Shown here piece by piece: positions 1-64,000 of a stretch of DNA of 64,000 bases. The stretch covers positions 29,431-93,430 of the forward strand of contig SVFT01000011.1 of the NCBI GenBank assembly GCA_015056735.1, read 5' to 3'. This DNA comes from Lachnospiraceae bacterium. GTDB lineage: Bacteria > Bacillota > Clostridia > Lachnospirales > Lachnospiraceae. Below the pieces are notes generated by a model. That model had not been told where the DNA came from. It ran no database searches and saw nothing but the letters and a program-made list of their open reading frames with translations. Numbering within the stretch: the first letter of the stretch is position 1; every line of letters starts with the position of its first letter. The translations under genes and the position numbers were made by a program.

Positions 1-570
1 GTCCATCGCATAGTAGCGGCCCATCACGGAAGCGATCTTGCCGACACCAATCTTCTTCATCTCGGCCTCAAGCTCTTCCACATAACCCTTACCGCTTGCG
101 GGCGGTGTGTCACGGCCGTCTAAGAAGCAGTGGACAAATACTTTGGTAAGGCCGCATCTTTTGGCCATTTCAAGAAGACCGTAAAGATGCGTATTGTGAC
201 TGTGCACACCGCCGTCGGAAATAAGGCCGTAGCAATGAAGTGCACTGTCATGCTCTTTGCAGTTGTTCATCGCTTTTAAAAGCGCGGGATTCTCAAAGAA
301 TGTACCGTCCTGGATCTCCTTTGTGATCCTGGTCAGTTCCTGGTATACGATGCGACCTGCACCCATGTTAAGGTGGCCGACTTCGGAGTTGCCCATCTGA
401 CCGTCCGGAAGGCCGACAGCCATGCCGCTCGCATTGCCCCGGACAAAGGGATACTCCTTCATCAATCCGCTGACAACAGGCGTCTTCGCTTCTGCGACAG
501 CGTTGTGTTCTTTCTTATCATTCAATCCATATCCGTCAAGGATCATTAAAACTACAGGTTTTTTGCGCAT
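1..570 (-). CDS. gpmI: 2,3-bisphosphoglycerate-independent phosphoglycerate mutase, C-terminally truncated by window edge
   Basis: Reverse-strand reading [31 protein letters not shown]...[23 protein letters not shown]...[11 protein letters not shown]...[11 protein letters not shown]; start ATG at 568-570. Confidence 0.95.
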
Positions 571-683
571 GTGTTTACTCCTCTTTTGTTAAATCTGTAA
601 CATTTCATTTCCGAAGTGAATTATACACTCTTTAAGCGATATTCGCAACGTGCTAAAATAGGGGTATTCACAAGGAGGTAACC

Positions 684-1862
684 ATGATCACGATCTTATC
701 TCGTTTCCTGATAAAGGACCGATTGAACGAAAAAGACCCGGAGGTGCGTCGCAAATACGGCATGCTGAGCGGTATCGTCGGAATACTGCTCAATCTCTTT
801 CTCTTTGCGATCAAATTCTTCGCAGGGCTACTGAGCAGTTCCATCGCGATCACAGCGGATGCGTTCAATAACCTCTCTGATGCCGGTTCCTCCGTTATCA
901 CGCTGATCGGCTTTAAGATGGCCGGGCAGGAAGCCGATACGGATCACCCGTTCGGGCATGGACGGATCGAGTATATCTCCGGCCTTCTTGTCTCCGTTTT
1001 CATCATTCTGATGGGGTATGAACTGTGCAAAGAATCCTTAAAAAAAATCCTGGATCCGGCGGCCCCTGTCATCACGCCGCTCATTTTTGCGATCCTCGTG
1101 ATCTCAATCCTTGTAAAATGCTACATGTACTACTACAATCACAGACTCGGAAAGCGCCTCGAATCCAAGGCCATGGAAGCGACCGCAACCGACTCTCTCT
1201 CCGATACTTTATCAACTGCGATCGTACTGGTCTCTTCGCTGATCGGACACTTTACAGGCTTTCTGATCGACGGCCCCTGCGGTCTTCTGATCGGCTTCAT
1301 TATTCTTTATGCAGGCTATCATGCGGCAAAAGAGACGGCAGGCCCGCTTCTCGGGCAGCCCGCGGACCCGGAATTCGTCCAGAAGATCCTGGATCTTGTT
1401 GATGAATATGATGATATCCTCGGCATCCACGATATGATCGTCCATGACTACGGTCCGGGCAAATGTCTTGTATCCTTCCACGCGGAAGTACCGGCCAAAG
1501 GAGATATCCTGGCTCTCCACGATACGATCGACCTTGTGGAGTATCGGATCCGGACCGAGCTTTCCTGTGAAGCAGTCATCCACATGGATCCCATCATGAA
1601 TGACGATGAGGAAACAAATTTTCTCAAAAAAAGTGTGTCCGAGATCCTGACGGCCTATGATGATCAGCTTACGCTCCATGATTTCCGCATAGTAAAAGGG
1701 CCGACTCACACCAATTTGATCTTTGATGTGGTCGTGCCCTTCCGTACGTCGTATTCAGTCGATGATCTAAGATCGACCGTTCAGCAGCGGGTATTCGAAA
1801 AGTTTCCGCACCATTATTGCGTCATCCAGATCGATCACCCGCTAACTGCCAGAAAATCTTGA
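684..1862 (+). CDS. Cation diffusion facilitator (CDF) family transporter
   Basis: ORF with ADAFNNLSDAGSSVITLIGF and DTDHPFGHGRIEYISGL CDF motifs, multiple TM segments. Confidence 0.93.
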   Translation: MITILSRFLIKDRLNEKDPEVRRKYGMLSGIVGILLNLFLFAIKFFAGLLSSSIAITADAFNNLSDAGSSVITLIGFKMAGQEADTDHPFGHGRIEYISGLLVSVFIILMGYELCKESLKKILDPAAPVITPLIFAILVISILVKCYMYYYNHRLGKRLESKAMEATATDSLSDTLSTAIVLVSSLIGHFTGFLIDGPCGLLIGFIILYAGYHAAKETAGPLLGQPADPEFVQKILDLVDEYDDILGIHDMIVHDYGPGKCLVSFHAEVPAKGDILALHDTIDLVEYRIRTELSCEAVIHMDPIMNDDEETNFLKKSVSEILTAYDDQLTLHDFRIVKGPTHTNLIFDVVVPFRTSYSVDDLRSTVQQRVFEKFPHHYCVIQIDHPLTARKS

Positions 1863-2693
1863 TCACTCCTCGTCTGCGAAAATGAAGACATAGTACTTGC
1901 CGCTCTTAGCAAAGCCCATGTCGCGGTAAACCTTTTCTTTGAGCATGTCGCCGTCTTCTTCCTGAAGTTTTTCAAAGAGTTCATTCGGATCATCATCGTC
2001 TGCTTTGAAGTGACTGCAGTCGATCTCGTCATATTCGTAGCTCGACTCCTTCGCCAGTTTCTTGTAATCCTTGCCGTTTACCTTGGAAGAAGACTTCCCG
2101 TCGTCATCGTTACCGATCGCAAGACGTGCTGCAGCAGTAACAAGCTGATCGTTGAGTTTCAACTCTTTACGACCCTTTTCAAGACGATATACATTGATCA
2201 GGTAGTTCATCTGTTTAGCAAGTGTGGAATGGTTCGAGATGTTTTCATTCAGATCACTGGAATCGGATGATTTCTCCTCTTCCTTCTTCACTTCGGGTGC
2301 TTTTGCAATACGGCCTTCTTTCTTGCCGCATGTGATCCAGTGCTGGTAAAGCTTGGTCGCATCGTTACCGAATGCCGCTACCAGATCGGGATACTTGCTT
2401 GCATAATAAGCTGCATCAAAATCGCTCGTTGCTGTAGATGAAGAACTCGAAGACGTCGTTGAAGCGCCTACCGCATACGGGTGTCTTCCTTCCTTTGCAC
2501 CGCAGAGCTTGTAGTGCTGATAGAGCATTGCTTCGTTGTTACCGAATGCAGATCTTACATCCGAATAGGTCGCTGCATAATAGTCAGCATCAAATGTACC
2601 GCCGTCAGGCATTGTTTTGGGTGCCGCAAGTACTGTCATGGATGAGAAAAGCATGCAGGCGGCTGTCACGATTATTAAAAGTTTTCTTTTCAT
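1863..2693 (-). CDS. Secreted protein with two YY..YpDv..AFG..EGR repeats and a possible degenerate CAP-like C-terminal domain
   Basis: Signal peptide; internal repeats FDADYYAATYSDVRSAFGNNEAMLYQHYKLCGAKEGR / FDAAYYASKYPDLVAAFGNDATKLYQHWITCGKKEGR; C-term MNYLINVYRLEKGRKELKLNDQLVTAAARLA. Confidence 0.7.
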   Translation of the reverse strand: MKRKLLIIVTAACMLFSSMTVLAAPKTMPDGGTFDADYYAATYSDVRSAFGNNEAMLYQHYKLCGAKEGRHPYAVGASTTSSSSSSTATSDFDAAYYASKYPDLVAAFGNDATKLYQHWITCGKKEGRIAKAPEVKKEEEKSSDSSDLNENISNHSTLAKQMNYLINVYRLEKGRKELKLNDQLVTAAARLAIGNDDDGKSSSKVNGKDYKKLAKESSYEYDEIDCSHFKADDDDPNELFEKLQEEDGDMLKEKVYRDMGFAKSGKYYVFIFADEE

Positions 2694-2766
2694 AATTTCT
2701 CTCCTATGGTTCTGCTTGTAATAATTCCGTAATCATTATACCACAATATCTTGTGATGTCACGCAT

Positions 2767-3603
2767 TTATTCGGGCAAATATGCCTCATTCAGCAGATCT
2801 CCGTATTCTCCGTACGGCATCGTAAATGTGAAAATGCCCGCCGCATGCGGTCCCAGGATATATTCGTTGCAGATAAAAACGATCCCGTCTTTTGATAAAT
2901 ACCAGGTAGAATCAGTCATGATATCATCCACCAGAGACGTATCAAACTCAAAATCAGGGAACAGTCGCTCCTTATATTCCTGCTTTTTCAGTTCTTCCTC
3001 CAGAAAAGAACGGAATGCGATCTTCAGATCCTCCGTATCCCGAAATGCCTTATCCAGCGTCAGCTCATTTCCGGTCGCGGTATCAAACGTCAGGCCGCCC
3101 CGGTTACCGTTCGGATGCGCTCCCCCCGTGTAATCATAGTAATCCGCTATGATACTGATCACTTTCCGATCCGCGCGTGCGCATTCGTAGGAAAGGCCGA
3201 CTTCATAGGGATTCCACTCACCTTCCGGACGAAATTCCTTATCTTCCTTGGCCCATTGCATATACTGTTCACAGGTATTGCGATTTCCGATGATCTGCTG
3301 TGCAAAAACGCCGTTGATCTTGGACGCGGCACTTTCGTTCCCGGGTATCGTCACTTCCACCTTTTGATAATCATAATGAACAAGAACAAGATCTTTGTCA
3401 TCCTTGTCTTTCAGTTCTTCCTTTTCATCCGTTAGCTTTACGGTGATCTCTTTTGCCTCTTCTTCGCTCTCAGTCTCCGCAGCCTGTTCGGAAGATGCGC
3501 TCTCCGTTTCCGCCTGCGTCTCCGGCGCGGGCGCTTCCTGCTGACCGCAGGCACCGAGTATGAACATGATGCCAAGAAGAACGACAACCAATCTAGTTTT
3601 CAT
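2767..3603 (-). CDS. Putative lipoprotein with DUF3298/RsiV-like C-terminal domain
   Basis: Lipobox-like LGACG; C-term DYTGGAHPNGNRGGLTFDTATGNELTLDKAF. Confidence 0.75.
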   Translation of the reverse strand: MKTRLVVVLLGIMFILGACGQQEAPAPETQAETESASSEQAAETESEEEAKEITVKLTDEKEELKDKDDKDLVLVHYDYQKVEVTIPGNESAASKINGVFAQQIIGNRNTCEQYMQWAKEDKEFRPEGEWNPYEVGLSYECARADRKVISIIADYYDYTGGAHPNGNRGGLTFDTATGNELTLDKAFRDTEDLKIAFRSFLEEELKKQEYKERLFPDFEFDTSLVDDIMTDSTWYLSKDGIVFICNEYILGPHAAGIFTFTMPYGEYGDLLNEAYLPE

Positions 3604-3699
3604 ATGTTTCCTCCCTTTTCGTTATCAGACAACCGATACACCATATCAGATAACGAAGATTATAACATAATATGGGATCCGGAAAAGCATTTTCACAAA

Positions 3700-3735
3700 A
3701 AGGACCGGCTTCTTTAACAATGTTAAAGAAGCCGG
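3700..3735 (-). terminator. Rho-independent terminator downstream of ROK kinase gene
   Basis: Perfect 14-bp stem CCGGCTTCTTTAAC-AAT-GTTAAAGAAGCCGG; on the minus strand followed by TCCTTTTTG. Confidence 0.8.
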
Positions 3736-3756
3736 CATCAAAAAATCACCTGAATT

Positions 3757-4650
3757 CTATTCCTTGAGAAAAGGTGCGATCGCACCAAGCATGTTGCTTG
3801 CATTTCCGTTCTTAGCAGGAATGATCCGGGTCTTTCCTTTAAAATCGGGACAGATCACCTTTTCCAGCTGTGCACCGATCCGTTCGGTCAGAAGAGGACC
3901 GATCTCGGATACGGCCCCGCCGATAATGATCGTTCCTGGATCCAGGACGTAGATGATATCAGCAAGCCCGTGTGCGACATCCATCGACCAGCGATCAAGA
4001 AGTTCCGCATACGCCGGATCTCCTTTCAGTGCCGGCATCAGTACCTTTCCATCGTTTTCTCCGAGGCGCTTGCTCTCTTCGGAAAAGCATTTTGCGGAGG
4101 CCAGTTCCTCATAGCTCTTGCCTCTCCCGCTCCAAAGATAGCCGACCTCGCCGGCTGTTCCGTGAACACCGTTAATGATCCTGCCTTCGTAAACAAAGGC
4201 TCCGCCGATCCCCGTTCCGAGCGCGACACAGAAAAAAGTGTCCAGCCCTTTTCCGGCGCCGAACCCGGCTTCACCGAGCGCAGTCGCTTTCACATCATTC
4301 ATCACACTCACCGGAAGATCAAATTCATTTTCCAGGTAGTCGGCGATCGAAAGATCTTTTAAGATGGGAAGGTTGTCACACATCCCCGTGATACATCGTT
4401 TTCTCTCATCCACAGCACCCAGAGTGGCAATACCGATCCCCGCTGTTTCTTCATTTCTGTACACACGTACAAGATCTGCGAGTGTCTGAAGAAAAACGGC
4501 CTTGTCAGCGGAGGCAGGTGTGCTTATTTCCTTACTGGACAGAACATCCCCATTTTGTGAAACAATCCCATATTTAATATTTGTCCCGCCAATATCAATG
4601 GCAATAAACTGCTTCATGACTGTCTCCCGTACTCGTTCAGGATTTACCAC
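3757..4650 (-). CDS. ROK family sugar kinase (likely start at Met 4617)
   Basis: MKQFIAIDIGGTNIKYGIV...; GAGFGAGKGLDTFFCVALGTGIGGAFV...GTAGEVGYL. Confidence 0.92.
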   Translation of the reverse strand: MVNPERVRETVMKQFIAIDIGGTNIKYGIVSQNGDVLSSKEISTPASADKAVFLQTLADLVRVYRNEETAGIGIATLGAVDERKRCITGMCDNLPILKDLSIADYLENEFDLPVSVMNDVKATALGEAGFGAGKGLDTFFCVALGTGIGGAFVYEGRIINGVHGTAGEVGYLWSGRGKSYEELASAKCFSEESKRLGENDGKVLMPALKGDPAYAELLDRWSMDVAHGLADIIYVLDPGTIIIGGAVSEIGPLLTERIGAQLEKVICPDFKGKTRIIPAKNGNASNMLGAIAPFLKE

Positions 4651-5684
4651 TCGCCTTCGAACTGATCAACGTTGTCTTTGGTAACCTCAACCTGATCAAC
4701 GATCGTTCTGGGCTCCACCTTTTCACCATTTAAGTATTTTACACAAGTTTCGATCGCTTTGTAACCTTCTTCTTTTGCGGAAAGGAAAGTATTGCCGTCG
4801 ATAATGCCGTCTTTCAGAGCCTGAAGTCCCTGAATGGAACCGCCGAGGCCGACTACTTTGATCTTATCCTTAACGCCCGCTTCTTTCAGGACTTCACCAA
4901 CGCCTGTAGCCATGCCGTCATCCTGGCAGAAGAACAGGTCAACCGGATCACCCTTCTGCAGAATATCTTCTGCAATCGTCATTGCTTTTTCCTTGTCCCA
5001 TTCACCTGTCTGTTTGTAAACGATCTCAAGATTCGTTCCTTTAATACCCTCTTCGAAACCTTTTGTTCTCCAGATCTGGCAGAAAGTACCGGGCTTGCCT
5101 TCGATGCAGACAACCTTGCCACCCTTTTCGCCGAGAAGATCCGCAGCGATCTTAGCACAAAGCTTACCGGTGTTTACTTCATTCTGTCCGATATACGATA
5201 CAACGCCGTCCACTGTACCGGACTCATCCGTACCGATCGCATTTGTAAATGTCAGGATCGGAACGCCTGCTTCGTTTGCTGCTTCGATACCGGGAAGGAT
5301 ACCCTCCGCATCGGATGCACATACAGCGATCATATCAACACCCTTGGAGATCGCATCTTCGATCTGGGAGAGCTGCGTTGCCGCATCCCAGTTCGCATCG
5401 GAGTAGCTTAAGTTACAGCCGTATTTTGCTGCCGCTTCATCGGAACCCGCACGTGTTGCCGTAAAGTAAGCGACAGACCCCGGGATCAGGACTGCGATAT
5501 TGTAACCGCCGTCTTTCGCCGATGCCTCAGCAGGTGCCGCTTCTTCTGCCGCGGGTGCTGCCTCCTTAGCGGGAGCTGCTTCTTCCGCTTTCTTCTCTTC
5601 AGCCGGAGCTGCCGCGCTTCCGCAGCCTGTCAGTGTTGCTGCGAGCATTGCCAGTGTCAGACCCATTGCTAATACCTTTCTCAT
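4644..5684 (-). CDS. Sugar ABC transporter substrate-binding protein (RbsB-like)
   Basis: Lipoprotein signal MLAATLTGCGS; periplasmic binding fold motifs; adjacent to permease and ATPase. Confidence 0.93.
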   Translation of the reverse strand: MRKVLAMGLTLAMLAATLTGCGSAAAPAEEKKAEEAAPAKEAAPAAEEAAPAEASAKDGGYNIAVLIPGSVAYFTATRAGSDEAAAKYGCNLSYSDANWDAATQLSQIEDAISKGVDMIAVCASDAEGILPGIEAANEAGVPILTFTNAIGTDESGTVDGVVSYIGQNEVNTGKLCAKIAADLLGEKGGKVVCIEGKPGTFCQIWRTKGFEEGIKGTNLEIVYKQTGEWDKEKAMTIAEDILQKGDPVDLFFCQDDGMATGVGEVLKEAGVKDKIKVVGLGGSIQGLQALKDGIIDGNTFLSAKEEGYKAIETCVKYLNGEKVEPRTIVDQVEVTKDNVDQFEGEW

Positions 5685-5740
5685 CTTGTTCCTCCTTCTT
5701 GTTTTATCTTCATTTGTGTTTACACAAAATGGATTCCCTT

Positions 5741-6691
5741 TTAATTTGCGCCTGCTTTCTTTCTGTTGTAGCTGTCAAAACCGACTGCAACGAGAATGAT
5801 GAGGCCCTTCAAAACATACTGGAAATATACATGCACTTCGAGCAGATTGAAGCTGTTTGAGATTACGCTCATAAACAGAACGCCTATGATCGTCTTCCAT
5901 GCATTTCCTTCACCGCCGGATACACATGTGCCGCCGATCACGACCGCCGCGATCGCATCAAGCTCATAGCCGGTGCCGGCCGTCGCCGTTGCTGTGCCGA
6001 CACGCGCCGTCAGGATGATGCCGGAAAGTGCTGCAAGGATCGAACTTAAGACAAAAACCAGAACCTTGATCCCGTCAACCCGGATACCGGATAGACGGCT
6101 TGTCTCATCGTTGCCGCCGACTGCGTAGATATGACGACCAACGATCGTTTTGAGCAAAATGAAATTGACAAATACAATCGCCAGAACAAACAGATAGATC
6201 GGAACCGGAATGCCCAGAAAGCTCTCCTTGCCGATGTATGTCATCACGGGCTCTTTCACGCTGATCGGATAGCCGCCTGTGATAAGGAGCAGCGCACCGT
6301 TTACAACCTGCCCCATGCCCAGCGTTGCGATCATGGAAGGAATCGCAAACTTGGCAACAGCGATACCACTGATCACGCCGACCACAGCACCGAATACGAT
6401 CACGACCGGAACGATCGCCCAAAACGAAAACCCTTTTGTAATAAGGACCGCAGAGATCGCACCGGCGCAGCCGCAGATATAGCCGACCGAAATATCAAAG
6501 TTACCGGAGATGATGATCAGTGTCATACCCGCTGACAGTACACCGACAACGGCCGACTGCCTGAGCAGATTCAAAATGTTACGCGTCGTCAGAAATGCCG
6601 GTGAGGCAATACTGATAATGACGCAAAGGGCGATAAAACCAATGATTACACCGTAATTTCTTAAATTAACCTTCTTGATACTCTCTTTCAT
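5741..6691 (-). CDS. Sugar ABC transporter permease (RbsC/BPD_transp_2 family)
   Basis: Multiple TM; GMTLIIISGNFDISVGYICGCAG...AAVVIGGTCVSGGEG. Confidence 0.95.
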   Translation of the reverse strand: MKESIKKVNLRNYGVIIGFIALCVIISIASPAFLTTRNILNLLRQSAVVGVLSAGMTLIIISGNFDISVGYICGCAGAISAVLITKGFSFWAIVPVVIVFGAVVGVISGIAVAKFAIPSMIATLGMGQVVNGALLLITGGYPISVKEPVMTYIGKESFLGIPVPIYLFVLAIVFVNFILLKTIVGRHIYAVGGNDETSRLSGIRVDGIKVLVFVLSSILAALSGIILTARVGTATATAGTGYELDAIAAVVIGGTCVSGGEGNAWKTIIGVLFMSVISNSFNLLEVHVYFQYVLKGLIILVAVGFDSYNRKKAGAN

Positions 6692-6702
6692 AGTCGTTTC
6701 CT

Positions 6703-8187
6703 TTACTGTAATATGATCTCCATGATATCTTTTTGCGTCATGTTATTATTGTCCACATCCTTCAGGATCTGTCCGCCTCGAACGACCAGGATCCTGTCGG
6801 ACGTACGGATAACCTCATTCAGGTCGGATGAGATAAAGATGATCGCCATTCCTGCCTTTGCAAAGTCTTCGACCGTTCGAAAGATGTCTTCTTTCGCGCC
6901 GACGTCAATGCCTTTGGTAGGCTCATCAAAGATCAGGACCTTCATGCGCTCATCAAGCCATTTGGATACAACGATCTTCTGCTGGTTCCCTCCCGAAAGT
7001 TTCATGACCGGCGCGGTCAATGACGGTACTTTCACGGAAAGCCTCTTGATCGCCTGCTCGGTGTAGCTTTTCTCCCTGGCAGCCTGCAGCATCCCCATCT
7101 GTCGCATTTTTTTCAGTTGGATCAGCGTCGCGTTCTTGTAGATCTCATGCTTTAAGATCACGCCTTCTCGCTTTCTGTCTTCCGGGATCAGTCCGATACC
7201 GGCTGCGATCGCATGGGCCGGATGGCTGATCTTCACTTCCCTGCCATCGACAAGGATCCGGCCGGCCGTCTTGGAATCTGCCCCGAAGATGCTTCGTACG
7301 ATCTCCGATCTGCCTGCGCCGACGAGGCCTGCAAGCCCGACCACCTCGCCCGGTCTTACCGTAAAAGATACATCCTTCGTGCCGTTCCCGGCCGACAGGT
7401 GCTCAACCCTAAGGAGCGGGTCTGCCTCCTTGCGGCAGTGCGATGTAAGCCGTTGGCCTTCCACATACTTTTTACCGGACATATGCTCGCTGATGATCGG
7501 GATCGACATCTCCGCCTTTGGGAATGTCCCGACCATATCGCCGTTTCGCATGATGCTGACCGTATCAGCCAGGAGGAAAATCTCCTCTAAGATATGTGAG
7601 ATATAAATGATCGTCTTCTTCTGCTGTTTCAGTTTCAGGATCACTTCAAAAAGCGTCTTTTTCTCATCATCAGTAAGCGATGTGGTCGGTTCGTCAAAAA
7701 TAATGATCCGCGCATTCGCATGAATGCATTTCATGATCTCGACCATCTGCTGCTTTGCAACCGATACATCACGTGTTTTCACATCGGGATCGATGTGAAA
7801 ATCCAGCTCATTGCAAACACGAAAGTATTCTTCGCGCATCCTGGCCTTCTGAAGAAGCCCATACTTTCTGATCTCTTTTCCGAGAAAAAAGTTCTCCAGG
7901 ATCGTAAGCGGCGGGATCATGGACAGTTCCTGATGAACGATCGCGATCCCGTTTTCCGCTGCCTGCAGCGGACTTTTGATCTCTGCCTTCCGTCCATCGA
8001 TCAAAACATCACCGCTCGTCGCATGATAGACACCGCAAAGGATCTTCATGAGCGTCGATTTTCCCGCGCCGTTAGCACCTAGGAGCGCCCTGATCTCCCC
8101 TTCTCCGACGGCAAAATCCACACCGTTCAGTACGGGCACGCCTGAAAACTCTTTCCGTATCTGCTTCATTTCAAGCATATTTCCCAT
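6703..8187 (-). CDS. Sugar ABC transporter ATP-binding protein, two ABC domains (RbsA-like)
   Basis: Two ABC modules: GANGAGKSTLMKIL ... GLVGAGRSEIVRSIFG ... LSGGNQQKIVVSKWL. Confidence 0.95.
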   Translation of the reverse strand: MGNMLEMKQIRKEFSGVPVLNGVDFAVGEGEIRALLGANGAGKSTLMKILCGVYHATSGDVLIDGRKAEIKSPLQAAENGIAIVHQELSMIPPLTILENFFLGKEIRKYGLLQKARMREEYFRVCNELDFHIDPDVKTRDVSVAKQQMVEIMKCIHANARIIIFDEPTTSLTDDEKKTLFEVILKLKQQKKTIIYISHILEEIFLLADTVSIMRNGDMVGTFPKAEMSIPIISEHMSGKKYVEGQRLTSHCRKEADPLLRVEHLSAGNGTKDVSFTVRPGEVVGLAGLVGAGRSEIVRSIFGADSKTAGRILVDGREVKISHPAHAIAAGIGLIPEDRKREGVILKHEIYKNATLIQLKKMRQMGMLQAAREKSYTEQAIKRLSVKVPSLTAPVMKLSGGNQQKIVVSKWLDERMKVLIFDEPTKGIDVGAKEDIFRTVEDFAKAGMAIIFISSDLNEVIRTSDRILVVRGGQILKDVDNNNMTQKDIMEIILQ

Positions 8188-8208
8188 GTTCTGTCTCCTT
8201 TTGTCACA

Positions 8209-9315
8209 TTACCCCTCAAGTTCCCGGATCACCTGAAGATGCGCATCCGGTGCGAGCATCACATCCCAGGAAAGGGTTGCCCCGTTCATACCCGCTTCTT
8301 TCAAAACCTCCAGCGATCCCCGCACGTAAGAAGCATCTGTCCGCGCGATATCCTCGCGATAATTGATCTCAATGCCCGGATACTTCTCACAGGGAAGATC
8401 CGTAAAGGCCTCAACCTGCTTTTTGAGAAAATCCCGATCGGTCCTGATCTCTTCGTATCCCTGCGCTTCTCTGACCGCTTCCCGCAGAAGGCGGTATTCG
8501 TATCCGATCCCCGCAGGTGCTTCTGTCCTTCTGTATAGCATCGGTTTGATAAAATCGACATGTGCCGAGATCTTCTCATAATCCTGCCCGACAAAACCGC
8601 TCATAAGCGGTGCGTAAAGGTCGAGTCCGACCTGCATGTTCTGATCTTTAAAATAGTTGCAAAGATCCGTAACCGAATCCGCGATCAGCGCTCCCTTGGT
8701 TCTGAAAAAATCGCGGGCCACACTGTTTTTCCAAAGGAACCCCTCTTTCGGCCCGTATCCGTCCACATCAAAGAAGCGATCGCCGCATTTTTCATATTCC
8801 CGCCTGACATCGTCTAAAGGCAGGCCGCGCCGTCTGTATGCTTCTTCACAGGATCCGCAGCCGCAGGAAAGGACACCTTTGACACCTCCCACAAACGACT
8901 GCGTCCGGATCTTATCGAGAAAGGCCCCGTCAAATCCGCAGCCGCTAAAGTACCGCTCGTATACGTCTTTTACGTTATGCAGATTTTTCGGGGTTGAGGG
9001 ACAATAGAATACAAAACTTTCGCCTTCCTGAAGTGCAAGCGATCCCACAGGCTGCCTCCAAAGATCTGTGCTCGCTGCTGCTTCCGTCAATTCACCGATT
9101 TCCGAAAAGACAGGAAGCCAAAGGAGCATATCGATCCCTTTTCCGGAAAGATACGCGCCAATTTTCTTATATAGATCTGCATCAGGATGCCAGCCGATGA
9201 TCACCTTGGATACAGGGATCATCTCTGTCACGGCGTCAAGCCGCTGTATGATCTTATCTGCAGTATAGGTGGCGTTCTTCCAGCCGCCCGTAAAGATCTG
9301 AAGGATGTATTGCAT
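8209..9315 (-). CDS. Uncharacterised TIM-barrel / glycoside-hydrolase-like protein
   Basis: GFDGAFLDKIRTQSFVGGVKGVLSCGCGSCEEAYRRRG..., VGLDLYAPLMSGFVGQDYEKISAHVDFIKPMLYR typical of beta/alpha-barrel hydrolases; embedded in sugar operon. Confidence 0.6.
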   Translation of the reverse strand: MQYILQIFTGGWKNATYTADKIIQRLDAVTEMIPVSKVIIGWHPDADLYKKIGAYLSGKGIDMLLWLPVFSEIGELTEAAASTDLWRQPVGSLALQEGESFVFYCPSTPKNLHNVKDVYERYFSGCGFDGAFLDKIRTQSFVGGVKGVLSCGCGSCEEAYRRRGLPLDDVRREYEKCGDRFFDVDGYGPKEGFLWKNSVARDFFRTKGALIADSVTDLCNYFKDQNMQVGLDLYAPLMSGFVGQDYEKISAHVDFIKPMLYRRTEAPAGIGYEYRLLREAVREAQGYEEIRTDRDFLKKQVEAFTDLPCEKYPGIEINYREDIARTDASYVRGSLEVLKEAGMNGATLSWDVMLAPDAHLQVIRELEG

Positions 9316-9325
9316 GTAAGCACCT

Positions 9326-10390
9326 CTAGCTTTCCGCGTCGCGGATCAGTCGGATATCCGAATTCATGGAGTTCATACCGATCTGTGCAAGACCGTCCAT
9401 ATAATATTTCCGCTCATCATCTATAAAAAGGATCTCCGGAAGCATCTCTTCCGGAAGTGCTTTCTTGCAGTTTCTGATCAGCTCCTCTTTCATTGACTCT
9501 TTCAGTCGATGCCCGCCGACTGCCAGAACCGCCGGGTTAACAAGGCAGATCATATTGATCATGATCTGCGATACAGCAAGGATGATCTCCTTATCCGTCA
9601 TGCTGCGGAGCTGCAGCTCGCCTTTTCGGATTGAAGACGATGTCTGCATGAAACCGATCTCACCCGCAAAGCTCCCCGAACCGGAAACGATGTTCCCACC
9701 GATGATCAGACCGGCACCAAGCGTATTGCCAAGGTGCAGACATGCAAATTCGCAGTCTGTTGGCATATTGGATGTGTAGTATCCGAGAGCTACGGTGTTG
9801 ATATCGTTGCGAACGGAGACATTTACATGAAGCTGCTCCGTAAGATATTCTTTCAGCGCAAATCCTTCCAGGCACTTCACCTTCGGGATCGCGAAAACAA
9901 CACCTTTAACGGAGACTGCACCCGGAACACCGATCGCGAGCGCGCGGATCTCCTGATGACGCTTGCAGATATCTGCGATCGATGAAGTAAGATCAACAAC
10001 CGTCCACTCCTCTTTCCGCTCGGTAAAATCGCTCTCGATCGCTTCGCCTTCCAGATCCGTTACGGCATATTGGAGTTCATGCTCTTCAACGACCACCGAA
10101 AGTGTATACCAGATCTTACTATTTAACGAATACAGCATCGCCTTACGGCCACCGCTTGACTTTGCCATCCCGCTTTCGATCACCACCCGCTCTTCCAGCA
10201 GTTCATTGATGATCGTATTGACCGTCGGCTGACTGATCCTTGTTGCAGTCGAAAGCTCCACGCGAGTAGCAGTCTGAAGCTTTTGCAGCGCCGACTTGAT
10301 CAGGCCTTTGTTGATCTCCTTCATCATATTCGGCTGTCCGGTTAAATGTTTGCTCATGTGCAGTACCCCTTTGCAGGTCCTTGGTCTCAA
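9326..10390 (-). CDS. ROK family transcriptional regulator (NagC/XylR-type)
   Basis: N-terminal wHTH RVELSTATRISQPTVNTIINELLEERVV plus ROK domain. Confidence 0.92.
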   Translation of the reverse strand: MRPRTCKGVLHMSKHLTGQPNMMKEINKGLIKSALQKLQTATRVELSTATRISQPTVNTIINELLEERVVIESGMAKSSGGRKAMLYSLNSKIWYTLSVVVEEHELQYAVTDLEGEAIESDFTERKEEWTVVDLTSSIADICKRHQEIRALAIGVPGAVSVKGVVFAIPKVKCLEGFALKEYLTEQLHVNVSVRNDINTVALGYYTSNMPTDCEFACLHLGNTLGAGLIIGGNIVSGSGSFAGEIGFMQTSSSIRKGELQLRSMTDKEIILAVSQIMINMICLVNPAVLAVGGHRLKESMKEELIRNCKKALPEEMLPEILFIDDERKYYMDGLAQIGMNSMNSDIRLIRDAES

Positions 10391-10475
10391 TTCTTTAAGT
10401 TTCTTAAATAAGTTGATTTTATCGTATCACGTGAGAACCTGTTTTTCAACACTTTTTTAATATTTTTAAAAAAGT

Positions 10476-10513
10476 AAATAAAAAAGCAGCTCTCTGCGTC
10501 ACCAGAGAGCTGC
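10476..10513 (-). terminator. Rho-independent terminator after the NHLM-type operon
   Basis: Perfect 11-bp stem GCAGCTCTCTG-CGTCAC-CAGAGAGCTGC followed on the minus strand by TTTTTTATTTACTTTTTT. Confidence 0.88.
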
Positions 10514-10538
10514 CGTTTCCTCCATTACGATCACACGC

Positions 10539-10733
10539 CTAATACTTCGGTGCTCCGGGACGATTTTTTTGATACACAATATTCCCCGCCGCTGCAAGCT
10601 CAAGCTCGTCATCGGAAAGCGGCATCTGTCCTACGCCGTTTTCGAGACCATTCAGCATAGCTTTTAAGCGTTCCTTATGGTCACTTCCTTTTGAAAAGTC
10701 TGCCTTTTTTAAGATCATTTCTACATCTTTCAT
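10539..10733 (-). CDS. Candidate exported peptide precursor (64 aa, double-Gly-type leader)
   Basis: MKDVEMILKKADFSKGSDHKERLKAMLNGLENGVGQMPLSDDELELAAAG|NIVYQKNRPGAPKY; LSDDELELAAAG resembles Nif11/NHLP-type leader ends; last gene of an operon with C39-peptidase ABC transporter; terminator directly downstream. Confidence 0.7.
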   Translation of the reverse strand: MKDVEMILKKADFSKGSDHKERLKAMLNGLENGVGQMPLSDDELELAAAGNIVYQKNRPGAPKY

Positions 10734-10911
10734 AGATTTCTTTAGCCTCTTCCGTTTTCTTTGCCTGTTCTATCTGTTCTTTGAGTTCCCCGTCAGTTCC
10801 ATCAATCGATTCCCCGGTATATTGAAACAGGAAGTGCTTATCTTTTCATAAGAATATACGGGATATCGATTCAAAATACCACACACTTTAAGGAACGAGA
10901 CGAAAGAAATG

Positions 10912-11460
10912 TCAGATCTTCTCCGAGCCAGCGATCCTGCGGCACTTCTCCAGGATCCTGTTGATCCTCGCTCCGACTGCTTTCTCTTTTGCGTTCACTT
11001 GCTCAGCAATCTCTTTATACGACAGTTCAAAGCCGAACCGCAACGAAAGCAGTTCACGCTCCTCCGGCTTTAAATGCTTTAAGATCACGTAAGCTTCCGA
11101 AGCCTGCTCATCGATCAGTTTTGTCAGTTCCGAATCCTCGGCGCCCGGCTCCATGCCCTGCTCCACGCAGTCATCAATAGACACCGCCTGTCTGCTGATC
11201 TGCCCGCCGATCGTTCCGTTCTTACGGAAATGATCGTAGAGTGTATTCGTTGCGATCCTGTTCAGCCACGTTGAAACGGACGCAAGCTTCGGGTCGAACC
11301 GGTCATAGGCACGAAATGCCTTGATGAAAATGTCCTGGACGATATCTTCTGTACTCTCCCGGTTCAGAATGCGCATATACACGGCATTGTAAATACTGCC
11401 ATAGTGTTCGTCATATACTTTTTCGAAGGGCTCTATCACCACTGTTCCAACTCTTCCCAT
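10912..11460 (-). CDS. ECF-type RNA polymerase sigma factor (sigma-70 family)
   Basis: YDEHYGSIYNAVYMRILNRESTEDIVQDIFIKAFRAYDRFDP...LRFGFELSYKEIAEQVNAKEKAVGARINRIL (regions 2 and 4). Confidence 0.92.
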   Translation of the reverse strand: MGRVGTVVIEPFEKVYDEHYGSIYNAVYMRILNRESTEDIVQDIFIKAFRAYDRFDPKLASVSTWLNRIATNTLYDHFRKNGTIGGQISRQAVSIDDCVEQGMEPGAEDSELTKLIDEQASEAYVILKHLKPEERELLSLRFGFELSYKEIAEQVNAKEKAVGARINRILEKCRRIAGSEKI

Positions 11461-11468
11461 CGCCTTTC

Positions 11469-13673
11469 CTATGCCCCCTGCTCCTTTGTATCATATTCCA
11501 CCTGTTGCCGTCTTACAAGGTCTGCAAAGGCTCCGTTCTTTGCGATCAGCTCTTCATAAGTGCCATCCTCTACGATCTTGCCCTCATCAAGAACAACGAT
11601 GCGATCACAGTTTTTGATCGTCGAAAGTCTGTGCGCGATCACAACTCTCGTACAATTCAGCCTATCGAGCGAATCGGATACCTGCTTCTGTGTGATATTA
11701 TCCAGCGCACTTGTTGCCTCGTCAAACATCAGGATCTTCGGTTTGGGTGCGATGGCCCTGGCGATCATGAGCCTCTGCTTCTGGCCGCCCGAAATACCGC
11801 CGCCGCCTTCCATGATCATGGTAAACATGTTCATCGGCATCTGCCTGATATCCTCTGCGATCCCCGCCATCTCCGCCGCTTCCCACGCATCGTCAAGCGT
11901 AAGCTCCGGCGCAGAGATCACGATATTGGAATAGATATCGCCCATAAAAAGCGATCCGTTCTGCATCACCGTACCGATCTTGCTGCGAAGTGATTTCAGA
12001 TCGATCGTATTCAGATCACGCCCGTCATAATAGACGGCACCTTTCTGCGGCCTCTCAAATCCGAGCAGGATACGCATCAATGTGCTCTTGCCGCAGCCCG
12101 TCCTGCCGGTAATGGCAATATACTGACCGGGACGGATCTTCAGGCTTAAGTTATCGAGAACGGGCGGCATATCTTCATTGTAACGAAATGTGATATTGCT
12201 CAATTCGATCCCGCCGGAAAGCTTTTCCACTACAGGCTTATCTTCCGAAACTTCAGGAACTGCTTCCATGATCGGACGCACCAGATTGAGGATCGGTCCG
12301 ATCTGCGATGCAGGCTCTAAAAACGGGATCAATGCGGTAAATGCCGCATTCACTGAAGCAAATGCCGCATTAAACGCATAATACTGCGAAATATCAACAC
12401 CGGATGTGATCGCCAACCCGTACAGGATCATCGTTCCGACAAGTGATATGCCGGTGATGATCGCCGGTGACACCTTTACAAAAAGGGGCGGATCATACAG
12501 GTAGGCTGCCTGCGCGGCATAAGCGTTTGCCCATTTTGCAAAGGCTCTTCTCTCCGCTCCTGCAAGTTTGATCTTCTGAATGCCCGAGATCAGCGCATAG
12601 GAAAGGCCGCTCTCTTTGGACGCCAGTTCCATCTGACGTCTGAGGATCCGGGCACGCATGATGACCGTCAGAACCGTCACGCCGAATTGCAGAAAAGCCA
12701 CCAGAAATGCCGGAAGGGCAAGCGCAGGCGCAAAGGCCGTGATCTGCGCAATATAGATAAAGGATAAAAGGACGGTTGCAAAGCCGGAAAAGCCCATGTC
12801 GATCAGAAGCGTCACCAGGAGGTTCATGTTCTGTACACGACTTGCAAGCCCGCCCGATGAATAGTCCTTGAAGAAACTGCTCGGCAAAGTCAGAACACGC
12901 ATCATGGTCGCAGACTCAACACTAAGATTCAGCTTCAGTGAGATCCGCTGCAGGAACAGTTCCTGCACCGTTCCGAACAAAAGGCTCGAAAGCGATGCAC
13001 ATATCATAAAAACAGCGATCGCAAGAAGCACATTCATATGTCCGATCGACACAACATCCGAAAAAAGGATCATATTGATCCACGGGATCAAAAGCCCGAC
13101 CAGAGTTGCCAGGATCGCAAATCCCAGGTATCCTGTAAGACTCTGCTTGTCGATATTCTGCAAAATATAGCGGCAAACATCCCGCATCGTAAGTGATCTT
13201 GTCGGAAACGGCTTATAGAAAGCATAGGCCTCCGACGAAAAAAGCTTCTCCGAAGATGGCGTGACACGCATCATCTCGCCCGTATTCGGATCAAGATACT
13301 TATAGCCAAACGCATTGGCCGGGATCAGCGCAACAGGCAGTCCATCTGCTTTAAAAGTTGTCAGCATCGGACCAGAAGCGTCCTTTCGGAAGCCTTCCTG
13401 CAAGTTGACTTCTCTGGTCATTATGCCGTATGGGCGAAGCAAAAACTCCAGCACTTCATCAATCGTTCCAAGCTGCTCCGGTACTTCCCTTACCTTCACA
13501 TGATAGAATCGCAGAATCTCCCCGATCGCATCAGTCGCCTGTTCACGCTCATTATGCAGTGCTGCAGTCAGCCTTTTCCCCATAACAGCGCCAGCGATCC
13601 GAAGACACGAATCCTCGAACATTTCTATATCGCTTTTTTTACGCAGCTCCAGCTGCTCTTCAAACCAACCCAC
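11469..13673 (-). CDS. NHLM-type bacteriocin/peptide system ABC transporter, permease/ATP-binding protein
   Basis: N-terminal NHLM-type domain, 6 TM region, Walker A GRTGCGKSTL, signature ISGGQKQRLMIARAI; partner of C39-ABC. Confidence 0.88.
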   Translation of the reverse strand: MGWFEEQLELRKKSDIEMFEDSCLRIAGAVMGKRLTAALHNEREQATDAIGEILRFYHVKVREVPEQLGTIDEVLEFLLRPYGIMTREVNLQEGFRKDASGPMLTTFKADGLPVALIPANAFGYKYLDPNTGEMMRVTPSSEKLFSSEAYAFYKPFPTRSLTMRDVCRYILQNIDKQSLTGYLGFAILATLVGLLIPWINMILFSDVVSIGHMNVLLAIAVFMICASLSSLLFGTVQELFLQRISLKLNLSVESATMMRVLTLPSSFFKDYSSGGLASRVQNMNLLVTLLIDMGFSGFATVLLSFIYIAQITAFAPALALPAFLVAFLQFGVTVLTVIMRARILRRQMELASKESGLSYALISGIQKIKLAGAERRAFAKWANAYAAQAAYLYDPPLFVKVSPAIITGISLVGTMILYGLAITSGVDISQYYAFNAAFASVNAAFTALIPFLEPASQIGPILNLVRPIMEAVPEVSEDKPVVEKLSGGIELSNITFRYNEDMPPVLDNLSLKIRPGQYIAITGRTGCGKSTLMRILLGFERPQKGAVYYDGRDLNTIDLKSLRSKIGTVMQNGSLFMGDIYSNIVISAPELTLDDAWEAAEMAGIAEDIRQMPMNMFTMIMEGGGGISGGQKQRLMIARAIAPKPKILMFDEATSALDNITQKQVSDSLDRLNCTRVVIAHRLSTIKNCDRIVVLDEGKIVEDGTYEELIAKNGAFADLVRRQQVEYDTKEQGA

Positions 13674-13685
13674 GAAAAGCTCCTT

Positions 13686-15884
13686 CTATTCGTTCATGAC
13701 AAGCTGTGCATACATGCCGTCACGCGCCATCAGTTCCTGATGCGTTCCCCGTTCTACAACCTTACCGTTATCCAGCACAATGATCTCATCGCAATCCCGA
13801 ATGGTGGAAAGTCTGTGCGCAACCACCACGCAGGTAATGCCTCTGTCACGGATCGAGCGCACAACGTCATACTCCGTCTTTGCATCCAGTGCACTGGTCG
13901 CCTCATCCATGATAATGATCGTCGGGTCCTGTGCAAGGACTCTCGCGATCTCCAGTCGTTGCCGCTGACCGCCGGACAGATCCCGTCCTCCGTCCTGCAG
14001 TTTATACTGATAGCCACCGCTGCGCTGCATGATATCTTCATGAAGCTGTGCATCTCTGGCAGCAAGGATCACCTCAAAATCTTCGATGGAATTGTCCCAC
14101 ATCCTGATGTTATTGGCGATCGTATCTTCAAACAGAATGATATCCTGGTCTACAACCGAAAGTGACCCCGTAAAGACACTTCGGTCGATCTCATCAACGC
14201 TCTTTCCGTCAAACAGAACTTCACCAGACCAGGGCCTGTATAAGCCGGAGATCAGTCTGCCCAGCGTGGATTTGCCGCATCCGGAACTGCCGACGAAAGC
14301 TACGCTTTTCCCGGGCGATAACGTCAGGGAAAAATCTTCGATAAGCGGAGGCTCCAGCCTGGAATAACCGAATGTCACATGTTGAAGTGTCAAAGCTCCG
14401 GATAGCTTTCCTGCGGCCTGCTCCTTTTCACCGCTTTTCGAATCGTTTCCGGCAAAAAGAGGATCCTCATCATATTCCATCACATCATCGATCCGCTCCA
14501 TCTGAGCGCGCATCTCCTGCAGGCTCTGCCCAGCCGTAATAAAGGACTGTGCCGGCAGAAAGAACTGCATCATGAATCCCTGAAAAGCCAGTACCATGCC
14601 GGAAGTGATCTCTCTGCGAATGATCAGATATACCCCCATCAACAAAACGATGTCATTTGCGATCGCCAATACAATGGCAGGGATCCTGCCAAGGCTCGCA
14701 TTCAGTCTTGCAAGGCGGCAGTCCTGCGTATTAACGCTCGCCTGATAACCGGACCATTTCCTGAAGAATCCGTTTTCCGCACCACTCGATTTGATCGTCT
14801 CGATCATCTCAATACCGGAGATCGTGGTCCCATACAGTTTGGAGTCATCGCGCAGCATTACTCTTGTTATGTTAACTCGCTTCGCACTGATATAATAAGA
14901 GACAACCAGATTGATCAAAACGGAAGAAATACCGATCAACGTCATGATCACAGAATAGCGCAGCATGACACCCAGATAAAATATGAGCATCGCCGTATTG
15001 ATGACAAGCGGTGCAAACGTATTGATCAGAAGGTTTGCGATATTCGCATTGGCCAGGCGTCTCTGCTCCAGGTCGCCTGCCATTCTTTGCGAGAAGAACT
15101 TCATCGGAAGATGAAGAACATGCCAAAAATAGGTTGCATTTCCGACTGCTGCAAACTTGCCGCTGATCCGAAGCGAATAAACTGACGTGATCCAGGCTGC
15201 CAGGATCCGGACAAGCGTCAGGATCGACAAGGCGATCAAAAAAGGTCCTACAAGTTTTTCGTTGCGGCCCCCTAGCAGATGGTCCATAAAAAAGCGTGAA
15301 AAACCGGCTGCAATGATCGCCGCGGCGGACGTGACAGCCGTGGTCACCGCGACAAAAACAGCGGCAGCCCCCGCCCCCTCCATGCGGCGCTTTGCAAAAG
15401 CGATCATACTCTTCGGATGACCGGAAGGCTGAAAACCCTCACCCGGTGCAAAGAGGATCGTAACACCTGTAAAGCCCTCATCGAACTCCGCATCCGTCAG
15501 AACAATATCACCTCTTGCCGGGTCATTTATATATACTTTGCCTTTTTTAAAGCCTTTGCATACAACAAAATGATTAAACTCCCAGTGTACGATGCACGGG
15601 AAGGTACCTCTTTCCCGAAGGCTTTCAGGCTCAAAGCGGAAGCCGCGCGCCTCAAATCCGTGCATTCTCGCAGCCTTTGCGATATTACTTGCCTTCGATC
15701 CGTCACGCGACACCGCGCAGTCCTCGCGCACCTGCTCCAGCGGGATCCATTTATTAAAATAAGCCATGACCATCGTCAGGCTCGCTGCACCGCATTCCAA
15801 TGCTTCCATCTGCATGACAACAGGAACCTTTGCAACGCCTGACTTAATCGGTTGTTTGATCGTCTTCTCTCTGACTGTTCTCAA
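13686..15884 (-). CDS. NHLM-type ABC transporter with N-terminal C39 peptidase (PCAT)
   Basis: C39 catalytic Cys in VVMQMEALECGAASLTMVMAYF, His/Asp in NHFVVCKGFKKGKVYINDPARG; ABC module GSSGCGKSTLGRLISG, LSGGQRQRLEIARVL. Confidence 0.93.
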   Translation of the reverse strand: MRTVREKTIKQPIKSGVAKVPVVMQMEALECGAASLTMVMAYFNKWIPLEQVREDCAVSRDGSKASNIAKAARMHGFEARGFRFEPESLRERGTFPCIVHWEFNHFVVCKGFKKGKVYINDPARGDIVLTDAEFDEGFTGVTILFAPGEGFQPSGHPKSMIAFAKRRMEGAGAAAVFVAVTTAVTSAAAIIAAGFSRFFMDHLLGGRNEKLVGPFLIALSILTLVRILAAWITSVYSLRISGKFAAVGNATYFWHVLHLPMKFFSQRMAGDLEQRRLANANIANLLINTFAPLVINTAMLIFYLGVMLRYSVIMTLIGISSVLINLVVSYYISAKRVNITRVMLRDDSKLYGTTISGIEMIETIKSSGAENGFFRKWSGYQASVNTQDCRLARLNASLGRIPAIVLAIANDIVLLMGVYLIIRREITSGMVLAFQGFMMQFFLPAQSFITAGQSLQEMRAQMERIDDVMEYDEDPLFAGNDSKSGEKEQAAGKLSGALTLQHVTFGYSRLEPPLIEDFSLTLSPGKSVAFVGSSGCGKSTLGRLISGLYRPWSGEVLFDGKSVDEIDRSVFTGSLSVVDQDIILFEDTIANNIRMWDNSIEDFEVILAARDAQLHEDIMQRSGGYQYKLQDGGRDLSGGQRQRLEIARVLAQDPTIIIMDEATSALDAKTEYDVVRSIRDRGITCVVVAHRLSTIRDCDEIIVLDNGKVVERGTHQELMARDGMYAQLVMNE

Positions 15885-15915
15885 CTGTGTACTCCGAACA
15901 GATCCAAACTACGGA

Positions 15916-16197
15916 TCACTGAATAATATAAGTAATGGGGGCGACCGTCTGTGTGCCGGTTTCGGTCTGTACTTCTATTCTTCCCAAAACGCCCCAGACC
16001 AATGCGCCCACGATCAGAATGATCGTTGCAAAAAGGATCAGCCACACCGATGGCGTGGTAACCCTGATATAATCATCAAGCTGCTCGGGAGACGATACCC
16101 GCTCGATGCTCTTTTCCCGGAAGATCAGTTTTCTCTCCATATAATCCCTCCGCCCGTAAGGCTGAAATCTCTCAGTTGTATTCCAAAACAGGATCAA
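15916..16197 (-). CDS. Short HlyD-like NHLM system secretion protein (membrane-anchor only; likely start at Met 16140)
   Basis: MERKLIFREKSIERVSSPEQLDDYIRVTTPSVWLILFATIILIVGALVWGVLGRIEVQTETGTQTVAPITYIIQ*: N-terminal NHLM HlyD signature and one TM, then stops. Confidence 0.78.
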   Translation of the reverse strand: MILFWNTTERFQPYGRRDYMERKLIFREKSIERVSSPEQLDDYIRVTTPSVWLILFATIILIVGALVWGVLGRIEVQTETGTQTVAPITYIIQ

Positions 16198-16451
16198 TAT
16201 GATCCCTAGGCTCTATTTTACATGAAAGTTTACGATTTGTTTATATTTGTTTTCTATTTATTTCGTTTTTGTTTTCCTTTCTTTTTAGGAAATGGACACA
16301 CTAAAGACATATTTGTTTTTTATACTCATATTATCAAAAGAGAGAACAACATCTCCTTTTGATAAGTTCTTCATAGATACTCCCCCTCATAGTATTGAAC
16401 AGGAAAAAAGGAAGACTCCCATCTTCCTTTTTTGCTGTCCATTTTTATTGT

Positions 16452-16485
16452 ATAAAAACCCCCTCCGGAAATTCTCCGGAGGGGG
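16452..16485 (-). terminator. Rho-independent terminator of tpiA
   Basis: CCCCCTCCGGA...TCCGGAGGGGG stem followed on minus strand by TTTTTATA. Confidence 0.85.
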
Positions 16486-16503
16486 TGATCATACGATCAA
16501 CGA

Positions 16504-17250
16504 TTATGCGTTTACGATCTTGCCAAAGTCAGGCTTTAAGGAAGCGCCGCCGATGAGGCCGCCGTCAATGTCAGCCTTGGAAAGAAGCTCTGCAGCGTTG
16601 CCTGCGTTCATGGAGCCGCCGTACTGGATACGAACTGCTTCTGCTGTAGGAGCATCGTACATCTCAGCGATCGTCTCACGGATCATCTTGCAGACTTCTT
16701 CTGCCTGATCAGCTGTTGCTGTCTCGCCGGTGCCGATCGCCCAGATGGGTTCGTAAGCGATCACAAGATTCTTAACCTGATCAGCCGTTACGCCGGAAAG
16801 ATCCCAGGTAATCTGTCTCTTGATCCATTCCTGATATGTGCCAGCTTTACGAAGTGCAAGAGACTCGCCGCAGCAAAGGATCGGCTTTAAGCCTGCTTCG
16901 AAAGCCTTCTTAACCTTCTGGTTGATCAGAACATCGTTCTCACCGAATATATCTCTTCTCTCAGAGTGGCCGATGATGATGTACTCAACACCTGCATCCT
17001 TGAGCATCGGAGCAGAGATCTCGCCTGTGAAAGCGCCCTTGTCTTCAATGTAGAAGTTCTCAGCACCTACGTGTACGTTGGTACCCTTTACAGCCTCTAC
17101 AACCGGTACGATATCGATCGCCGGTACACAGTAAACAACGTCTACCGCATCGTTCTTAACAAGATCCTTGAGTTCTGCGCAAAGAGCAACAGCCTCACTG
17201 GGAGTCTTGTTCATTTTCCAGTTACCTGCAATGATTCTTCTTCTTGCCAT
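16504..17250 (-). CDS. tpiA: Triosephosphate isomerase
   Basis: [21 protein letters not shown]...; [29 protein letters not shown]. Confidence 0.98.
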
Positions 17251-17273
17251 TTTTGTATCTCCTTATTTATAAC

Positions 17274-18506
17274 TTATTTATCATCAGCCGCTACAACACC
17301 GGGCAGTTCTTTGCCTTCCAGGAATTCCAGGGAAGCGCCGCCGCCGGTGGAAATGTGGCTCATCTTATCCGCAAAACCAAGCTGGTTGCAGGCTGCAGCG
17401 GAATCACCGCCACCGATGATGGTCGTTGCATCTGTCTCAGCAAGAGCCTTCGCAACTGCGATGGTACCTTTTGCAAGAGTCGGGTTCTCAAATACACCCA
17501 TCGGTCCGTTCCATACAACGGTCTTTGCAGTCTTAACAGCATCAGCAAACAGCTCTGCTGTCTTGGTACCGATATCAAGACCTTCCATATCTGTCGGGAT
17601 CTTGTCAGCATCTACAACCTGAACGTCAACCGGTCCGTCGATCGGATCCGGAAATGCTTTTGCGATCGTGGTATCAACAGGAAGAAGCAGCTTTTTGCCA
17701 AGCTTCTTTGCCTTGTCCATCATCTCTTTACAGTAGTCAAGCTTCTCAAGGTCAACGAGAGAATTACCGACTTCCATTCCCTGTGCCTTTAAGAAGGTGT
17801 AAGCCATACCGCCACCGATGATCAGTGTATCACATTTCTCAAGAAGGTTGTTGATAACATTGAGCTTGTCGGCAACTTTCGCACCGCCGAGGATCGCTAC
17901 GAACGGTCTTACCGGATTCTCTACTGCGTTGCCAAGGAAGTTGATCTCTTTCTCCATCAGGTAGCCGACTGCGTTCTCGCCGCCTTTTTCGGAGATATAT
18001 TTTGTAACAACCGCAACGGAAGCATGTGCTCTGTGTGCGGAACCGAATGCATCGCAAACATATACGTCAGCAAGATCAGCAAGCTCTTTTGCAAAAGCTT
18101 CGCCTGCCTTCGCGGGCTTTGTCTCTTCTTCGCCGCGGAAACGTGTATTCTGAAGCAGCACAACATCGCCGTCTTTCATTGCCGCTACTGCGGCTGTTGC
18201 GTCTGCACCTGTTACGTTGTAATCCGCAACAAAGTTTACGGGCTTACCAAGCTTCTCAGCAAGTCTCTTTGCAACGGGTGCAAGGGATTCGCCTTCGTTG
18301 GGGCCGTTCTTTACTTTTCCAAGGTGAGAGCAAAGGATTACTTTGCCGCCGTCTTTGATGAGTTTGTTGATCGTGGGAAGTGCTGCTACGATACGAGTCT
18401 CATCTGTGATCTCGCCGTTCTTGAGCGGTACGTTAAAGTCACATCTTACAAGTACTCTCTTGCCTGCTACGTTGATGTCATCAACGGTTTTTTTGTTTAA
18501 TGCCAT
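17274..18506 (-). CDS. pgk: Phosphoglycerate kinase
   Basis: [25 protein letters not shown]...; [34 protein letters not shown]. Confidence 0.98.
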
Positions 18507-18548
18507 ATGTCTGTCCTCCTAATAGTGATCCTTGCGGTAAACTGAAAT

Positions 18549-18582
18549 AAAACAGGGTCCGGTCCTGATAGACCGGACCCTG
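18549..18582 (-). terminator. Rho-independent terminator of gap
   Basis: Perfect 12-bp stem CAGGGTCCGGTC-CTGATA-GACCGGACCCTG followed on minus strand by TTTTATTTC. Confidence 0.85.
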
Positions 18583-18609
18583 AATAGGTCTTTACAAAAT
18601 ACCGGATGA

Positions 18610-19611
18610 TTAAGCCAGCTCTGCGAAGTACTTAATTGTACGAACCATCTGAGATACATAGCTGTTCTCATTGTCATACCAGGAAACAACCTGAACAAGG
18701 TTGCCTTCGCCAACCATTGTCTGTGTTGCATCAAACAGAGAGCCGTATGTCATACCGATAACGTCGCTGGAAACGATCTCGTCTGTGTTGTAACCGAAGG
18801 ACTCTGTAGCAGCTTTCTTCATTGCTTCGTTGATCTCTTCTTTTGTTACTTTCTTAGCGACCTTAGCGATCAGGATCGTTGTGGAACCTGTCGGGGTAGG
18901 TACACGCTGAGCAGCGCCGATGAGCTTGCCGTTCAGTTCAGGGATAACAAGACCGATCGCTTTTGCAGCACCTGTGCTGTTCGGAACGATGTTCTGAGCA
19001 CCTGCACGGCTTCTTCTCTTATCGCCTTTTCTCTGAGGACCGTCAAGGATCATCTGGTCACCTGTGTAAGCATGAACAGTTGTCATGATACCGGACTCGA
19101 TCGTTGCGAAGTCATTCAGAGCCTTAGCCATAGGAGCTAAGCAGTTTGTTGTACAGGAAGCTGCGGAAATAACCGTATCGTCCTTTGTAAGTGTCTTGTG
19201 GTTAACATTGTATACGATCGTAGGAAGATCGTTACCTGCAGGAGCAGAGATAACTACCTTCTTAGCACCTGCTGTAATGTGAGCGGATGCTTTCTCTTTG
19301 GAGGTATAGAAACCTGTACACTCAAGAACAACGTCTACATCAAGCTTGCCCCAAGGAAGGTTCTTAGCGTCAGATTCTTTGTAGATTGTGATCTTCTTGC
19401 CGTTAACGGTGATGGAGTCCTCACCAAAGCTTACGGAATCAGCGTATTTATATCTGCCCTGTGCTGTATCATACTTAAGAAGATGAGCGAGCATCTCGGG
19501 AGATGTTAAATCGTTGATTGCTACTACTTCGTATCCTTCTGCATCAAACATCTGTCTGAAAGCAAGACGGCCGATACGACCAAAACCATTGATTGCTACT
19601 TTAACTGCCAT
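18610..19611 (-). CDS. gap: Glyceraldehyde-3-phosphate dehydrogenase, type I
   Basis: [57 protein letters not shown]. Confidence 0.98.
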
Positions 19612-19857
19612 GTTTCATTCCTCCTAGAATATTGAATTATATCATTTGTTAGGCAATCCGGCAAAATTCAACAGGATTGTCAAAATTTTGTCAGCACTAA
19701 TATAATACCTAATCTGTCGCATAATATCAAGTCAAAATCATGAAAAAAATGTGAACATAGTGCCTGTTTTTCTTTGCATTTTGCCTAAAAGACCATATAA
19801 TGAAAGCACGCATGCGACCTTGGCCGCAAAATCTGCCATTCAATAAGGAGAAAAGAC

Positions 19858-20676
19858 ATGTCTATCACAGCCGATCTGCATACCCATTCGCACCACTCAG
19901 CCGACAGTACGGCATCCATGGAGTCTATGGTCGAAGCAGCCATAAGATCCGGTCTTAAAGAGATCTGCTTTACCGAGCACTATGACTGCGGCTATCCGGT
20001 TTCCGAAGAAGCTCCGGAAGGAACATGGGACTTAAACACGGACTCCTATCTCTATGAACTCCTGCATCTTAGGGATGTCTATAAGGACCATATCAAGATC
20101 CTGTTCGGTGTAGAGCTGGGCCTGTCTCCGGATGCAGTACGCACCTATCTTCAATATGTAAGAGGATTTGATCTTGACTATGTGATCGGTTCGATCCATC
20201 TGATCGGCGGAAAAGATCCGTATTACCGCGGAAACTTTGCGGACATGAGCGACGAAGATCTCTACCGGCTCTATTTTAAAGAAACACTTGTAAATATCAG
20301 GAAATTCAGCAATTTTGACTCACTTGGTCATCTGGATTATATCGTTCGATACGGTGAATCGAAAGACCGGGACTATTCATATGACAAATACAAAGACGTG
20401 ATCGATCCCATTCTGGAATATCTTCTGGAAAATGAAAAAGGACTGGAAGTCAACAGTGCCGGACTAAGGCACGGTCTTGCATATCCCAATCCCTGTAAAG
20501 ACATTATTCAAAGGTATCATGACCTTGGCGGTGAACTGATCACGATCGGTTCCGATGCGCACAAACCGGAAGATGTTGCAAAGGATTTTGACGTGATCGC
20601 TTCTCTATTAACAGACTGCGGCTTTCGATACTATGTTACATACGAGAACCGCCTGCCGGAGTATCACCGGATCTGA
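19858..20676 (+). CDS. PHP-domain histidinol-phosphatase family protein
   Basis: ADLHTHSHHSADSTASMESMVEAAIRSGLKEICFTEH ... LEVNSAGLRHG ... ITIGSDAHKPEDV. Confidence 0.88.
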   Translation: MSITADLHTHSHHSADSTASMESMVEAAIRSGLKEICFTEHYDCGYPVSEEAPEGTWDLNTDSYLYELLHLRDVYKDHIKILFGVELGLSPDAVRTYLQYVRGFDLDYVIGSIHLIGGKDPYYRGNFADMSDEDLYRLYFKETLVNIRKFSNFDSLGHLDYIVRYGESKDRDYSYDKYKDVIDPILEYLLENEKGLEVNSAGLRHGLAYPNPCKDIIQRYHDLGGELITIGSDAHKPEDVAKDFDVIASLLTDCGFRYYVTYENRLPEYHRI

Positions 20677-20709
20677 AACCTCTTCTGCTCTCATATTCTA
20701 TCGGTTCTA

Positions 20710-21612
20710 TCAGCCGCGGGGATGTGCTTTTGCATATACCTCGCGGATCCTGTTGTGATTCATGTTTGCATAGATCTGCGTCGTAGAGATATCGGAATGG
20801 CCGAGCATCTCCTGCACGGAACGAAGGTCTGCGCCGTTTTCCACAAGGTGTGCGGCGAAGGAGTGACGCAGTGTATGCGGCGTGATATCCGCCTGGATCC
20901 CCGCCTTCTTCGCATAATACTTAATCAGCTTCCAGAATCCCTGACGACTCATCGGGACGCCCGAGCAGTTCACAAAAAGCGTATTGTCGCCGTCATTCAC
21001 AACCATCTCGCTTCTAGCCTTCTCCAGATATCGCATCAGCGCTGCCTTTGCGGCATCACCGAACGGAACAAAGCGCTCTTTATGCAGATCCTTGCAGATG
21101 ATAAAACCCATCTGCAGGTTGACATCGCTCATTGTCAGACTGATCAGCTCCGTCACACGAATGCCCGTTGCATATAAAAGCTCAAGCATCGCCTTGTCAC
21201 GGATCTCCTTGGGTGAATCGCCCGAAGGCTGATCAAGGAGCGTAACAACTTCTTTCATGGAAAGGATTCCGGGCACGCGCTTCTCGATCTTGGGTGCTTT
21301 CAGGCATGAAGCAACGTTCGAAGATACGATCCCTTCCTCGATAAGATACTGATACATCGCCTTTAGGGATGCGATGTTACGGGAGATTGTTGCTGCGGCA
21401 AAATGATTCTCCTCCAGATACTGAAGGTATGCCTTCATGTCCTCCTCACGGACGCGGGAAACGTCTGAAATACCACGTGATTGCATAAAAGTGATCCATT
21501 TGCGAAGATCACGGCGATAAGACATCTCGGTATTATCGGATGTCTTCTTCACTGTATGCAGATATGCGATAAACGCATCCAAAACGTGCTCCATAAAGCT
21601 CCCCTTCTTCAA
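20710..21612 (-). CDS. xerD: Site-specific tyrosine recombinase XerD
   Basis: LLYATGIRVTELISLTMSDVNL...TPHTLRHSFAAHLVENGADLRSVQEMLGHSDISTTQIYANMNH. Confidence 0.93.
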   Translation of the reverse strand: MKKGSFMEHVLDAFIAYLHTVKKTSDNTEMSYRRDLRKWITFMQSRGISDVSRVREEDMKAYLQYLEENHFAAATISRNIASLKAMYQYLIEEGIVSSNVASCLKAPKIEKRVPGILSMKEVVTLLDQPSGDSPKEIRDKAMLELLYATGIRVTELISLTMSDVNLQMGFIICKDLHKERFVPFGDAAKAALMRYLEKARSEMVVNDGDNTLFVNCSGVPMSRQGFWKLIKYYAKKAGIQADITPHTLRHSFAAHLVENGADLRSVQEMLGHSDISTTQIYANMNHNRIREVYAKAHPRG

Positions 21613-21746
21613 AAGACAAACATAACATAGTCAGTTATGTAAGCCGTTTAATGAACATTATAAGCATGTTCTTTTGGAAAAGCAAATGGCATTTTATCCT
21701 CTTTTTCCGCCGAAAATTCAGCATTTTTTATAAATATACCAAATAT

Positions 21747-21793
21747 CGAAAAGCCCCTTTTTCAAGAGTACAACATCTTGTTAAAGGGGCTTT
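21747..21793 (-). terminator. Probable terminator downstream of aminotransferase gene
   Basis: AAAGCCCCTTT...AAAGGGGCTTT inverted repeat with TTTTC on the minus-strand side. Confidence 0.65.
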
Positions 21794-21881
21794 CAAAAAA
21801 AATGAATTTACATAATGAGAGAAATTTATACTTGATTATGACAACTTTCTGTGGTATTCGCGTCAGCCTGTACCGGTCAAC

Positions 21882-23174
21882 CTATACCGCTTCACCGAGG
21901 AGCTTCTTAACGGTGGCCAGCTTCACACAGACAACAAACACTTCACCCGCAACGGCAAGTTCCTCCGCCGAAGGGAATGAAGGCGCCACGCGGATCACAC
22001 TGTCGTGCGGATCTTTCCCGTAGGGAAAAGGCGCACCGGCCTTAGTCAGAACGATCCCGGCCTCTTTGCAAAGCTTTACGATCGCCTTTGCGCATCCTTC
22101 CGGTGCTTCGTATGTGATAAAATAGCCGCCCTTCGGCGCGATCCAGGAGCCGGCACCGCGACCTGAAAGTTCTGCATCGAACAGTCGGATAAGTGCCTCA
22201 AACTTCGGTCTTAAAACGGATGCATGTTCACGCATATGCGCCTTCACGCCGTCGATATTTTTAAAATAGCGGACATGACGCAGCATATTCAGCTTATCAT
22301 AACCGATCGTCTGGATCGTCATCGTACGAAGAACCTCTTCACGATTCGCCTTGGAGCAGGCAAGCGCTGCAATGCCGGCACCTGCAAGACTCACCTTGGA
22401 AAGGGAAGCAAACTCAAAAACAAGATCCGGATTGCCCGCCTTCTCACATTCGCTGATAATATCCAGAAGCGTATCCTTTTCATCCTCGTAAAGATCATGG
22501 ATCACATATGCATTATCCCAATAGATCCTAAAGTCTTTTGCAGCGGGCTTCAGGTTTGCAAATCTCCTTACAGTTTCATCCGAATAAGTGATACCCTGCG
22601 GATTGGAGTACTTCGGTACACACCAGATTCCCTTGATCGAAGGATCTTTTGAAACAAGGTCTTCTACGATATCCATATCGGGACCAGTCGGAAGCATGGG
22701 AACGGTGATCATCTCAATACCGAAATGCTCTGTGATCGCAAAATGTCTGTCATAGCCGGGAGCCGGGCAGAGCCATTTGACCTGATCGAGCTTGCACCAG
22801 GGTGTACATCCCGCCACGCCATGTGTATAAGAACGGGAGACCGTATCATACATGATAGGAAGTGAGGCGTTACCGTATACGATCACATTCTCAGGATCCT
22901 TAACGTCCATCACATCAGCCATCAGACGTTTTGCTTCGATGATACCGTCAAGTACCCCGTAGTTGCGGCAATCGGTTCCCTCCTCGGAAAACAGATCGTC
23001 TTTGCCGGTAAGTGCATCCAACAGTCCGACACCTGTATCCAGCTGTTCGGATGACGGCTTACCTCTGGCCATGTTCAAAGACAGATCACGATCCTGGATC
23101 TCTTTATATGCTGCTTCCAGTTCCGCTTTACAAACAAGGAGTTCTTCTCTGCTCATTTCCTGATATGATTTCAT
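21882..23174 (-). CDS. Aminotransferase class I/II (Asp_aminotransf-type, PLP-dependent)
   Basis: SLNMARGKPSSEQLDTGVGLL...NPQGITYSDETVRR...EFASLSKVSLAGAGIAALACS. Confidence 0.88.
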   Translation of the reverse strand: MKSYQEMSREELLVCKAELEAAYKEIQDRDLSLNMARGKPSSEQLDTGVGLLDALTGKDDLFSEEGTDCRNYGVLDGIIEAKRLMADVMDVKDPENVIVYGNASLPIMYDTVSRSYTHGVAGCTPWCKLDQVKWLCPAPGYDRHFAITEHFGIEMITVPMLPTGPDMDIVEDLVSKDPSIKGIWCVPKYSNPQGITYSDETVRRFANLKPAAKDFRIYWDNAYVIHDLYEDEKDTLLDIISECEKAGNPDLVFEFASLSKVSLAGAGIAALACSKANREEVLRTMTIQTIGYDKLNMLRHVRYFKNIDGVKAHMREHASVLRPKFEALIRLFDAELSGRGAGSWIAPKGGYFITYEAPEGCAKAIVKLCKEAGIVLTKAGAPFPYGKDPHDSVIRVAPSFPSAEELAVAGEVFVVCVKLATVKKLLGEAV

Positions 23175-23370
23175 TTTGTTACCCTCAGCTCTTTGGTTGG
23201 ATTATTGTATACAATGATTCATACACTGCTATTGTATCGTATGAGAATCTTTTTCTCAAGATGCAATCTGACAAAATTGGGATCGGATCCCGCGAAGCGC
23301 TTATCTAATTTGCATATTTGCAACCGCGAGCAAAAACTCGAAGATATTATTTGCCTGACGGACGTATCGC

Positions 23371-23398
23371 AAAAAAAAGAGGAAGCTCACGCTTCCTC
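23371..23398 (-). terminator. Terminator of small membrane protein gene
   Basis: GAGGAAGC-TCAC-GCTTCCTC with TTTTTTTT on the minus-strand 3' side. Confidence 0.8.
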
Positions 23399-23413
23399 CG
23401 TAAAGTGCATATC

Positions 23414-23524
23414 CTATGAATCGATATCTTCCTCTGCCGCCACAGCGGAAACAACTGAACTTACAGCTGCTGTCACAACAACCGCAGCGATAATGATCAA
23501 GAGACCACCCATTAATACAAACAT
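23414..23524 (-). CDS. Small single-pass membrane protein (36 aa), hypothetical
   Basis: MFVLMGGLLIIIAAVVVTAAVSSVVSAVAAEEDIDS; SD-like AAGGGAG upstream; own terminator downstream; below ORF-track size cutoff. Confidence 0.6.
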   Translation of the reverse strand: MFVLMGGLLIIIAAVVVTAAVSSVVSAVAAEEDIDS

Positions 23525-23654
23525 CGCTTTGCTCCCTTCTTTGATTATGCAAGACCGACCATCTGCTTTCATTTATCCTATTATACGATCGTTTCGGCAA
23601 AAAGGCTATTGTTTTCTTCTAAATCAGCTAAAATATATATAAAGTCTGATATAC

Positions 23655-23685
23655 GAAAAATCCCCAAAGGCCTAAGCCTTTGGGG
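23655..23685 (-). terminator. Rho-independent terminator of rny
   Basis: CCCCAAAGGC-CTAA-GCCTTTGGGG perfect hairpin, T-rich on minus-strand side. Confidence 0.8.
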
Positions 23686-23712
23686 GTTCAATGCAATTCA
23701 ATTTCGGAACTG

Positions 23713-25272
23713 TTATTTTGCGTAATCGGTAACTCTGGATTCTCTGATCACATTCACCTTGATCTGACCCGGATATTCCATTTCATCCTGGATCTTCTTG
23801 GAAATGTCACGGGCAAGGATCACCATCTCGGCATCCGATACCTTCTCCGGAACTACCATTACACGAACTTCTCTACCTGCCTGAATAGCAAAAGATTTAT
23901 CGACTCCATTAAAGCTGTTTGTAATATCTTCAAGTTGTTTCAATCTGGTTGTGTAGGTCTCTACAGTCTCACGTCTTGCGCCCGGTCTTGCTGCGGAGAT
24001 CGTATCTGCAGCCTGAACCAGACAAGCGATCAATGTCTGCGGCTCTACATCACCGTGGTGAGATTCCACGCTGTTGATCACGATGGCATTCTCTTTGTAC
24101 TTGCGGCAAAGATCAGCGCCAAGCTGGATATGTGATCCTTCCATCTCATGATCGACGGATTTACCGATATCATGAAGCAGACCGGCTCTCTTGGCCATTC
24201 TGACATCAAGTCCAAGTTCTGCTGCAAGCAGCCCGCAAAGCTGTGCAACTTCGATGGAATGCTTCAAAGCATTCTGCCCGTAACTTGTACGGAATCTCAT
24301 CTTACCAAGAAGCTTAACGAGTTCAGGGTGGATGCCATGAACACCGACTTCAAGTGTGGCAGCCTCGCCTTCCTCTTTGATCATCTGATCAACTTCTTTT
24401 TGTGCTTTTTCAACCATTTCTTCGATTCTGGCCGGATGGATACGTCCGTCCACAATCAGTTTTTCCAACGCGATCCTTGCAACTTCTCTTCTGATCGGAT
24501 CGAAGCTGGATAAAATAACAGCTTCAGGCGTATCATCAATGATCAGATCGACACCTGTCATGGTCTCAAGAGTACGGATGTTACGGCCTTCGCGACCGAT
24601 GATCCTGCCCTTCATCTCATCATTGGGAAGCTGAACAACGGAAATCGTTGCTTCTGCGACATGATCTGCCGCACACTTCTGAATAGCGGTAACGACATAT
24701 TCCTTCGCCTTCTTGTCCGCTTCTTCTTTTGCACGATTTTCCAGCTCTTTTACCATTACTGCAGTCTCGTGCTTGACTTCTTCTTCAACAGTCTTTAATA
24801 AATACTCTTTTGCCTGTTCAGAGGTTAAACCGGAAATTCGTTCCAGTTCCTGTACGCGTTGCTCATTGAGCTTGGATACTTCAACTTTTAACTTGTTGAG
24901 TTCCTCTTCCTTTGCTGCTAACGACGCTTCCTTCTTCTCAATGGAATCCGCTTTGCGGTCGATGTTCTCTTCCTTCTGCTGGATCCTGCGTTCAGAACGC
25001 TGTACCTCCGCGCGACGTTCCTTGATCTCTTTGTCCAAATCGCTCTTTGCTTTGACCGATTCTTCCTTGATCTCAAGAAGACCTTCACGCTTCTTCTCCT
25101 CAGCGGTCTTTACGGCTTCATCAATGATCTCGCGTGCTTTTGCTTCCGCGCTGCCGATCTTCTGCTCGACTACTTTCTTGCGATAAGCCGATGTAACGGC
25201 CACGGAAACAGGCACTGCAATAAGAAGCGTTACAGCTACTGCCAATACATAATAAAGCATGTACAGGAGCAC
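23713..25272 (-). CDS. rny: Ribonuclease Y
   Basis: N-terminal TM, long coiled coil, [36 protein letters not shown]. Confidence 0.97.
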
Positions 25273-25443
25273 CTCCTTATTAAGTTTTCATTGTACGAAT
25301 ATCGTCTAGGATGCGAGTCATACATCCTAAATGCCAAAATTACAACAAATTAATTCTAAACTTGATTACAAGTTATGTCAAGTATCATTCTTTTCATACA
25401 TGAGCATAAAACAAAGGAACCGGTCTCCCGATCCCTTCAAATC

Positions 25444-26844
25444 TTACTGCTTCATGAGGGTCTGTGCGATACAGAGTTCCTTCTTGAATGCCCCTGCGTT
25501 AAAAATGTGTGTCAGCCTCTCACCTCCACAAATATTGGAGTAGATAAAGCTCTCACATTTTGAAAGCAGATAAACCGCATAGAAATAGTTCACAGTCGTA
25601 TCTTCTATATGCACGGCGTATCTGTCTTTGTCCATTGTCTCCTGTTCAAACTCCGCGATCGTTTCCACATTTCCGAACTGTTTCAGGGAAAAACGCTCCT
25701 GGCTGATGGCGATCAGTTTGGAACCGAAAGCTTCTCTCATACCGGCAAGCATATCTTCGTCCTCTGTTGCAAGAACAATGCCGTCATAACCGTCTTCTTC
25801 CATCCACTTTTGGACGATCGGGATCGCGATATCCGCCTTGACCGGCTTGGCAAGCGCCGTCATGTCGGAAGTAAAAAAGTCAGAACCGCGAAGCAGAACG
25901 CCAAGCATGCGCTTTTTTCCCATGACAGCCTCCGCGTATTCGTCCATTTCATTACGAAAAGCAGGATCCAGGCAATTCACATCATACTCGGCCTCGCATG
26001 CCTTTCCGACAAGTCTGGAGATCCATGCTCCGAAATAGTTGCAGATATAAACCGTGTTCTCTTCATTTGAGTCCGCAGGCGTAATGCGCAGCGCAAAATA
26101 CTTCTCCAGCATGCTGTCCAAATATCTGGTGCTTCCGGCCTGAATCGTCGTTTTGATCCCGTAACGGTCAAAGAGTCTTCCAAGCCGAGCGTAAACGGAA
26201 AGAATGCTTCCGATTCCTTCAAATTTCGGCGCAACGATCTCCGCGTACCTGATCTTCTCTAAAGGAAGATCAGAAAGCCCCTGGAAGAAGAAAATGTGGT
26301 GGAAACAGTATACCTGGTCTAACTGATTTGCGGTATTAAATGAGGGTGCGGGAAAAAATGAATCGATCACGCGCAGGAGTTCGCTGTCTGTCGGATCCGG
26401 CGCCTCATCGGATATCCTAAGCCGTTCCGATTCGGGAAAAAACATGGATACTCTGCGATCTGCGAAAGTCATGCAAATGTCGGTGTGTGCCAGCAGGAGT
26501 TTCGCCACCGTGATCGTATATTCATTTGCCTCCTGAAACCACACCTTGCGTATTCCGTCAAAGATATCAAAACTCATCTTGGATGTATCATTTTCATCGT
26601 ACATAAGGTGCAGCGGATAAAGCGGATACCCGGTCAGATGCTTTGACTTGGGATACAGTTCGCTCTGCATCGCCCAATCATTGTTGCCAATATAGTGCAG
26701 GCAGTAGTTTTCGCCGTCCGGGTTAATAACCTGAAAAATGGTTTCACCTTTTAATACACCCACTATGGCATCATGAAAAACGCGATCGCCATGCTTTAGT
26801 TTCCGAAAACTTGCGTTATCATCGTATGGTCTGATCTGCAACAT
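25444..26844 (-). CDS. Hypothetical protein with O-/alpha-fucosyltransferase (NodZ/GT23-like) C-terminal features
   Basis: LGVLLRGSDFFT ... YDGIVLATEDEDMLAGMREAFGSKLIAISQERFS ... CESFIYSNICGGERL. Confidence 0.5.
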   Translation of the reverse strand: MLQIRPYDDNASFRKLKHGDRVFHDAIVGVLKGETIFQVINPDGENYCLHYIGNNDWAMQSELYPKSKHLTGYPLYPLHLMYDENDTSKMSFDIFDGIRKVWFQEANEYTITVAKLLLAHTDICMTFADRRVSMFFPESERLRISDEAPDPTDSELLRVIDSFFPAPSFNTANQLDQVYCFHHIFFFQGLSDLPLEKIRYAEIVAPKFEGIGSILSVYARLGRLFDRYGIKTTIQAGSTRYLDSMLEKYFALRITPADSNEENTVYICNYFGAWISRLVGKACEAEYDVNCLDPAFRNEMDEYAEAVMGKKRMLGVLLRGSDFFTSDMTALAKPVKADIAIPIVQKWMEEDGYDGIVLATEDEDMLAGMREAFGSKLIAISQERFSLKQFGNVETIAEFEQETMDKDRYAVHIEDTTVNYFYAVYLLSKCESFIYSNICGGERLTHIFNAGAFKKELCIAQTLMKQ

Positions 26845-26884
26845 AATCTTTCCCTCCGCATGTTCATATACATCTTCTTTTAGT

Positions 26885-28369
26885 TCATTTCAAACTCATG
26901 CGTCCATATAAGATTGTCATATCCACGATCTTCTGTGCAAGATCTTCTGTAAGTGCGTCCCCTTTCATGCGCCACTCCCAATTGCCACCGAGAGTGGACG
27001 GCGTGTTCATCCGCGCCCAGCCGTCAAGCCCCAGATAATCCTGCATCGGGATGATAACGGTATCGGCCACGCTCGAAAGCGCACACCGAATCAGATCCCA
27101 GTGTACATTACGTGTATTCTTAATATTCAGATAGTGTCTTAAATATGCCTGATCCTTCCGGTTAAGCGACTTGTACCAATGCACGGTCGTATCATTATCA
27201 TGTGTTCCGGTATAGACGATGCAGTTCCTGACGTGATTATGTGGCAGATAGCTGCTCTCATCACCGTAGTAGAATGCAAACTGCAGGATCTTCATGCCGG
27301 GATATCCCGTTTTCTTTACAAGCCTGTTTACAGCAGGCGTCAGGATACCAAGATCCTCTGCGATGATGCGGATCCCCTTACATTCACTCTTGATCATACG
27401 AAAGAAATCGTATCCCGGCCCTTCTTCCCAATGTCCGTTCTCCGCTGTCTCGTCTCCGTACGGAACAGACCAGTAGGATTCAAAACCTCTGAAATGATCG
27501 ATGCGAATAATATCGTAGATACCGGCGCAGTGGCGGATCCTTCGAAGCCACCATTCGTAGCCGGACTTCTTGTGATAAGACCAATCATACAAGGGATTGC
27601 CCCAGAGCTGGCCTGTAGCGGAAAAGGCATCTGGCGGAACACCGGCCACACCGCTTGGGATCATCTTTCGATCCAGCTGGAACTGCTTTGGATCCGCCCA
27701 TGTGTCGGCGCTGTCAAACGCCACATAGATCGGGATATCGCCGATGATCGTAATCCCCTTCTTGTTGGCATACGCCTTCAGGCGCTTCCACTGCTTATCG
27801 AAATGATATTGCTGGAACTGATAGAACGCAATCTCTTCGGAAAGTTCCTTACGATAGCGATCAACAGCCGTCTTCTTACGGAAACGGATATCCTCATCCC
27901 AAAGATTCCAGGAAAGACCCTTGAATCGGCCCTTCAATGCCATATAAAGCGCATAGTCTGGAAGCCATGTCGCGTTTGCGGAGACAAATTCCAGATAGGA
28001 TGCATCTGTACGAAGCTCACTGTTTGCAAAAGCAATACGAAGCAGCTTCATGCGATTACGCCCGATCTTCTCATAATCCACTTTCTGCGGATCCGTTCCA
28101 AAATCAAAGCGGTCGCAATCCTTACGCGTAAGAAGCCCCTCTTGTATAAGGGTCTCCGGATCGATGAAGTACGGATTCCCGGCAAATGTTGAAAAGGACT
28201 GATACGGTGAATCACCGTATCCGGTCGGTCCAAGCGGCAGGATCTGCCAATGCTTCTGACCTGCAGTGACCAGAAAATCAACAAAGTCATATGCCTCCTT
28301 GGAAAAGCATCCGATCCCATATCGGGAAGGGAGACTCGATACTGCCAACAGTACACCGCTTGTTCTCAT
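26885..28369 (-). CDS. malQ: 4-alpha-glucanotransferase (amylomaltase)
   Basis: MRTSGVLLAVSSLPSRYGIGCFSKEAYDFVDFL...IIRIDHFRGFESYWSVP...IIAEDLGILTP...YTGTHDNDT. Confidence 0.97.
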   Translation of the reverse strand: MRTSGVLLAVSSLPSRYGIGCFSKEAYDFVDFLVTAGQKHWQILPLGPTGYGDSPYQSFSTFAGNPYFIDPETLIQEGLLTRKDCDRFDFGTDPQKVDYEKIGRNRMKLLRIAFANSELRTDASYLEFVSANATWLPDYALYMALKGRFKGLSWNLWDEDIRFRKKTAVDRYRKELSEEIAFYQFQQYHFDKQWKRLKAYANKKGITIIGDIPIYVAFDSADTWADPKQFQLDRKMIPSGVAGVPPDAFSATGQLWGNPLYDWSYHKKSGYEWWLRRIRHCAGIYDIIRIDHFRGFESYWSVPYGDETAENGHWEEGPGYDFFRMIKSECKGIRIIAEDLGILTPAVNRLVKKTGYPGMKILQFAFYYGDESSYLPHNHVRNCIVYTGTHDNDTTVHWYKSLNRKDQAYLRHYLNIKNTRNVHWDLIRCALSSVADTVIIPMQDYLGLDGWARMNTPSTLGGNWEWRMKGDALTEDLAQKIVDMTILYGRMSLK

Positions 28370-28385
28370 CCGTCCGTCCTTTCCT

Positions 28386-29003
28386 TTATTGATCTAATTG
28401 TTTCATTACATCCAAAACCGTTGAAAGAGAGAAACCCTTTCTGACAAGATGTGCGATCTGTCGCTCCCGATCCTTTTCGGTACTGCCCTGCGGATCATAA
28501 CGCCGCTTCTTTAAAAGATCCAAAACGACCACATGATCATCCGACAGCTCCTCTGCATCTTCCATGCGTGAAAACGCATCGGCGATCGTCTCCCGTGAGA
28601 TCCCTTTCTGACTCAGTTTATGCTCGATCTCCTTGCGGGAGTGTGCACCCATCTGAGAGCGGATAAAGTTCTCCGCATACAGATCATCATCCACATAGTG
28701 AAACGATCCCACATACGATAAAGCATGATCAGCAAGCTCTTCCGGATAGCCACCATCAAGCAGCTTATCCTTCAGCTGCTTCATTGAGTAAGGTCTTTGC
28801 AGAAGAAGCTTCAGGGCACGCGCCTTAACACGTTTATAAAGGATCTCATCGTAGATCTTCTGAATCATCCGGCGATCCAATTGCATACCGGGTTCGATAT
28901 GATATAACGGCAATTCGCCTTTGTATAATACAAAGGCGAATGTCTCATCTGTGATGATCCGGAATCGATCTTTACCGAGAGGTATCAGCTCTCTTACGAT
29001 CAT
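28386..29003 (-). CDS. recX: Regulatory protein RecX
   Basis: [36 protein letters not shown]...; immediately downstream of recA. Confidence 0.9.
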
Positions 29004-30043
29004 TCTTCTTCACTCCCGTCGAGGCCATATGCCGCACGGACACGCGCCTCAATCTCATCGCAAACATTCGGGTTATCACGCAGATACTGCTTTGCGCTCT
29101 CACGGCCCTGTGCGATCTTATCCCCTTCATAAGAATACCAGGAACCGCTCTTGCTTACGATGCTCTTCTCTACGGCCAGATCGATGATATCTCCTTCTTT
29201 GGAGATGCCCTGACCGAAAATGATATCAAACTCAGCCTCTTTAAACGGCGGAGCGACTTTATTCTTAACTACTTTGACGCGAGTGTGATTTCCGATCACT
29301 TCACCGCCCTGTTTCAATGTCTCGATCCTTCTGACATCCATACGCACGGATGCATAGAACTTCAATGCACGACCGCCGGTCGTTGTCTCGGGATTGCCGA
29401 ACATCACGCCGACTTTTTCGCGCAGCTGATTGATGAAAACGACCGTACAGTTGGATTTGCTGATCACGCCCGTCAGCTTTCGAAGCGCCTGCGACATCAG
29501 ACGTGCCTGCAGACCGACATGTGAATCGCCCATATCCCCATCAATCTCTGCTCGCGGGACGAGCGCAGCAACAGAATCGACTACCACGATATCGATCGCA
29601 CCGGAACGAACCATCGTCTCCGTGATCTCGAGTGCCTGCTCACCGCAGTCAGGCTGCGAGATATAGAGGTTATCGATATCCACACCGATGTTCTTCGCAT
29701 AAACAGGGTCAAGTGCATGCTCTGCATCAATGAATCCCGCAATACCGCCACGTCTCTGCACTTCAGCGATCATGTGAAGCGTAACGGTTGTCTTACCACT
29801 GGATTCGGGACCGTAGATCTCGATCACTCTTCCCTTGGGGATACCACCGAGACCAAGTGCGATATCTAGGCTCAAAGAACCTGTCGGTATCGTCTCGATA
29901 TCCATCTGTGCTCTGGAATCACCGAGCTTCATAACGGCTCCTTTTCCGAACTGACGCTCGATCTGCCCAAGAGCCGCATCCAATGCTTTTAATCTATCTT
30001 CTTTTTCCATGTGAAATCTCCTTTTATGACAGGTAGTGAACAA
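29000..30043 (-). CDS. recA: Recombinase RecA (likely start Met 30010)
   Basis: [30 protein letters not shown]...[19 protein letters not shown]... Confidence 0.99.
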
Positions 30044-30165
30044 ATGTTCTGTTTAGAGAATAAAACATTTGTTCGATTTTGTCAAATTGTTTTTTATAAA
30101 TTATCATCCGAAAGCGGGGCGCTGACTTCCCGCTTTCGGTATGAACCGTATTTTTATCGTTCGGA

Positions 30166-31161
30166 TTATGATCTTGAAATGAATTTCTGATAATCTTTGT
30201 ATGTAACAGTAACCCAGCCACTGTTTTCAAGATTTGCGTAATTGATGCCCACTTCCATTCCAAGGGGCGTATAGAAAGCGATCAATGTAGAGGGATCGGT
30301 CAGATACTCGCGGATCTGACGATCTGAGCTTTTGGAAACAACATCCAGCTCTCCGTTCTGGCGTTCGCAGCGCTGTTTGAAGTCCGCAGCGAAACCGTCA
30401 TCGACCGAAAGGATACCGGTGTTGTCCAGGATCACACCGTTTCGTACATCGATGTTCATCGGAAGCAGATCCACAAAGTATGCCCCGGGGAACGCAACAT
30501 ACTCATCAAAAACGATGCTGATCACATCTTCATCGTTGTATGTCACGTAAGCCGTTACATAAGCTGTATAGGAATCGGTGTACTCGGCAAGCTTGGAATT
30601 CTTGGGAAATTCCTCCGCATAGTACATCGCCGCTTTTTTGATCTGCTCGTTGATCTTGTCGATATTCGGGATCTTGCTGTCTGTGATCTCATAATAATTC
30701 GCGATGATGTCCACACCGTGCTCTTCATCGGAATTGGAATACGATTTGGAATGAAACCGGTAAGGAACATTCTCGTCAATCGCGTTCGCGATCTTTTTAT
30801 AATAGGTGTCCGTAGAACGGGGAATGTATTCTTCTTCCTCCTCAGGGATCTCTTCAGCCGGTGCTTCGCTGCCTGGGGCAGACTTCTCCCCTTCTTCGGG
30901 GCGCACATCACCGGAAGCCGGAGCATCCGCCTGCGGTGCCTGTTGCAAAACAGGCGGCGCTGTCTGCTCAAAAGCAGGACGCTGCGATTCGCTGCGTTCA
31001 TTCAGGCGTGTTAAAAGATAGTGCGTCACAAAACCTGCGATAAAGCAAAGAACCATCATCTGCAAAACGGCCATAATACCGAATGCAATCGCAAGGACAC
31101 GCCATACGCTGCTACTGTCCTGTCTTCTTTCATTTGATCCGTTTTGGATGTGTTCGTTCAT
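30166..31161 (-). CDS. Hypothetical membrane-anchored protein, weak DUF3298-like C-terminus
   Basis: One TM near N-terminus, acidic/proline linker, extracytoplasmic domain. Confidence 0.6.
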   Translation of the reverse strand: MNEHIQNGSNERRQDSSSVWRVLAIAFGIMAVLQMMVLCFIAGFVTHYLLTRLNERSESQRPAFEQTAPPVLQQAPQADAPASGDVRPEEGEKSAPGSEAPAEEIPEEEEEYIPRSTDTYYKKIANAIDENVPYRFHSKSYSNSDEEHGVDIIANYYEITDSKIPNIDKINEQIKKAAMYYAEEFPKNSKLAEYTDSYTAYVTAYVTYNDEDVISIVFDEYVAFPGAYFVDLLPMNIDVRNGVILDNTGILSVDDGFAADFKQRCERQNGELDVVSKSSDRQIREYLTDPSTLIAFYTPLGMEVGINYANLENSGWVTVTYKDYQKFISRS

Positions 31162-31164
31162 GTC

Positions 31165-31647
31165 TTATTCCCCGCATCTTTTGAGAATCATTTTTTGTGC
31201 TAACCGAAGTGCTTCCGCCGCAGCGCTCTTTCTGATGTTCTCACGGTCTCCATCAAAGCGGCACTCCTTCACGCGGACTTTTCCGCGCACAAAAATGCCG
31301 ATATACACAAGGCCGACCGGCTTTTCATCCGTTCCGCCGTCGGGACCCGCAAGCCCTGTTACGGAGATCGCGACATCTGCCTTTTCGCGCTTGGCGGCGC
31401 CTTGGGCCATCTCTGCGGCGACCTTGTCACTGACTGCCGTGAACTTTTTTAACGTCTTCTTACGTACGCCAAGGATCCGATGCTTCGCTTTATCCGAATA
31501 CGTGATATACCCCGCTTTCAGATATGACGATACGCCCGGAACATTGATCAGCGTCGCAGCAACGAGCCCTCCCGTGCAGGATTCGGCCGTTGTGATCTTC
31601 AGATCATATTTTGCAAGAAGCTCTACTACTCTTTCTTCAGATGTCAT
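31165..31647 (-). CDS. CinA C-terminal domain family (nicotinamide-nucleotide amidohydrolase, PncC-like)
   Basis: KITTAESCTGGLVAATLINVPGVSSYLKAGYITYSDKAK...SVTGLAGPDGGTDEKPVGLVYIG. Confidence 0.95.
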   Translation of the reverse strand: MTSEERVVELLAKYDLKITTAESCTGGLVAATLINVPGVSSYLKAGYITYSDKAKHRILGVRKKTLKKFTAVSDKVAAEMAQGAAKREKADVAISVTGLAGPDGGTDEKPVGLVYIGIFVRGKVRVKECRFDGDRENIRKSAAAEALRLAQKMILKRCGE

Positions 31648-32200
31648 TGCCGTTCTTCCCTAAGATCAGTGTCCTGTTCTTGATCAGATAATCGATCAGC
31701 GAAATGATGGTAAGTGCAACGGCGATCCATTTTACGATCACCTGCAGCGGCATCAGTACTTCCAGACTTACGATCATCATACCGATCATGATCATCTGAA
31801 ATACTGTTTTAAACTTGCCCCAATAGCTTGCGGAGATCACAACGCCTGCTGTGGTAGCAAGCTGTCGGACACCGCTGATGATAAACTCGCGCGCGATGAT
31901 CACGATCGCGATCCATGCTTCGAGCTTCCCCTGATACGTCAGACAGATGAGTGCCGAAGAAACAAGGAGCTTGTCAGCCAGCGGGTCCATCAGCTTGCCG
32001 AAGTTGGTAACAAGATTGTATCTTCGCGCAATTTTTCCATCCAGAAGATCTGTCAGGGATGCAATGATAAACAGTGCCAGCGCAACCCACGGATCCGCCG
32101 CACCAAAGATCGGTCTGACGGGCGGAACGAGCATAAAGACCACAAAAAACGGGATCATGAGCACACGCAGCATTGTCAGCTTATTCGGAATATTCATCAA
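31637..32200 (-). CDS. pgsA: CDP-diacylglycerol--glycerol-3-phosphate 3-phosphatidyltransferase
   Basis: NIPNKLTMLRVLMIPFF...SLTDLLDGKIARRYNLVTNFGKLMDPLADKLLV. Confidence 0.96.
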   Translation of the reverse strand: MMNIPNKLTMLRVLMIPFFVVFMLVPPVRPIFGAADPWVALALFIIASLTDLLDGKIARRYNLVTNFGKLMDPLADKLLVSSALICLTYQGKLEAWIAIVIIAREFIISGVRQLATTAGVVISASYWGKFKTVFQMIMIGMMIVSLEVLMPLQVIVKWIAVALTIISLIDYLIKNRTLILGKNGNDI

Positions 32201-33533
32201 AAATCTCTCCTATCAAGTCATAATCGTTTGAGCCTGTTACTTTGACTTTGACAAAATCACCGGTCATCAGAGATGCATGGGTATGGATAAAAACAAAACC
32301 ATCCACATTCGGTGCGTCGCGATAAGTCCTTGCGATATAAACATCCTCATCCGCAAGCTTTCCTTCAACCATTGCATCCATCACCCGGCCGGCCATGGCA
32401 GCACCGCTTTCTGAAATGATCTCCTGCTGCAATGTCATGATCTCATCTCGGCGGAATTCCTTTACTTCCTCCTCGATCTGGTCGGGCATATCATAAGCTG
32501 CAGTATCTTCCTCTCTGGAATAGGTGAAGACACCGAGCCTGTCAAATTCAATATCATTTACAAAGCGGTACAGCTCTTCAAAATCTTCCTGTGTCTCTCC
32601 GGGAAAACCGGTGATCAGGCTGGTGCGAAGACAAATGTCCGGGATACGCGCTCTAAGGGATGCGATCCTGCCTCGAAGCTCCGTTTCATTTGTTCTTCTG
32701 CCCATCCTGGCCAAAACGGAATCGCTCGCGTGCTGGACCGGCATGTCCAGATAATGGCAGATCTTCGGCTCATCATGTATAACCTCAATGAGTTCGTCCG
32801 TGATCTCTTCCGGATAACAGTAAAGGATCCGGATCCAGTAAAACCCGGGGATCTTGCACAGTTTTCGAAGAAGTGCGGGAAGGCACTTTTTCCCATAAAG
32901 ATCTTTGCCGTAAACGGTCGTCTCCTGCGCTACCAGGATCAGCTCTTTCACGCCGCTTTTAGCAAGATCTTCCGCCTGCTTAAGAAGCTCTTCCATCGGA
33001 ACGCTTCTATACTGACCGCGGATCCTCGGGATCGCGCAGTACGTGCAGTGCTTATCGCATCCTTCGGCGATCTTTAGATAGGCATAGTGCCCGCCGGTCG
33101 TCAAAACACGCTTTCCTTCGTACTGCGGCATCGGTGCGGAGATATCGTTGAAAAAAGCAGGCTTCTGTCCCCGTAGCGCACGGTCCAGAGCATCAGCGAT
33201 CGACTCGGTCGCCGTAACGCCGACAAGGCCGTCGACTTCCGGGATCTCATCTTTCATCTCATCCCGATATCGCTGTGCAAGACAGCCGGCTACCACGATC
33301 GCCTTAAGCCTGCCGGCTTTTTTAAGCTCGACCATCTCAAGGATCGTATTGATACTCTCTTCTTTTGCATCCAGGATAAAACTGCATGTATTGATAACGA
33401 CGGCATCAGCCTCGTTTGCATCGTCTGTAAAGGCGTATCCGCGTAAACGAAGGACGCCAAGCATGTATTCCGAATCCGCCAGGTTCTTATCACATCCAAG
33501 CGAGATAAAATGTACCTTTAAAACATCATTCAT
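32181..33533 (-). CDS. rimO: Ribosomal protein S12 methylthiotransferase
   Basis: FISLGCDKNLADSEYMLG...KIAEGCDKHCTYCAIPRIRGQYRS (radical SAM CxxxCxxC). Confidence 0.96.
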   Translation of the reverse strand: MNDVLKVHFISLGCDKNLADSEYMLGVLRLRGYAFTDDANEADAVVINTCSFILDAKEESINTILEMVELKKAGRLKAIVVAGCLAQRYRDEMKDEIPEVDGLVGVTATESIADALDRALRGQKPAFFNDISAPMPQYEGKRVLTTGGHYAYLKIAEGCDKHCTYCAIPRIRGQYRSVPMEELLKQAEDLAKSGVKELILVAQETTVYGKDLYGKKCLPALLRKLCKIPGFYWIRILYCYPEEITDELIEVIHDEPKICHYLDMPVQHASDSVLARMGRRTNETELRGRIASLRARIPDICLRTSLITGFPGETQEDFEELYRFVNDIEFDRLGVFTYSREEDTAAYDMPDQIEEEVKEFRRDEIMTLQQEIISESGAAMAGRVMDAMVEGKLADEDVYIARTYRDAPNVDGFVFIHTHASLMTGDFVKVKVTGSNDYDLIGEIFDEYSE

Positions 33534-33549
33534 ATAATCATCTTATAGC

Positions 33550-33583
33550 CAAATAAAGAGAAATTCCATAAGAATTTCTCTTT
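33550..33583 (-). terminator. Candidate terminator upstream of rimO / downstream of rpoZ
   Basis: AAAGAGAAATTC-CATAA-GAATTTCTCTTT perfect 12-bp stem. Confidence 0.6.
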
Positions 33584-33595
33584 TTGGGTAGTTCC

Positions 33596-33826
33596 TTAAT
33601 CTTCATCTGATAAAATCTGGATCTTCGACTGATTCAGCTCTTCAACCGCAACGGAAAGGGGCTTTTTGCCTTCCGCATCTACCAGCGGTTCAGCGCCGTC
33701 GATCAGCTGTCTGGCTCTTTTGGACGTCGCCATTACAATGGAATAACGGCTGCTGACTACCGGGGTCTCATTCTCGCTGTCTGCATTTACGACCTTCATA
33801 AGATCGGTGTAAGATGGATGTAACAT
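33596..33826 (-). CDS. rpoZ: DNA-directed RNA polymerase subunit omega
   Basis: SSRYSIVMATSKRARQLIDG...KPLSVAVEELNQSKIQI; next to gmk. Confidence 0.88.
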   Translation of the reverse strand: MLHPSYTDLMKVVNADSENETPVVSSRYSIVMATSKRARQLIDGAEPLVDAEGKKPLSVAVEELNQSKIQILSDED

Positions 33827-33828
33827 AA

Positions 33829-34464
33829 TTATTCTCCTTTCGCCAGCGCTTTCAGCTGGTTCCTGATTAGATTGATAAAATCATTATTGCGTAAAGGTGC
33901 GTTCTTCGCGCACTGGATGATCCTGTGTGTCTCTTCCGTAGCGCGATCCGCATCGTCATTGATCACAATATAGTCGTATTGTTCGATTCCCTCGGACTCT
34001 TCACCGGCACGTCTCATTCTCTTGGCAATGACTTCCGGTGTCTCTGTGCCGCGTCCGATCAGGCGTCTCTGAAGCTCCTCTGCCGAAGGCGGTGTTACAA
34101 AAAGAAGGAGCGCCTCCGGAAACCGCTTCTTGATCTGCAGTGCGCCCTGGATCTCGATCTCCAGGATCACATCCTTGCCTGCGTCAAGCTGCTGCTCAAC
34201 GTACCTGCGCGGAGTTCCGTAATAATTGTCACAATAAAGCGCATGCTCGATGAGTAAGCCGTCTCTGATATTCTGTTCGAACTGCTCTTTGGAAATGAAG
34301 AAGTACTCTCTTCCGTCCACTTCTCCGGGCCTGGGCGATCTGGTCGTCATCGAGATCGATAACGCGTACCGGTCGTATTCGCTGACCAGTTTTTTCATGA
34401 TCGTCCCCTTTCCTGCACCGGCAAAGCCGGATACAACAACGAGGATCCCTCTGCGCTCAGTCAT
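33829..34464 (-). CDS. gmk: Guanylate kinase
   Basis: GILVVVSGFAGAGKGTIMKKLV...SISMTTRSPRPGEVDGREYFFIS. Confidence 0.96.
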   Translation of the reverse strand: MTERRGILVVVSGFAGAGKGTIMKKLVSEYDRYALSISMTTRSPRPGEVDGREYFFISKEQFEQNIRDGLLIEHALYCDNYYGTPRRYVEQQLDAGKDVILEIEIQGALQIKKRFPEALLLFVTPPSAEELQRRLIGRGTETPEVIAKRMRRAGEESEGIEQYDYIVINDDADRATEETHRIIQCAKNAPLRNNDFINLIRNQLKALAKGE

Positions 34465-34478
34465 ACAAAAGCCTCCGT

Positions 34479-35357
34479 CTATTCGATATTCTGAATCTGC
34501 TCACGAACCTTTTCGATCTCGGTCTTCAGTTCGATCGCGCGATTGGAAATCTCAAGATCGGATGTTTTGGAAAGGATCGTATTGGCTTCTCTGTTCATCT
34601 CCTGCGCGATGAAGTCAAGTTTACGTCCGACACTGCCGCCTTCATTCAGCGCATCCTTCGTCTGCTGAATGTGACTTCTCAAACGAACGAGCTCTTCATC
34701 AACGCATACCTTGTCGGCAAAGATCGTCACTTCCGTCAGAAGTCTGGACTCGTCTACTTTGGTATCGCCCAAAAGATCAGCGATCTTCTGTTTTAGATCT
34801 TCCTTGTATTCCCTGATAATGATCGGCGAACGCTCTGTGATAAAATCGACATGTGCCAGCATCCCGTCCAGTTTTGAAATAAGGTCTTTCTTTAAGTTCT
34901 CGCCTTCCGTAATTCTGGTGGCTACAAATCCTTCCGCTGCCGATGCGATCGCCTTGGAAAGGCCTTTCCAGATCTCCTCTTCATCCATGACCTGCTCTTC
35001 CATACCGAACACTTCCGGATAATGAGACAGAGTAGATACGCGGACGTCGTTATCAAGTGAAAAGTCCTCTGCCATCTGGCGAAGATATTTCATATACTCG
35101 GCTGCGATCTCCTTATTATATTTGATCGTAACGTTGTTCTCGGTAAAATCTTCCAGCGTAATGAACAGATCGACCTTGCCGCGCTGAATATACTCTTTCA
35201 GAAGACTGCGGATCGAGGATTCAAAAAAGTTAAGCTTCTTGGGCATCTTGATATTGACATCAAGATATCTGTGATTGACGGCCTTCATCTCAACCGTGAA
35301 TTTGCGCTTTTCATCTGCTGCTTCGCTTCTGCCGAAGCCTGTCATGCTCTTGATCAT
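34479..35357 (-). CDS. YicC family protein
   Basis: MIKSMTGFGRSEA...VEMKAVNHRYLDVNIKMPK...IAQEMNREANTILSKTSD. Confidence 0.95.
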   Translation of the reverse strand: MIKSMTGFGRSEAADEKRKFTVEMKAVNHRYLDVNIKMPKKLNFFESSIRSLLKEYIQRGKVDLFITLEDFTENNVTIKYNKEIAAEYMKYLRQMAEDFSLDNDVRVSTLSHYPEVFGMEEQVMDEEEIWKGLSKAIASAAEGFVATRITEGENLKKDLISKLDGMLAHVDFITERSPIIIREYKEDLKQKIADLLGDTKVDESRLLTEVTIFADKVCVDEELVRLRSHIQQTKDALNEGGSVGRKLDFIAQEMNREANTILSKTSDLEISNRAIELKTEIEKVREQIQNIE

Positions 35358-35390
35358 TCTGTGAGACCCTTATCCTTTATCGTTTGCGGA

Positions 35391-36698
35391 TCACTCAACG
35401 TAGTCCGTCTTTACAAAGCCTGTCTTGCCGGAGTATTTGATCTTGCACCAACCGTCTGCCTGCTGCATGATCAGCTCTACCTTATCACCTTTGTAAAGGA
35501 CACCGAGCTTATCTGCCGTCTCGGAAGCCTTTGCACGTACATTAACGGTCGTCTTCGCTGTAACCTTGCCGTCCGAACCGACCATACCGCCGTTTGAAGG
35601 CTTGGTCTCAGCCGGCTTCGATTCTGCAGGTTTATTCTCCGCAGGTGCCGCGGTATTCGCATTGTCACCTTCTACAACATTCACAACATCCGCAAGGAAT
35701 TCGGATTTGATAAAAGCATCCTTGCCTTCAAATGTAACCTTACTCCAGCCGTTCGCACGCTTCTCAAGAAGCGGAAGTCTCGTGCCCTGCGCAACTTTTC
35801 CAAGCTTGTCGGCCTTCTCGGAATCGGATGCACGCACATTGACCGTTGCGGTCGCTTCTACCTCCGTCACCGCAACCTTCGGCTCATCCGTCTTCTGCTC
35901 ACCGTCACCTGTCTCCTCTGACGCAGGCGTATCTTCTTTGACTTCTAGTTCTGCCAGCGCTGTCGCGACCTCTTCTTTGATCATCTGAGAGAAATCATCC
36001 ATAAATTTGGAAAGCTTCTCATCCGATGCGATCGCGTCATTATACTTGGCCTGAACCGTATTGCAAAGATGCGTTACATCATCCTGCGCGGAAAGTTCCT
36101 GCAGATAATTGAACGTATTATCATCAAGATCACCTTCATAAATATAGAAGGAACCCTGCTCGTTCTGCTTTACAACAAACGTATTGAGCGCCGGAGCAGG
36201 TGTATCGATCCCGTTGAACTTCGCCTCATTATAAGCATATACCAGATATGAATTCTCTTCCAGTCCCACCTTGGTATAGCATACGATGTTCTCGTACTTT
36301 TCAATGTACTGGCTCTTCTTTTCTACACGGATACGCTCCGTATCGCTCAGATAGTTTTTTAACGAGGCAAGCGTCTCCGTATCGCCATCTGCAAGCGCAG
36401 CATAGTACTTCTCCATCAGTGCATTCACTTCGGGATGCGCATTTTCTTCGAGCGGCACTTCCGGCACCTTCATGGTCTCGATCCCATCTACGGCCTGCGT
36501 CTCCTCCAAAGCTGTCTCATCGTCTCTACCAGACAAAAGCGCCACAACCGAAAGAAGCGCCACAATCACAACCGCGACGACCGGAATGGAGATCTTTTTG
36601 TTGGCGATCGCCCAATCCTTCGCTTCTATGCAGTGGTCCTTCAAAAACTCGAGTATCTCACCCAATCTTGTCTGTTTATGCTTTGAATTCTCTGCCAC
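35391..36698 (-). CDS. Membrane-anchored protein with two C-terminal SH3b domains
   Basis: One TM; repeats ATVNVRASDSEKADKLGKVAQGTRLPLLE / TTVNVRAKASETADKLGVLYKGDKVELIM. Confidence 0.85.
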   Translation of the reverse strand: MAENSKHKQTRLGEILEFLKDHCIEAKDWAIANKKISIPVVAVVIVALLSVVALLSGRDDETALEETQAVDGIETMKVPEVPLEENAHPEVNALMEKYYAALADGDTETLASLKNYLSDTERIRVEKKSQYIEKYENIVCYTKVGLEENSYLVYAYNEAKFNGIDTPAPALNTFVVKQNEQGSFYIYEGDLDDNTFNYLQELSAQDDVTHLCNTVQAKYNDAIASDEKLSKFMDDFSQMIKEEVATALAELEVKEDTPASEETGDGEQKTDEPKVAVTEVEATATVNVRASDSEKADKLGKVAQGTRLPLLEKRANGWSKVTFEGKDAFIKSEFLADVVNVVEGDNANTAAPAENKPAESKPAETKPSNGGMVGSDGKVTAKTTVNVRAKASETADKLGVLYKGDKVELIMQQADGWCKIKYSGKTGFVKTDYVE

Positions 36699-36729
36699 GT
36701 ATCATGCTTCCTCTCGTAAAAATAAGAAA

Positions 36730-36801
36730 TGCACCCGACAGGAATCGAACCTGCATTAAAGGCGTCGGAGGCCTTCGTTCTATCCGTTAGACTACGGGTG
36801 C
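36730..36801 (-). tRNA. tRNA-Arg (anticodon CCG)
   Basis: Minus: GCACCCGTAGTCTAACGGATAGAACGAAGGCCTCCGACGCCTTTAATGCAGGTTCGATTCCTGTCGGGTGCA; acceptor GCACCCG/CGGGTGC, T-loop GGTTCGATTCC, anticodon loop CTCCGAC. Confidence 0.95.
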
Positions 36802-36860
36802 TGAGATGTTACAAAATTATTACACCATCCTGTACATAATATCATAACGATTACCCGTTG

Positions 36861-37745
36861 TCAAAGGCGTATCACGCGTTCCTCTACGCGATCGTAATAA
36901 TAAACAGCATCAGAAAGTACCTCCGTGTCCTCTACCTCTGCCGTATTGATCTCGCGCACCATATCCGCCATCATCTTTGGATCATAATGACCGACATCAC
37001 CTAGAAGGATCACTTCATGGACACTGCTTGGTAAAATGTAAAAGCTGCACTCTTTTTCATCCGCAAAATCCTTAAGCACATTCGGATACAGGAGGCATGA
37101 TGCCCCATACTGTTCCTGATCGTTGGTCAGTACATACATCTCCGGAATACAAAGAGCATCCGCCGGTTCCTTCATCAGTCTTCCGATCATCTCTTCGATC
37201 CTGCAGATCTTTGCCGGCCTGATGACCGGCGATGAGCGAAAAGTGTCTGCTGTCAGGGTATCCAGATCGATCCCCCAGCCTTCAAACAGCTTTTCCTGTA
37301 CCTCAAACGAGGCAGCGCCAAATCCTGTACGCATCATGTCGCAGCAGAATACAACGGCAAGGTCCATATAGCGAACATGGGGAAGGCTGCGAAGCCTTTT
37401 TTCATTCCTCTCATAGTTGACCAGTTTACAGGTCAGTCGGCCTTTCATCTTCTCATAGTCACGGAGCGTTTCCGTATCGATCGAAAAATGCGCCGAATGT
37501 GCTTCATGGAACTGGACGACCCGCTTTACAACATCTTCCAGGATTCCATCGCTTCGATACCGTTCAAATTCACCCTCCATATGGATCACGGTCGAAATGT
37601 TGCTGCCATTGTTGCGGATCGAAATACCGTAGTAGTTTACATCGTTATTCTTTTCCACTTTTGTGACAGTCGCCTTGCCTTCTTCTTTGTAGTAGGCATT
37701 CAGCCCGTCCTTAACTTCTTCTAAAAAATCCTTATAATCTTGCAT
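36861..37745 (-). CDS. DUF5688 family protein
   Basis: FLEEVKDGLNAYY...YGISIRNNGSNISTVIHME...VLTNDQEQYGASCLLYPNVL. Confidence 0.8.
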   Translation of the reverse strand: MQDYKDFLEEVKDGLNAYYKEEGKATVTKVEKNNDVNYYGISIRNNGSNISTVIHMEGEFERYRSDGILEDVVKRVVQFHEAHSAHFSIDTETLRDYEKMKGRLTCKLVNYERNEKRLRSLPHVRYMDLAVVFCCDMMRTGFGAASFEVQEKLFEGWGIDLDTLTADTFRSSPVIRPAKICRIEEMIGRLMKEPADALCIPEMYVLTNDQEQYGASCLLYPNVLKDFADEKECSFYILPSSVHEVILLGDVGHYDPKMMADMVREINTAEVEDTEVLSDAVYYYDRVEERVIRL

Positions 37746-37761
37746 CTTTTCTCCTTATCAT

Positions 37762-37838
37762 CGCAATCGAGCAGAAAGATCTGCTCGCTTTCGCGTTGGC
37801 TTTCAAATGAGCATAAATGCTCGCTTGAAAGCCTTATC
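37762..37838. repeat. Tandem imperfect palindromes/hairpins between efp terminator and DUF5688 gene
   Basis: CGAGCAG-AAAGAT-CTGCTCG and GGCTTTCAA(at)GAGCAT-AA-ATGCTC(gc)TTGAAAGCC flanked by TTTCGCG/CGCGAAA. Confidence 0.8.
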
Positions 37839-37840
37839 GC

Positions 37841-37874
37841 GAAAAAAAAGAGACAACAGAAGATCTGTTGTCTC
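37841..37874 (-). terminator. Rho-independent terminator of efp
   Basis: GAGACAACAG-AAGAT-CTGTTGTCTC with TTTTTTTT on the minus-strand side. Confidence 0.88.
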
Positions 37875-37918
37875 ATAAGCTTTACCGTACTATTCAGATT
37901 GAATGAATCACATTTCCA

Positions 37919-38503
37919 TCAAACTCTAGAGAGATACTCGCCTGTCCTCGTATCGATCTTGATCACGTCACCGATCTCAACGAAAAGAGGAACCAAAACC
38001 TGTGCGCCGGTCTCAACGATCGCAGGTTTTGTAGCGCCTGTAGCCGTATCGCCTTTGAAGCCGGGCTCTGTCTCCGTAACAGCCAGCTCTACGAACAGAG
38101 GAGGCTCAACCGCAAATACCTTGCCGTTGTGAGAGCACATCTTAACCATCTCGTTCTCTTTTACAAATTTTAATGCATCACCGATGGCATCCGCATTCAG
38201 GCCGATCTGATCGTATGTCTCCACATCCATGAAGTTGTAAAGATCACCGTCAGAGTACAGATACTGCATATCTTTTCTGTCGATCCTTGCCTGCGGGAAC
38301 TTTTCTGTCGGACGGAAGGTCTTCTCAACCACACCGCCGCTGATGATATTCTTTAATTTGGTTCTTACAAAAGCAGCGCCCTTGCCGGGTTTAACATGCT
38401 GGAATTCAATAATCTGAAAAATATTGCTATCAATTTCAATGGTAATACCATTTCTGAAATCGCCTGCAGAAATCATTCTACTATTCCTCCTAAATGAACA
38501 CAC
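37919..38503 (-). CDS. efp: Elongation factor P (likely start at Met 38476)
   Basis: [44 protein letters not shown]. Confidence 0.98.
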
Positions 38504-38565
38504 GTTGTAACTCGTATCAGTTTACACTATGTTTTTCTCTTTTTCAAGAACTTTTTTCTGCAAGA

Positions 38566-39978
38566 TCATTCAGCCAAAAAAGCCTTTTGCATGGCATCGG
38601 CAAAACCGGTCGGAAGCGAAGTGAAAGTGATCTCATAGGAGGTCCCGAGATCATGCGTCACTTTGCCGTAAAGATCGCCGCCAAACTCGACCAGAATGTT
38701 GTCAAAACGCGCCAGGCGCTCTTCTGTCTTTAAGATCGCGCCGCTTTCTCCCAATTCTGTGAACGAGCCTTCGATTGAAGTGACACTGACATTCTTTTCG
38801 GATAATGTACGGAAGATGATCGGATAAGGCTTTGACAACGTCTTTCTCGCGATCACCTCTTCCTTGCATTCCACATTATACGGTGCACCGATCCCGGTAA
38901 CACGATATACATTCATCGGCTTCTTGGCACCCTTCGGAACAACCTGTCTTGTCTCTGCGATCTTCAGATCCGTCCCGACTGCTTCTCGGACTGTCTCCGA
39001 AATAAGGAGTTCACCTGCCGTCGTAAAGCTTTCAATGCGCCCCGCCAGGTTTACTTCCTTGCCCGCGACACCGTACTTGGTCCGTTTCTCCGAACCGATG
39101 AGTCCGACGATGACATCGCCGCAGTTTAAGCCGATACCCATCTTCAGATACGGGAATCCGTTCTCCTCGTTCCAAGCATTGATCTTATCCATCTCCCGCT
39201 GCATCTCGACAGCCGCCGCTACCGCTTCAGCCGCATTCTCTTCAAAATACTGCGGCGCCCCGAAGATTGCCATGATGCCGTCGCCGATAAACTCAATGAT
39301 CGTACCGCGATGATCCTCAATGATCCGCGTCATCTCACCAAGATAGTGATTGAGCATCGTTAAAAGGTCCGCAGGTGACAGGCGCTCTGAGAGAGCGGTA
39401 AAGCCTCGAAGATCGCTCATCATAATGGTCAGGCATTCCTTTCTTCCTCCCATCAGAAGGCCATCCGGCGTCTCAAGCAGTTCATGAACGATCTCATCAG
39501 AAAGAAAACGGCCGAATGTACGCTGCAGGATCTCATTTCTTTCTTCGAGTTTTCCGTTAAGAGCGCGGATCCGTTCCATCGCTTTCATCGCATCGCGAAG
39601 TTCAAAAAGCTCTGTCATGTCGGAAATGACGATGATGATGCCGATCTTCTCGCCCTCCACCATCTGCAAGGAGGTGAGCAGACGGATCTGTCTGATCACA
39701 TCCTCATGCGCATAAGGCACAAAGGCGTCCTTTACGGTATCAGGATCGGCGATCGCATCCAGCACAAGTTGATTAAAGGCGTCATTTCTCTCATCAGAGA
39801 AAAAGACGCCCGCAAATGCTTTTCCGACAACCTCATCCGCGGTAACGTCGAGTATCTTTTCACCGGCAGGATTCAGGGAAACAATCTTTCCCTTCATGCT
39901 CAGTGTCATGATGCCCTCCGACATATTTGCAATAATGCTATCCGTTAATGCGTTGTCTTTATTCATTTTAAACTTCAC
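38566..39978 (-). CDS. PAS domain - class III adenylate/guanylate cyclase, with extra C-terminal (PilZ-like?) domain
   Basis: PAS region SIIANMSEGIMTLSMKGKIVSLNPAGEKIL; cyclase LTIMMSDLRGFTALSE...IIEFIGDGIMAIFGAP...TKYGVAGKEVNLAGRIES. Confidence 0.9.
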   Translation of the reverse strand: MKFKMNKDNALTDSIIANMSEGIMTLSMKGKIVSLNPAGEKILDVTADEVVGKAFAGVFFSDERNDAFNQLVLDAIADPDTVKDAFVPYAHEDVIRQIRLLTSLQMVEGEKIGIIIVISDMTELFELRDAMKAMERIRALNGKLEERNEILQRTFGRFLSDEIVHELLETPDGLLMGGRKECLTIMMSDLRGFTALSERLSPADLLTMLNHYLGEMTRIIEDHRGTIIEFIGDGIMAIFGAPQYFEENAAEAVAAAVEMQREMDKINAWNEENGFPYLKMGIGLNCGDVIVGLIGSEKRTKYGVAGKEVNLAGRIESFTTAGELLISETVREAVGTDLKIAETRQVVPKGAKKPMNVYRVTGIGAPYNVECKEEVIARKTLSKPYPIIFRTLSEKNVSVTSIEGSFTELGESGAILKTEERLARFDNILVEFGGDLYGKVTHDLGTSYEITFTSLPTGFADAMQKAFLAE

Positions 39979-39991
39979 CCTACACTTTCGG

Positions 39992-40441
39992 TTATCGTTT
40001 TGCGTAGTTCTTCATCTTGTTAAGGAGTTCGCCCGGGATATCCCCGCCTTTTTCCTTAGCATCCACATACTGTGCAAGTGTGGTACATGCTCTCTTGTAA
40101 TCACTTGTCAGATCACGCAGACATGCCGATGCATTCGTCAGGATCTTATACGCTTTTGCGGAATCCTGCTTAATATACTCGTCAAAATCAGCAGAGCCGA
40201 TCATATTGAGTGTGACGTCGGACATTGCCTTAGCCGTATATCTTCTGATCGCAACACCGAGAACGGCAAGTTCACCGAAGAATTCGTCTGTTGTCACGGA
40301 TGACTCCATAAATTCCGTCGAAAGACCGTAATCAAGGAAAAGACCCACATGACCTTTGCCAACCACTTCAAACATTGAATTTCCGGGCTCACCTGCACGG
40401 AAGATTAAATCACCTTTTTTGAAATTCACTTTTGTAATCAT
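39992..40441 (-). CDS. Cyclic nucleotide-binding domain protein
   Basis: FKKGDLIFRAGEPGNSMFEVVGKGHVGLFL...EFFGELAVLGVAIRRYTAKA. Confidence 0.87.
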   Translation of the reverse strand: MITKVNFKKGDLIFRAGEPGNSMFEVVGKGHVGLFLDYGLSTEFMESSVTTDEFFGELAVLGVAIRRYTAKAMSDVTLNMIGSADFDEYIKQDSAKAYKILTNASACLRDLTSDYKRACTTLAQYVDAKEKGGDIPGELLNKMKNYAKR

Positions 40442-40454
40442 CGCCGCATCCCTC

Positions 40455-40910
40455 CTACGCGTTCTGTCTTCCGAAACTGATCAGTTTCTTGATACGCTCG
40501 CCGAACGAGCCGCTCATTTCACTCTTTTCACCGCGATAGTAGGTCGAGATATCACGGCAGGCCTCATCGTAATCCTGTGAAAGGACACGGATTCTGTCGG
40601 AAATGGAATGGATCAGATGAAGAATCAATTCCGGTCTTTCTTTGATGTAGTCGGAAAAACTGTCGTCATCAACAACCGTGACTGATGTATCTTCCGCTGC
40701 AACAGCTGTTGCGGAACGTGCCATATAGTCAATCAGACCAAGCTCGCCGAAAACACCGTTTGCCTTAACTGTAGTGAGTTTCTCTTCATCGTCTCTACCA
40801 CGATGCAGGATGATATCAACCGACCCCGAAGCGACTTCATACATGCAAAGTTCGCTGTCGCCTTCTTTGAAGATCACATCTCCCTTTTGAAACTGCATCA
40901 TTTTTACCAT
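40455..40910 (-). CDS. Cyclic nucleotide-binding domain protein (paralogue of preceding)
   Basis: FQKGDVIFKEGDSELCMYEVASGSVDIIL...GVFGELGLIDYMARSATAVA. Confidence 0.9.
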   Translation of the reverse strand: MVKMMQFQKGDVIFKEGDSELCMYEVASGSVDIILHRGRDDEEKLTTVKANGVFGELGLIDYMARSATAVAAEDTSVTVVDDDSFSDYIKERPELILHLIHSISDRIRVLSQDYDEACRDISTYYRGEKSEMSGSFGERIKKLISFGRQNA

Positions 40911-40912
40911 TA

Positions 40913-41347
40913 CTAGATACCTCCTTTATGCAAATATTCTATTGCCTCTTCATAGCCTTTAAAGCCCTTACCGTAGATCTGGTGGTCGCACGCGGCCTTT
41001 GTGACCGATATTCTGCGGAACTCCTCACGTTTAGTGATATCCGACAGATGTACTTCCACCTTGGGGATCGAAACGGATTGCAACGCATCATGGATCGCAT
41101 AACTGTAATGCGTAAATGCACCCGGATTGATCACGATCCCTTCCGTGCCGTCCGAATACGCATCCTGTATGCGATCTATGATGGCACCTTCGTGATTGCT
41201 CTGGAAGACCTCCGCGGTATCGCCGTGCTTTGCCGACACATCGGCTATAAAGCGAAGCAGACTGTCATAGTCCTCTCTTCCGTATATATCCGGCTCCCGG
41301 ATCCCGAGAAAATTCAGGTTAGGGCCGTTGATCACCAATATCTTCAT
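40913..41347 (-). CDS. aroQ: 3-dehydroquinate dehydratase, type II
   Basis: MKILVINGPNLNFLGIREPDIYG...FQSNHEGAIIDRIQ...INPGAFTHYSYAIHDAL. Confidence 0.97.
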   Translation of the reverse strand: MKILVINGPNLNFLGIREPDIYGREDYDSLLRFIADVSAKHGDTAEVFQSNHEGAIIDRIQDAYSDGTEGIVINPGAFTHYSYAIHDALQSVSIPKVEVHLSDITKREEFRRISVTKAACDHQIYGKGFKGYEEAIEYLHKGGI

Positions 41348-41348
41348 A

Positions 41349-41858
41349 TTACTCCTTGTTCAGAGAAGCGATCTCACGTACAATGCTGCGAAAATCCTTC
41401 CCGTCCACATCGATCATGTGGTCCGCCGCTTTCATATAAAGCGGATCCCGTTCCTCCATCAATGATCTGATCCTTTGCATCGGATCTTCACACAGAAGAA
41501 GCGGTCTTTTCGTATCATGACCGACACGGTCAAAAATCGTCTCGGGCTTTGCTCTTAAATAGAAAACGCTTCCGACCTCCTTCAGGATCTTACGGTTCAC
41601 ATCCCGAAGCGGTAATCCGCCGCCCGTTGCGACGATATGCGTCTCTTTCCTGTCCGCCAGATCCCGCAGGACCTCCGTCTCCGTCTCTCTGAAAAAAGAC
41701 TCCCCATCCTGTTCAAAGGCTTCGCGGATGGTCTTGCCCATCTTCTGCTCACAGAGCTTGTCCGTATCCAAAAACGGGAGGCGCAAATGATACGAGAGTC
41801 TTACGCCGACAGTCGATTTGCCGCATCCCATAAAACCGATCAATATGACATTATGCAT
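41349..41858 (-). CDS. aroK: Shikimate kinase
   Basis: NVILIGFMGCGKSTVGVRLSYHLRLPFLDTDKLCEQKMGKTI. Confidence 0.96.
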   Translation of the reverse strand: MHNVILIGFMGCGKSTVGVRLSYHLRLPFLDTDKLCEQKMGKTIREAFEQDGESFFRETETEVLRDLADRKETHIVATGGGLPLRDVNRKILKEVGSVFYLRAKPETIFDRVGHDTKRPLLLCEDPMQRIRSLMEERDPLYMKAADHMIDVDGKDFRSIVREIASLNKE

Positions 41859-42714
41859 GTTTTTCCAAAGCCTCGATCACTTCCGGCACAACATCATCCG
41901 GGACCGGTTTGCCTGTCCACTTTTCGTATGCCTCGATCCCCTGGAAGATCAGCATGCGAAGGCCGTTAAAGGAAGACTTGCCCTGTTCTCTGAAAAATCG
42001 CATGAAACGCGTTTCAAACGGTCTGTAGATCAGATCATATCCCACGCTGCACTTCTCATAAAACGCTTCTTCCATGATCGGTGCATCCTCATTATGCGGA
42101 AACAGCCCGACGCTCGTTGCCTGGACCGCAAGATATCCGTCACCCGGCAACTTGTCATATTCCGACAAAAGAAGGGGGTTAAAAACTGTCCTTCCGTAGG
42201 TTGTATTAATATTATTGCACAATTTCGTCGCAGATTCTAGTGTTCTGTTAAGAATATACCCATTTGTTACTCCATTTTCTGCAAGAAGGAATGCCGCGGC
42301 CCGTGATGCGCCGCCTGCGCCGAGGATCAGCGTCTTCTCTTTCGGGATGGAAACACCATCATAACGCATTGCGCGGCCGAGTCCCGTCAGGTCCGTATTA
42401 TATCCCCGAAATCCGCCTTCTTCCGGTACCAGCACATTGACTGCACCTACCTTTGCGGCAAGCGGATCGATCGATGAAAGAAAAGGAATGATCTCACTTT
42501 TGTGCGGAACCGTAACATTGCAGCCGACAAAAGACATCGCATACGCACCTTTTACCGCCTCCGCAAGATGAGCAGGCTCTGTCTGACAGGGAATATATGC
42601 AAAGTTTTCTCCTGTATGACGTGCCAGGACCTCATGGATCACCGGTGATAAAGTATGCTCCACCGGATACCCCAAAAGTCCGCATATTTTTGTCTTTCCG
42701 TCTATCGTGATCAT
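41851..42714 (-). CDS. aroE: Shikimate dehydrogenase
   Basis: KICGLLGYPVEHTLSPVIHEV...GCNVTVPHKSEI...NTDLTGLGRAM...LILGAGGASRAAAF. Confidence 0.96.
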   Translation of the reverse strand: MITIDGKTKICGLLGYPVEHTLSPVIHEVLARHTGENFAYIPCQTEPAHLAEAVKGAYAMSFVGCNVTVPHKSEIIPFLSSIDPLAAKVGAVNVLVPEEGGFRGYNTDLTGLGRAMRYDGVSIPKEKTLILGAGGASRAAAFLLAENGVTNGYILNRTLESATKLCNNINTTYGRTVFNPLLLSEYDKLPGDGYLAVQATSVGLFPHNEDAPIMEEAFYEKCSVGYDLIYRPFETRFMRFFREQGKSSFNGLRMLIFQGIEAYEKWTGKPVPDDVVPEVIEALEKHA

Positions 42715-43283
42715 CAGATCTCCTCCGTTTCATATTCCAGACAATGTGTTTTTAAAAATTCATTTAAGATCCACCGCTCGGGGATCCGTTTCAGCACGAT
42801 CTGAATCTCTTCTCTCGGATCGATCGGCATGACCAGGTAAGTCAATATCCTGAGCGCCTTGGCGCCGAGCGTATCCGTAAAGATCTGGTCTCCGATAAAG
42901 ACCGTGTTGTGAGGTGCCGTCTCCATAACCGCCATCGCCTTTAAATAGCCGCTCTTCAGCGGCTTGTTCGCCTTAAAGATATAGCCGGCACCGACTGCAT
43001 CACAGAATGATTTTACCCGGGGCTCTTTATTGTTGGACACGATCATCGTCTTGAATCCGATGCTGCGCAGCTTTTGAAAAAACATGACAGCACGCTCATC
43101 GGCAGGTGCATTGTGCGGCACAAGCGTATTGTCAATATCAAATAGCAGGCCTCTGTATCCTTTTTCATAAAGTTCTCGGTAACGGATCGTAAATGTACTG
43201 CTTACATAATGATCCGGGTAGAACAGCTTCCACATATCATATCTCCAAATATCGCGAAAAAAGCGAAAACAACCTGTTTCCAC
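42714..43283 (-). CDS. YqeG family HAD IIIA-type phosphatase (likely start at Met 43235)
   Basis: GYRGLLFDIDNTLVPHNAP...VIVSNNKEPRV...FKANKPLKSGYLKAM...VFIGDQIFTDTLGA. Confidence 0.93.
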   Translation of the reverse strand: METGCFRFFRDIWRYDMWKLFYPDHYVSSTFTIRYRELYEKGYRGLLFDIDNTLVPHNAPADERAVMFFQKLRSIGFKTMIVSNNKEPRVKSFCDAVGAGYIFKANKPLKSGYLKAMAVMETAPHNTVFIGDQIFTDTLGAKALRILTYLVMPIDPREEIQIVLKRIPERWILNEFLKTHCLEYETEEI

Positions 43284-43294
43284 ATCGTTTTCGC
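43254..43294 (-). terminator. Probable terminator downstream of hypothetical gene 43325-43717
   Basis: GCGAAAAC...GTTTTCGC with TTTTTT on the minus-strand side. Confidence 0.6.
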
Positions 43295-43324
43295 TTCCTT
43301 ACATCATTCCTTATGACCGTTTGA

Positions 43325-43717
43325 TCAGACAAGTCCGGCACTCCGCACAAAATACTGATACTCCTGCAGGATACCGTCCTTTTTCATATCGGAAATTGCC
43401 TTTTCCATATCCAGCTTATACAGGTCGCTGTCCCTTCCGATCACGGTAAAATCACGTTCCGCTGAAAATGACATCGCAGCTTCGCCTAAATCGCCGATCT
43501 TCGGAGCTTTCGGAGACATCTCTTCGGATACCTGCAACGGCTTTTCCGCAACCCCAATGGACTGCGCAAGCTGCCTGCTTTCATCCTGTCTCCGGACCTC
43601 TTCCTGAGATACTCTCGGAATGTCGCGTACCGAATGGTATATAAAATTATTTCCGATCGGATCGATCCGCATACCGTCATCTCCTCTCACCGATTTATGA
43701 TCACCCGTTATTCGCAC
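43325..43717 (-). CDS. Hypothetical protein
   Basis: ORF ...MSFSAERDFTVIGRDSDLYKLDMEKAISDMKKDGILQEYQYFVRSAGLV; start likely internal (Met ~43672). Confidence 0.6.
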   Translation of the reverse strand: MRITGDHKSVRGDDGMRIDPIGNNFIYHSVRDIPRVSQEEVRRQDESRQLAQSIGVAEKPLQVSEEMSPKAPKIGDLGEAAMSFSAERDFTVIGRDSDLYKLDMEKAISDMKKDGILQEYQYFVRSAGLV

Positions 43718-43779
43718 GAGCTATAAAATATATCGGCTGTTTTGAGAGAATAGTTTAGCGTTACGTCGATCTGCCGGTA

Positions 43780-44229
43780 CTATTTTAAAACTTTTTTAAG
43801 CTCATCCAAAAACGAGTTCACGTCTTTAAACTCACGATAAACGGATGCAAATCTGACATAGGCAACCGCTTCTAGATCTTTCAGCTTGTTCATTACAAGT
43901 TCACCGATCACTTCACTCGGGATCTCCTTCTCCTCACGGCTGAAGATCTCTGTTTCAACTTCGTCAACAAGCTGTGTGATCTGTGCCGCGGAGATTGGAC
44001 GTTTGTGACAGGCACGAAGCACACCCGCTTCGATCTTGCTTCTGTCATAGGTCTCGCGATTATTGTCCTTCTTGATGATGATCAGCGGGATCGTCTCAAC
44101 CTTCTCATATGTCGTAAAACGTTTGTTGCATTCGTCACAGACACGGCGTCTGCGGATCGAGTTGTTATCCTCTGCCGGTCTGGAATCGATGACTCTCGTA
44201 TTATCGTGGCTGCAAAACGGACACTTCAT
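43780..44229 (-). CDS. nrdR: Transcriptional repressor NrdR
   Basis: MKCPFCSHDNTRVIDSRPAEDNNSIRRRRVCDECNKRFTTYE. Confidence 0.98.
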   Translation of the reverse strand: MKCPFCSHDNTRVIDSRPAEDNNSIRRRRVCDECNKRFTTYEKVETIPLIIIKKDNNRETYDRSKIEAGVLRACHKRPISAAQITQLVDEVETEIFSREEKEIPSEVIGELVMNKLKDLEAVAYVRFASVYREFKDVNSFLDELKKVLK

Positions 44230-44332
44230 GGTATTTCCCCCTAAATCAATGCTTTCTATGCAAAAACTCTGGTTTTATTATACTTATTTCAGAATCCTTA
44301 TGTCAACTGAATTATGGAAACCTAAGGCAGAA

Positions 44333-45214
44333 CTATTTGTATGCGAATCTTGCCACGGGAACCGAATTATTCTTGTTCCAGCGCATACCGTAGTACTCGT
44401 ACTGCGCATCGCTCAAAAGATACATTGAATAGCCGTTCGTACTGTCATCGACAAAAACATCCACGATATACCAGTTTCCGTTGACACAGACAACATTCCA
44501 CATATGATCCTTCACAGACGATTTATCATTGGAAGCGCATGTATAACATCCGACACCCATCGCATCGCACATAGCCTTGAATGCACGCGCATACCCCTTG
44601 GCATTCGCTTCATGATACAGAAGCGCCCCCCAGGCGTTATCCCTGTGATTCGCTGTGTTCTTGGCCGCCGGCTGACAGGTCCGCACAAGATAGTCATGCG
44701 CGGTCCGTACTTTGCTCGCATCATTCATGGAAGCCGTCGCGCAGCTGATCATGAATCCGGATACGGCAGACTGTACCTGCTGGATCTCCTTCTCGGTCAG
44801 ATTGGTCCCGTAGACACTGCCCCTTGCATATGTACCGCGATTATCCGAAGCCATGTACCCGTAATTCGGGATATCATTCGGGATCGCCAGGTCATCGTAT
44901 GTTTTAAGTGAAGAGATATCCGTGGAAGACTGCGTGATCAGTCTCGTATAGTCCATTTTGACGCCGTTCTTCATTTGCGTCATCAACTGCTGAACAGCCG
45001 GGATCGATGTGTCAAAAAAGGTATAATCCGCCGTGCCGTCCTCATGCTCCGTGATCAGCACCTGTCCGTAGACATTGGAGTATACGACTGCGCCCGCATC
45101 TGCATCTGCGGGAACCGGAATCTCTTTGGAACCGGATTTTGCCGCCGCTGTCATGCCAAAAGCCAATACCAGCACTGTAGTAAGGACCAGCCCTGCCGAT
45201 TTGGAAATACGCAT
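44333..45214 (-). CDS. Secreted transglutaminase-like domain protein, catalytic Cys apparently replaced by Ala
   Basis: Signal peptide; HDYLVRTCQ...YHEANAKGYARAFKAMCDAMGVGCYTC...DHMWNVVCVNGNWYIVDVFVDD. Confidence 0.82.
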   Translation of the reverse strand: MRISKSAGLVLTTVLVLAFGMTAAAKSGSKEIPVPADADAGAVVYSNVYGQVLITEHEDGTADYTFFDTSIPAVQQLMTQMKNGVKMDYTRLITQSSTDISSLKTYDDLAIPNDIPNYGYMASDNRGTYARGSVYGTNLTEKEIQQVQSAVSGFMISCATASMNDASKVRTAHDYLVRTCQPAAKNTANHRDNAWGALLYHEANAKGYARAFKAMCDAMGVGCYTCASNDKSSVKDHMWNVVCVNGNWYIVDVFVDDSTNGYSMYLLSDAQYEYYGMRWNKNNSVPVARFAYK

Positions 45215-45233
45215 CTATCGCGCCTCCTTCCTT

Positions 45234-45266
45234 AGTAAAAAACCCTGAAAGCTCTGCTCTCAGGGT
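45234..45266 (-). terminator. Rho-independent terminator of ftsZ
   Basis: ACCCTGA..AGC-TCT-GCT..TCAGGGT followed on minus strand by TTTTTTAC. Confidence 0.8.
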
Positions 45267-45278
45267 CATGATTCAAAT

Positions 45279-46484
45279 TTAGCGTTTCTGTAAAAACGAC
45301 GGAATGATCAGATCATTCTGTTTTACGGAACTCGTAATGTTCTCGGGCTTTTTGATACCGAGAGGCTGCAGGTTTACAGCGCCTGCCGCAGGATTTGCTG
45401 TCTGCTGCGCATTCGGTGAACCGACGGGAACTCCCGCCGCCTGCTGTCTTCTGATCTCCTCGATCGACTTGGTAAAATCTTTCATGCCTGCCGCAGAACT
45501 TGTACGCGCTGCCTGCGCCGCATCAATACCGGTTGCGATAACCGTGATCTTACATGTATCTGTCTTGGACTCATCGTACATCGCACCGAAGATAACATTG
45601 ATGTTCTCTCCGGCGAGCTCCTGAACATAGCCTACCGCTTCGGATGCATCCGCAAGTGTGATATCACCGGATACATTGACAATAACATCGGTGGCGCCTG
45701 TGATCTTTGTTTCAAGAAGCGGGCTGTCAACAGCCATCTTAACCGCATCAGCCGCCTTCTCGTCGCCCTGGCCGAAACCGATACCGATATGCGCGATGCC
45801 TTTATCTTTCATGATCGTCTGGACATCGGCAAAGTCAAGGCTGATGATCGCATGGAGACTGATCAGCTCTGTAATGCCCTGTACCGCCTGCTGCAGTACC
45901 TCGTCAGCCTTCTTTAAGGCATCCGGCATCGTCGTGCGTCTGTCGACGATCTCAAGCAGCTTATCATTCGGAATGACGATCATCGTATCAACGCTGGTTC
46001 TCAAACGTTCAATACCGCCGAGTGCATTGTTCATACGCACACGCGCTTCAAAACGGAACGGCTTCGTAACCACACCGACCGTCAGGATTCCCATGTCTTT
46101 TGCGATCTTTGCAACAACAGGTGCCGCACCGGTACCTGTTCCGCCGCCCATGCCACACGTTACAAAGACCATGTCCGCACCCTTCAGTGCGTCCGTGATC
46201 TCTTCTCTGCTCTCTTCCGCGGCCTGCTCACCGATCTCCGGATGAGCGCCTGCGCCAAGTCCTTTTGTTAATTTCTCACCGATCTGGAGAAGTTTAGGTG
46301 CCTTACAAAGCTGTAAGTCCTGCTTATCGGTATTGACCCCGATAAATTCAACTCCTTCTATGTTTTCATCTATCATACGGTTAACGGCGTTGTTCCCTGC
46401 ACCGCCGACACCGACTACTATTATCTTTGCAGCAGAATCAGCATCGTTTGTTTTAATCTCTAACAAAGGTACTTCCTCCTTCAT
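45279..46484 (-). CDS. ftsZ: Cell division protein FtsZ
   Basis: [21 protein letters not shown]...[26 protein letters not shown]. Confidence 0.99.
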
Positions 46485-46587
46485 AGTCCCCTAAAGATCC
46501 ATATACTTTATAATATTATCATTTGTCTAATTACGCAACCGCTTTTTTGCCCATTTTTTTCAAGATTCCGCCGCTTGACAAAGGATG

Positions 46588-47307
46588 TCAGTCATCCAGT
46601 TCGAAGGTGATATTCTTCATCTCTTCCGAGTAGTTATCCATGCGAAGAAGACCTTTTTTCCCCTCCAGTTCGGGCAGGATACTCTTTAATTTCAGGATCT
46701 TCTCACCGATGTTCTCCCCTGTTCCGAGGCTCACCCTCGCATCGCCGAACCAGAGCGTCTGGTGCCCGGCTTTATCAAAGGCGATACGGTCTGCACTGAT
46801 CGCATATTTATTCAAAAGTTTGGTGATATCCAGAATGCTTTCAAAGATCTTCGGATCCTCAACCGGAAGGACATCGCCCAGCACGACATGATCAAAAGAA
46901 AGACCTGTTACAAGCGGGATCCCGTGCGTCATATTCTCACTGACTTCCACAACGATCCCGTCTTTGTCAAAGTACATATACTTGCCCAGATGCTCAATAT
47001 AACCCGCAAGCGTCTTCTCGTAGACCATGATCCGTATGGTATCGGGTGAGAGGACCTCGACGTTCATCGTCTGGATAAAAGGAACATTGTCGATCCCCTT
47101 GTCCTTATACTTAAAGCCCAGATAGAGAGAATTGTCCCCGAAAGGTCCGTCCGTCACCATTTTGATGATCTGTTCATTTGTATAATGGATATTTCCTTCC
47201 ACGTAAACGGTCGTCACCTTGTAGTGGTCTATGATCAGAGTCCCGGCAAGAGCGAGAAATGCCACTGCGATAAACGCGGAAAGAAAGACGATCAGTTTCT
47301 TGTTCAT
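46588..47307 (-). CDS. FtsQ/DivIB-type cell division protein
   Basis: Single TM then POTRA-like VTTVYVEGNIHYTNEQIIKMV; between ftsW and ftsZ. Confidence 0.88.
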   Translation of the reverse strand: MNKKLIVFLSAFIAVAFLALAGTLIIDHYKVTTVYVEGNIHYTNEQIIKMVTDGPFGDNSLYLGFKYKDKGIDNVPFIQTMNVEVLSPDTIRIMVYEKTLAGYIEHLGKYMYFDKDGIVVEVSENMTHGIPLVTGLSFDHVVLGDVLPVEDPKIFESILDITKLLNKYAISADRIAFDKAGHQTLWFGDARVSLGTGENIGEKILKLKSILPELEGKKGLLRMDNYSEEMKNITFELDD

Positions 47308-47324
47308 AACTCACACAACATCCG

Positions 47325-48467
47325 TCAGGAGAGGCGGATCGACTTGGACACGTTCAAAACAAGACCGATCTCCGTCAAAAGAAACAGCACGGAAGATCCG
47401 CCATAGCTGATGAACGGAAGCGAGATACCCGTATTGGGGATCACATTGGTTACAACAGCAATGTTCAGGATCACCTGGATCGCGATGTGTCCGAGAACAC
47501 CGACAACCAGAAGCGCGCCAAACAGATCGGGCGCATTGTTGGCAATGATCATGAACCGCCAGATCATCAAAACAAACAGCAGGATGACACAGGCTGCGCC
47601 AAAAAGACCAAGCTCTTCGCAGATGATGGAAAAGATCATATCGTTCTGCGCCTCGGGGATAAAGCCGAGCTTCTGCATACTTTCACCGAGACCCTTCCCG
47701 AATATACCGCCGCTTCCGATCGCATAAAGCGCCTGCAGCGTCTGAAATCCTTTGCCGGATGCATATGCCTCCGGATTGAGCCACGCAAGTACACGCTCAC
47801 CACGGAATCCAAGCGTCTCGGCATCTGCATTGGCGATCGTCAGAACCGTCAGGGCCGCGACAACAACCGCCAGAAGCGTCACAACAAGGAACTTCTTATA
47901 TTCCGGGCTTGCCACAAACAGCATCAGAAATGCGATACCCATAACAATGATCGCACTTGATAAGTTATCCGTGATCTTCCAGATAAAAAGCGAGATTGGC
48001 GCCGGAACCGCAAGCACAGTAAGAAACCCCTTCCAGCTTCTGATCGAATTGCCCATCTTGCAGACCATGCTTGCCAGAAAGAGGATCATGCAGAGCTTTG
48101 CGACTTCGGCAGGCTGCAAACGGAATCCGATACCAAAATCAAGCCATCTTCTCGCACCCTTTACCTCAACGCCCATCGGAGATAAGACAGCAAAGATCAA
48201 AACGACAGAAAGAACATACCCCGGGATCGCAAACCGCTCCCAGAAATGATACGGCATATTGGCTACCGCGATCATGACAAACACACCCAGCGTCGTCGCC
48301 AGAAGCTGCTTCTTCAGGTAATACGCTTCATCGCTGTAGGACATGCTGGATTCGTACGAACTCGTGGAATAGATCATAAGAAGTCCGAAGCCGAGCAAAA
48401 ACAGTACGATGAAAAGAAGGCTGTAATCAAAATAATGATCCGCTTTTTTACGAAATCTCCCGCTCAA
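47325..48467 (-). CDS. ftsW: FtsW/RodA/SpoVE family lipid-II polymerase
   Basis: DYSLLFIVLFLLGFGLLMIYSTSS...LRLQPAEVAKLCMIL...NTGISLPFISYGGSSVLFLL. Confidence 0.95.
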   Translation of the reverse strand: MSGRFRKKADHYFDYSLLFIVLFLLGFGLLMIYSTSSYESSMSYSDEAYYLKKQLLATTLGVFVMIAVANMPYHFWERFAIPGYVLSVVLIFAVLSPMGVEVKGARRWLDFGIGFRLQPAEVAKLCMILFLASMVCKMGNSIRSWKGFLTVLAVPAPISLFIWKITDNLSSAIIVMGIAFLMLFVASPEYKKFLVVTLLAVVVAALTVLTIANADAETLGFRGERVLAWLNPEAYASGKGFQTLQALYAIGSGGIFGKGLGESMQKLGFIPEAQNDMIFSIICEELGLFGAACVILLFVLMIWRFMIIANNAPDLFGALLVVGVLGHIAIQVILNIAVVTNVIPNTGISLPFISYGGSSVLFLLTEIGLVLNVSKSIRLS

Positions 48468-48470
48468 GGA

Positions 48471-49853
48471 TCAATCCTCCAGTTTACCCACCAGTTCTTT
48501 GAACATACGTCCGCGCACTTCATAGTTAGGGAACATCCCCCAGCTTGCGCAGGCCGGAGACAGCAGGACGTAGTCTCCCGCCACCGCATGATCCGCACAG
48601 ATACGGACTGTCTCTTCGAGGCTGTCCGCCATCACGATATTTGTAAAGCCGTGCGCTCTCGCGCATTCGGCGATCTTATCTCTCGTCTGGCCGAGAAGAA
48701 CGAGAAGCTTTACCTTGGTTCCAAAGCTCTCGATCCACTCATCATATGTATTCTGCTTGTCATATCCGCCACCGATCAGGATCGTTGGGCCGGGCATCGC
48801 TTCCACCGCTTTGATCGCGGCATCCGGATTGGTCCCCTTGGAGTCGTTATAATACGCAACGCCCTTCTTGGTCGCCACGTATTCGATCCTGTGCTCGACC
48901 GCCTTGAATGTTTTAACGACACGGCAGATCGTTTCAAACGGTACTCCGACTGCATGAGTCAATGCCATCGCCGCCATCACATTCTCGACATTGTGCTTTC
49001 CGAGAAGCGTCATCTCCCGGATCTTCATAAGCTCGATGCTGATGCCGTTCTCGGCATAAAAGATCGCCTCATCGTCTGCCCAAAAGCCATCCGCAAGAAC
49101 CCGCGCCGTGCTGAAAAAAAGCGGCTTCACGCCGCAAAGGCTCTCTCCGAACGCTCTTGTATAAGGATCTTCGTAATTTAATACACAAAAACTTCCGGCA
49201 TCCTGATTCTTCATGATGCTCTCTTTGACAGCCACGTAATTGTCCATCGTATGATGGCGGTTCAAATGATCCGGCGTGATGTTCAGGATCGCGGAAACCG
49301 TCGGCTTAAACGAATCGATCGTCTCTAATTGAAAACTGCTGATCTCCGCTACCGTAAAGGACTCTTCTGTTGTTTTTTCTGCTTCGAGCGTGTACGGATT
49401 CCCGATATTCCCTACAACAAACACGCTCCCGGCATGCGCCTTCATGATCTCCCCTGTCAGCGCCGTTGTCGTCGTCTTCCCGTTCGTTCCGGTGATCGCG
49501 ATCAGCTTTCCTTTTGAGAAAAGGTACCCCATCTCGATCTCTCCTAACAGCGGGATCTTCTTTGCCGCAAATTCTGCGGGCAATCCTTCATCGACCGGTA
49601 CGCCCGGGCTCGGAACGACAAGCGTAATCTCTTCTTTGATCTCTTCCGGCAGACCGCCCTTTAAAAGCACAGGACGCTCATCATCCGCAAACTTTTCTGC
49701 CACGGCAGCCAGATCAAGCTCAACATTGCCGTCAAACAGGTATACTTTGGCGCCCGCATGACGCAGAAGCTTCGATGCCGCCACTCCGCTGATGCCGCAT
49801 CCGATCACCAGCGCGGTTGTATTCTTAAAATCCATTACAGATCCTTCTTTCAT
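48471..49853 (-). CDS. murD: UDP-N-acetylmuramoylalanine--D-glutamate ligase
   Basis: LIAITGTNGKTTTTALTGEIMK...ITPDHLNRH...YYNDSKGTNPDAAIKAVE. Confidence 0.97.
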   Translation of the reverse strand: MKEGSVMDFKNTTALVIGCGISGVAASKLLRHAGAKVYLFDGNVELDLAAVAEKFADDERPVLLKGGLPEEIKEEITLVVPSPGVPVDEGLPAEFAAKKIPLLGEIEMGYLFSKGKLIAITGTNGKTTTTALTGEIMKAHAGSVFVVGNIGNPYTLEAEKTTEESFTVAEISSFQLETIDSFKPTVSAILNITPDHLNRHHTMDNYVAVKESIMKNQDAGSFCVLNYEDPYTRAFGESLCGVKPLFFSTARVLADGFWADDEAIFYAENGISIELMKIREMTLLGKHNVENVMAAMALTHAVGVPFETICRVVKTFKAVEHRIEYVATKKGVAYYNDSKGTNPDAAIKAVEAMPGPTILIGGGYDKQNTYDEWIESFGTKVKLLVLLGQTRDKIAECARAHGFTNIVMADSLEETVRICADHAVAGDYVLLSPACASWGMFPNYEVRGRMFKELVGKLED

Positions 49854-49907
49854 TATAAAAGTATATGTAGATCATGTCGAAATGATCCGCGCATAATGCG
49901 CCGGGCC

Positions 49908-50918
49908 TCATCTGCAGAACAGGTAGACCGTCAGGATCACGATCAGGAGCTGGATCATCGCAAAGCGTGTCACGCACTGCGTATTGCTCCAATTCTGCGC
50001 AACATTTTTCCGAACATGATCATGAAGAGGGGTTCGTATACAGGACAGGAAATCCTTTTTCCCCGTCAGCTTGATCATGGAGACCTTAAAAAGGCCCAGG
50101 CCGCCGTCAAGAGCAAGTACGAGCGCAAACGGTACGTACAGAAGGATATGTCCGCTCTTGAGCGCCGTGATACAGATGAAGATCCCCATCGCACGGCTCC
50201 CGGCATCGCCCATCATCAGAATACTCGGTCCGGCATTATACCACAGATACGCTGCGATACATGCGATAAAAAATACAACCAGATAGCGGAATCCATGCAT
50301 ATTCACAAACGCGTCATCGGCAAGCAGGAAACCGAACAGTGTAATGATCGTAAGTGTCCCGGACAATCCGTCCACACCGTCTGCACAGTTCGTTACGTTG
50401 ATAGAAACAAAGCACAGGCCCAGCACGATGATCGCCATCAGCCAGATCGGCAGTTCAAAACGCAACTGCAGAAAACCGAATGCCGTACCGTTACAGTATA
50501 TGTAGGTAAACGCAAGAAGCGCCGATACCGTAAAGTCAAGGAAACCTTTTCGAAGACGGCTCCAGGGCTTTGTCGCACGATCGTCTAGATAGCCTGTCAG
50601 CATCTCCACAAATATCAGAACCAGATAAATGAGGAGCTCAACCATATAGCCGAACGACATGCGAAAGATCGGACTGAACAAAAGCACGCTCATAATGAAT
50701 CCGATCACAAACAAAAGGCCGGCACCTCTCGGCTTACCCTTCGAGAGCTTGCCGTCAACCGCAAAATCTCTGCCTTCATCGGCAGGCAGCTTATGCATCA
50801 GATATTTTGTCATCAAAAAAGTGACAAAAAAGCCAAACAGCGTGCCCAATGCCATGCAGACATTCGGGTATGCACGCGTGATCAATTGCACCATATCATT
50901 CCTTTCCCTTCCGCTCAC
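49908..50918 (-). CDS. mraY: Phospho-N-acetylmuramoyl-pentapeptide transferase family, divergent MraY
   Basis: GKPRGAGLLFVIGF...NVTNCADGVDGLSGTL...YNAGPSILMMGDAGSRAMG...TPLHDHVRKN; located in dcw cluster. Confidence 0.85.
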   Translation of the reverse strand: MSGRERNDMVQLITRAYPNVCMALGTLFGFFVTFLMTKYLMHKLPADEGRDFAVDGKLSKGKPRGAGLLFVIGFIMSVLLFSPIFRMSFGYMVELLIYLVLIFVEMLTGYLDDRATKPWSRLRKGFLDFTVSALLAFTYIYCNGTAFGFLQLRFELPIWLMAIIVLGLCFVSINVTNCADGVDGLSGTLTIITLFGFLLADDAFVNMHGFRYLVVFFIACIAAYLWYNAGPSILMMGDAGSRAMGIFICITALKSGHILLYVPFALVLALDGGLGLFKVSMIKLTGKKDFLSCIRTPLHDHVRKNVAQNWSNTQCVTRFAMIQLLIVILTVYLFCR

Positions 50919-51094
50919 CCTTCGGAAAGTCCATAAAAAATCAACATATATTATAGTGCATTCTCGAATAGGAAGAAAGTGATTTTTGCTCTTTTTGAAA
51001 AATTGGTTGCCTGCTGATGATCCCGTGTGATATGCTTTTGTTGTTTAAAGCATGAACGCTTTAATGAAGAAAATCGTATGAAAAGAGGGGAACT

Positions 51095-52627
51095 ATGAAA
51101 CTGATTCTACTGATCCTTTATTTTGCTGTTTTGATCGGAATCGGCATCTACTGCCGCAAGCATGCGACCGACGTAAACGGCTTCGTCCTCGGCGGACGCA
51201 GTGTAGGCCCCTGGCTGACTGCTTTTGCCTACGGCACATCCTACTTTTCCGCTGTTGTATTTGTCGGCTACGCCGGCCAGTTCGGCTGGAAATACGGTAT
51301 CGCCGCCACATGGGCAGGTCTTGGCAACGCCGCGATCGGGTCACTCCTTGCCTGGCGCATTTTAGGGCGGCGCACCCGTATCATGACGCAGCATCTTGAT
51401 TCCGCTACTATGCCGCAGTTCTTTGCAAAGCGGTTTGGAAGCAAGCCGCTGCAGATCGGTGCATCCGCGATCATCTTCGTTTTTATGATCCCATACACCG
51501 CATCGCTCTATAACGGTCTTTCGAGACTTTTCGGTATGGCTTTTGACATCGATTATACCGTGTGTATCATCCTGATGGCGGTTCTGACAGCGGTCTATGT
51601 CATCAGCGGCGGCTATATGGCAACCGCGATCAATGACTTTATCCAGGGCATCATCATGCTCTTCGGCATCGCGACCATCATCGTGGCCGTTCTGAAAACG
51701 CAGGGCGGATTTATGCAGGCGCTCGATTCACTGGCACGCGTATCAGACCCTGCCGTATCCGATGCACCCGGCATCTTCAATTCCTTTTTCGGACCCGATC
51801 CCATCAACCTCGGCTTTGTTGTCATTCTGACATCGCTCGGTACCTGGGGACTTCCGCAGATGGTTCAGAAATTCTATGCGATCAAAGACGAGCAATCCAT
51901 CAAACTCGGAACAGTGATCTCCACGTTCTTTGCGCTCGTAATCGCAGGCGGCAGCTATTTCCTCGGCGGATTCGGCAGACTTTTTTCCGATCGCGTGGAT
52001 GTAGCGACGGAAGGATATGATGCGATCATACCCGCGATGCTCTCCGGTCTCTCACCGCTCCTCATCGCACTTGTCGTGATCCTCGTTCTGTCCGCGTCGA
52101 TGTCTACACTGTCCTCGCTGGTCATCGCATCTTCTTCTACGCTGACGATCGACTTCATCAAAGACAATGTCATCAAGGACATGAAGGATAAATCGCAGGT
52201 TCTGTGTATGCGTCTTCTGATCGTCGTATTCATCGCGATCTCTTCGATCCTCGCGCTGATACAGTATAAGAGCAGTATCACATTCATCGCGCAGCTCATG
52301 GGGATCTCCTGGGGTGCAATGGCAGGCGCGTTCCTGGCACCGTTCATGTATGCACTTTACAGCAGGCGCGTATCCAAAGCATCCTGCTGGGTATGCTTTA
52401 TCGGCAGCACGATCCTGATGATCGCCAACATGGTCTGCAAGGATGCTTTTCCGGACTGGCTGAAATCGCCCATCAACGCAGGTGCGATCGCCATGATCGC
52501 GGGTATCGTGATCGTTCCGATCATCAGCCTTTTCACAAAAGCGCCTGATAAGAAGCTCGTAGACGATGCATTCGACTGCTACAATAAGCGTGCAAGTGTA
52601 CGCCAGCTGACTGCATTGGATGAATAA
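51095..52627 (+). CDS. Sodium:solute symporter (SSS) family transporter
   Basis: ~13 TM; GFVLGGRSVGPWLTAFAYGTSYFSAVVFVGYAG...; VLSASMSTLSSLVIASSS. Confidence 0.92.
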   Translation: MKLILLILYFAVLIGIGIYCRKHATDVNGFVLGGRSVGPWLTAFAYGTSYFSAVVFVGYAGQFGWKYGIAATWAGLGNAAIGSLLAWRILGRRTRIMTQHLDSATMPQFFAKRFGSKPLQIGASAIIFVFMIPYTASLYNGLSRLFGMAFDIDYTVCIILMAVLTAVYVISGGYMATAINDFIQGIIMLFGIATIIVAVLKTQGGFMQALDSLARVSDPAVSDAPGIFNSFFGPDPINLGFVVILTSLGTWGLPQMVQKFYAIKDEQSIKLGTVISTFFALVIAGGSYFLGGFGRLFSDRVDVATEGYDAIIPAMLSGLSPLLIALVVILVLSASMSTLSSLVIASSSTLTIDFIKDNVIKDMKDKSQVLCMRLLIVVFIAISSILALIQYKSSITFIAQLMGISWGAMAGAFLAPFMYALYSRRVSKASCWVCFIGSTILMIANMVCKDAFPDWLKSPINAGAIAMIAGIVIVPIISLFTKAPDKKLVDDAFDCYNKRASVRQLTALDE

Positions 52628-52629
52628 AA

Positions 52630-52705
52630 ATGAGCCAGGGGGACGGGGTGTGTGGTTCATTTTGCTTTCGCAAAATGAACCACACACCCCGTCCCCCTGG
52701 CTCAT
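52630..52705. repeat. REP/BIME-like perfect palindrome (36-bp arms, TTTC loop)
   Basis: ATGAGCCAGGGGGACGGGGTGTGTGGTTCATTTTGC-TTTC-GCAAAATGAACCACACACCCCGTCCCCCTGGCTCAT; between convergent genes, can also serve as terminator. Confidence 0.92.
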
Positions 52706-52712
52706 ATCGTAT

Positions 52713-53000
52713 TTACTTCTCGTCCAATACTCTCTGGATCACCTTAGAGATACAGCCCGTGCCATACTTGAGCATCCGCTTCACGCGGCTGATCGTCGCC
52801 GTACTGGCATTCGTTTTCTCCAGAATATCCACATACACTTTATTCTGCATCAGCAGAGTGGCAACAGCGTAACGCTGCTCCAGCGCCGAGAGTTCTGTGA
52901 CCGTACACATGTCTTCAAAAAACTTCTCGCATTCGTCAAGATCTTTCAGTTTCAGGACCGCCTTGTAGAGGTCCTTACGATATCCGCTTTTGTCTTCCAT
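52713..53000 (-). CDS. YerC/YecD family TrpR-related protein
   Basis: LDECEKFFEDMCTVTELSALEQRYAVATLL...TNASTATISRVKRMLKYGTG. Confidence 0.93.
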   Translation of the reverse strand: MEDKSGYRKDLYKAVLKLKDLDECEKFFEDMCTVTELSALEQRYAVATLLMQNKVYVDILEKTNASTATISRVKRMLKYGTGCISKVIQRVLDEK

Positions 53001-53083
53001 GCTTTACCCCTTTAAACAATGAATGTCTTTTGGTTCATTGTACGATATTTTGAAAACAGAAACAAGACTTGTGCGAAATTTGA

Positions 53084-54739
53084 TCAGCCCTTATTCTCCT
53101 GAGCGACGAGCCGGTCGGCGCCGAACATCTTGCGAAGCTTAGGCTTCTCGATCTTACCGGTTGCATTACGTGGGATCTCCTGAAAGATGATCTCTTTCGG
53201 ACGCTTGTAGCGCGGCAGTTCCAGGCAAAAGTCTTCGAGTTCTTCCACCGTACACTGCATACCCTCTTTGATCTCCACGATGGCTGCCGTCTTCTCGCCA
53301 AGGCGTCTGTCAGGCAGACCGATCACGGCGCAGTCTTTGATCTTGTCATAACGACGAAGGAAATCTTCGATCTGTACGGGATAGATGTTCTCACCACCGC
53401 TGACGATCACGTCTTTCTTGCGGTCTACAAGGAAGATAAAACCATCCTTGTCTTCCATCGCCATATCACCCGTATAGAGCCAGCCGTCTTTCAAAACCTC
53501 TGCTGTCGCCTTCGGATCGTTATAGTAACATTCCATCACGCCGGGACCCTTCACACAAAGTTCACCGACATCGCCGCGCGTAACCGTCTGTCCGTTCTCA
53601 TCGACAATCTTGCACTCCCAGCGATAACCGGGCACGCCGATCGCGCCGACTTTATGGATATTCTCCATTCCAAGATGCACGCAGCCGGGTCCTGTCGATT
53701 CGGAAAGACCGTAGTTTGTATCATAGTCATGATTCGGGAAGTATTCTTTCCAGCGCTTGATCAGTGAAGGCGGAACAGGCTGCGCGCCGATATGCATAAG
53801 TCTCCAGCGCTCCAGATGGTAATCGGAGAGCTTAATGTCTCCCCTGTCGAGCGCATCCAGGATGTCCTGTGCCCACGGCACAAGAAGCCACACGATCGTA
53901 CAGCGCTCGTCCGATGCTGCCTTCAGGATCGTCTCAGGCCTCGTACCCTTTAAGAGCACAGCCTTTGAGCCGGCAACCAGACTTCCCATCCAGTGGAACT
54001 TCGCACCTGTATGGTAAAGGGGCGGAATACACAGGAACGTATCTTTACGCCCCGTCGCATGATGCTTCTGCTCCATTTCGGCAGCCTGCATAAGGCTTCT
54101 GTGCTTATGAAGGATCGCCTTGGGAAAACCGGTGGTGCCGGACGAAAAATAGATCGCCGCCAGATCATCGTCCGTAAGCACGATATCCGGCCGTATACTG
54201 GAGCAGTCGGAAACAAGCTCCATGTAACTCTCGGCAAAAGCCGGACAGTTATCGCCGACATAGATCATTAATCTGCCCTTTGCGACCTTATCCGCGATCA
54301 CCTCCATACGGCTCACAAACTGCGATCCGAATATGATTGCATCAACCTCTGCAAGTTCCACGCAATACAGGATCTCATCCGAATCATAACGGAAATTAAA
54401 CGGAACGGCGATAGCACCTGTTTTTAAGATGCCGAAATAGATCGGCAGCCATTCCAGACAGTTGTACATCAGGATCGCGACTTTTTCGCCCTTCTTGATC
54501 CCTCTGCCGAGCAGCATATTCGCTACTCTGTTTGCTTTTTCCTCAAATACGCCCCAGGTGATCTCTCGTCTGAAAGGTGTAAATGATATCGGCTGGATCA
54601 GATCGGACTCTTTCCAGGAAGCCCGTCTTGTATCTTTCTCATCCGGATTCAGGCTGACCAAAGCGACTTCATCGCGGTATAACTCTGCATTTCTTTCCAA
54701 AAACTCCGTTACCGGCACTTCTCTTATCCTCACTTTCAT
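53084..54739 (-). CDS. AMP-dependent acyl-CoA synthetase/ligase
   Basis: AAIYFSSGTTGFPKAILHKHRS...YNDPKATAEVLKDGWLYTGDMAMEDKDGFIFLVDRKKDVIVSGGENIYP. Confidence 0.95.
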   Translation of the reverse strand: MKVRIREVPVTEFLERNAELYRDEVALVSLNPDEKDTRRASWKESDLIQPISFTPFRREITWGVFEEKANRVANMLLGRGIKKGEKVAILMYNCLEWLPIYFGILKTGAIAVPFNFRYDSDEILYCVELAEVDAIIFGSQFVSRMEVIADKVAKGRLMIYVGDNCPAFAESYMELVSDCSSIRPDIVLTDDDLAAIYFSSGTTGFPKAILHKHRSLMQAAEMEQKHHATGRKDTFLCIPPLYHTGAKFHWMGSLVAGSKAVLLKGTRPETILKAASDERCTIVWLLVPWAQDILDALDRGDIKLSDYHLERWRLMHIGAQPVPPSLIKRWKEYFPNHDYDTNYGLSESTGPGCVHLGMENIHKVGAIGVPGYRWECKIVDENGQTVTRGDVGELCVKGPGVMECYYNDPKATAEVLKDGWLYTGDMAMEDKDGFIFLVDRKKDVIVSGGENIYPVQIEDFLRRYDKIKDCAVIGLPDRRLGEKTAAIVEIKEGMQCTVEELEDFCLELPRYKRPKEIIFQEIPRNATGKIEKPKLRKMFGADRLVAQENKG

Positions 54740-54852
54740 ACACAGGCTTTTGTGCTTTTATGCTTTAACCCTTTATTCTACAAAAGTAGCATAAAGGCAT
54801 CCGTTCCGTCAAGAACGAATGCCTGTTCAGATTGTCTATGGAAAGTCAAAAA

Positions 54853-57084
54853 CTACTCATTTTCGAAAGATGCACCGTCTACCGCTGCACCCGTATTGGG
54901 GTCGATCAGCACGCCCGTTCCGGGCTCCACAAGATAGCCGGTCTCAGGATCGACCGCATATCCTTTGATCTTATCGATCAGAGAAAGTTCCATCTCCTTC
55001 AGCTTCTTTTCTTCTTCGGAAAGCTCCTGACCACCTTCACCCGGCTTAATGACCTCTACACTTTCCTTATCATCACCGTTTCCGGCGCCATCCTGCCGCT
55101 TCTCTTTGGAGGAGCCGTCTTCTCCTTCGGTCTGCGCCGCTTCCTCCACCTTATGCAGGATACTGTCATAGATGCCTGTTTCTTCCAGTTCGCTTTCTTC
55201 CTTTTCGGAAAGCTCTTCCGTCATAAAGTAATTCATATACGGCAGCACTTCCGTCAGGATATTGCGCACGATCCCCGTTGCAAACTTTGCATCATCCTGG
55301 AGCGGTGCATTCGGCCTGTCAACGATTACATAGATCGCGATCTCCGGCCGTTCAGCAGGTGCATACCCCATAAACGAAACGAGGTAATTACGCTTGTTAC
55401 GCGGAACCATTTCAGCCGTTCCCGTCTTGCCTCCGATCGCATAGCCCGCGGGACGCGCCGTCTTACCGGTACCTTCTGTTACAACACCGTTACAATAATC
55501 AATGATCTTATCGGATGTACTCGGCGAGATCGTCTGCTTTAAGATGCGCGGCTCGATATTGCGCACGGTGACGCCATCCGGGCTCACGATCTTGCTGACG
55601 ATATGCGGCTCATAGTAGTTGCCGCCGTTTATCAGCGAACAGAAACCGCAGATCATCTGGATCATGGTCGCGTTAAAGCCCTGGCCGAATGTCGACGTTG
55701 CAAGCTCCGCTTCACCCATCGTCTGTGCATTGTAAACAAGTGAATCGTTCCTTGTCTCGCCGGCCAGGTCTATATTGGTCTTCAGTCCGAAATTAAATGC
55801 ATTCTGAAACTGCAGAAAGATATTTTTGCCGATCGCATCACCCATCTGCATCAGTGCCACGTTGCAGGACTTCTCAACGGCCTGCTTTACAGTCAGAAGC
55901 CCGTCACCAAGCCTGTTGTGGCAGTGGATCTCATGCCCGCCGTACCACAAAGAACCGTTGCAAAAATAGGTCTCATTTCCGGTAAGGCGCCCGCTCTCAA
56001 GACCTGCTGCGACTGTAAAGGGCTTCGCAACGGAACCGGGCTCGTAGCTGCTGCTGATGCAGAAGTTCTTCCAAAGCGCATTGAGATTTGCATAGAGCGT
56101 CTCATCATCGATCGTCTTCAGTGTTTCTTCCGTGATGATCTCTTCGGTAGGCTTGCCGTCTTTATCCAAAAGGATGCTACCGATCAGCGGATGCGGGTTC
56201 TTTGTATCGTTGAGATCGTAATTCGGATAGTTTGCCATTGCCAGGATCTCACCGGTATTCACACGCATCATGATGCACGCGGTGTTGACCGCGCCGTTTC
56301 CGTCCCTGGCAGCATTTTTATGTTCTTCGTTGAATTTTTTTAAGTATTTTTCAACAATGCTCTGGATATTGGCATCGATCGTGGAAACGATCGTATTGCC
56401 GTCGATGGCGGCTTTCGTGGTACGTTCCAATGTCGAATCGTCGTTTAAGTACCCGTACTGCCTGCCGTTGATGCCGTTTAACGTATCGTTATAGAACTCT
56501 TCCATCCCATACGTGCCGATGTTGTCTTTGCCGGTAAAGCCGATCGCATCGGAGGCCAGATTGCCGTTCGGATACGTCCTTCTGTACTCTTCTTCAAACC
56601 AGATGCCCTTCAACAGTTCGCCCTGCTCGGGGTCATTTTGAAGCTCGACAAAAGGGCTGATCTCATCGTAGGTCAGCTGCTTTTTCAGTACATTATACTG
56701 GGATGTGGGATTCTCTTTCAGAAATGCACGAATCGGTGCCTCATCAAGCCTGAAACAGCTGTGGAGTGCCTTCATCGTCGGATCAAGGTACTCAGCCTTA
56801 GCCGTCAGCTGCTTGGCATCAAGCACGATATTATAGACCTTCTCACTGACTGCAAGTTTGGTTCCCTTACAATCAATAATATCCCCTCGTTTGAAGGGGA
56901 TCGTAATGCTGTCGTATTGCTGCTGTGATAAAACCTGTTTTTTATACTGTTCGCCGTTATCCCTGTTGATCAGTGCAAGTCGCACGGACAGACCCGCAAA
57001 TGCCAGAAGCACTAAAAAGAAGAGAACTGCGAGCTTCTTCTGCATCTTTTTGGTAAACAGATTCTGGGGTTCCTGATTCTTCAA
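54853..57084 (-). CDS. Penicillin-binding protein 2 / FtsI (class B PBP)
   Basis: SSYEPGSVAKPFTVAAGLE (SxxK), KSCNVALMQMGD (SxN), AIGGKTGTAEM (KTG); in dcw cluster. Confidence 0.95.
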   Translation of the reverse strand: MKNQEPQNLFTKKMQKKLAVLFFLVLLAFAGLSVRLALINRDNGEQYKKQVLSQQQYDSITIPFKRGDIIDCKGTKLAVSEKVYNIVLDAKQLTAKAEYLDPTMKALHSCFRLDEAPIRAFLKENPTSQYNVLKKQLTYDEISPFVELQNDPEQGELLKGIWFEEEYRRTYPNGNLASDAIGFTGKDNIGTYGMEEFYNDTLNGINGRQYGYLNDDSTLERTTKAAIDGNTIVSTIDANIQSIVEKYLKKFNEEHKNAARDGNGAVNTACIMMRVNTGEILAMANYPNYDLNDTKNPHPLIGSILLDKDGKPTEEIITEETLKTIDDETLYANLNALWKNFCISSSYEPGSVAKPFTVAAGLESGRLTGNETYFCNGSLWYGGHEIHCHNRLGDGLLTVKQAVEKSCNVALMQMGDAIGKNIFLQFQNAFNFGLKTNIDLAGETRNDSLVYNAQTMGEAELATSTFGQGFNATMIQMICGFCSLINGGNYYEPHIVSKIVSPDGVTVRNIEPRILKQTISPSTSDKIIDYCNGVVTEGTGKTARPAGYAIGGKTGTAEMVPRNKRNYLVSFMGYAPAERPEIAIYVIVDRPNAPLQDDAKFATGIVRNILTEVLPYMNYFMTEELSEKEESELEETGIYDSILHKVEEAAQTEGEDGSSKEKRQDGAGNGDDKESVEVIKPGEGGQELSEEEKKLKEMELSLIDKIKGYAVDPETGYLVEPGTGVLIDPNTGAAVDGASFENE

Positions 57085-57099
57085 TTGCCTTACCTAACC

Positions 57100-57579
57100 T
57101 TACTCCGGAATATCGGCAACCTGACGTACATAATCGCTGCCTTCGGATTCATAAACAACGATCTGGCCTTCTCTTGCATAGCGCATGCCCAGTTCGTCGA
57201 TCGCGATCTTCTTGATCTTCTCAAGATTTACGCCGCTAACGACTCTATTATACGCCTCATCATTGGAAAGTCTCAAGTCGTTTAACTGACTCTCAAGTCT
57301 GGAGACTGTTTTGATCCGTGTCGTAATATCAGACTGCAAACGCAGATACCCCGCCAAAACAAAGCCGGCCACAATCATCATGCTTGCCAGAAACAATACA
57401 TAGCCGGGATTCATCCGCTTCGCGCGCTCGCGGTTCTTGCGTGCAAGATGCAGCTGATCGCGTCTCGATCTCTCATGGATCGCGGTACGCACATCCAATT
57501 CGCGGGCCGTATTTCCGTATACGTATTCCCTGCGAACATCCGTATTCATCATCCGTCTTCCCTGACTTCTTTGGGTCAT
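57100..57579 (-). CDS. FtsL/DivIC-like cell division protein
   Basis: One TM plus coiled coil; between rsmH and pbp gene. Confidence 0.85.
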   Translation of the reverse strand: MTQRSQGRRMMNTDVRREYVYGNTARELDVRTAIHERSRRDQLHLARKNRERAKRMNPGYVLFLASMMIVAGFVLAGYLRLQSDITTRIKTVSRLESQLNDLRLSNDEAYNRVVSGVNLEKIKKIAIDELGMRYAREGQIVVYESEGSDYVRQVADIPE

Positions 57580-57585
57580 ATAGAT

Positions 57586-58521
57586 CTATCCCCTCTCAAA
57601 TACCCTCAGTTTTGCGCTTTTCGATCGCGCGTTAACTTCCATTTCTTCTTCCGATGGAAGGATCGGCTTCTTCGTGATCACTTTGCCTTTTGAAACCCTT
57701 CCGCACACGCATACCGGAAATTCCGGCGGGCATATGCATGGATTTTCGTTCCTTCGGAATGCGTTCTTTACGATCCTGTCTTCCAGTGAATGGAATGTAA
57801 TGATGCAGAGCCGTCCGCCCGGTTTTAACAGATCGATCATCGTATCGATCGTATCCTCCAGAACTTCCAGTTCTTTGTTGCACGCGATACGGATCGCCTG
57901 AAACGTCTTCTTGGAAGGATGACCGCCCGTCTTTTTCATCTTGGCGGGAATGGCTGCATCAATGATCGCACTCAGCTGCCCCGTTGTCTCGATCGGTACC
58001 TTCTCACGCTCCGATACGATGTGCTTTGCGATATTCTGTGCGAATTTATCTTCACCGTAATCTCTGATGATCCGAAACAGTTCCTGCTGTGAAAAGGTAT
58101 TGACAATGTCGCCTGCCGTCAGGCTCTGTCTCCTGTCCATCCGCATGTCGAGTGCCGTATCGACCATGTAGGAAAAACCGCGCTCCGGATTATCAAGCTG
58201 GTAAGAGGAAACGCCAAGATCAAGCATCATACCGTCGATCCCGTCGATCCTAAGATCCGAAAGGACTTTTGCAACATCCCTGTAATTCGATCTGACGATC
58301 GTCACGCGCTCTTTATACGGAGAGAGACGCTTTGTTGCCGCCTCGATCGCCTCATCATCCTGATCGATCCCCACGAGACGTCCGCCGCCTGTCAGCTTCT
58401 CCGCAATGTGAAAAGAATGTCCGCCGCCGCCGAGTGTCCCGTCAACATAGATCCCGTCCGGACGAATATGCAGATTGTCGATCGTTTCCTCTAAAAGGAC
58501 TGAGGTGTGCCTGAACTCCAT
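57586..58521 (-). CDS. rsmH: 16S rRNA (cytosine(1402)-N(4))-methyltransferase
   Basis: [34 protein letters not shown]...[20 protein letters not shown]. Confidence 0.98.
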
Positions 58522-58534
58522 CTCTTATCCTCTG

Positions 58535-58975
58535 TCAAATGCCAAGTCCAAGGTCTGCCATATGTTCCGCAATGGCATCCATGTCTTCATAAGACGCCGT
58601 ACCTTCGTATCGCTCCTTGCTCCAGATCTCGATACGGCTTCCCACGCCGATCAGGACCACGTCTTTTAAGAGTGCGGCAAATTCACGAAGCGATCCGGGA
58701 AGAAGGATCCTGCCCTGCTTGTCAACTTCCGCTTCCGTAGCGCCTGCCAGGAAGAATCGTACGAACTGTCTTGCGTCTTTGTTGGTGATCGGAAGGCTCT
58801 TTAGCTTCTCTTCAAATGCAGCCCACTCTTCGTTGTCATACGCAAACAGGCACCCATCCAGTCCCTTGGTAACAACGAAGGCATCACCGAGCGCTTCGCG
58901 GAACTTGGAGGGTACGATCACTCTGCCCTTGGCATCGATTGTGTGATTGTACTCGCCCATGAACATACAAGTCAC
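58535..58975 (-). CDS. mraZ: Division/cell wall cluster transcriptional repressor MraZ
   Basis: [47 protein letters not shown]. Confidence 0.98.
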
Positions 58976-58997
58976 CTACCCGATCGCGTTTCCGGTG

Positions 58998-59037
58998 ATT
59001 CACCACTTTGAACCACTTTCTTCCACTTTTCACCACT
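58998..59037 (-). promoter_or_regulatory. MraZ-box direct repeats upstream of mraZ
   Basis: Minus strand: AGTGGTGAAA AGTGGAAGAA AGTGGTTCAA AGTGGTGAAT: four AGTGG units at exact 10-bp period. Confidence 0.85.
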
Positions 59038-59095
59038 TCTGATATCATTTTAATCGTTTTTTTATAGATTTGCAATACATTTTTTATAAAAAAAG

Positions 59096-59156
59096 CGCGG
59101 AAATATCAGTGTTTCCGCGATTTTGTGGTATAAAAAAACAAGCGCACAAGCGCTTG
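59096..59156 (-). terminator. Two successive terminator hairpins downstream of M48-like peptidase gene
   Basis: CAAGCGC-ACAA-GCGCTTG + T7 and CGCGGAAA-TATCAGTG-TTTCCGCG + T7 on the minus strand. Confidence 0.7.
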
Positions 59157-59172
59157 CGTTTTTTAAGTCAAA

Positions 59173-59751
59173 TTACAGTAGTGTATATTGTTTTAAGTCC
59201 GATCTGCGCTTCCGGTAATCCGGTAAAACCTGCTCTACTGATGTCCAGAACGCAGCCTGATGGTTCGGATGGAGAAAATGTGCAAACTCGTGGACCGCCA
59301 CGTACTCAGCCAGCGGCCGCGGTACATCCAGAAGCTTTGTATTAAATGTCAGGATCCCTTCTGCCGGACGGCACGAGCCCCACTGCGTCTTCATATTGCG
59401 CATACGGATAACGGGAAATCGGACGCCCATCTCTGCAAAGTGCGGATACACCGATTCGCAGATCTCTTCCATCAAAGCAAGCGCCTTTCGGCGTACAGAC
59501 GGCGCACCGTAGTCCCGATCAGGCAGGATCCCCGCCATCTTCGCATCATCAAGCGCCTCCCGCTTCTGTTCATAAGACCGAAGCACGCGTTTGATATAAG
59601 CTGACTTCGACGCCACAAAAGCTTCTATCCTTGACAACGGAACAAAAGGACCGGCAGATACCAATACCCGCCCGTCCTGTTTGATCCTCATATTGATATT
59701 TTTAACCGCCTTGCGGCTCAGTTCATATTCGATCCCGCCAATCCTGGGCAT
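59173..59751 (-). CDS. YgjP-like M48 family (SprT/DUF45-type) metallopeptidase
   Basis: MKTQWGSCRPAEGILTFNTKLLDVPRPLAEYVAVHEFAHFLHPNHQAAFW. Confidence 0.93.
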   Translation of the reverse strand: MPRIGGIEYELSRKAVKNINMRIKQDGRVLVSAGPFVPLSRIEAFVASKSAYIKRVLRSYEQKREALDDAKMAGILPDRDYGAPSVRRKALALMEEICESVYPHFAEMGVRFPVIRMRNMKTQWGSCRPAEGILTFNTKLLDVPRPLAEYVAVHEFAHFLHPNHQAAFWTSVEQVLPDYRKRRSDLKQYTLL

Positions 59752-59794
59752 ACACTTCTCCGTTCGTATTCCGGCACGCTTTTTAACGTCCGGT

Positions 59795-60673
59795 TTATGC
59801 CGCGCCCTGCTTCTTCTTAAGGCGAAGACGCACGATCACATCAGAAGCCACAGCGACCACAACCATCACAGCCGCAAGCACCTGCGATACCGGAAGCGTC
59901 GTCCCCGGGATGAACAGTGTATCCGTCCGGATCCCTTCGATAAAGTAGCGTCCCACGCCGTACCCCGCAAGATATAAAAGCATGATCTCACCGTCGAATC
60001 TCTTGTGCTTCGTATATACGATGATCAGCGCCAGGATCAGGAAATTCCAGAGGCTCTCATAGAGAAACGTCGGATGCACCTGTACGTAATTGGTCCCGGC
60101 CGCCATATGCGCACGAATGCTCTCCGAGATATCATTTGCTCGCACTGCCGCTTCCGGCAGTCGCATCGCCAGGAAACTGTCCGTATACTCTCCGAAGACT
60201 TCCCGGTTCATAAAGTTGCCCCAGCGGCCGATCGCCTGTCCGAGGATGAGACCTGCCACACCGGTATCGATGAGAAGTAAGGCATTCACTTTTTTCACTT
60301 TGCAGTACACGACCGCCGTGATAAACGCAGCGATGACCGCACCGTAGATCGCAAGGCCGCCCTGCCTTGTATAGAAGATCGACAAAAGGTCGTCCTTGTA
60401 ATGATCCCACATGAACGCAACATAATAGAGCCTAGCGCCGATGATGGAAAAAACGATCGCATAGATCGCAAAATCCCAGTAGATATCCGGATTCTGCCCC
60501 GTCTTCTTTGCCATATAGACCGCCATCAAAACACCGCCCAGAATGCCAAGACCGATGATGCAGCCGTAAAATGCGACCGTAAATCCGAATACGGTAAAGC
60601 TCTTCGGAAGATCGGATATATAGATCCCAAGGTGGGGAAACGCAATATCCCCCTGATTCATGATTTCCTGCAT
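59795..60673 (-). CDS. lgt: Prolipoprotein diacylglyceryl transferase
   Basis: RQGGLAIYGAVIAAF...GQAIGRWGNFMNREVFGE...HPTFLYESLWN. Confidence 0.96.
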   Translation of the reverse strand: MQEIMNQGDIAFPHLGIYISDLPKSFTVFGFTVAFYGCIIGLGILGGVLMAVYMAKKTGQNPDIYWDFAIYAIVFSIIGARLYYVAFMWDHYKDDLLSIFYTRQGGLAIYGAVIAAFITAVVYCKVKKVNALLLIDTGVAGLILGQAIGRWGNFMNREVFGEYTDSFLAMRLPEAAVRANDISESIRAHMAAGTNYVQVHPTFLYESLWNFLILALIIVYTKHKRFDGEIMLLYLAGYGVGRYFIEGIRTDTLFIPGTTLPVSQVLAAVMVVVAVASDVIVRLRLKKKQGAA

Positions 60674-60685
60674 AAAAACCTCAAA

Positions 60686-61786
60686 TTAAACATTAAAACG
60701 GAAGAGGATCACATCGCCGTCTTTTACGACGTAGTCCTTTCCTTCCATGCCGACAAGACCCTTCTCTCTGGCTGCTGCAAGAGAACCCTGCTCCAGAAGG
60801 TCTTTATAGTTTACAACTTCCGCCTTGATGAAGCCGCGTTCAAAATCCGTATGGATCTTGCCTGCTGCCTGCGGTGCTTTTGTACCGATCCTGATCGTCC
60901 AGGCTCTCGTCTCATCCTCACCAGCCGTCAAAAAGCTCATGAGGCCAAGGAGCTTATAACTTGCGGCGATCAGCTTTTCAAGACCCGACTCGGACAGCCC
61001 GAGGTCCTCTAAGAACATCGCCTTCTCATCATCCTCGAGTTCTGCGATCTCCTGCTCGATCTGCGCACAGATCACAAATACCTCGCTGCCGTTTGCAGCG
61101 GCAAATTCGCGAACCGCTTTCACCCCTGCATTGTCAGCGCCGTCATTTGCAAGGTCATCCTCCGCAACGTTTGCCGCAAAGATCACAGGCTTAGCAGTCA
61201 GGAGATTATACTCTCTGAAGGACTTCTGCAGATCATCATCATCCGGCACTTCAAAAGAGATCGCAAGCTTTCCTTCTTCGAGGTGCTTCTTAAGATCGAT
61301 CAGCATCGACTCTTCCTTGGCAAGTGACTTGTCCATACGGGCCGCCTTGGTCACCTTGGAAAAACGTCTCTCGAGAACTTCCAGGTCAGCGAAGATCAGC
61401 TCCAGGTTGATCGTTTCGATATCACGCAAAGGATCGATATTTCCGTCCACATGTACGACATTGGTATCCTCAAAGCAGCGGACCACATGCACGATCGCAT
61501 CCACTTCACGGATATTGGACAAAAACTGGTTGCCGAGGCCCTCTCCTTTGGATGCGCCCTTTACCAGTCCCGCGATGTCCACAAATTCGATCACAGCCGG
61601 CGTCACTTTCTTGGAATGATACATATCGCCGAGAAGCTTTAATCGCTCATCCGGTACAGCCACAACGCCCACGTTCGGATCGATCGTACAGAATGGGTAG
61701 TTGGCCGATTCCGCGCCCGCCTTGGTCAGTGAATTAAAAAGGGTACTCTTCCCGACATTGGGAAGACCTACGATTCCGAGTTTCAT
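60686..61786 (-). CDS. ychF: Redox-regulated ATPase YchF
   Basis: MKLGIVGLPNVGKSTLFNSLTKAGAESANYPFCTIDPNVGVV...DFERGFIKAEVVNYKDL. Confidence 0.98.
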   Translation of the reverse strand: MKLGIVGLPNVGKSTLFNSLTKAGAESANYPFCTIDPNVGVVAVPDERLKLLGDMYHSKKVTPAVIEFVDIAGLVKGASKGEGLGNQFLSNIREVDAIVHVVRCFEDTNVVHVDGNIDPLRDIETINLELIFADLEVLERRFSKVTKAARMDKSLAKEESMLIDLKKHLEEGKLAISFEVPDDDDLQKSFREYNLLTAKPVIFAANVAEDDLANDGADNAGVKAVREFAAANGSEVFVICAQIEQEIAELEDDEKAMFLEDLGLSESGLEKLIAASYKLLGLMSFLTAGEDETRAWTIRIGTKAPQAAGKIHTDFERGFIKAEVVNYKDLLEQGSLAAAREKGLVGMEGKDYVVKDGDVILFRFNV

Positions 61787-61940
61787 TTTCTATGTATCTC
61801 CTTCTAAAAATGCTTTATTTAAGCCATTTGTTATCTCAGCTTGTTGTACCAAGCACCATTTATCTATTATGACATAAAAATAGTCCTGACACAGCGAATA
61901 TATATTACCATATCAGGACGGATTTGTAAAAACATGCAGT

Positions 61941-61973
61941 AATGGACCTAGGGGACGGGGTTTGTGGTCCATT
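61941..61973. repeat. Solo REP-like unit
   Basis: AATGGACC-TAGGGGACGGGGTTTGT-GGTCCATT; same core as the 52630 palindrome arms, different but still complementary flanks. Confidence 0.75.
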
Positions 61974-62211
61974 ATATGGCTCAAAGTTCTGGTGTTTTAA
62001 TCCTGTTTATATGAAACTACGCCTTACTACCACTTTCGTGTAAGCCGCCTAATTTTTTTGCTTACATGAAATTCTACATCTCGGTCACTTTCGTGCAATG
62101 GGCACAAAAATTCCATCTCTGAATACTATGCTGATGCTCTCATTTCACCATTTATGAAAATTAATTTTGCCACAACATCATCTTCATTCGTATATATAAG
62201 CAGATAAGAAA

Positions 62212-62332
62212 AACAACCATTTCACTCTAAGTGGCTTATGCTTCACGAGCGGCAGGAATAGTTGTTACGTAAAAAATAGCATCCACAGCAAACGTGACGA
62301 CGTTTCACCGAAGCCTAGGGATGATATTTTTT
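62212..62332. other. Two adjacent noncoding stem-loop elements in ORF-poor spacer
   Basis: AACAACCATT(62212-62221)/AATAGTTGTT(62257-62266); AAAAAATAGCATCC(62271-62284)/GGATGATATTTTTT(62319-62332) enclosing AAACGT-GACG-ACGTTT. Confidence 0.55.
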
Positions 62333-62653
62333 ATTCAGATACATTCATTTAGATTTAAGATACCGTTTTCATTCCTTTCAATAATAATATTGGCAGCTCC
62401 TACTGTTAGTACCATCTAATTTTAGAAGTGCTATTTTATGCTATATTATTACGCTCTTACAAGCCTCTCCTGTTGCTACTTGTCAATAGTATCCTGTACT
62501 TTTTCTTGTGGAACTCCCAAAAATCCGCTCAAAATCTAGGCTGGAACACCATGGCATTTTTTGAAAAAACTGTAGAGAATTTCCTTGATATATGGTATTC
62601 TATCCACAGGCTGTTTGATGTCGCAGCCATATAACATTTCGAGGATAACAACA

Positions 62654-63580
62654 GTGGCAAAAGAAAAAGATACAGAAAAAAATGAAATCACTCCAGTGTC
62701 CGAAACTGTGATTCGGAGCTTAATCTATACTGTCCGTGGGCAACAAGTTATGTTAGACAGTGACTTGGCTATGCTATATCAAGTTGAGACCAGAAGGCTT
62801 AACGAAAGCGTAAAGCGTAATATCGGTCGTTTCCCAGAGTCTTTCTGCTTTCAAATGACCAAAGAAGAATATAATACTTTGAAGTCGCAAATTGCGACAT
62901 CAAACAATGAAGGTCGTGGTGGACGCAGAAAGCTCCCCTACTGCTTTACAGAACCTGGAATAGCCATGCTATCCGCTGTTCTCCACAGTGATACTGCTGT
63001 AAATGTCAGTGTCCGTATAATGAATACTTTCGTTGAAATGCGTAGATTCATATCGAACAACGCTTTGCTATTTGAAAAAATCAGCAATGTCGAATTGAAG
63101 CAATTGGAGTTCCAAAAGGAGACCGATGCAAAATTCGATAAAGTATTCGATTACATTTCAGATCACGCTGAGTCAGAACAAAAAATATTCTACGATGGTC
63201 AGATTTATGACGCTTTCAGCCTTATAGCTTCTCTTATCCAAAAAGCCAAGAAAAGCCTGTCACTGATTGATGGATACGTTGATATTAAGACACTGAATCT
63301 TCTTGCTAAGAAAAAGAAGGGTGTAGCCGTAACAATATACACTCACCCCAAAACACCCCTGAGCCAGACTGATATTAGCAATTTCAACCGCCAGTATCCC
63401 AGTCTTTTAGTCAAAGGAACAACCATATTCCATGACCGATTTTTGGTAATCGATGATACTGATGTGTATCATATTGGTGCCTCTATCAAGGACGCTGGCA
63501 CTAAATGCTTCGGAATAACCCTGATCCAGGATAATCAGATGTCCAGCGACCTTATCAAGAGAATAAAAACCATAAAATAA
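62654..63580 (+). CDS. ORF6N domain protein with C-terminal PLD-like region (GTG start 62654; ORF opens at 62585)
   Basis: VMLDSDLAMLYQVETRRLNESVKRNIGRFPESFCFQMTKEEY...GGRRKLPYCFTEPGIAMLSAVL; C-term ...GTTIFHDRFLVIDDTDVYHIGASIKDAG (HxR-x4-D variant of HKD). Confidence 0.88.
   Translation: MAKEKDTEKNEITPVSETVIRSLIYTVRGQQVMLDSDLAMLYQVETRRLNESVKRNIGRFPESFCFQMTKEEYNTLKSQIATSNNEGRGGRRKLPYCFTEPGIAMLSAVLHSDTAVNVSVRIMNTFVEMRRFISNNALLFEKISNVELKQLEFQKETDAKFDKVFDYISDHAESEQKIFYDGQIYDAFSLIASLIQKAKKSLSLIDGYVDIKTLNLLAKKKKGVAVTIYTHPKTPLSQTDISNFNRQYPSLLVKGTTIFHDRFLVIDDTDVYHIGASIKDAGTKCFGITLIQDNQMSSDLIKRIKTIK
62878..62904. repeat. 27-bp palindrome, copy 1 (inside ORF6N gene)
   Basis: TTTGAAGTCGCAA-A-TTGCGACATCAAA. 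Confidence 0.8.
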
Positions 63581-63582
63581 TT

Positions 63583-63609
63583 TTTGATGTCGCATTTTGC
63601 GATATCAAA
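63583..63609. repeat. 27-bp palindrome, copy 2 (just after ORF6N stop codon)
   Basis: TTTGATGTCGCA-TTT-TGCGATATCAAA. Confidence 0.8.
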
Positions 63610-63623
63610 CAAATACAGTATTC

Positions 63624-63655
63624 AAAAGAGCCGGCACAAAAATCGGCTCTTTTTG
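63624..63655 (+). terminator. Rho-independent terminator of ORF6N gene
   Basis: AAAAGAGCCG...CGGCTCTTTTTG. Confidence 0.85.
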
Positions 63656-63780
63656 TTAGGCACAGTCGGCCTTCAACACCCTTTTCAGCTTCTGTGAAAA
63701 GATCTGTTACACCAGGATCTGATCACCCTAAATACCTTCATCATCGTACCTTCATTCGGAAATTATTTTGTTGTGTTTTG

Positions 63781-63952
63781 TCGGCGAAGCCGTGGGGTTT
63801 CCTTGTGCGAAGCGTCAAGTAATACCCAGTACTGTATGTCGCAACGACATACAACTGGGCCAAGGCTGTCGCCCTGGACGGACTAAGGCGCTTCGCCCTT
63901 AACCAGACAAGGTTTCACCTTGACGTAAGCCCGCAATCACGGGTACCTTTTG
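63781..63952. ncRNA. Candidate structured RNA or mobile-element end (multi-hairpin, noncoding)
   Basis: Series of hairpins incl. CCCAGTactGTATGTCG-CAA-CGACATACaACTGGG (63825-63859), AAGGCG-CTTC-GCCCTT, CAAGG-TTTCA-CCTTG, CCCG-CAATCA-CGGG, enclosed by CGTCAAG (63813-63819)/CTTGACG (63919-63925); no ORF. Confidence 0.5.
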
Positions 63953-64000
63953 ATTTTATCATATCCTTGAGATAATCGACTCTGTAACTTTAATCATCTA

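Follow-up and report, generated by a model that had tools for sequence, protein, structure and literature searches.

What does a peptide without cysteine, serine or threonine do beside an exporter that carries a C39 peptidase? The question is raised by a small gene in a Lachnospiraceae bacterium, located in a stretch of 64,000 nucleotides that was analysed as a whole and is called the window here. The initial annotation described an open reading frame at 10539-10733 whose last 14 residues contain none of these three amino acids, and both the frame and their absence were confirmed. The joint reading proposed here, which is given about an even chance of being correct in all its parts, is that of a linear, unmodified peptide that is cut by the C39 exporter, driven by an ECF sigma factor and serves the system itself, an autoinducing signal being the best guess for its role. 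The computation supports the reality of the gene, its division into leader and tail, the promoter that it has in common with other peptide genes, and its occurrence together with exporter and sigma factor. The gene and its parts are the following.

10539 to 10733, minus strand: precursor gene (family A), 64 amino acids, consisting of a conserved leader of 50 residues and a variable tail of 14 residues
10584 to 10733, minus strand: leader, ending in LSDDELELAAAG (C39-type recognition motif), assigned by purifying selection, C39 register and the rules for LahT (PMC6363468)
10542 to 10583, minus strand: predicted released tail NIVYQKNRPGAPKY, hypervariable
10485 to 10514, minus strand: intrinsic terminator of the precursor gene with 12 pairs, after the stop codon (read from 10514 to 10485)

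The translation consists of MKDVEMILKKADFSKGSDHKERLKAMLNGLENGVGQMPLSDDELELAAAG followed by NIVYQKNRPGAPKY, the junction being the predicted border between leader and tail. An orthologue, 71% identical to the window precursor, is found in the sister genome, the MAG RUI431 (L005). Aligning homologues had been suggested initially as a way of seeing which part is conserved; the leader is kept, with 41 of 50 residues identical to the sister, and the tail is hypervariable, with 4 of 14. For the leader, the comparison with the sister yields an NG86 dN of 0.094 and a dS of 1.94 (dN/dS of about 0.05); strong purifying selection acts on the open reading frame, and the gene is real. Homologues occur in at least six genera, the relatives outside the genus of the window being represented by the genomes G252, G261, G199, G241 and G382. 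These relatives share a leader of the form M..(V/I)E.I(F/L)...ADFSKGS.HKE.L...L, ending in LSDDELE..AA(A)G, and their tails, about 14-16 amino acids long, are mutually unrelated. A leader that is kept together with a tail that is free to vary is the pattern expected for a released peptide.

The site of release can be predicted from the leader. In C39 register, its end in the window reads L-12, S-11, E-8, L-7, A-4, A-2 and G-1. Positions -12, -7 and -4 are therefore Leu, Leu and Ala, while Val, Leu or Ile is usual at -4 and described C39 sites have GG, GA or GS at -2/-1 (PMC6363468, PMC10885120). The window and the sister carry AG at -2/-1, and the other homologues carry AA, then G or Q; these homologues are one residue longer, which shifts AA to -2/-1, and in most of them Gly then occupies +1. 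Their AA-G end is similar to the C39 site of mersacidin, which needs a Gly after the cut (PMC10885120). Owing to the AG at -2/-1, the Ala at -4 and the register of the homologues, which is shifted by one residue, the exact cut position is a prediction. The precursor has no NCBIfam match up to E 0.1, including the leader models NHLP (TIGR03793) and Nif11 (TIGR03798), and its one Pfam match is unrelated and below the cut-off.

The precursor gene lies 3' of a C39-ABC/ABC/ECF-sigma operon on the same strand, which encodes an NHLM-type exporter with the following components.

15916 to 16140, minus strand: HlyD stub of 74 amino acids (TIGR03794), comprising the N-terminal segment and one transmembrane helix only
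13686 to 15884, minus strand: exporter ABC subunit with N-terminal C39 peptidase (NHLM_micro_ABC1, TIGR03796)
11469 to 13673, minus strand: second exporter ABC subunit without peptidase domain (NHLM_micro_ABC2-like, TIGR03797)
10912 to 11460, minus strand: ECF sigma factor, 182 amino acids (TIGR02937, Sigma70_r2 and r4)

The first ABC subunit scores 893 bits against TIGR03796, above the cut-off of 853.3, and the second matches TIGR03797 over the full length with 704.5 bits, the curated cut-off being 709.4. The HlyD stub covers positions 1-45 of the 421 positions of TIGR03794 and, with 40.7 versus 156.2 bits, does not qualify as a HlyD-like fusion protein; its 74 residues are counted from a Met conserved in the sister, the longest open reading frame starting at 16197. 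The same length is found in the sister L005 and in L071/G052, and short HlyD versions of about 70-220 amino acids are usual in related Lachnospiraceae NHLM loci. About 140 residues of the C39 domain give a gapless alignment with LahT147 (PDB 6mpz; E 6.5e-64), in which Gln25, Cys31, His105 and Asp121 stand opposite the catalytic Gln21, Cys27, His101 and Asp117 of LahT (PMC6363468). The leader motif and the intact active site suggest that the exporter cuts and releases peptides. Its C39 domain would cut after LSDDELELAAAG and thereby release the linear, unmodified NIVYQKNRPGAPKY outside the cell.

Such a product had at first been considered unusual for this transporter class, a view that does not hold. 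Unmodified peptides are well known as routine cargo of C39 exporters (PMC7595303, PMC7018657), LahT, which has the closest solved C39 domain, cleaves unmodified cores (PMC10885120), and the genome of the window contains about 20 more GG-leader peptides, mostly with short Cys-poor tails. In the neighbouring proteins, Cys, Ser and Thr together make up 12.3% of the residues, so that 16% of random 14-mers would lack all three. Given this chance and the routine export of unmodified peptides, the composition of the tail is not anomalous. Taken together, seven tails of the family (105 amino acids) contain 3 Ser, no Cys and no Thr, where 12.9 would be expected, with P = 0.0006 under an assumption of residue independence that does not hold. 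No modification enzyme was seen among the genes around the window precursor, which favours the linear, pheromone-like product that the initial annotation had offered as one of two options. The product is thus most likely a linear, unmodified 14-mer, cut after AG.

The other option, a modification centred on residues such as Tyr, fares less well for the window: a radical-SAM/SPASM gene accompanies the family in two relatives, but no orthologue lies near the window gene. This alternative describes a RiPP in which a radical-SAM/SPASM enzyme acts in trans and cross-links Tyr, Lys or Asn, as present in YQK of the window tail and FEN of the sister tail. Such an enzyme is encoded 77 bp downstream of the homologue in G252, a 74% identical enzyme is located beside the exporter in G261, and the tails of both homologues are Tyr-rich. 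The position of the gene in G252 makes modification elsewhere in the family possible. For the window, however, cross-linking is unlikely: its genome has only a 29% identical radical-SAM enzyme, on another contig and beside its own Nif11-type precursor, and the 64-kb window contains no relative of the G252 enzyme. Moreover, the precursor-bearing genomes G199, G241 and G382 are without a radical-SAM orthologue, and the tails of G199 and G241 have no aromatic residue. The G252 enzyme was accordingly rejected as a general partner of the family as far as the window is concerned. Elsewhere in the genome of the window, a Nif11-type precursor with a Cys-rich core lies beside a radical-SAM protein (L137 8845-10629; G000:C21 14,845-16,613) and probably represents a separate RiPP locus.

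The expression of the precursor gene leads from the single peptide to a larger set. A scan for a sigma-70-type promoter at the gene gave nothing convincing, and comparison of 5' regions pointed to another element.

10853 to 10882, minus strand: ECF-type promoter GTGGTATT-N14-CGTATATT, with the -35 element at 10882-10875 and the -10 element at 10860-10855

The same block also stands ahead of a cluster of GG-leader peptides on another contig of the genome (L136). The pattern GTNGYRTT-N14-CGTATA has 9 sites in the whole genome of the window, compared with 0 for the reversed pattern, 3 sites in the sister, and 2 in total in eight congeners without the sigma factor; over all ten genomes, the reversed-pattern control gave 8 matches. 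Seven of the nine sites precede leader-peptide genes, and two of these seven (C6, C9) played no part in motif discovery. The eighth is located ahead of a surface-like protein, with a similar site recurring in the sister, and the ninth ahead of an unrelated membrane protein. With a weight matrix built without the window gene, the window promoter is the top match in 64 kb (21.4, the next being 13.4). A matrix from the genus of the window also ranks the promoters of the homologues first in the loci of G252 and G261.

In G252, which belongs to a second genus and whose sigma factor is 49% identical to that of the window, GTNGCAT-N15-YGTATATA occurs at 21 sites versus 0 in the control, every match reading GTCGCAT...TGTATATA. 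Nineteen of the 21 are found 40-90 bp ahead of a leader-peptide gene, one of which is the homologue of the window gene, and in G261 both promoter sites (2/2) precede leader-peptide genes. The putative promoters of G252 provide independent confirmation. A promoter with conserved spacing is hence shared and, apart from the two sites in the eight congeners, confined to sigma-bearing genomes. As it is common to the precursor and the dispersed GG peptides, the precursor belongs to an ECF-sigma regulon whose members are exported peptides. Together with the co-occurrence described below, this promoter suggests that the window sigma factor, whose gene closes the exporter operon, reads GTNGYRTT-N14-CGTATA and would in this way transcribe the precursor together with about 20 dispersed GG-leader cargo peptides. 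The shared promoter is evidence of co-regulation and says nothing on secretion.

Within the genus, the sigma factor is limited to the genome of the window and the sister. Homologues above the threshold were found in these two genomes and in G252, G261, G382 and G241, and the precursor is present in all six; in G199, a partial sigma gene lies beside the precursor at a contig end. The precursor is single-copy, is present in every genome with the sigma factor, and in six of the seven precursor genomes has sigma or exporter genes as neighbours, G382 having about 130 kb between precursor and sigma. Among 397 genomes of the taxonomic family, 6/6 with the precursor also have the exporter, the base rate being 39/397 (Fisher P = 6e-7, with thresholds of E up to 1e-5 for the precursor and up to 1e-200 for the exporter, and with genomes treated as independent). 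A second group of small proteins, family B (LFDYQRFEGN.RL..LI ... AAG; L028, L069, L074, L091, L093, L150), is encoded by genes that either overlap other ECF sigma genes of NHLM loci or lie directly beside them. It has the same AA-G end, and the exporter is present in 8 of the 9 genomes that contain this family (P = 4e-8, genomes again treated as independent). At L150 9484-11391, minus strand (G041), an NHLM-linked sigma factor has as its neighbour a fusion of a STAS domain with an AMP-binding acyl-CoA-synthetase-like enzyme.

The cargo differs from one genus to the next. The GG-leader peptide family has 21 matches in the genome of the window and 5 in the sister; eight other congeners have none, and the peptides are absent where exporter and sigma factor are both missing. 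About 15 GG-leader peptides, with short and diverse tails, are clustered at L136 6961-12160 (G000:C22 about 51,000-56,200) in the window's own genome, and six promoter-like sites stand ahead of the peptides in this cluster. Tails in the genome of the window are mostly short and Cys-poor, whereas those in G252 are zinc-ribbon-like and Cys-rich. At L146, L147 and L224-L245, G252 has about 17 GG-leader peptides under GTCGCAT-N15-TGTATATA, with tails of 40-70 amino acids, nearly all of which are zinc-ribbon-like (CPxCG...CxxCG). This set is apparently a large group of exported mini zinc-ribbon peptides.

A trace of a GG peptide is also found at the precursor gene itself.

10729 to 10791, minus strand: remnant GELKEQIEQAKKTEEAKEIYE of a GG-peptide leader, out of frame, overlapping the 5' untranslated region and the start of the precursor gene (match to G000:C15:40159-40221, E 3.6e-4)

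In G199 and G241, an intact GG peptide occupies this place between sigma and precursor. Ancestrally, the sigma gene was likely followed by a GG peptide and then by the precursor, and the line of the window would have lost the GG peptide.

Because the precursor is constant, single-copy and mostly located beside sigma or exporter genes, while the cargo is genus-specific, it most likely serves the export and sigma system itself. An autoinducing peptide signal is the best guess for the 14-mer and is held with moderate confidence. No peptide receptor was found in the window, and genes of relatives would offer a possible extracellular-sensing route to the sigma factor. In G252, the sigma gene lies between precursor and exporter together with genes for a radical-SAM protein, a STAS protein, an RsbW-like kinase and a SpoIIE-type phosphatase, in which about 160 residues separate two predicted membrane helices. 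G382 has SpoIIE, STAS and RsbW-like genes at its exporter, and in G199 the precursor is followed by a STAS gene; none of the three types was seen within the 64-kb window. A tentative circuit can be drawn from this arrangement, in which the secreted linear peptide would be sensed by the membrane SpoIIE-type phosphatase, the STAS protein and the RsbW-like kinase would then free the ECF sigma factor, and the latter would express the signal precursor and the genus-specific exported mini-peptides. All genes of this proposed circuit are side by side in G252.

Instead of acting outside the cell, the small protein could bind the sigma factor inside it until the C39 exporter removes it; sigma activity would then report exporter availability. 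There is one precursor copy per sigma factor, usually adjoining it, genes of the AA-G-ending family B overlap or directly adjoin further ECF sigma genes of NHLM loci, and no anti-sigma gene was seen in the window. This role is nevertheless doubtful, as the RsbW-like kinase, STAS and SpoIIE genes beside the sigma gene of relatives constitute a complete alternative control, the window precursor has its own sigma-type promoter and no translational coupling, and the two genes are far apart in G382. The logic is that of FlgM, an exported anti-sigma factor. In both cases, export of a small sigma partner would couple secretion to transcription, but there is no homology, the secretion machine is a different one, and sigma binding by the window precursor is hypothetical.

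An effector function, for instance as a narrow-spectrum bacteriocin, would make the precursor just another cargo peptide, in agreement with the promoter that it has in common with about 20 of them. It is improbable in view of a leader outside the cargo family, a single gene copy, the presence of the precursor across genera with unrelated cargo, and the lack of a recognisable immunity gene beside it. A chance open reading frame or decaying gene, for which the suboptimal ribosome-binding site with its poor Shine-Dalgarno spacing and the GG-leader remnant over the gene start could be cited, is very hard to reconcile with the low dN/dS of the leader, the conserved promoter and terminator, and the range of genera with homologues.

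The autoinducing, exported peptide favoured here can be compared with known systems. The locus resembles the NHLM/NHLP-Nif11 export system (TIGR03794/03796/03797; Haft et al. 2010, PMC2887384) in its exporter pair with C39 peptidase and in genome-scattered leader peptides with hypervariable cores after the cleavage motif. It differs in the HlyD stub, which is not a local accident, in a precursor that is neither NHLP nor Nif11 by model, in the absence of a modification enzyme from the locus, and in its connection with the regulon of an ECF sigma factor. In Lachnospiraceae C6A11, the lah cluster (PMC6363468) likewise combines several leader peptides and diverse cores with one transporter, and contains the closest solved C39 domain. 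However, it makes lanthipeptides from Nif11-type leaders ending in GG, whereas AG closes the motif in the window, where no lanthionine enzyme was seen. As predicted for the window peptide, the double-glycine pheromones and GG peptides of streptococci (ComAB, BlpAB, RtgAB; PMC7595303, PMC7018657) are short, unmodified, cut and exported by a C39 ABC transporter, and variable in the mature part. Their regulators are two-component or Rgg systems, in contrast to the ECF sigma factor of the window with the SpoIIE/STAS/RsbW-type partners of its relatives.

Two features are unfamiliar, an ECF-sigma regulon that comprises NHLM cargo and a conserved precursor linked with this regulon, neither of which was found described in the literature searched, with most subscription journals outside it. 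The same literature yielded no circuit of peptide quorum sensing via an ECF sigma factor in Lachnospiraceae; should the 14-mer act as the inducer, gut-type members of the family would provide such a case. One odd peptide has thus become a testable regulon. Its promoter signature names NHLM-exported peptides anywhere in the genome, without recourse to the Cys-rich cores and neighbouring modification enzymes on which RiPP mining usually relies.

Upstream of the exporter operon, an open reading frame of 29 amino acids (16260-16360, minus strand; DNA 98-99% identical to the sister) was considered as a second peptide and rejected. It is more likely a noncoding element, since the stretch follows tpiA without an intact open reading frame in congeners that lack the exporter. 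The noncoding-looking element after tpiA extends over 16230-16440 on the minus strand (..TACTATGAGGGGGAGTATYTATGAAGAAC..) and matches no Rfam family at the gathering threshold; it is 98-99% identical to the sister and partly kept in seven further congeners.
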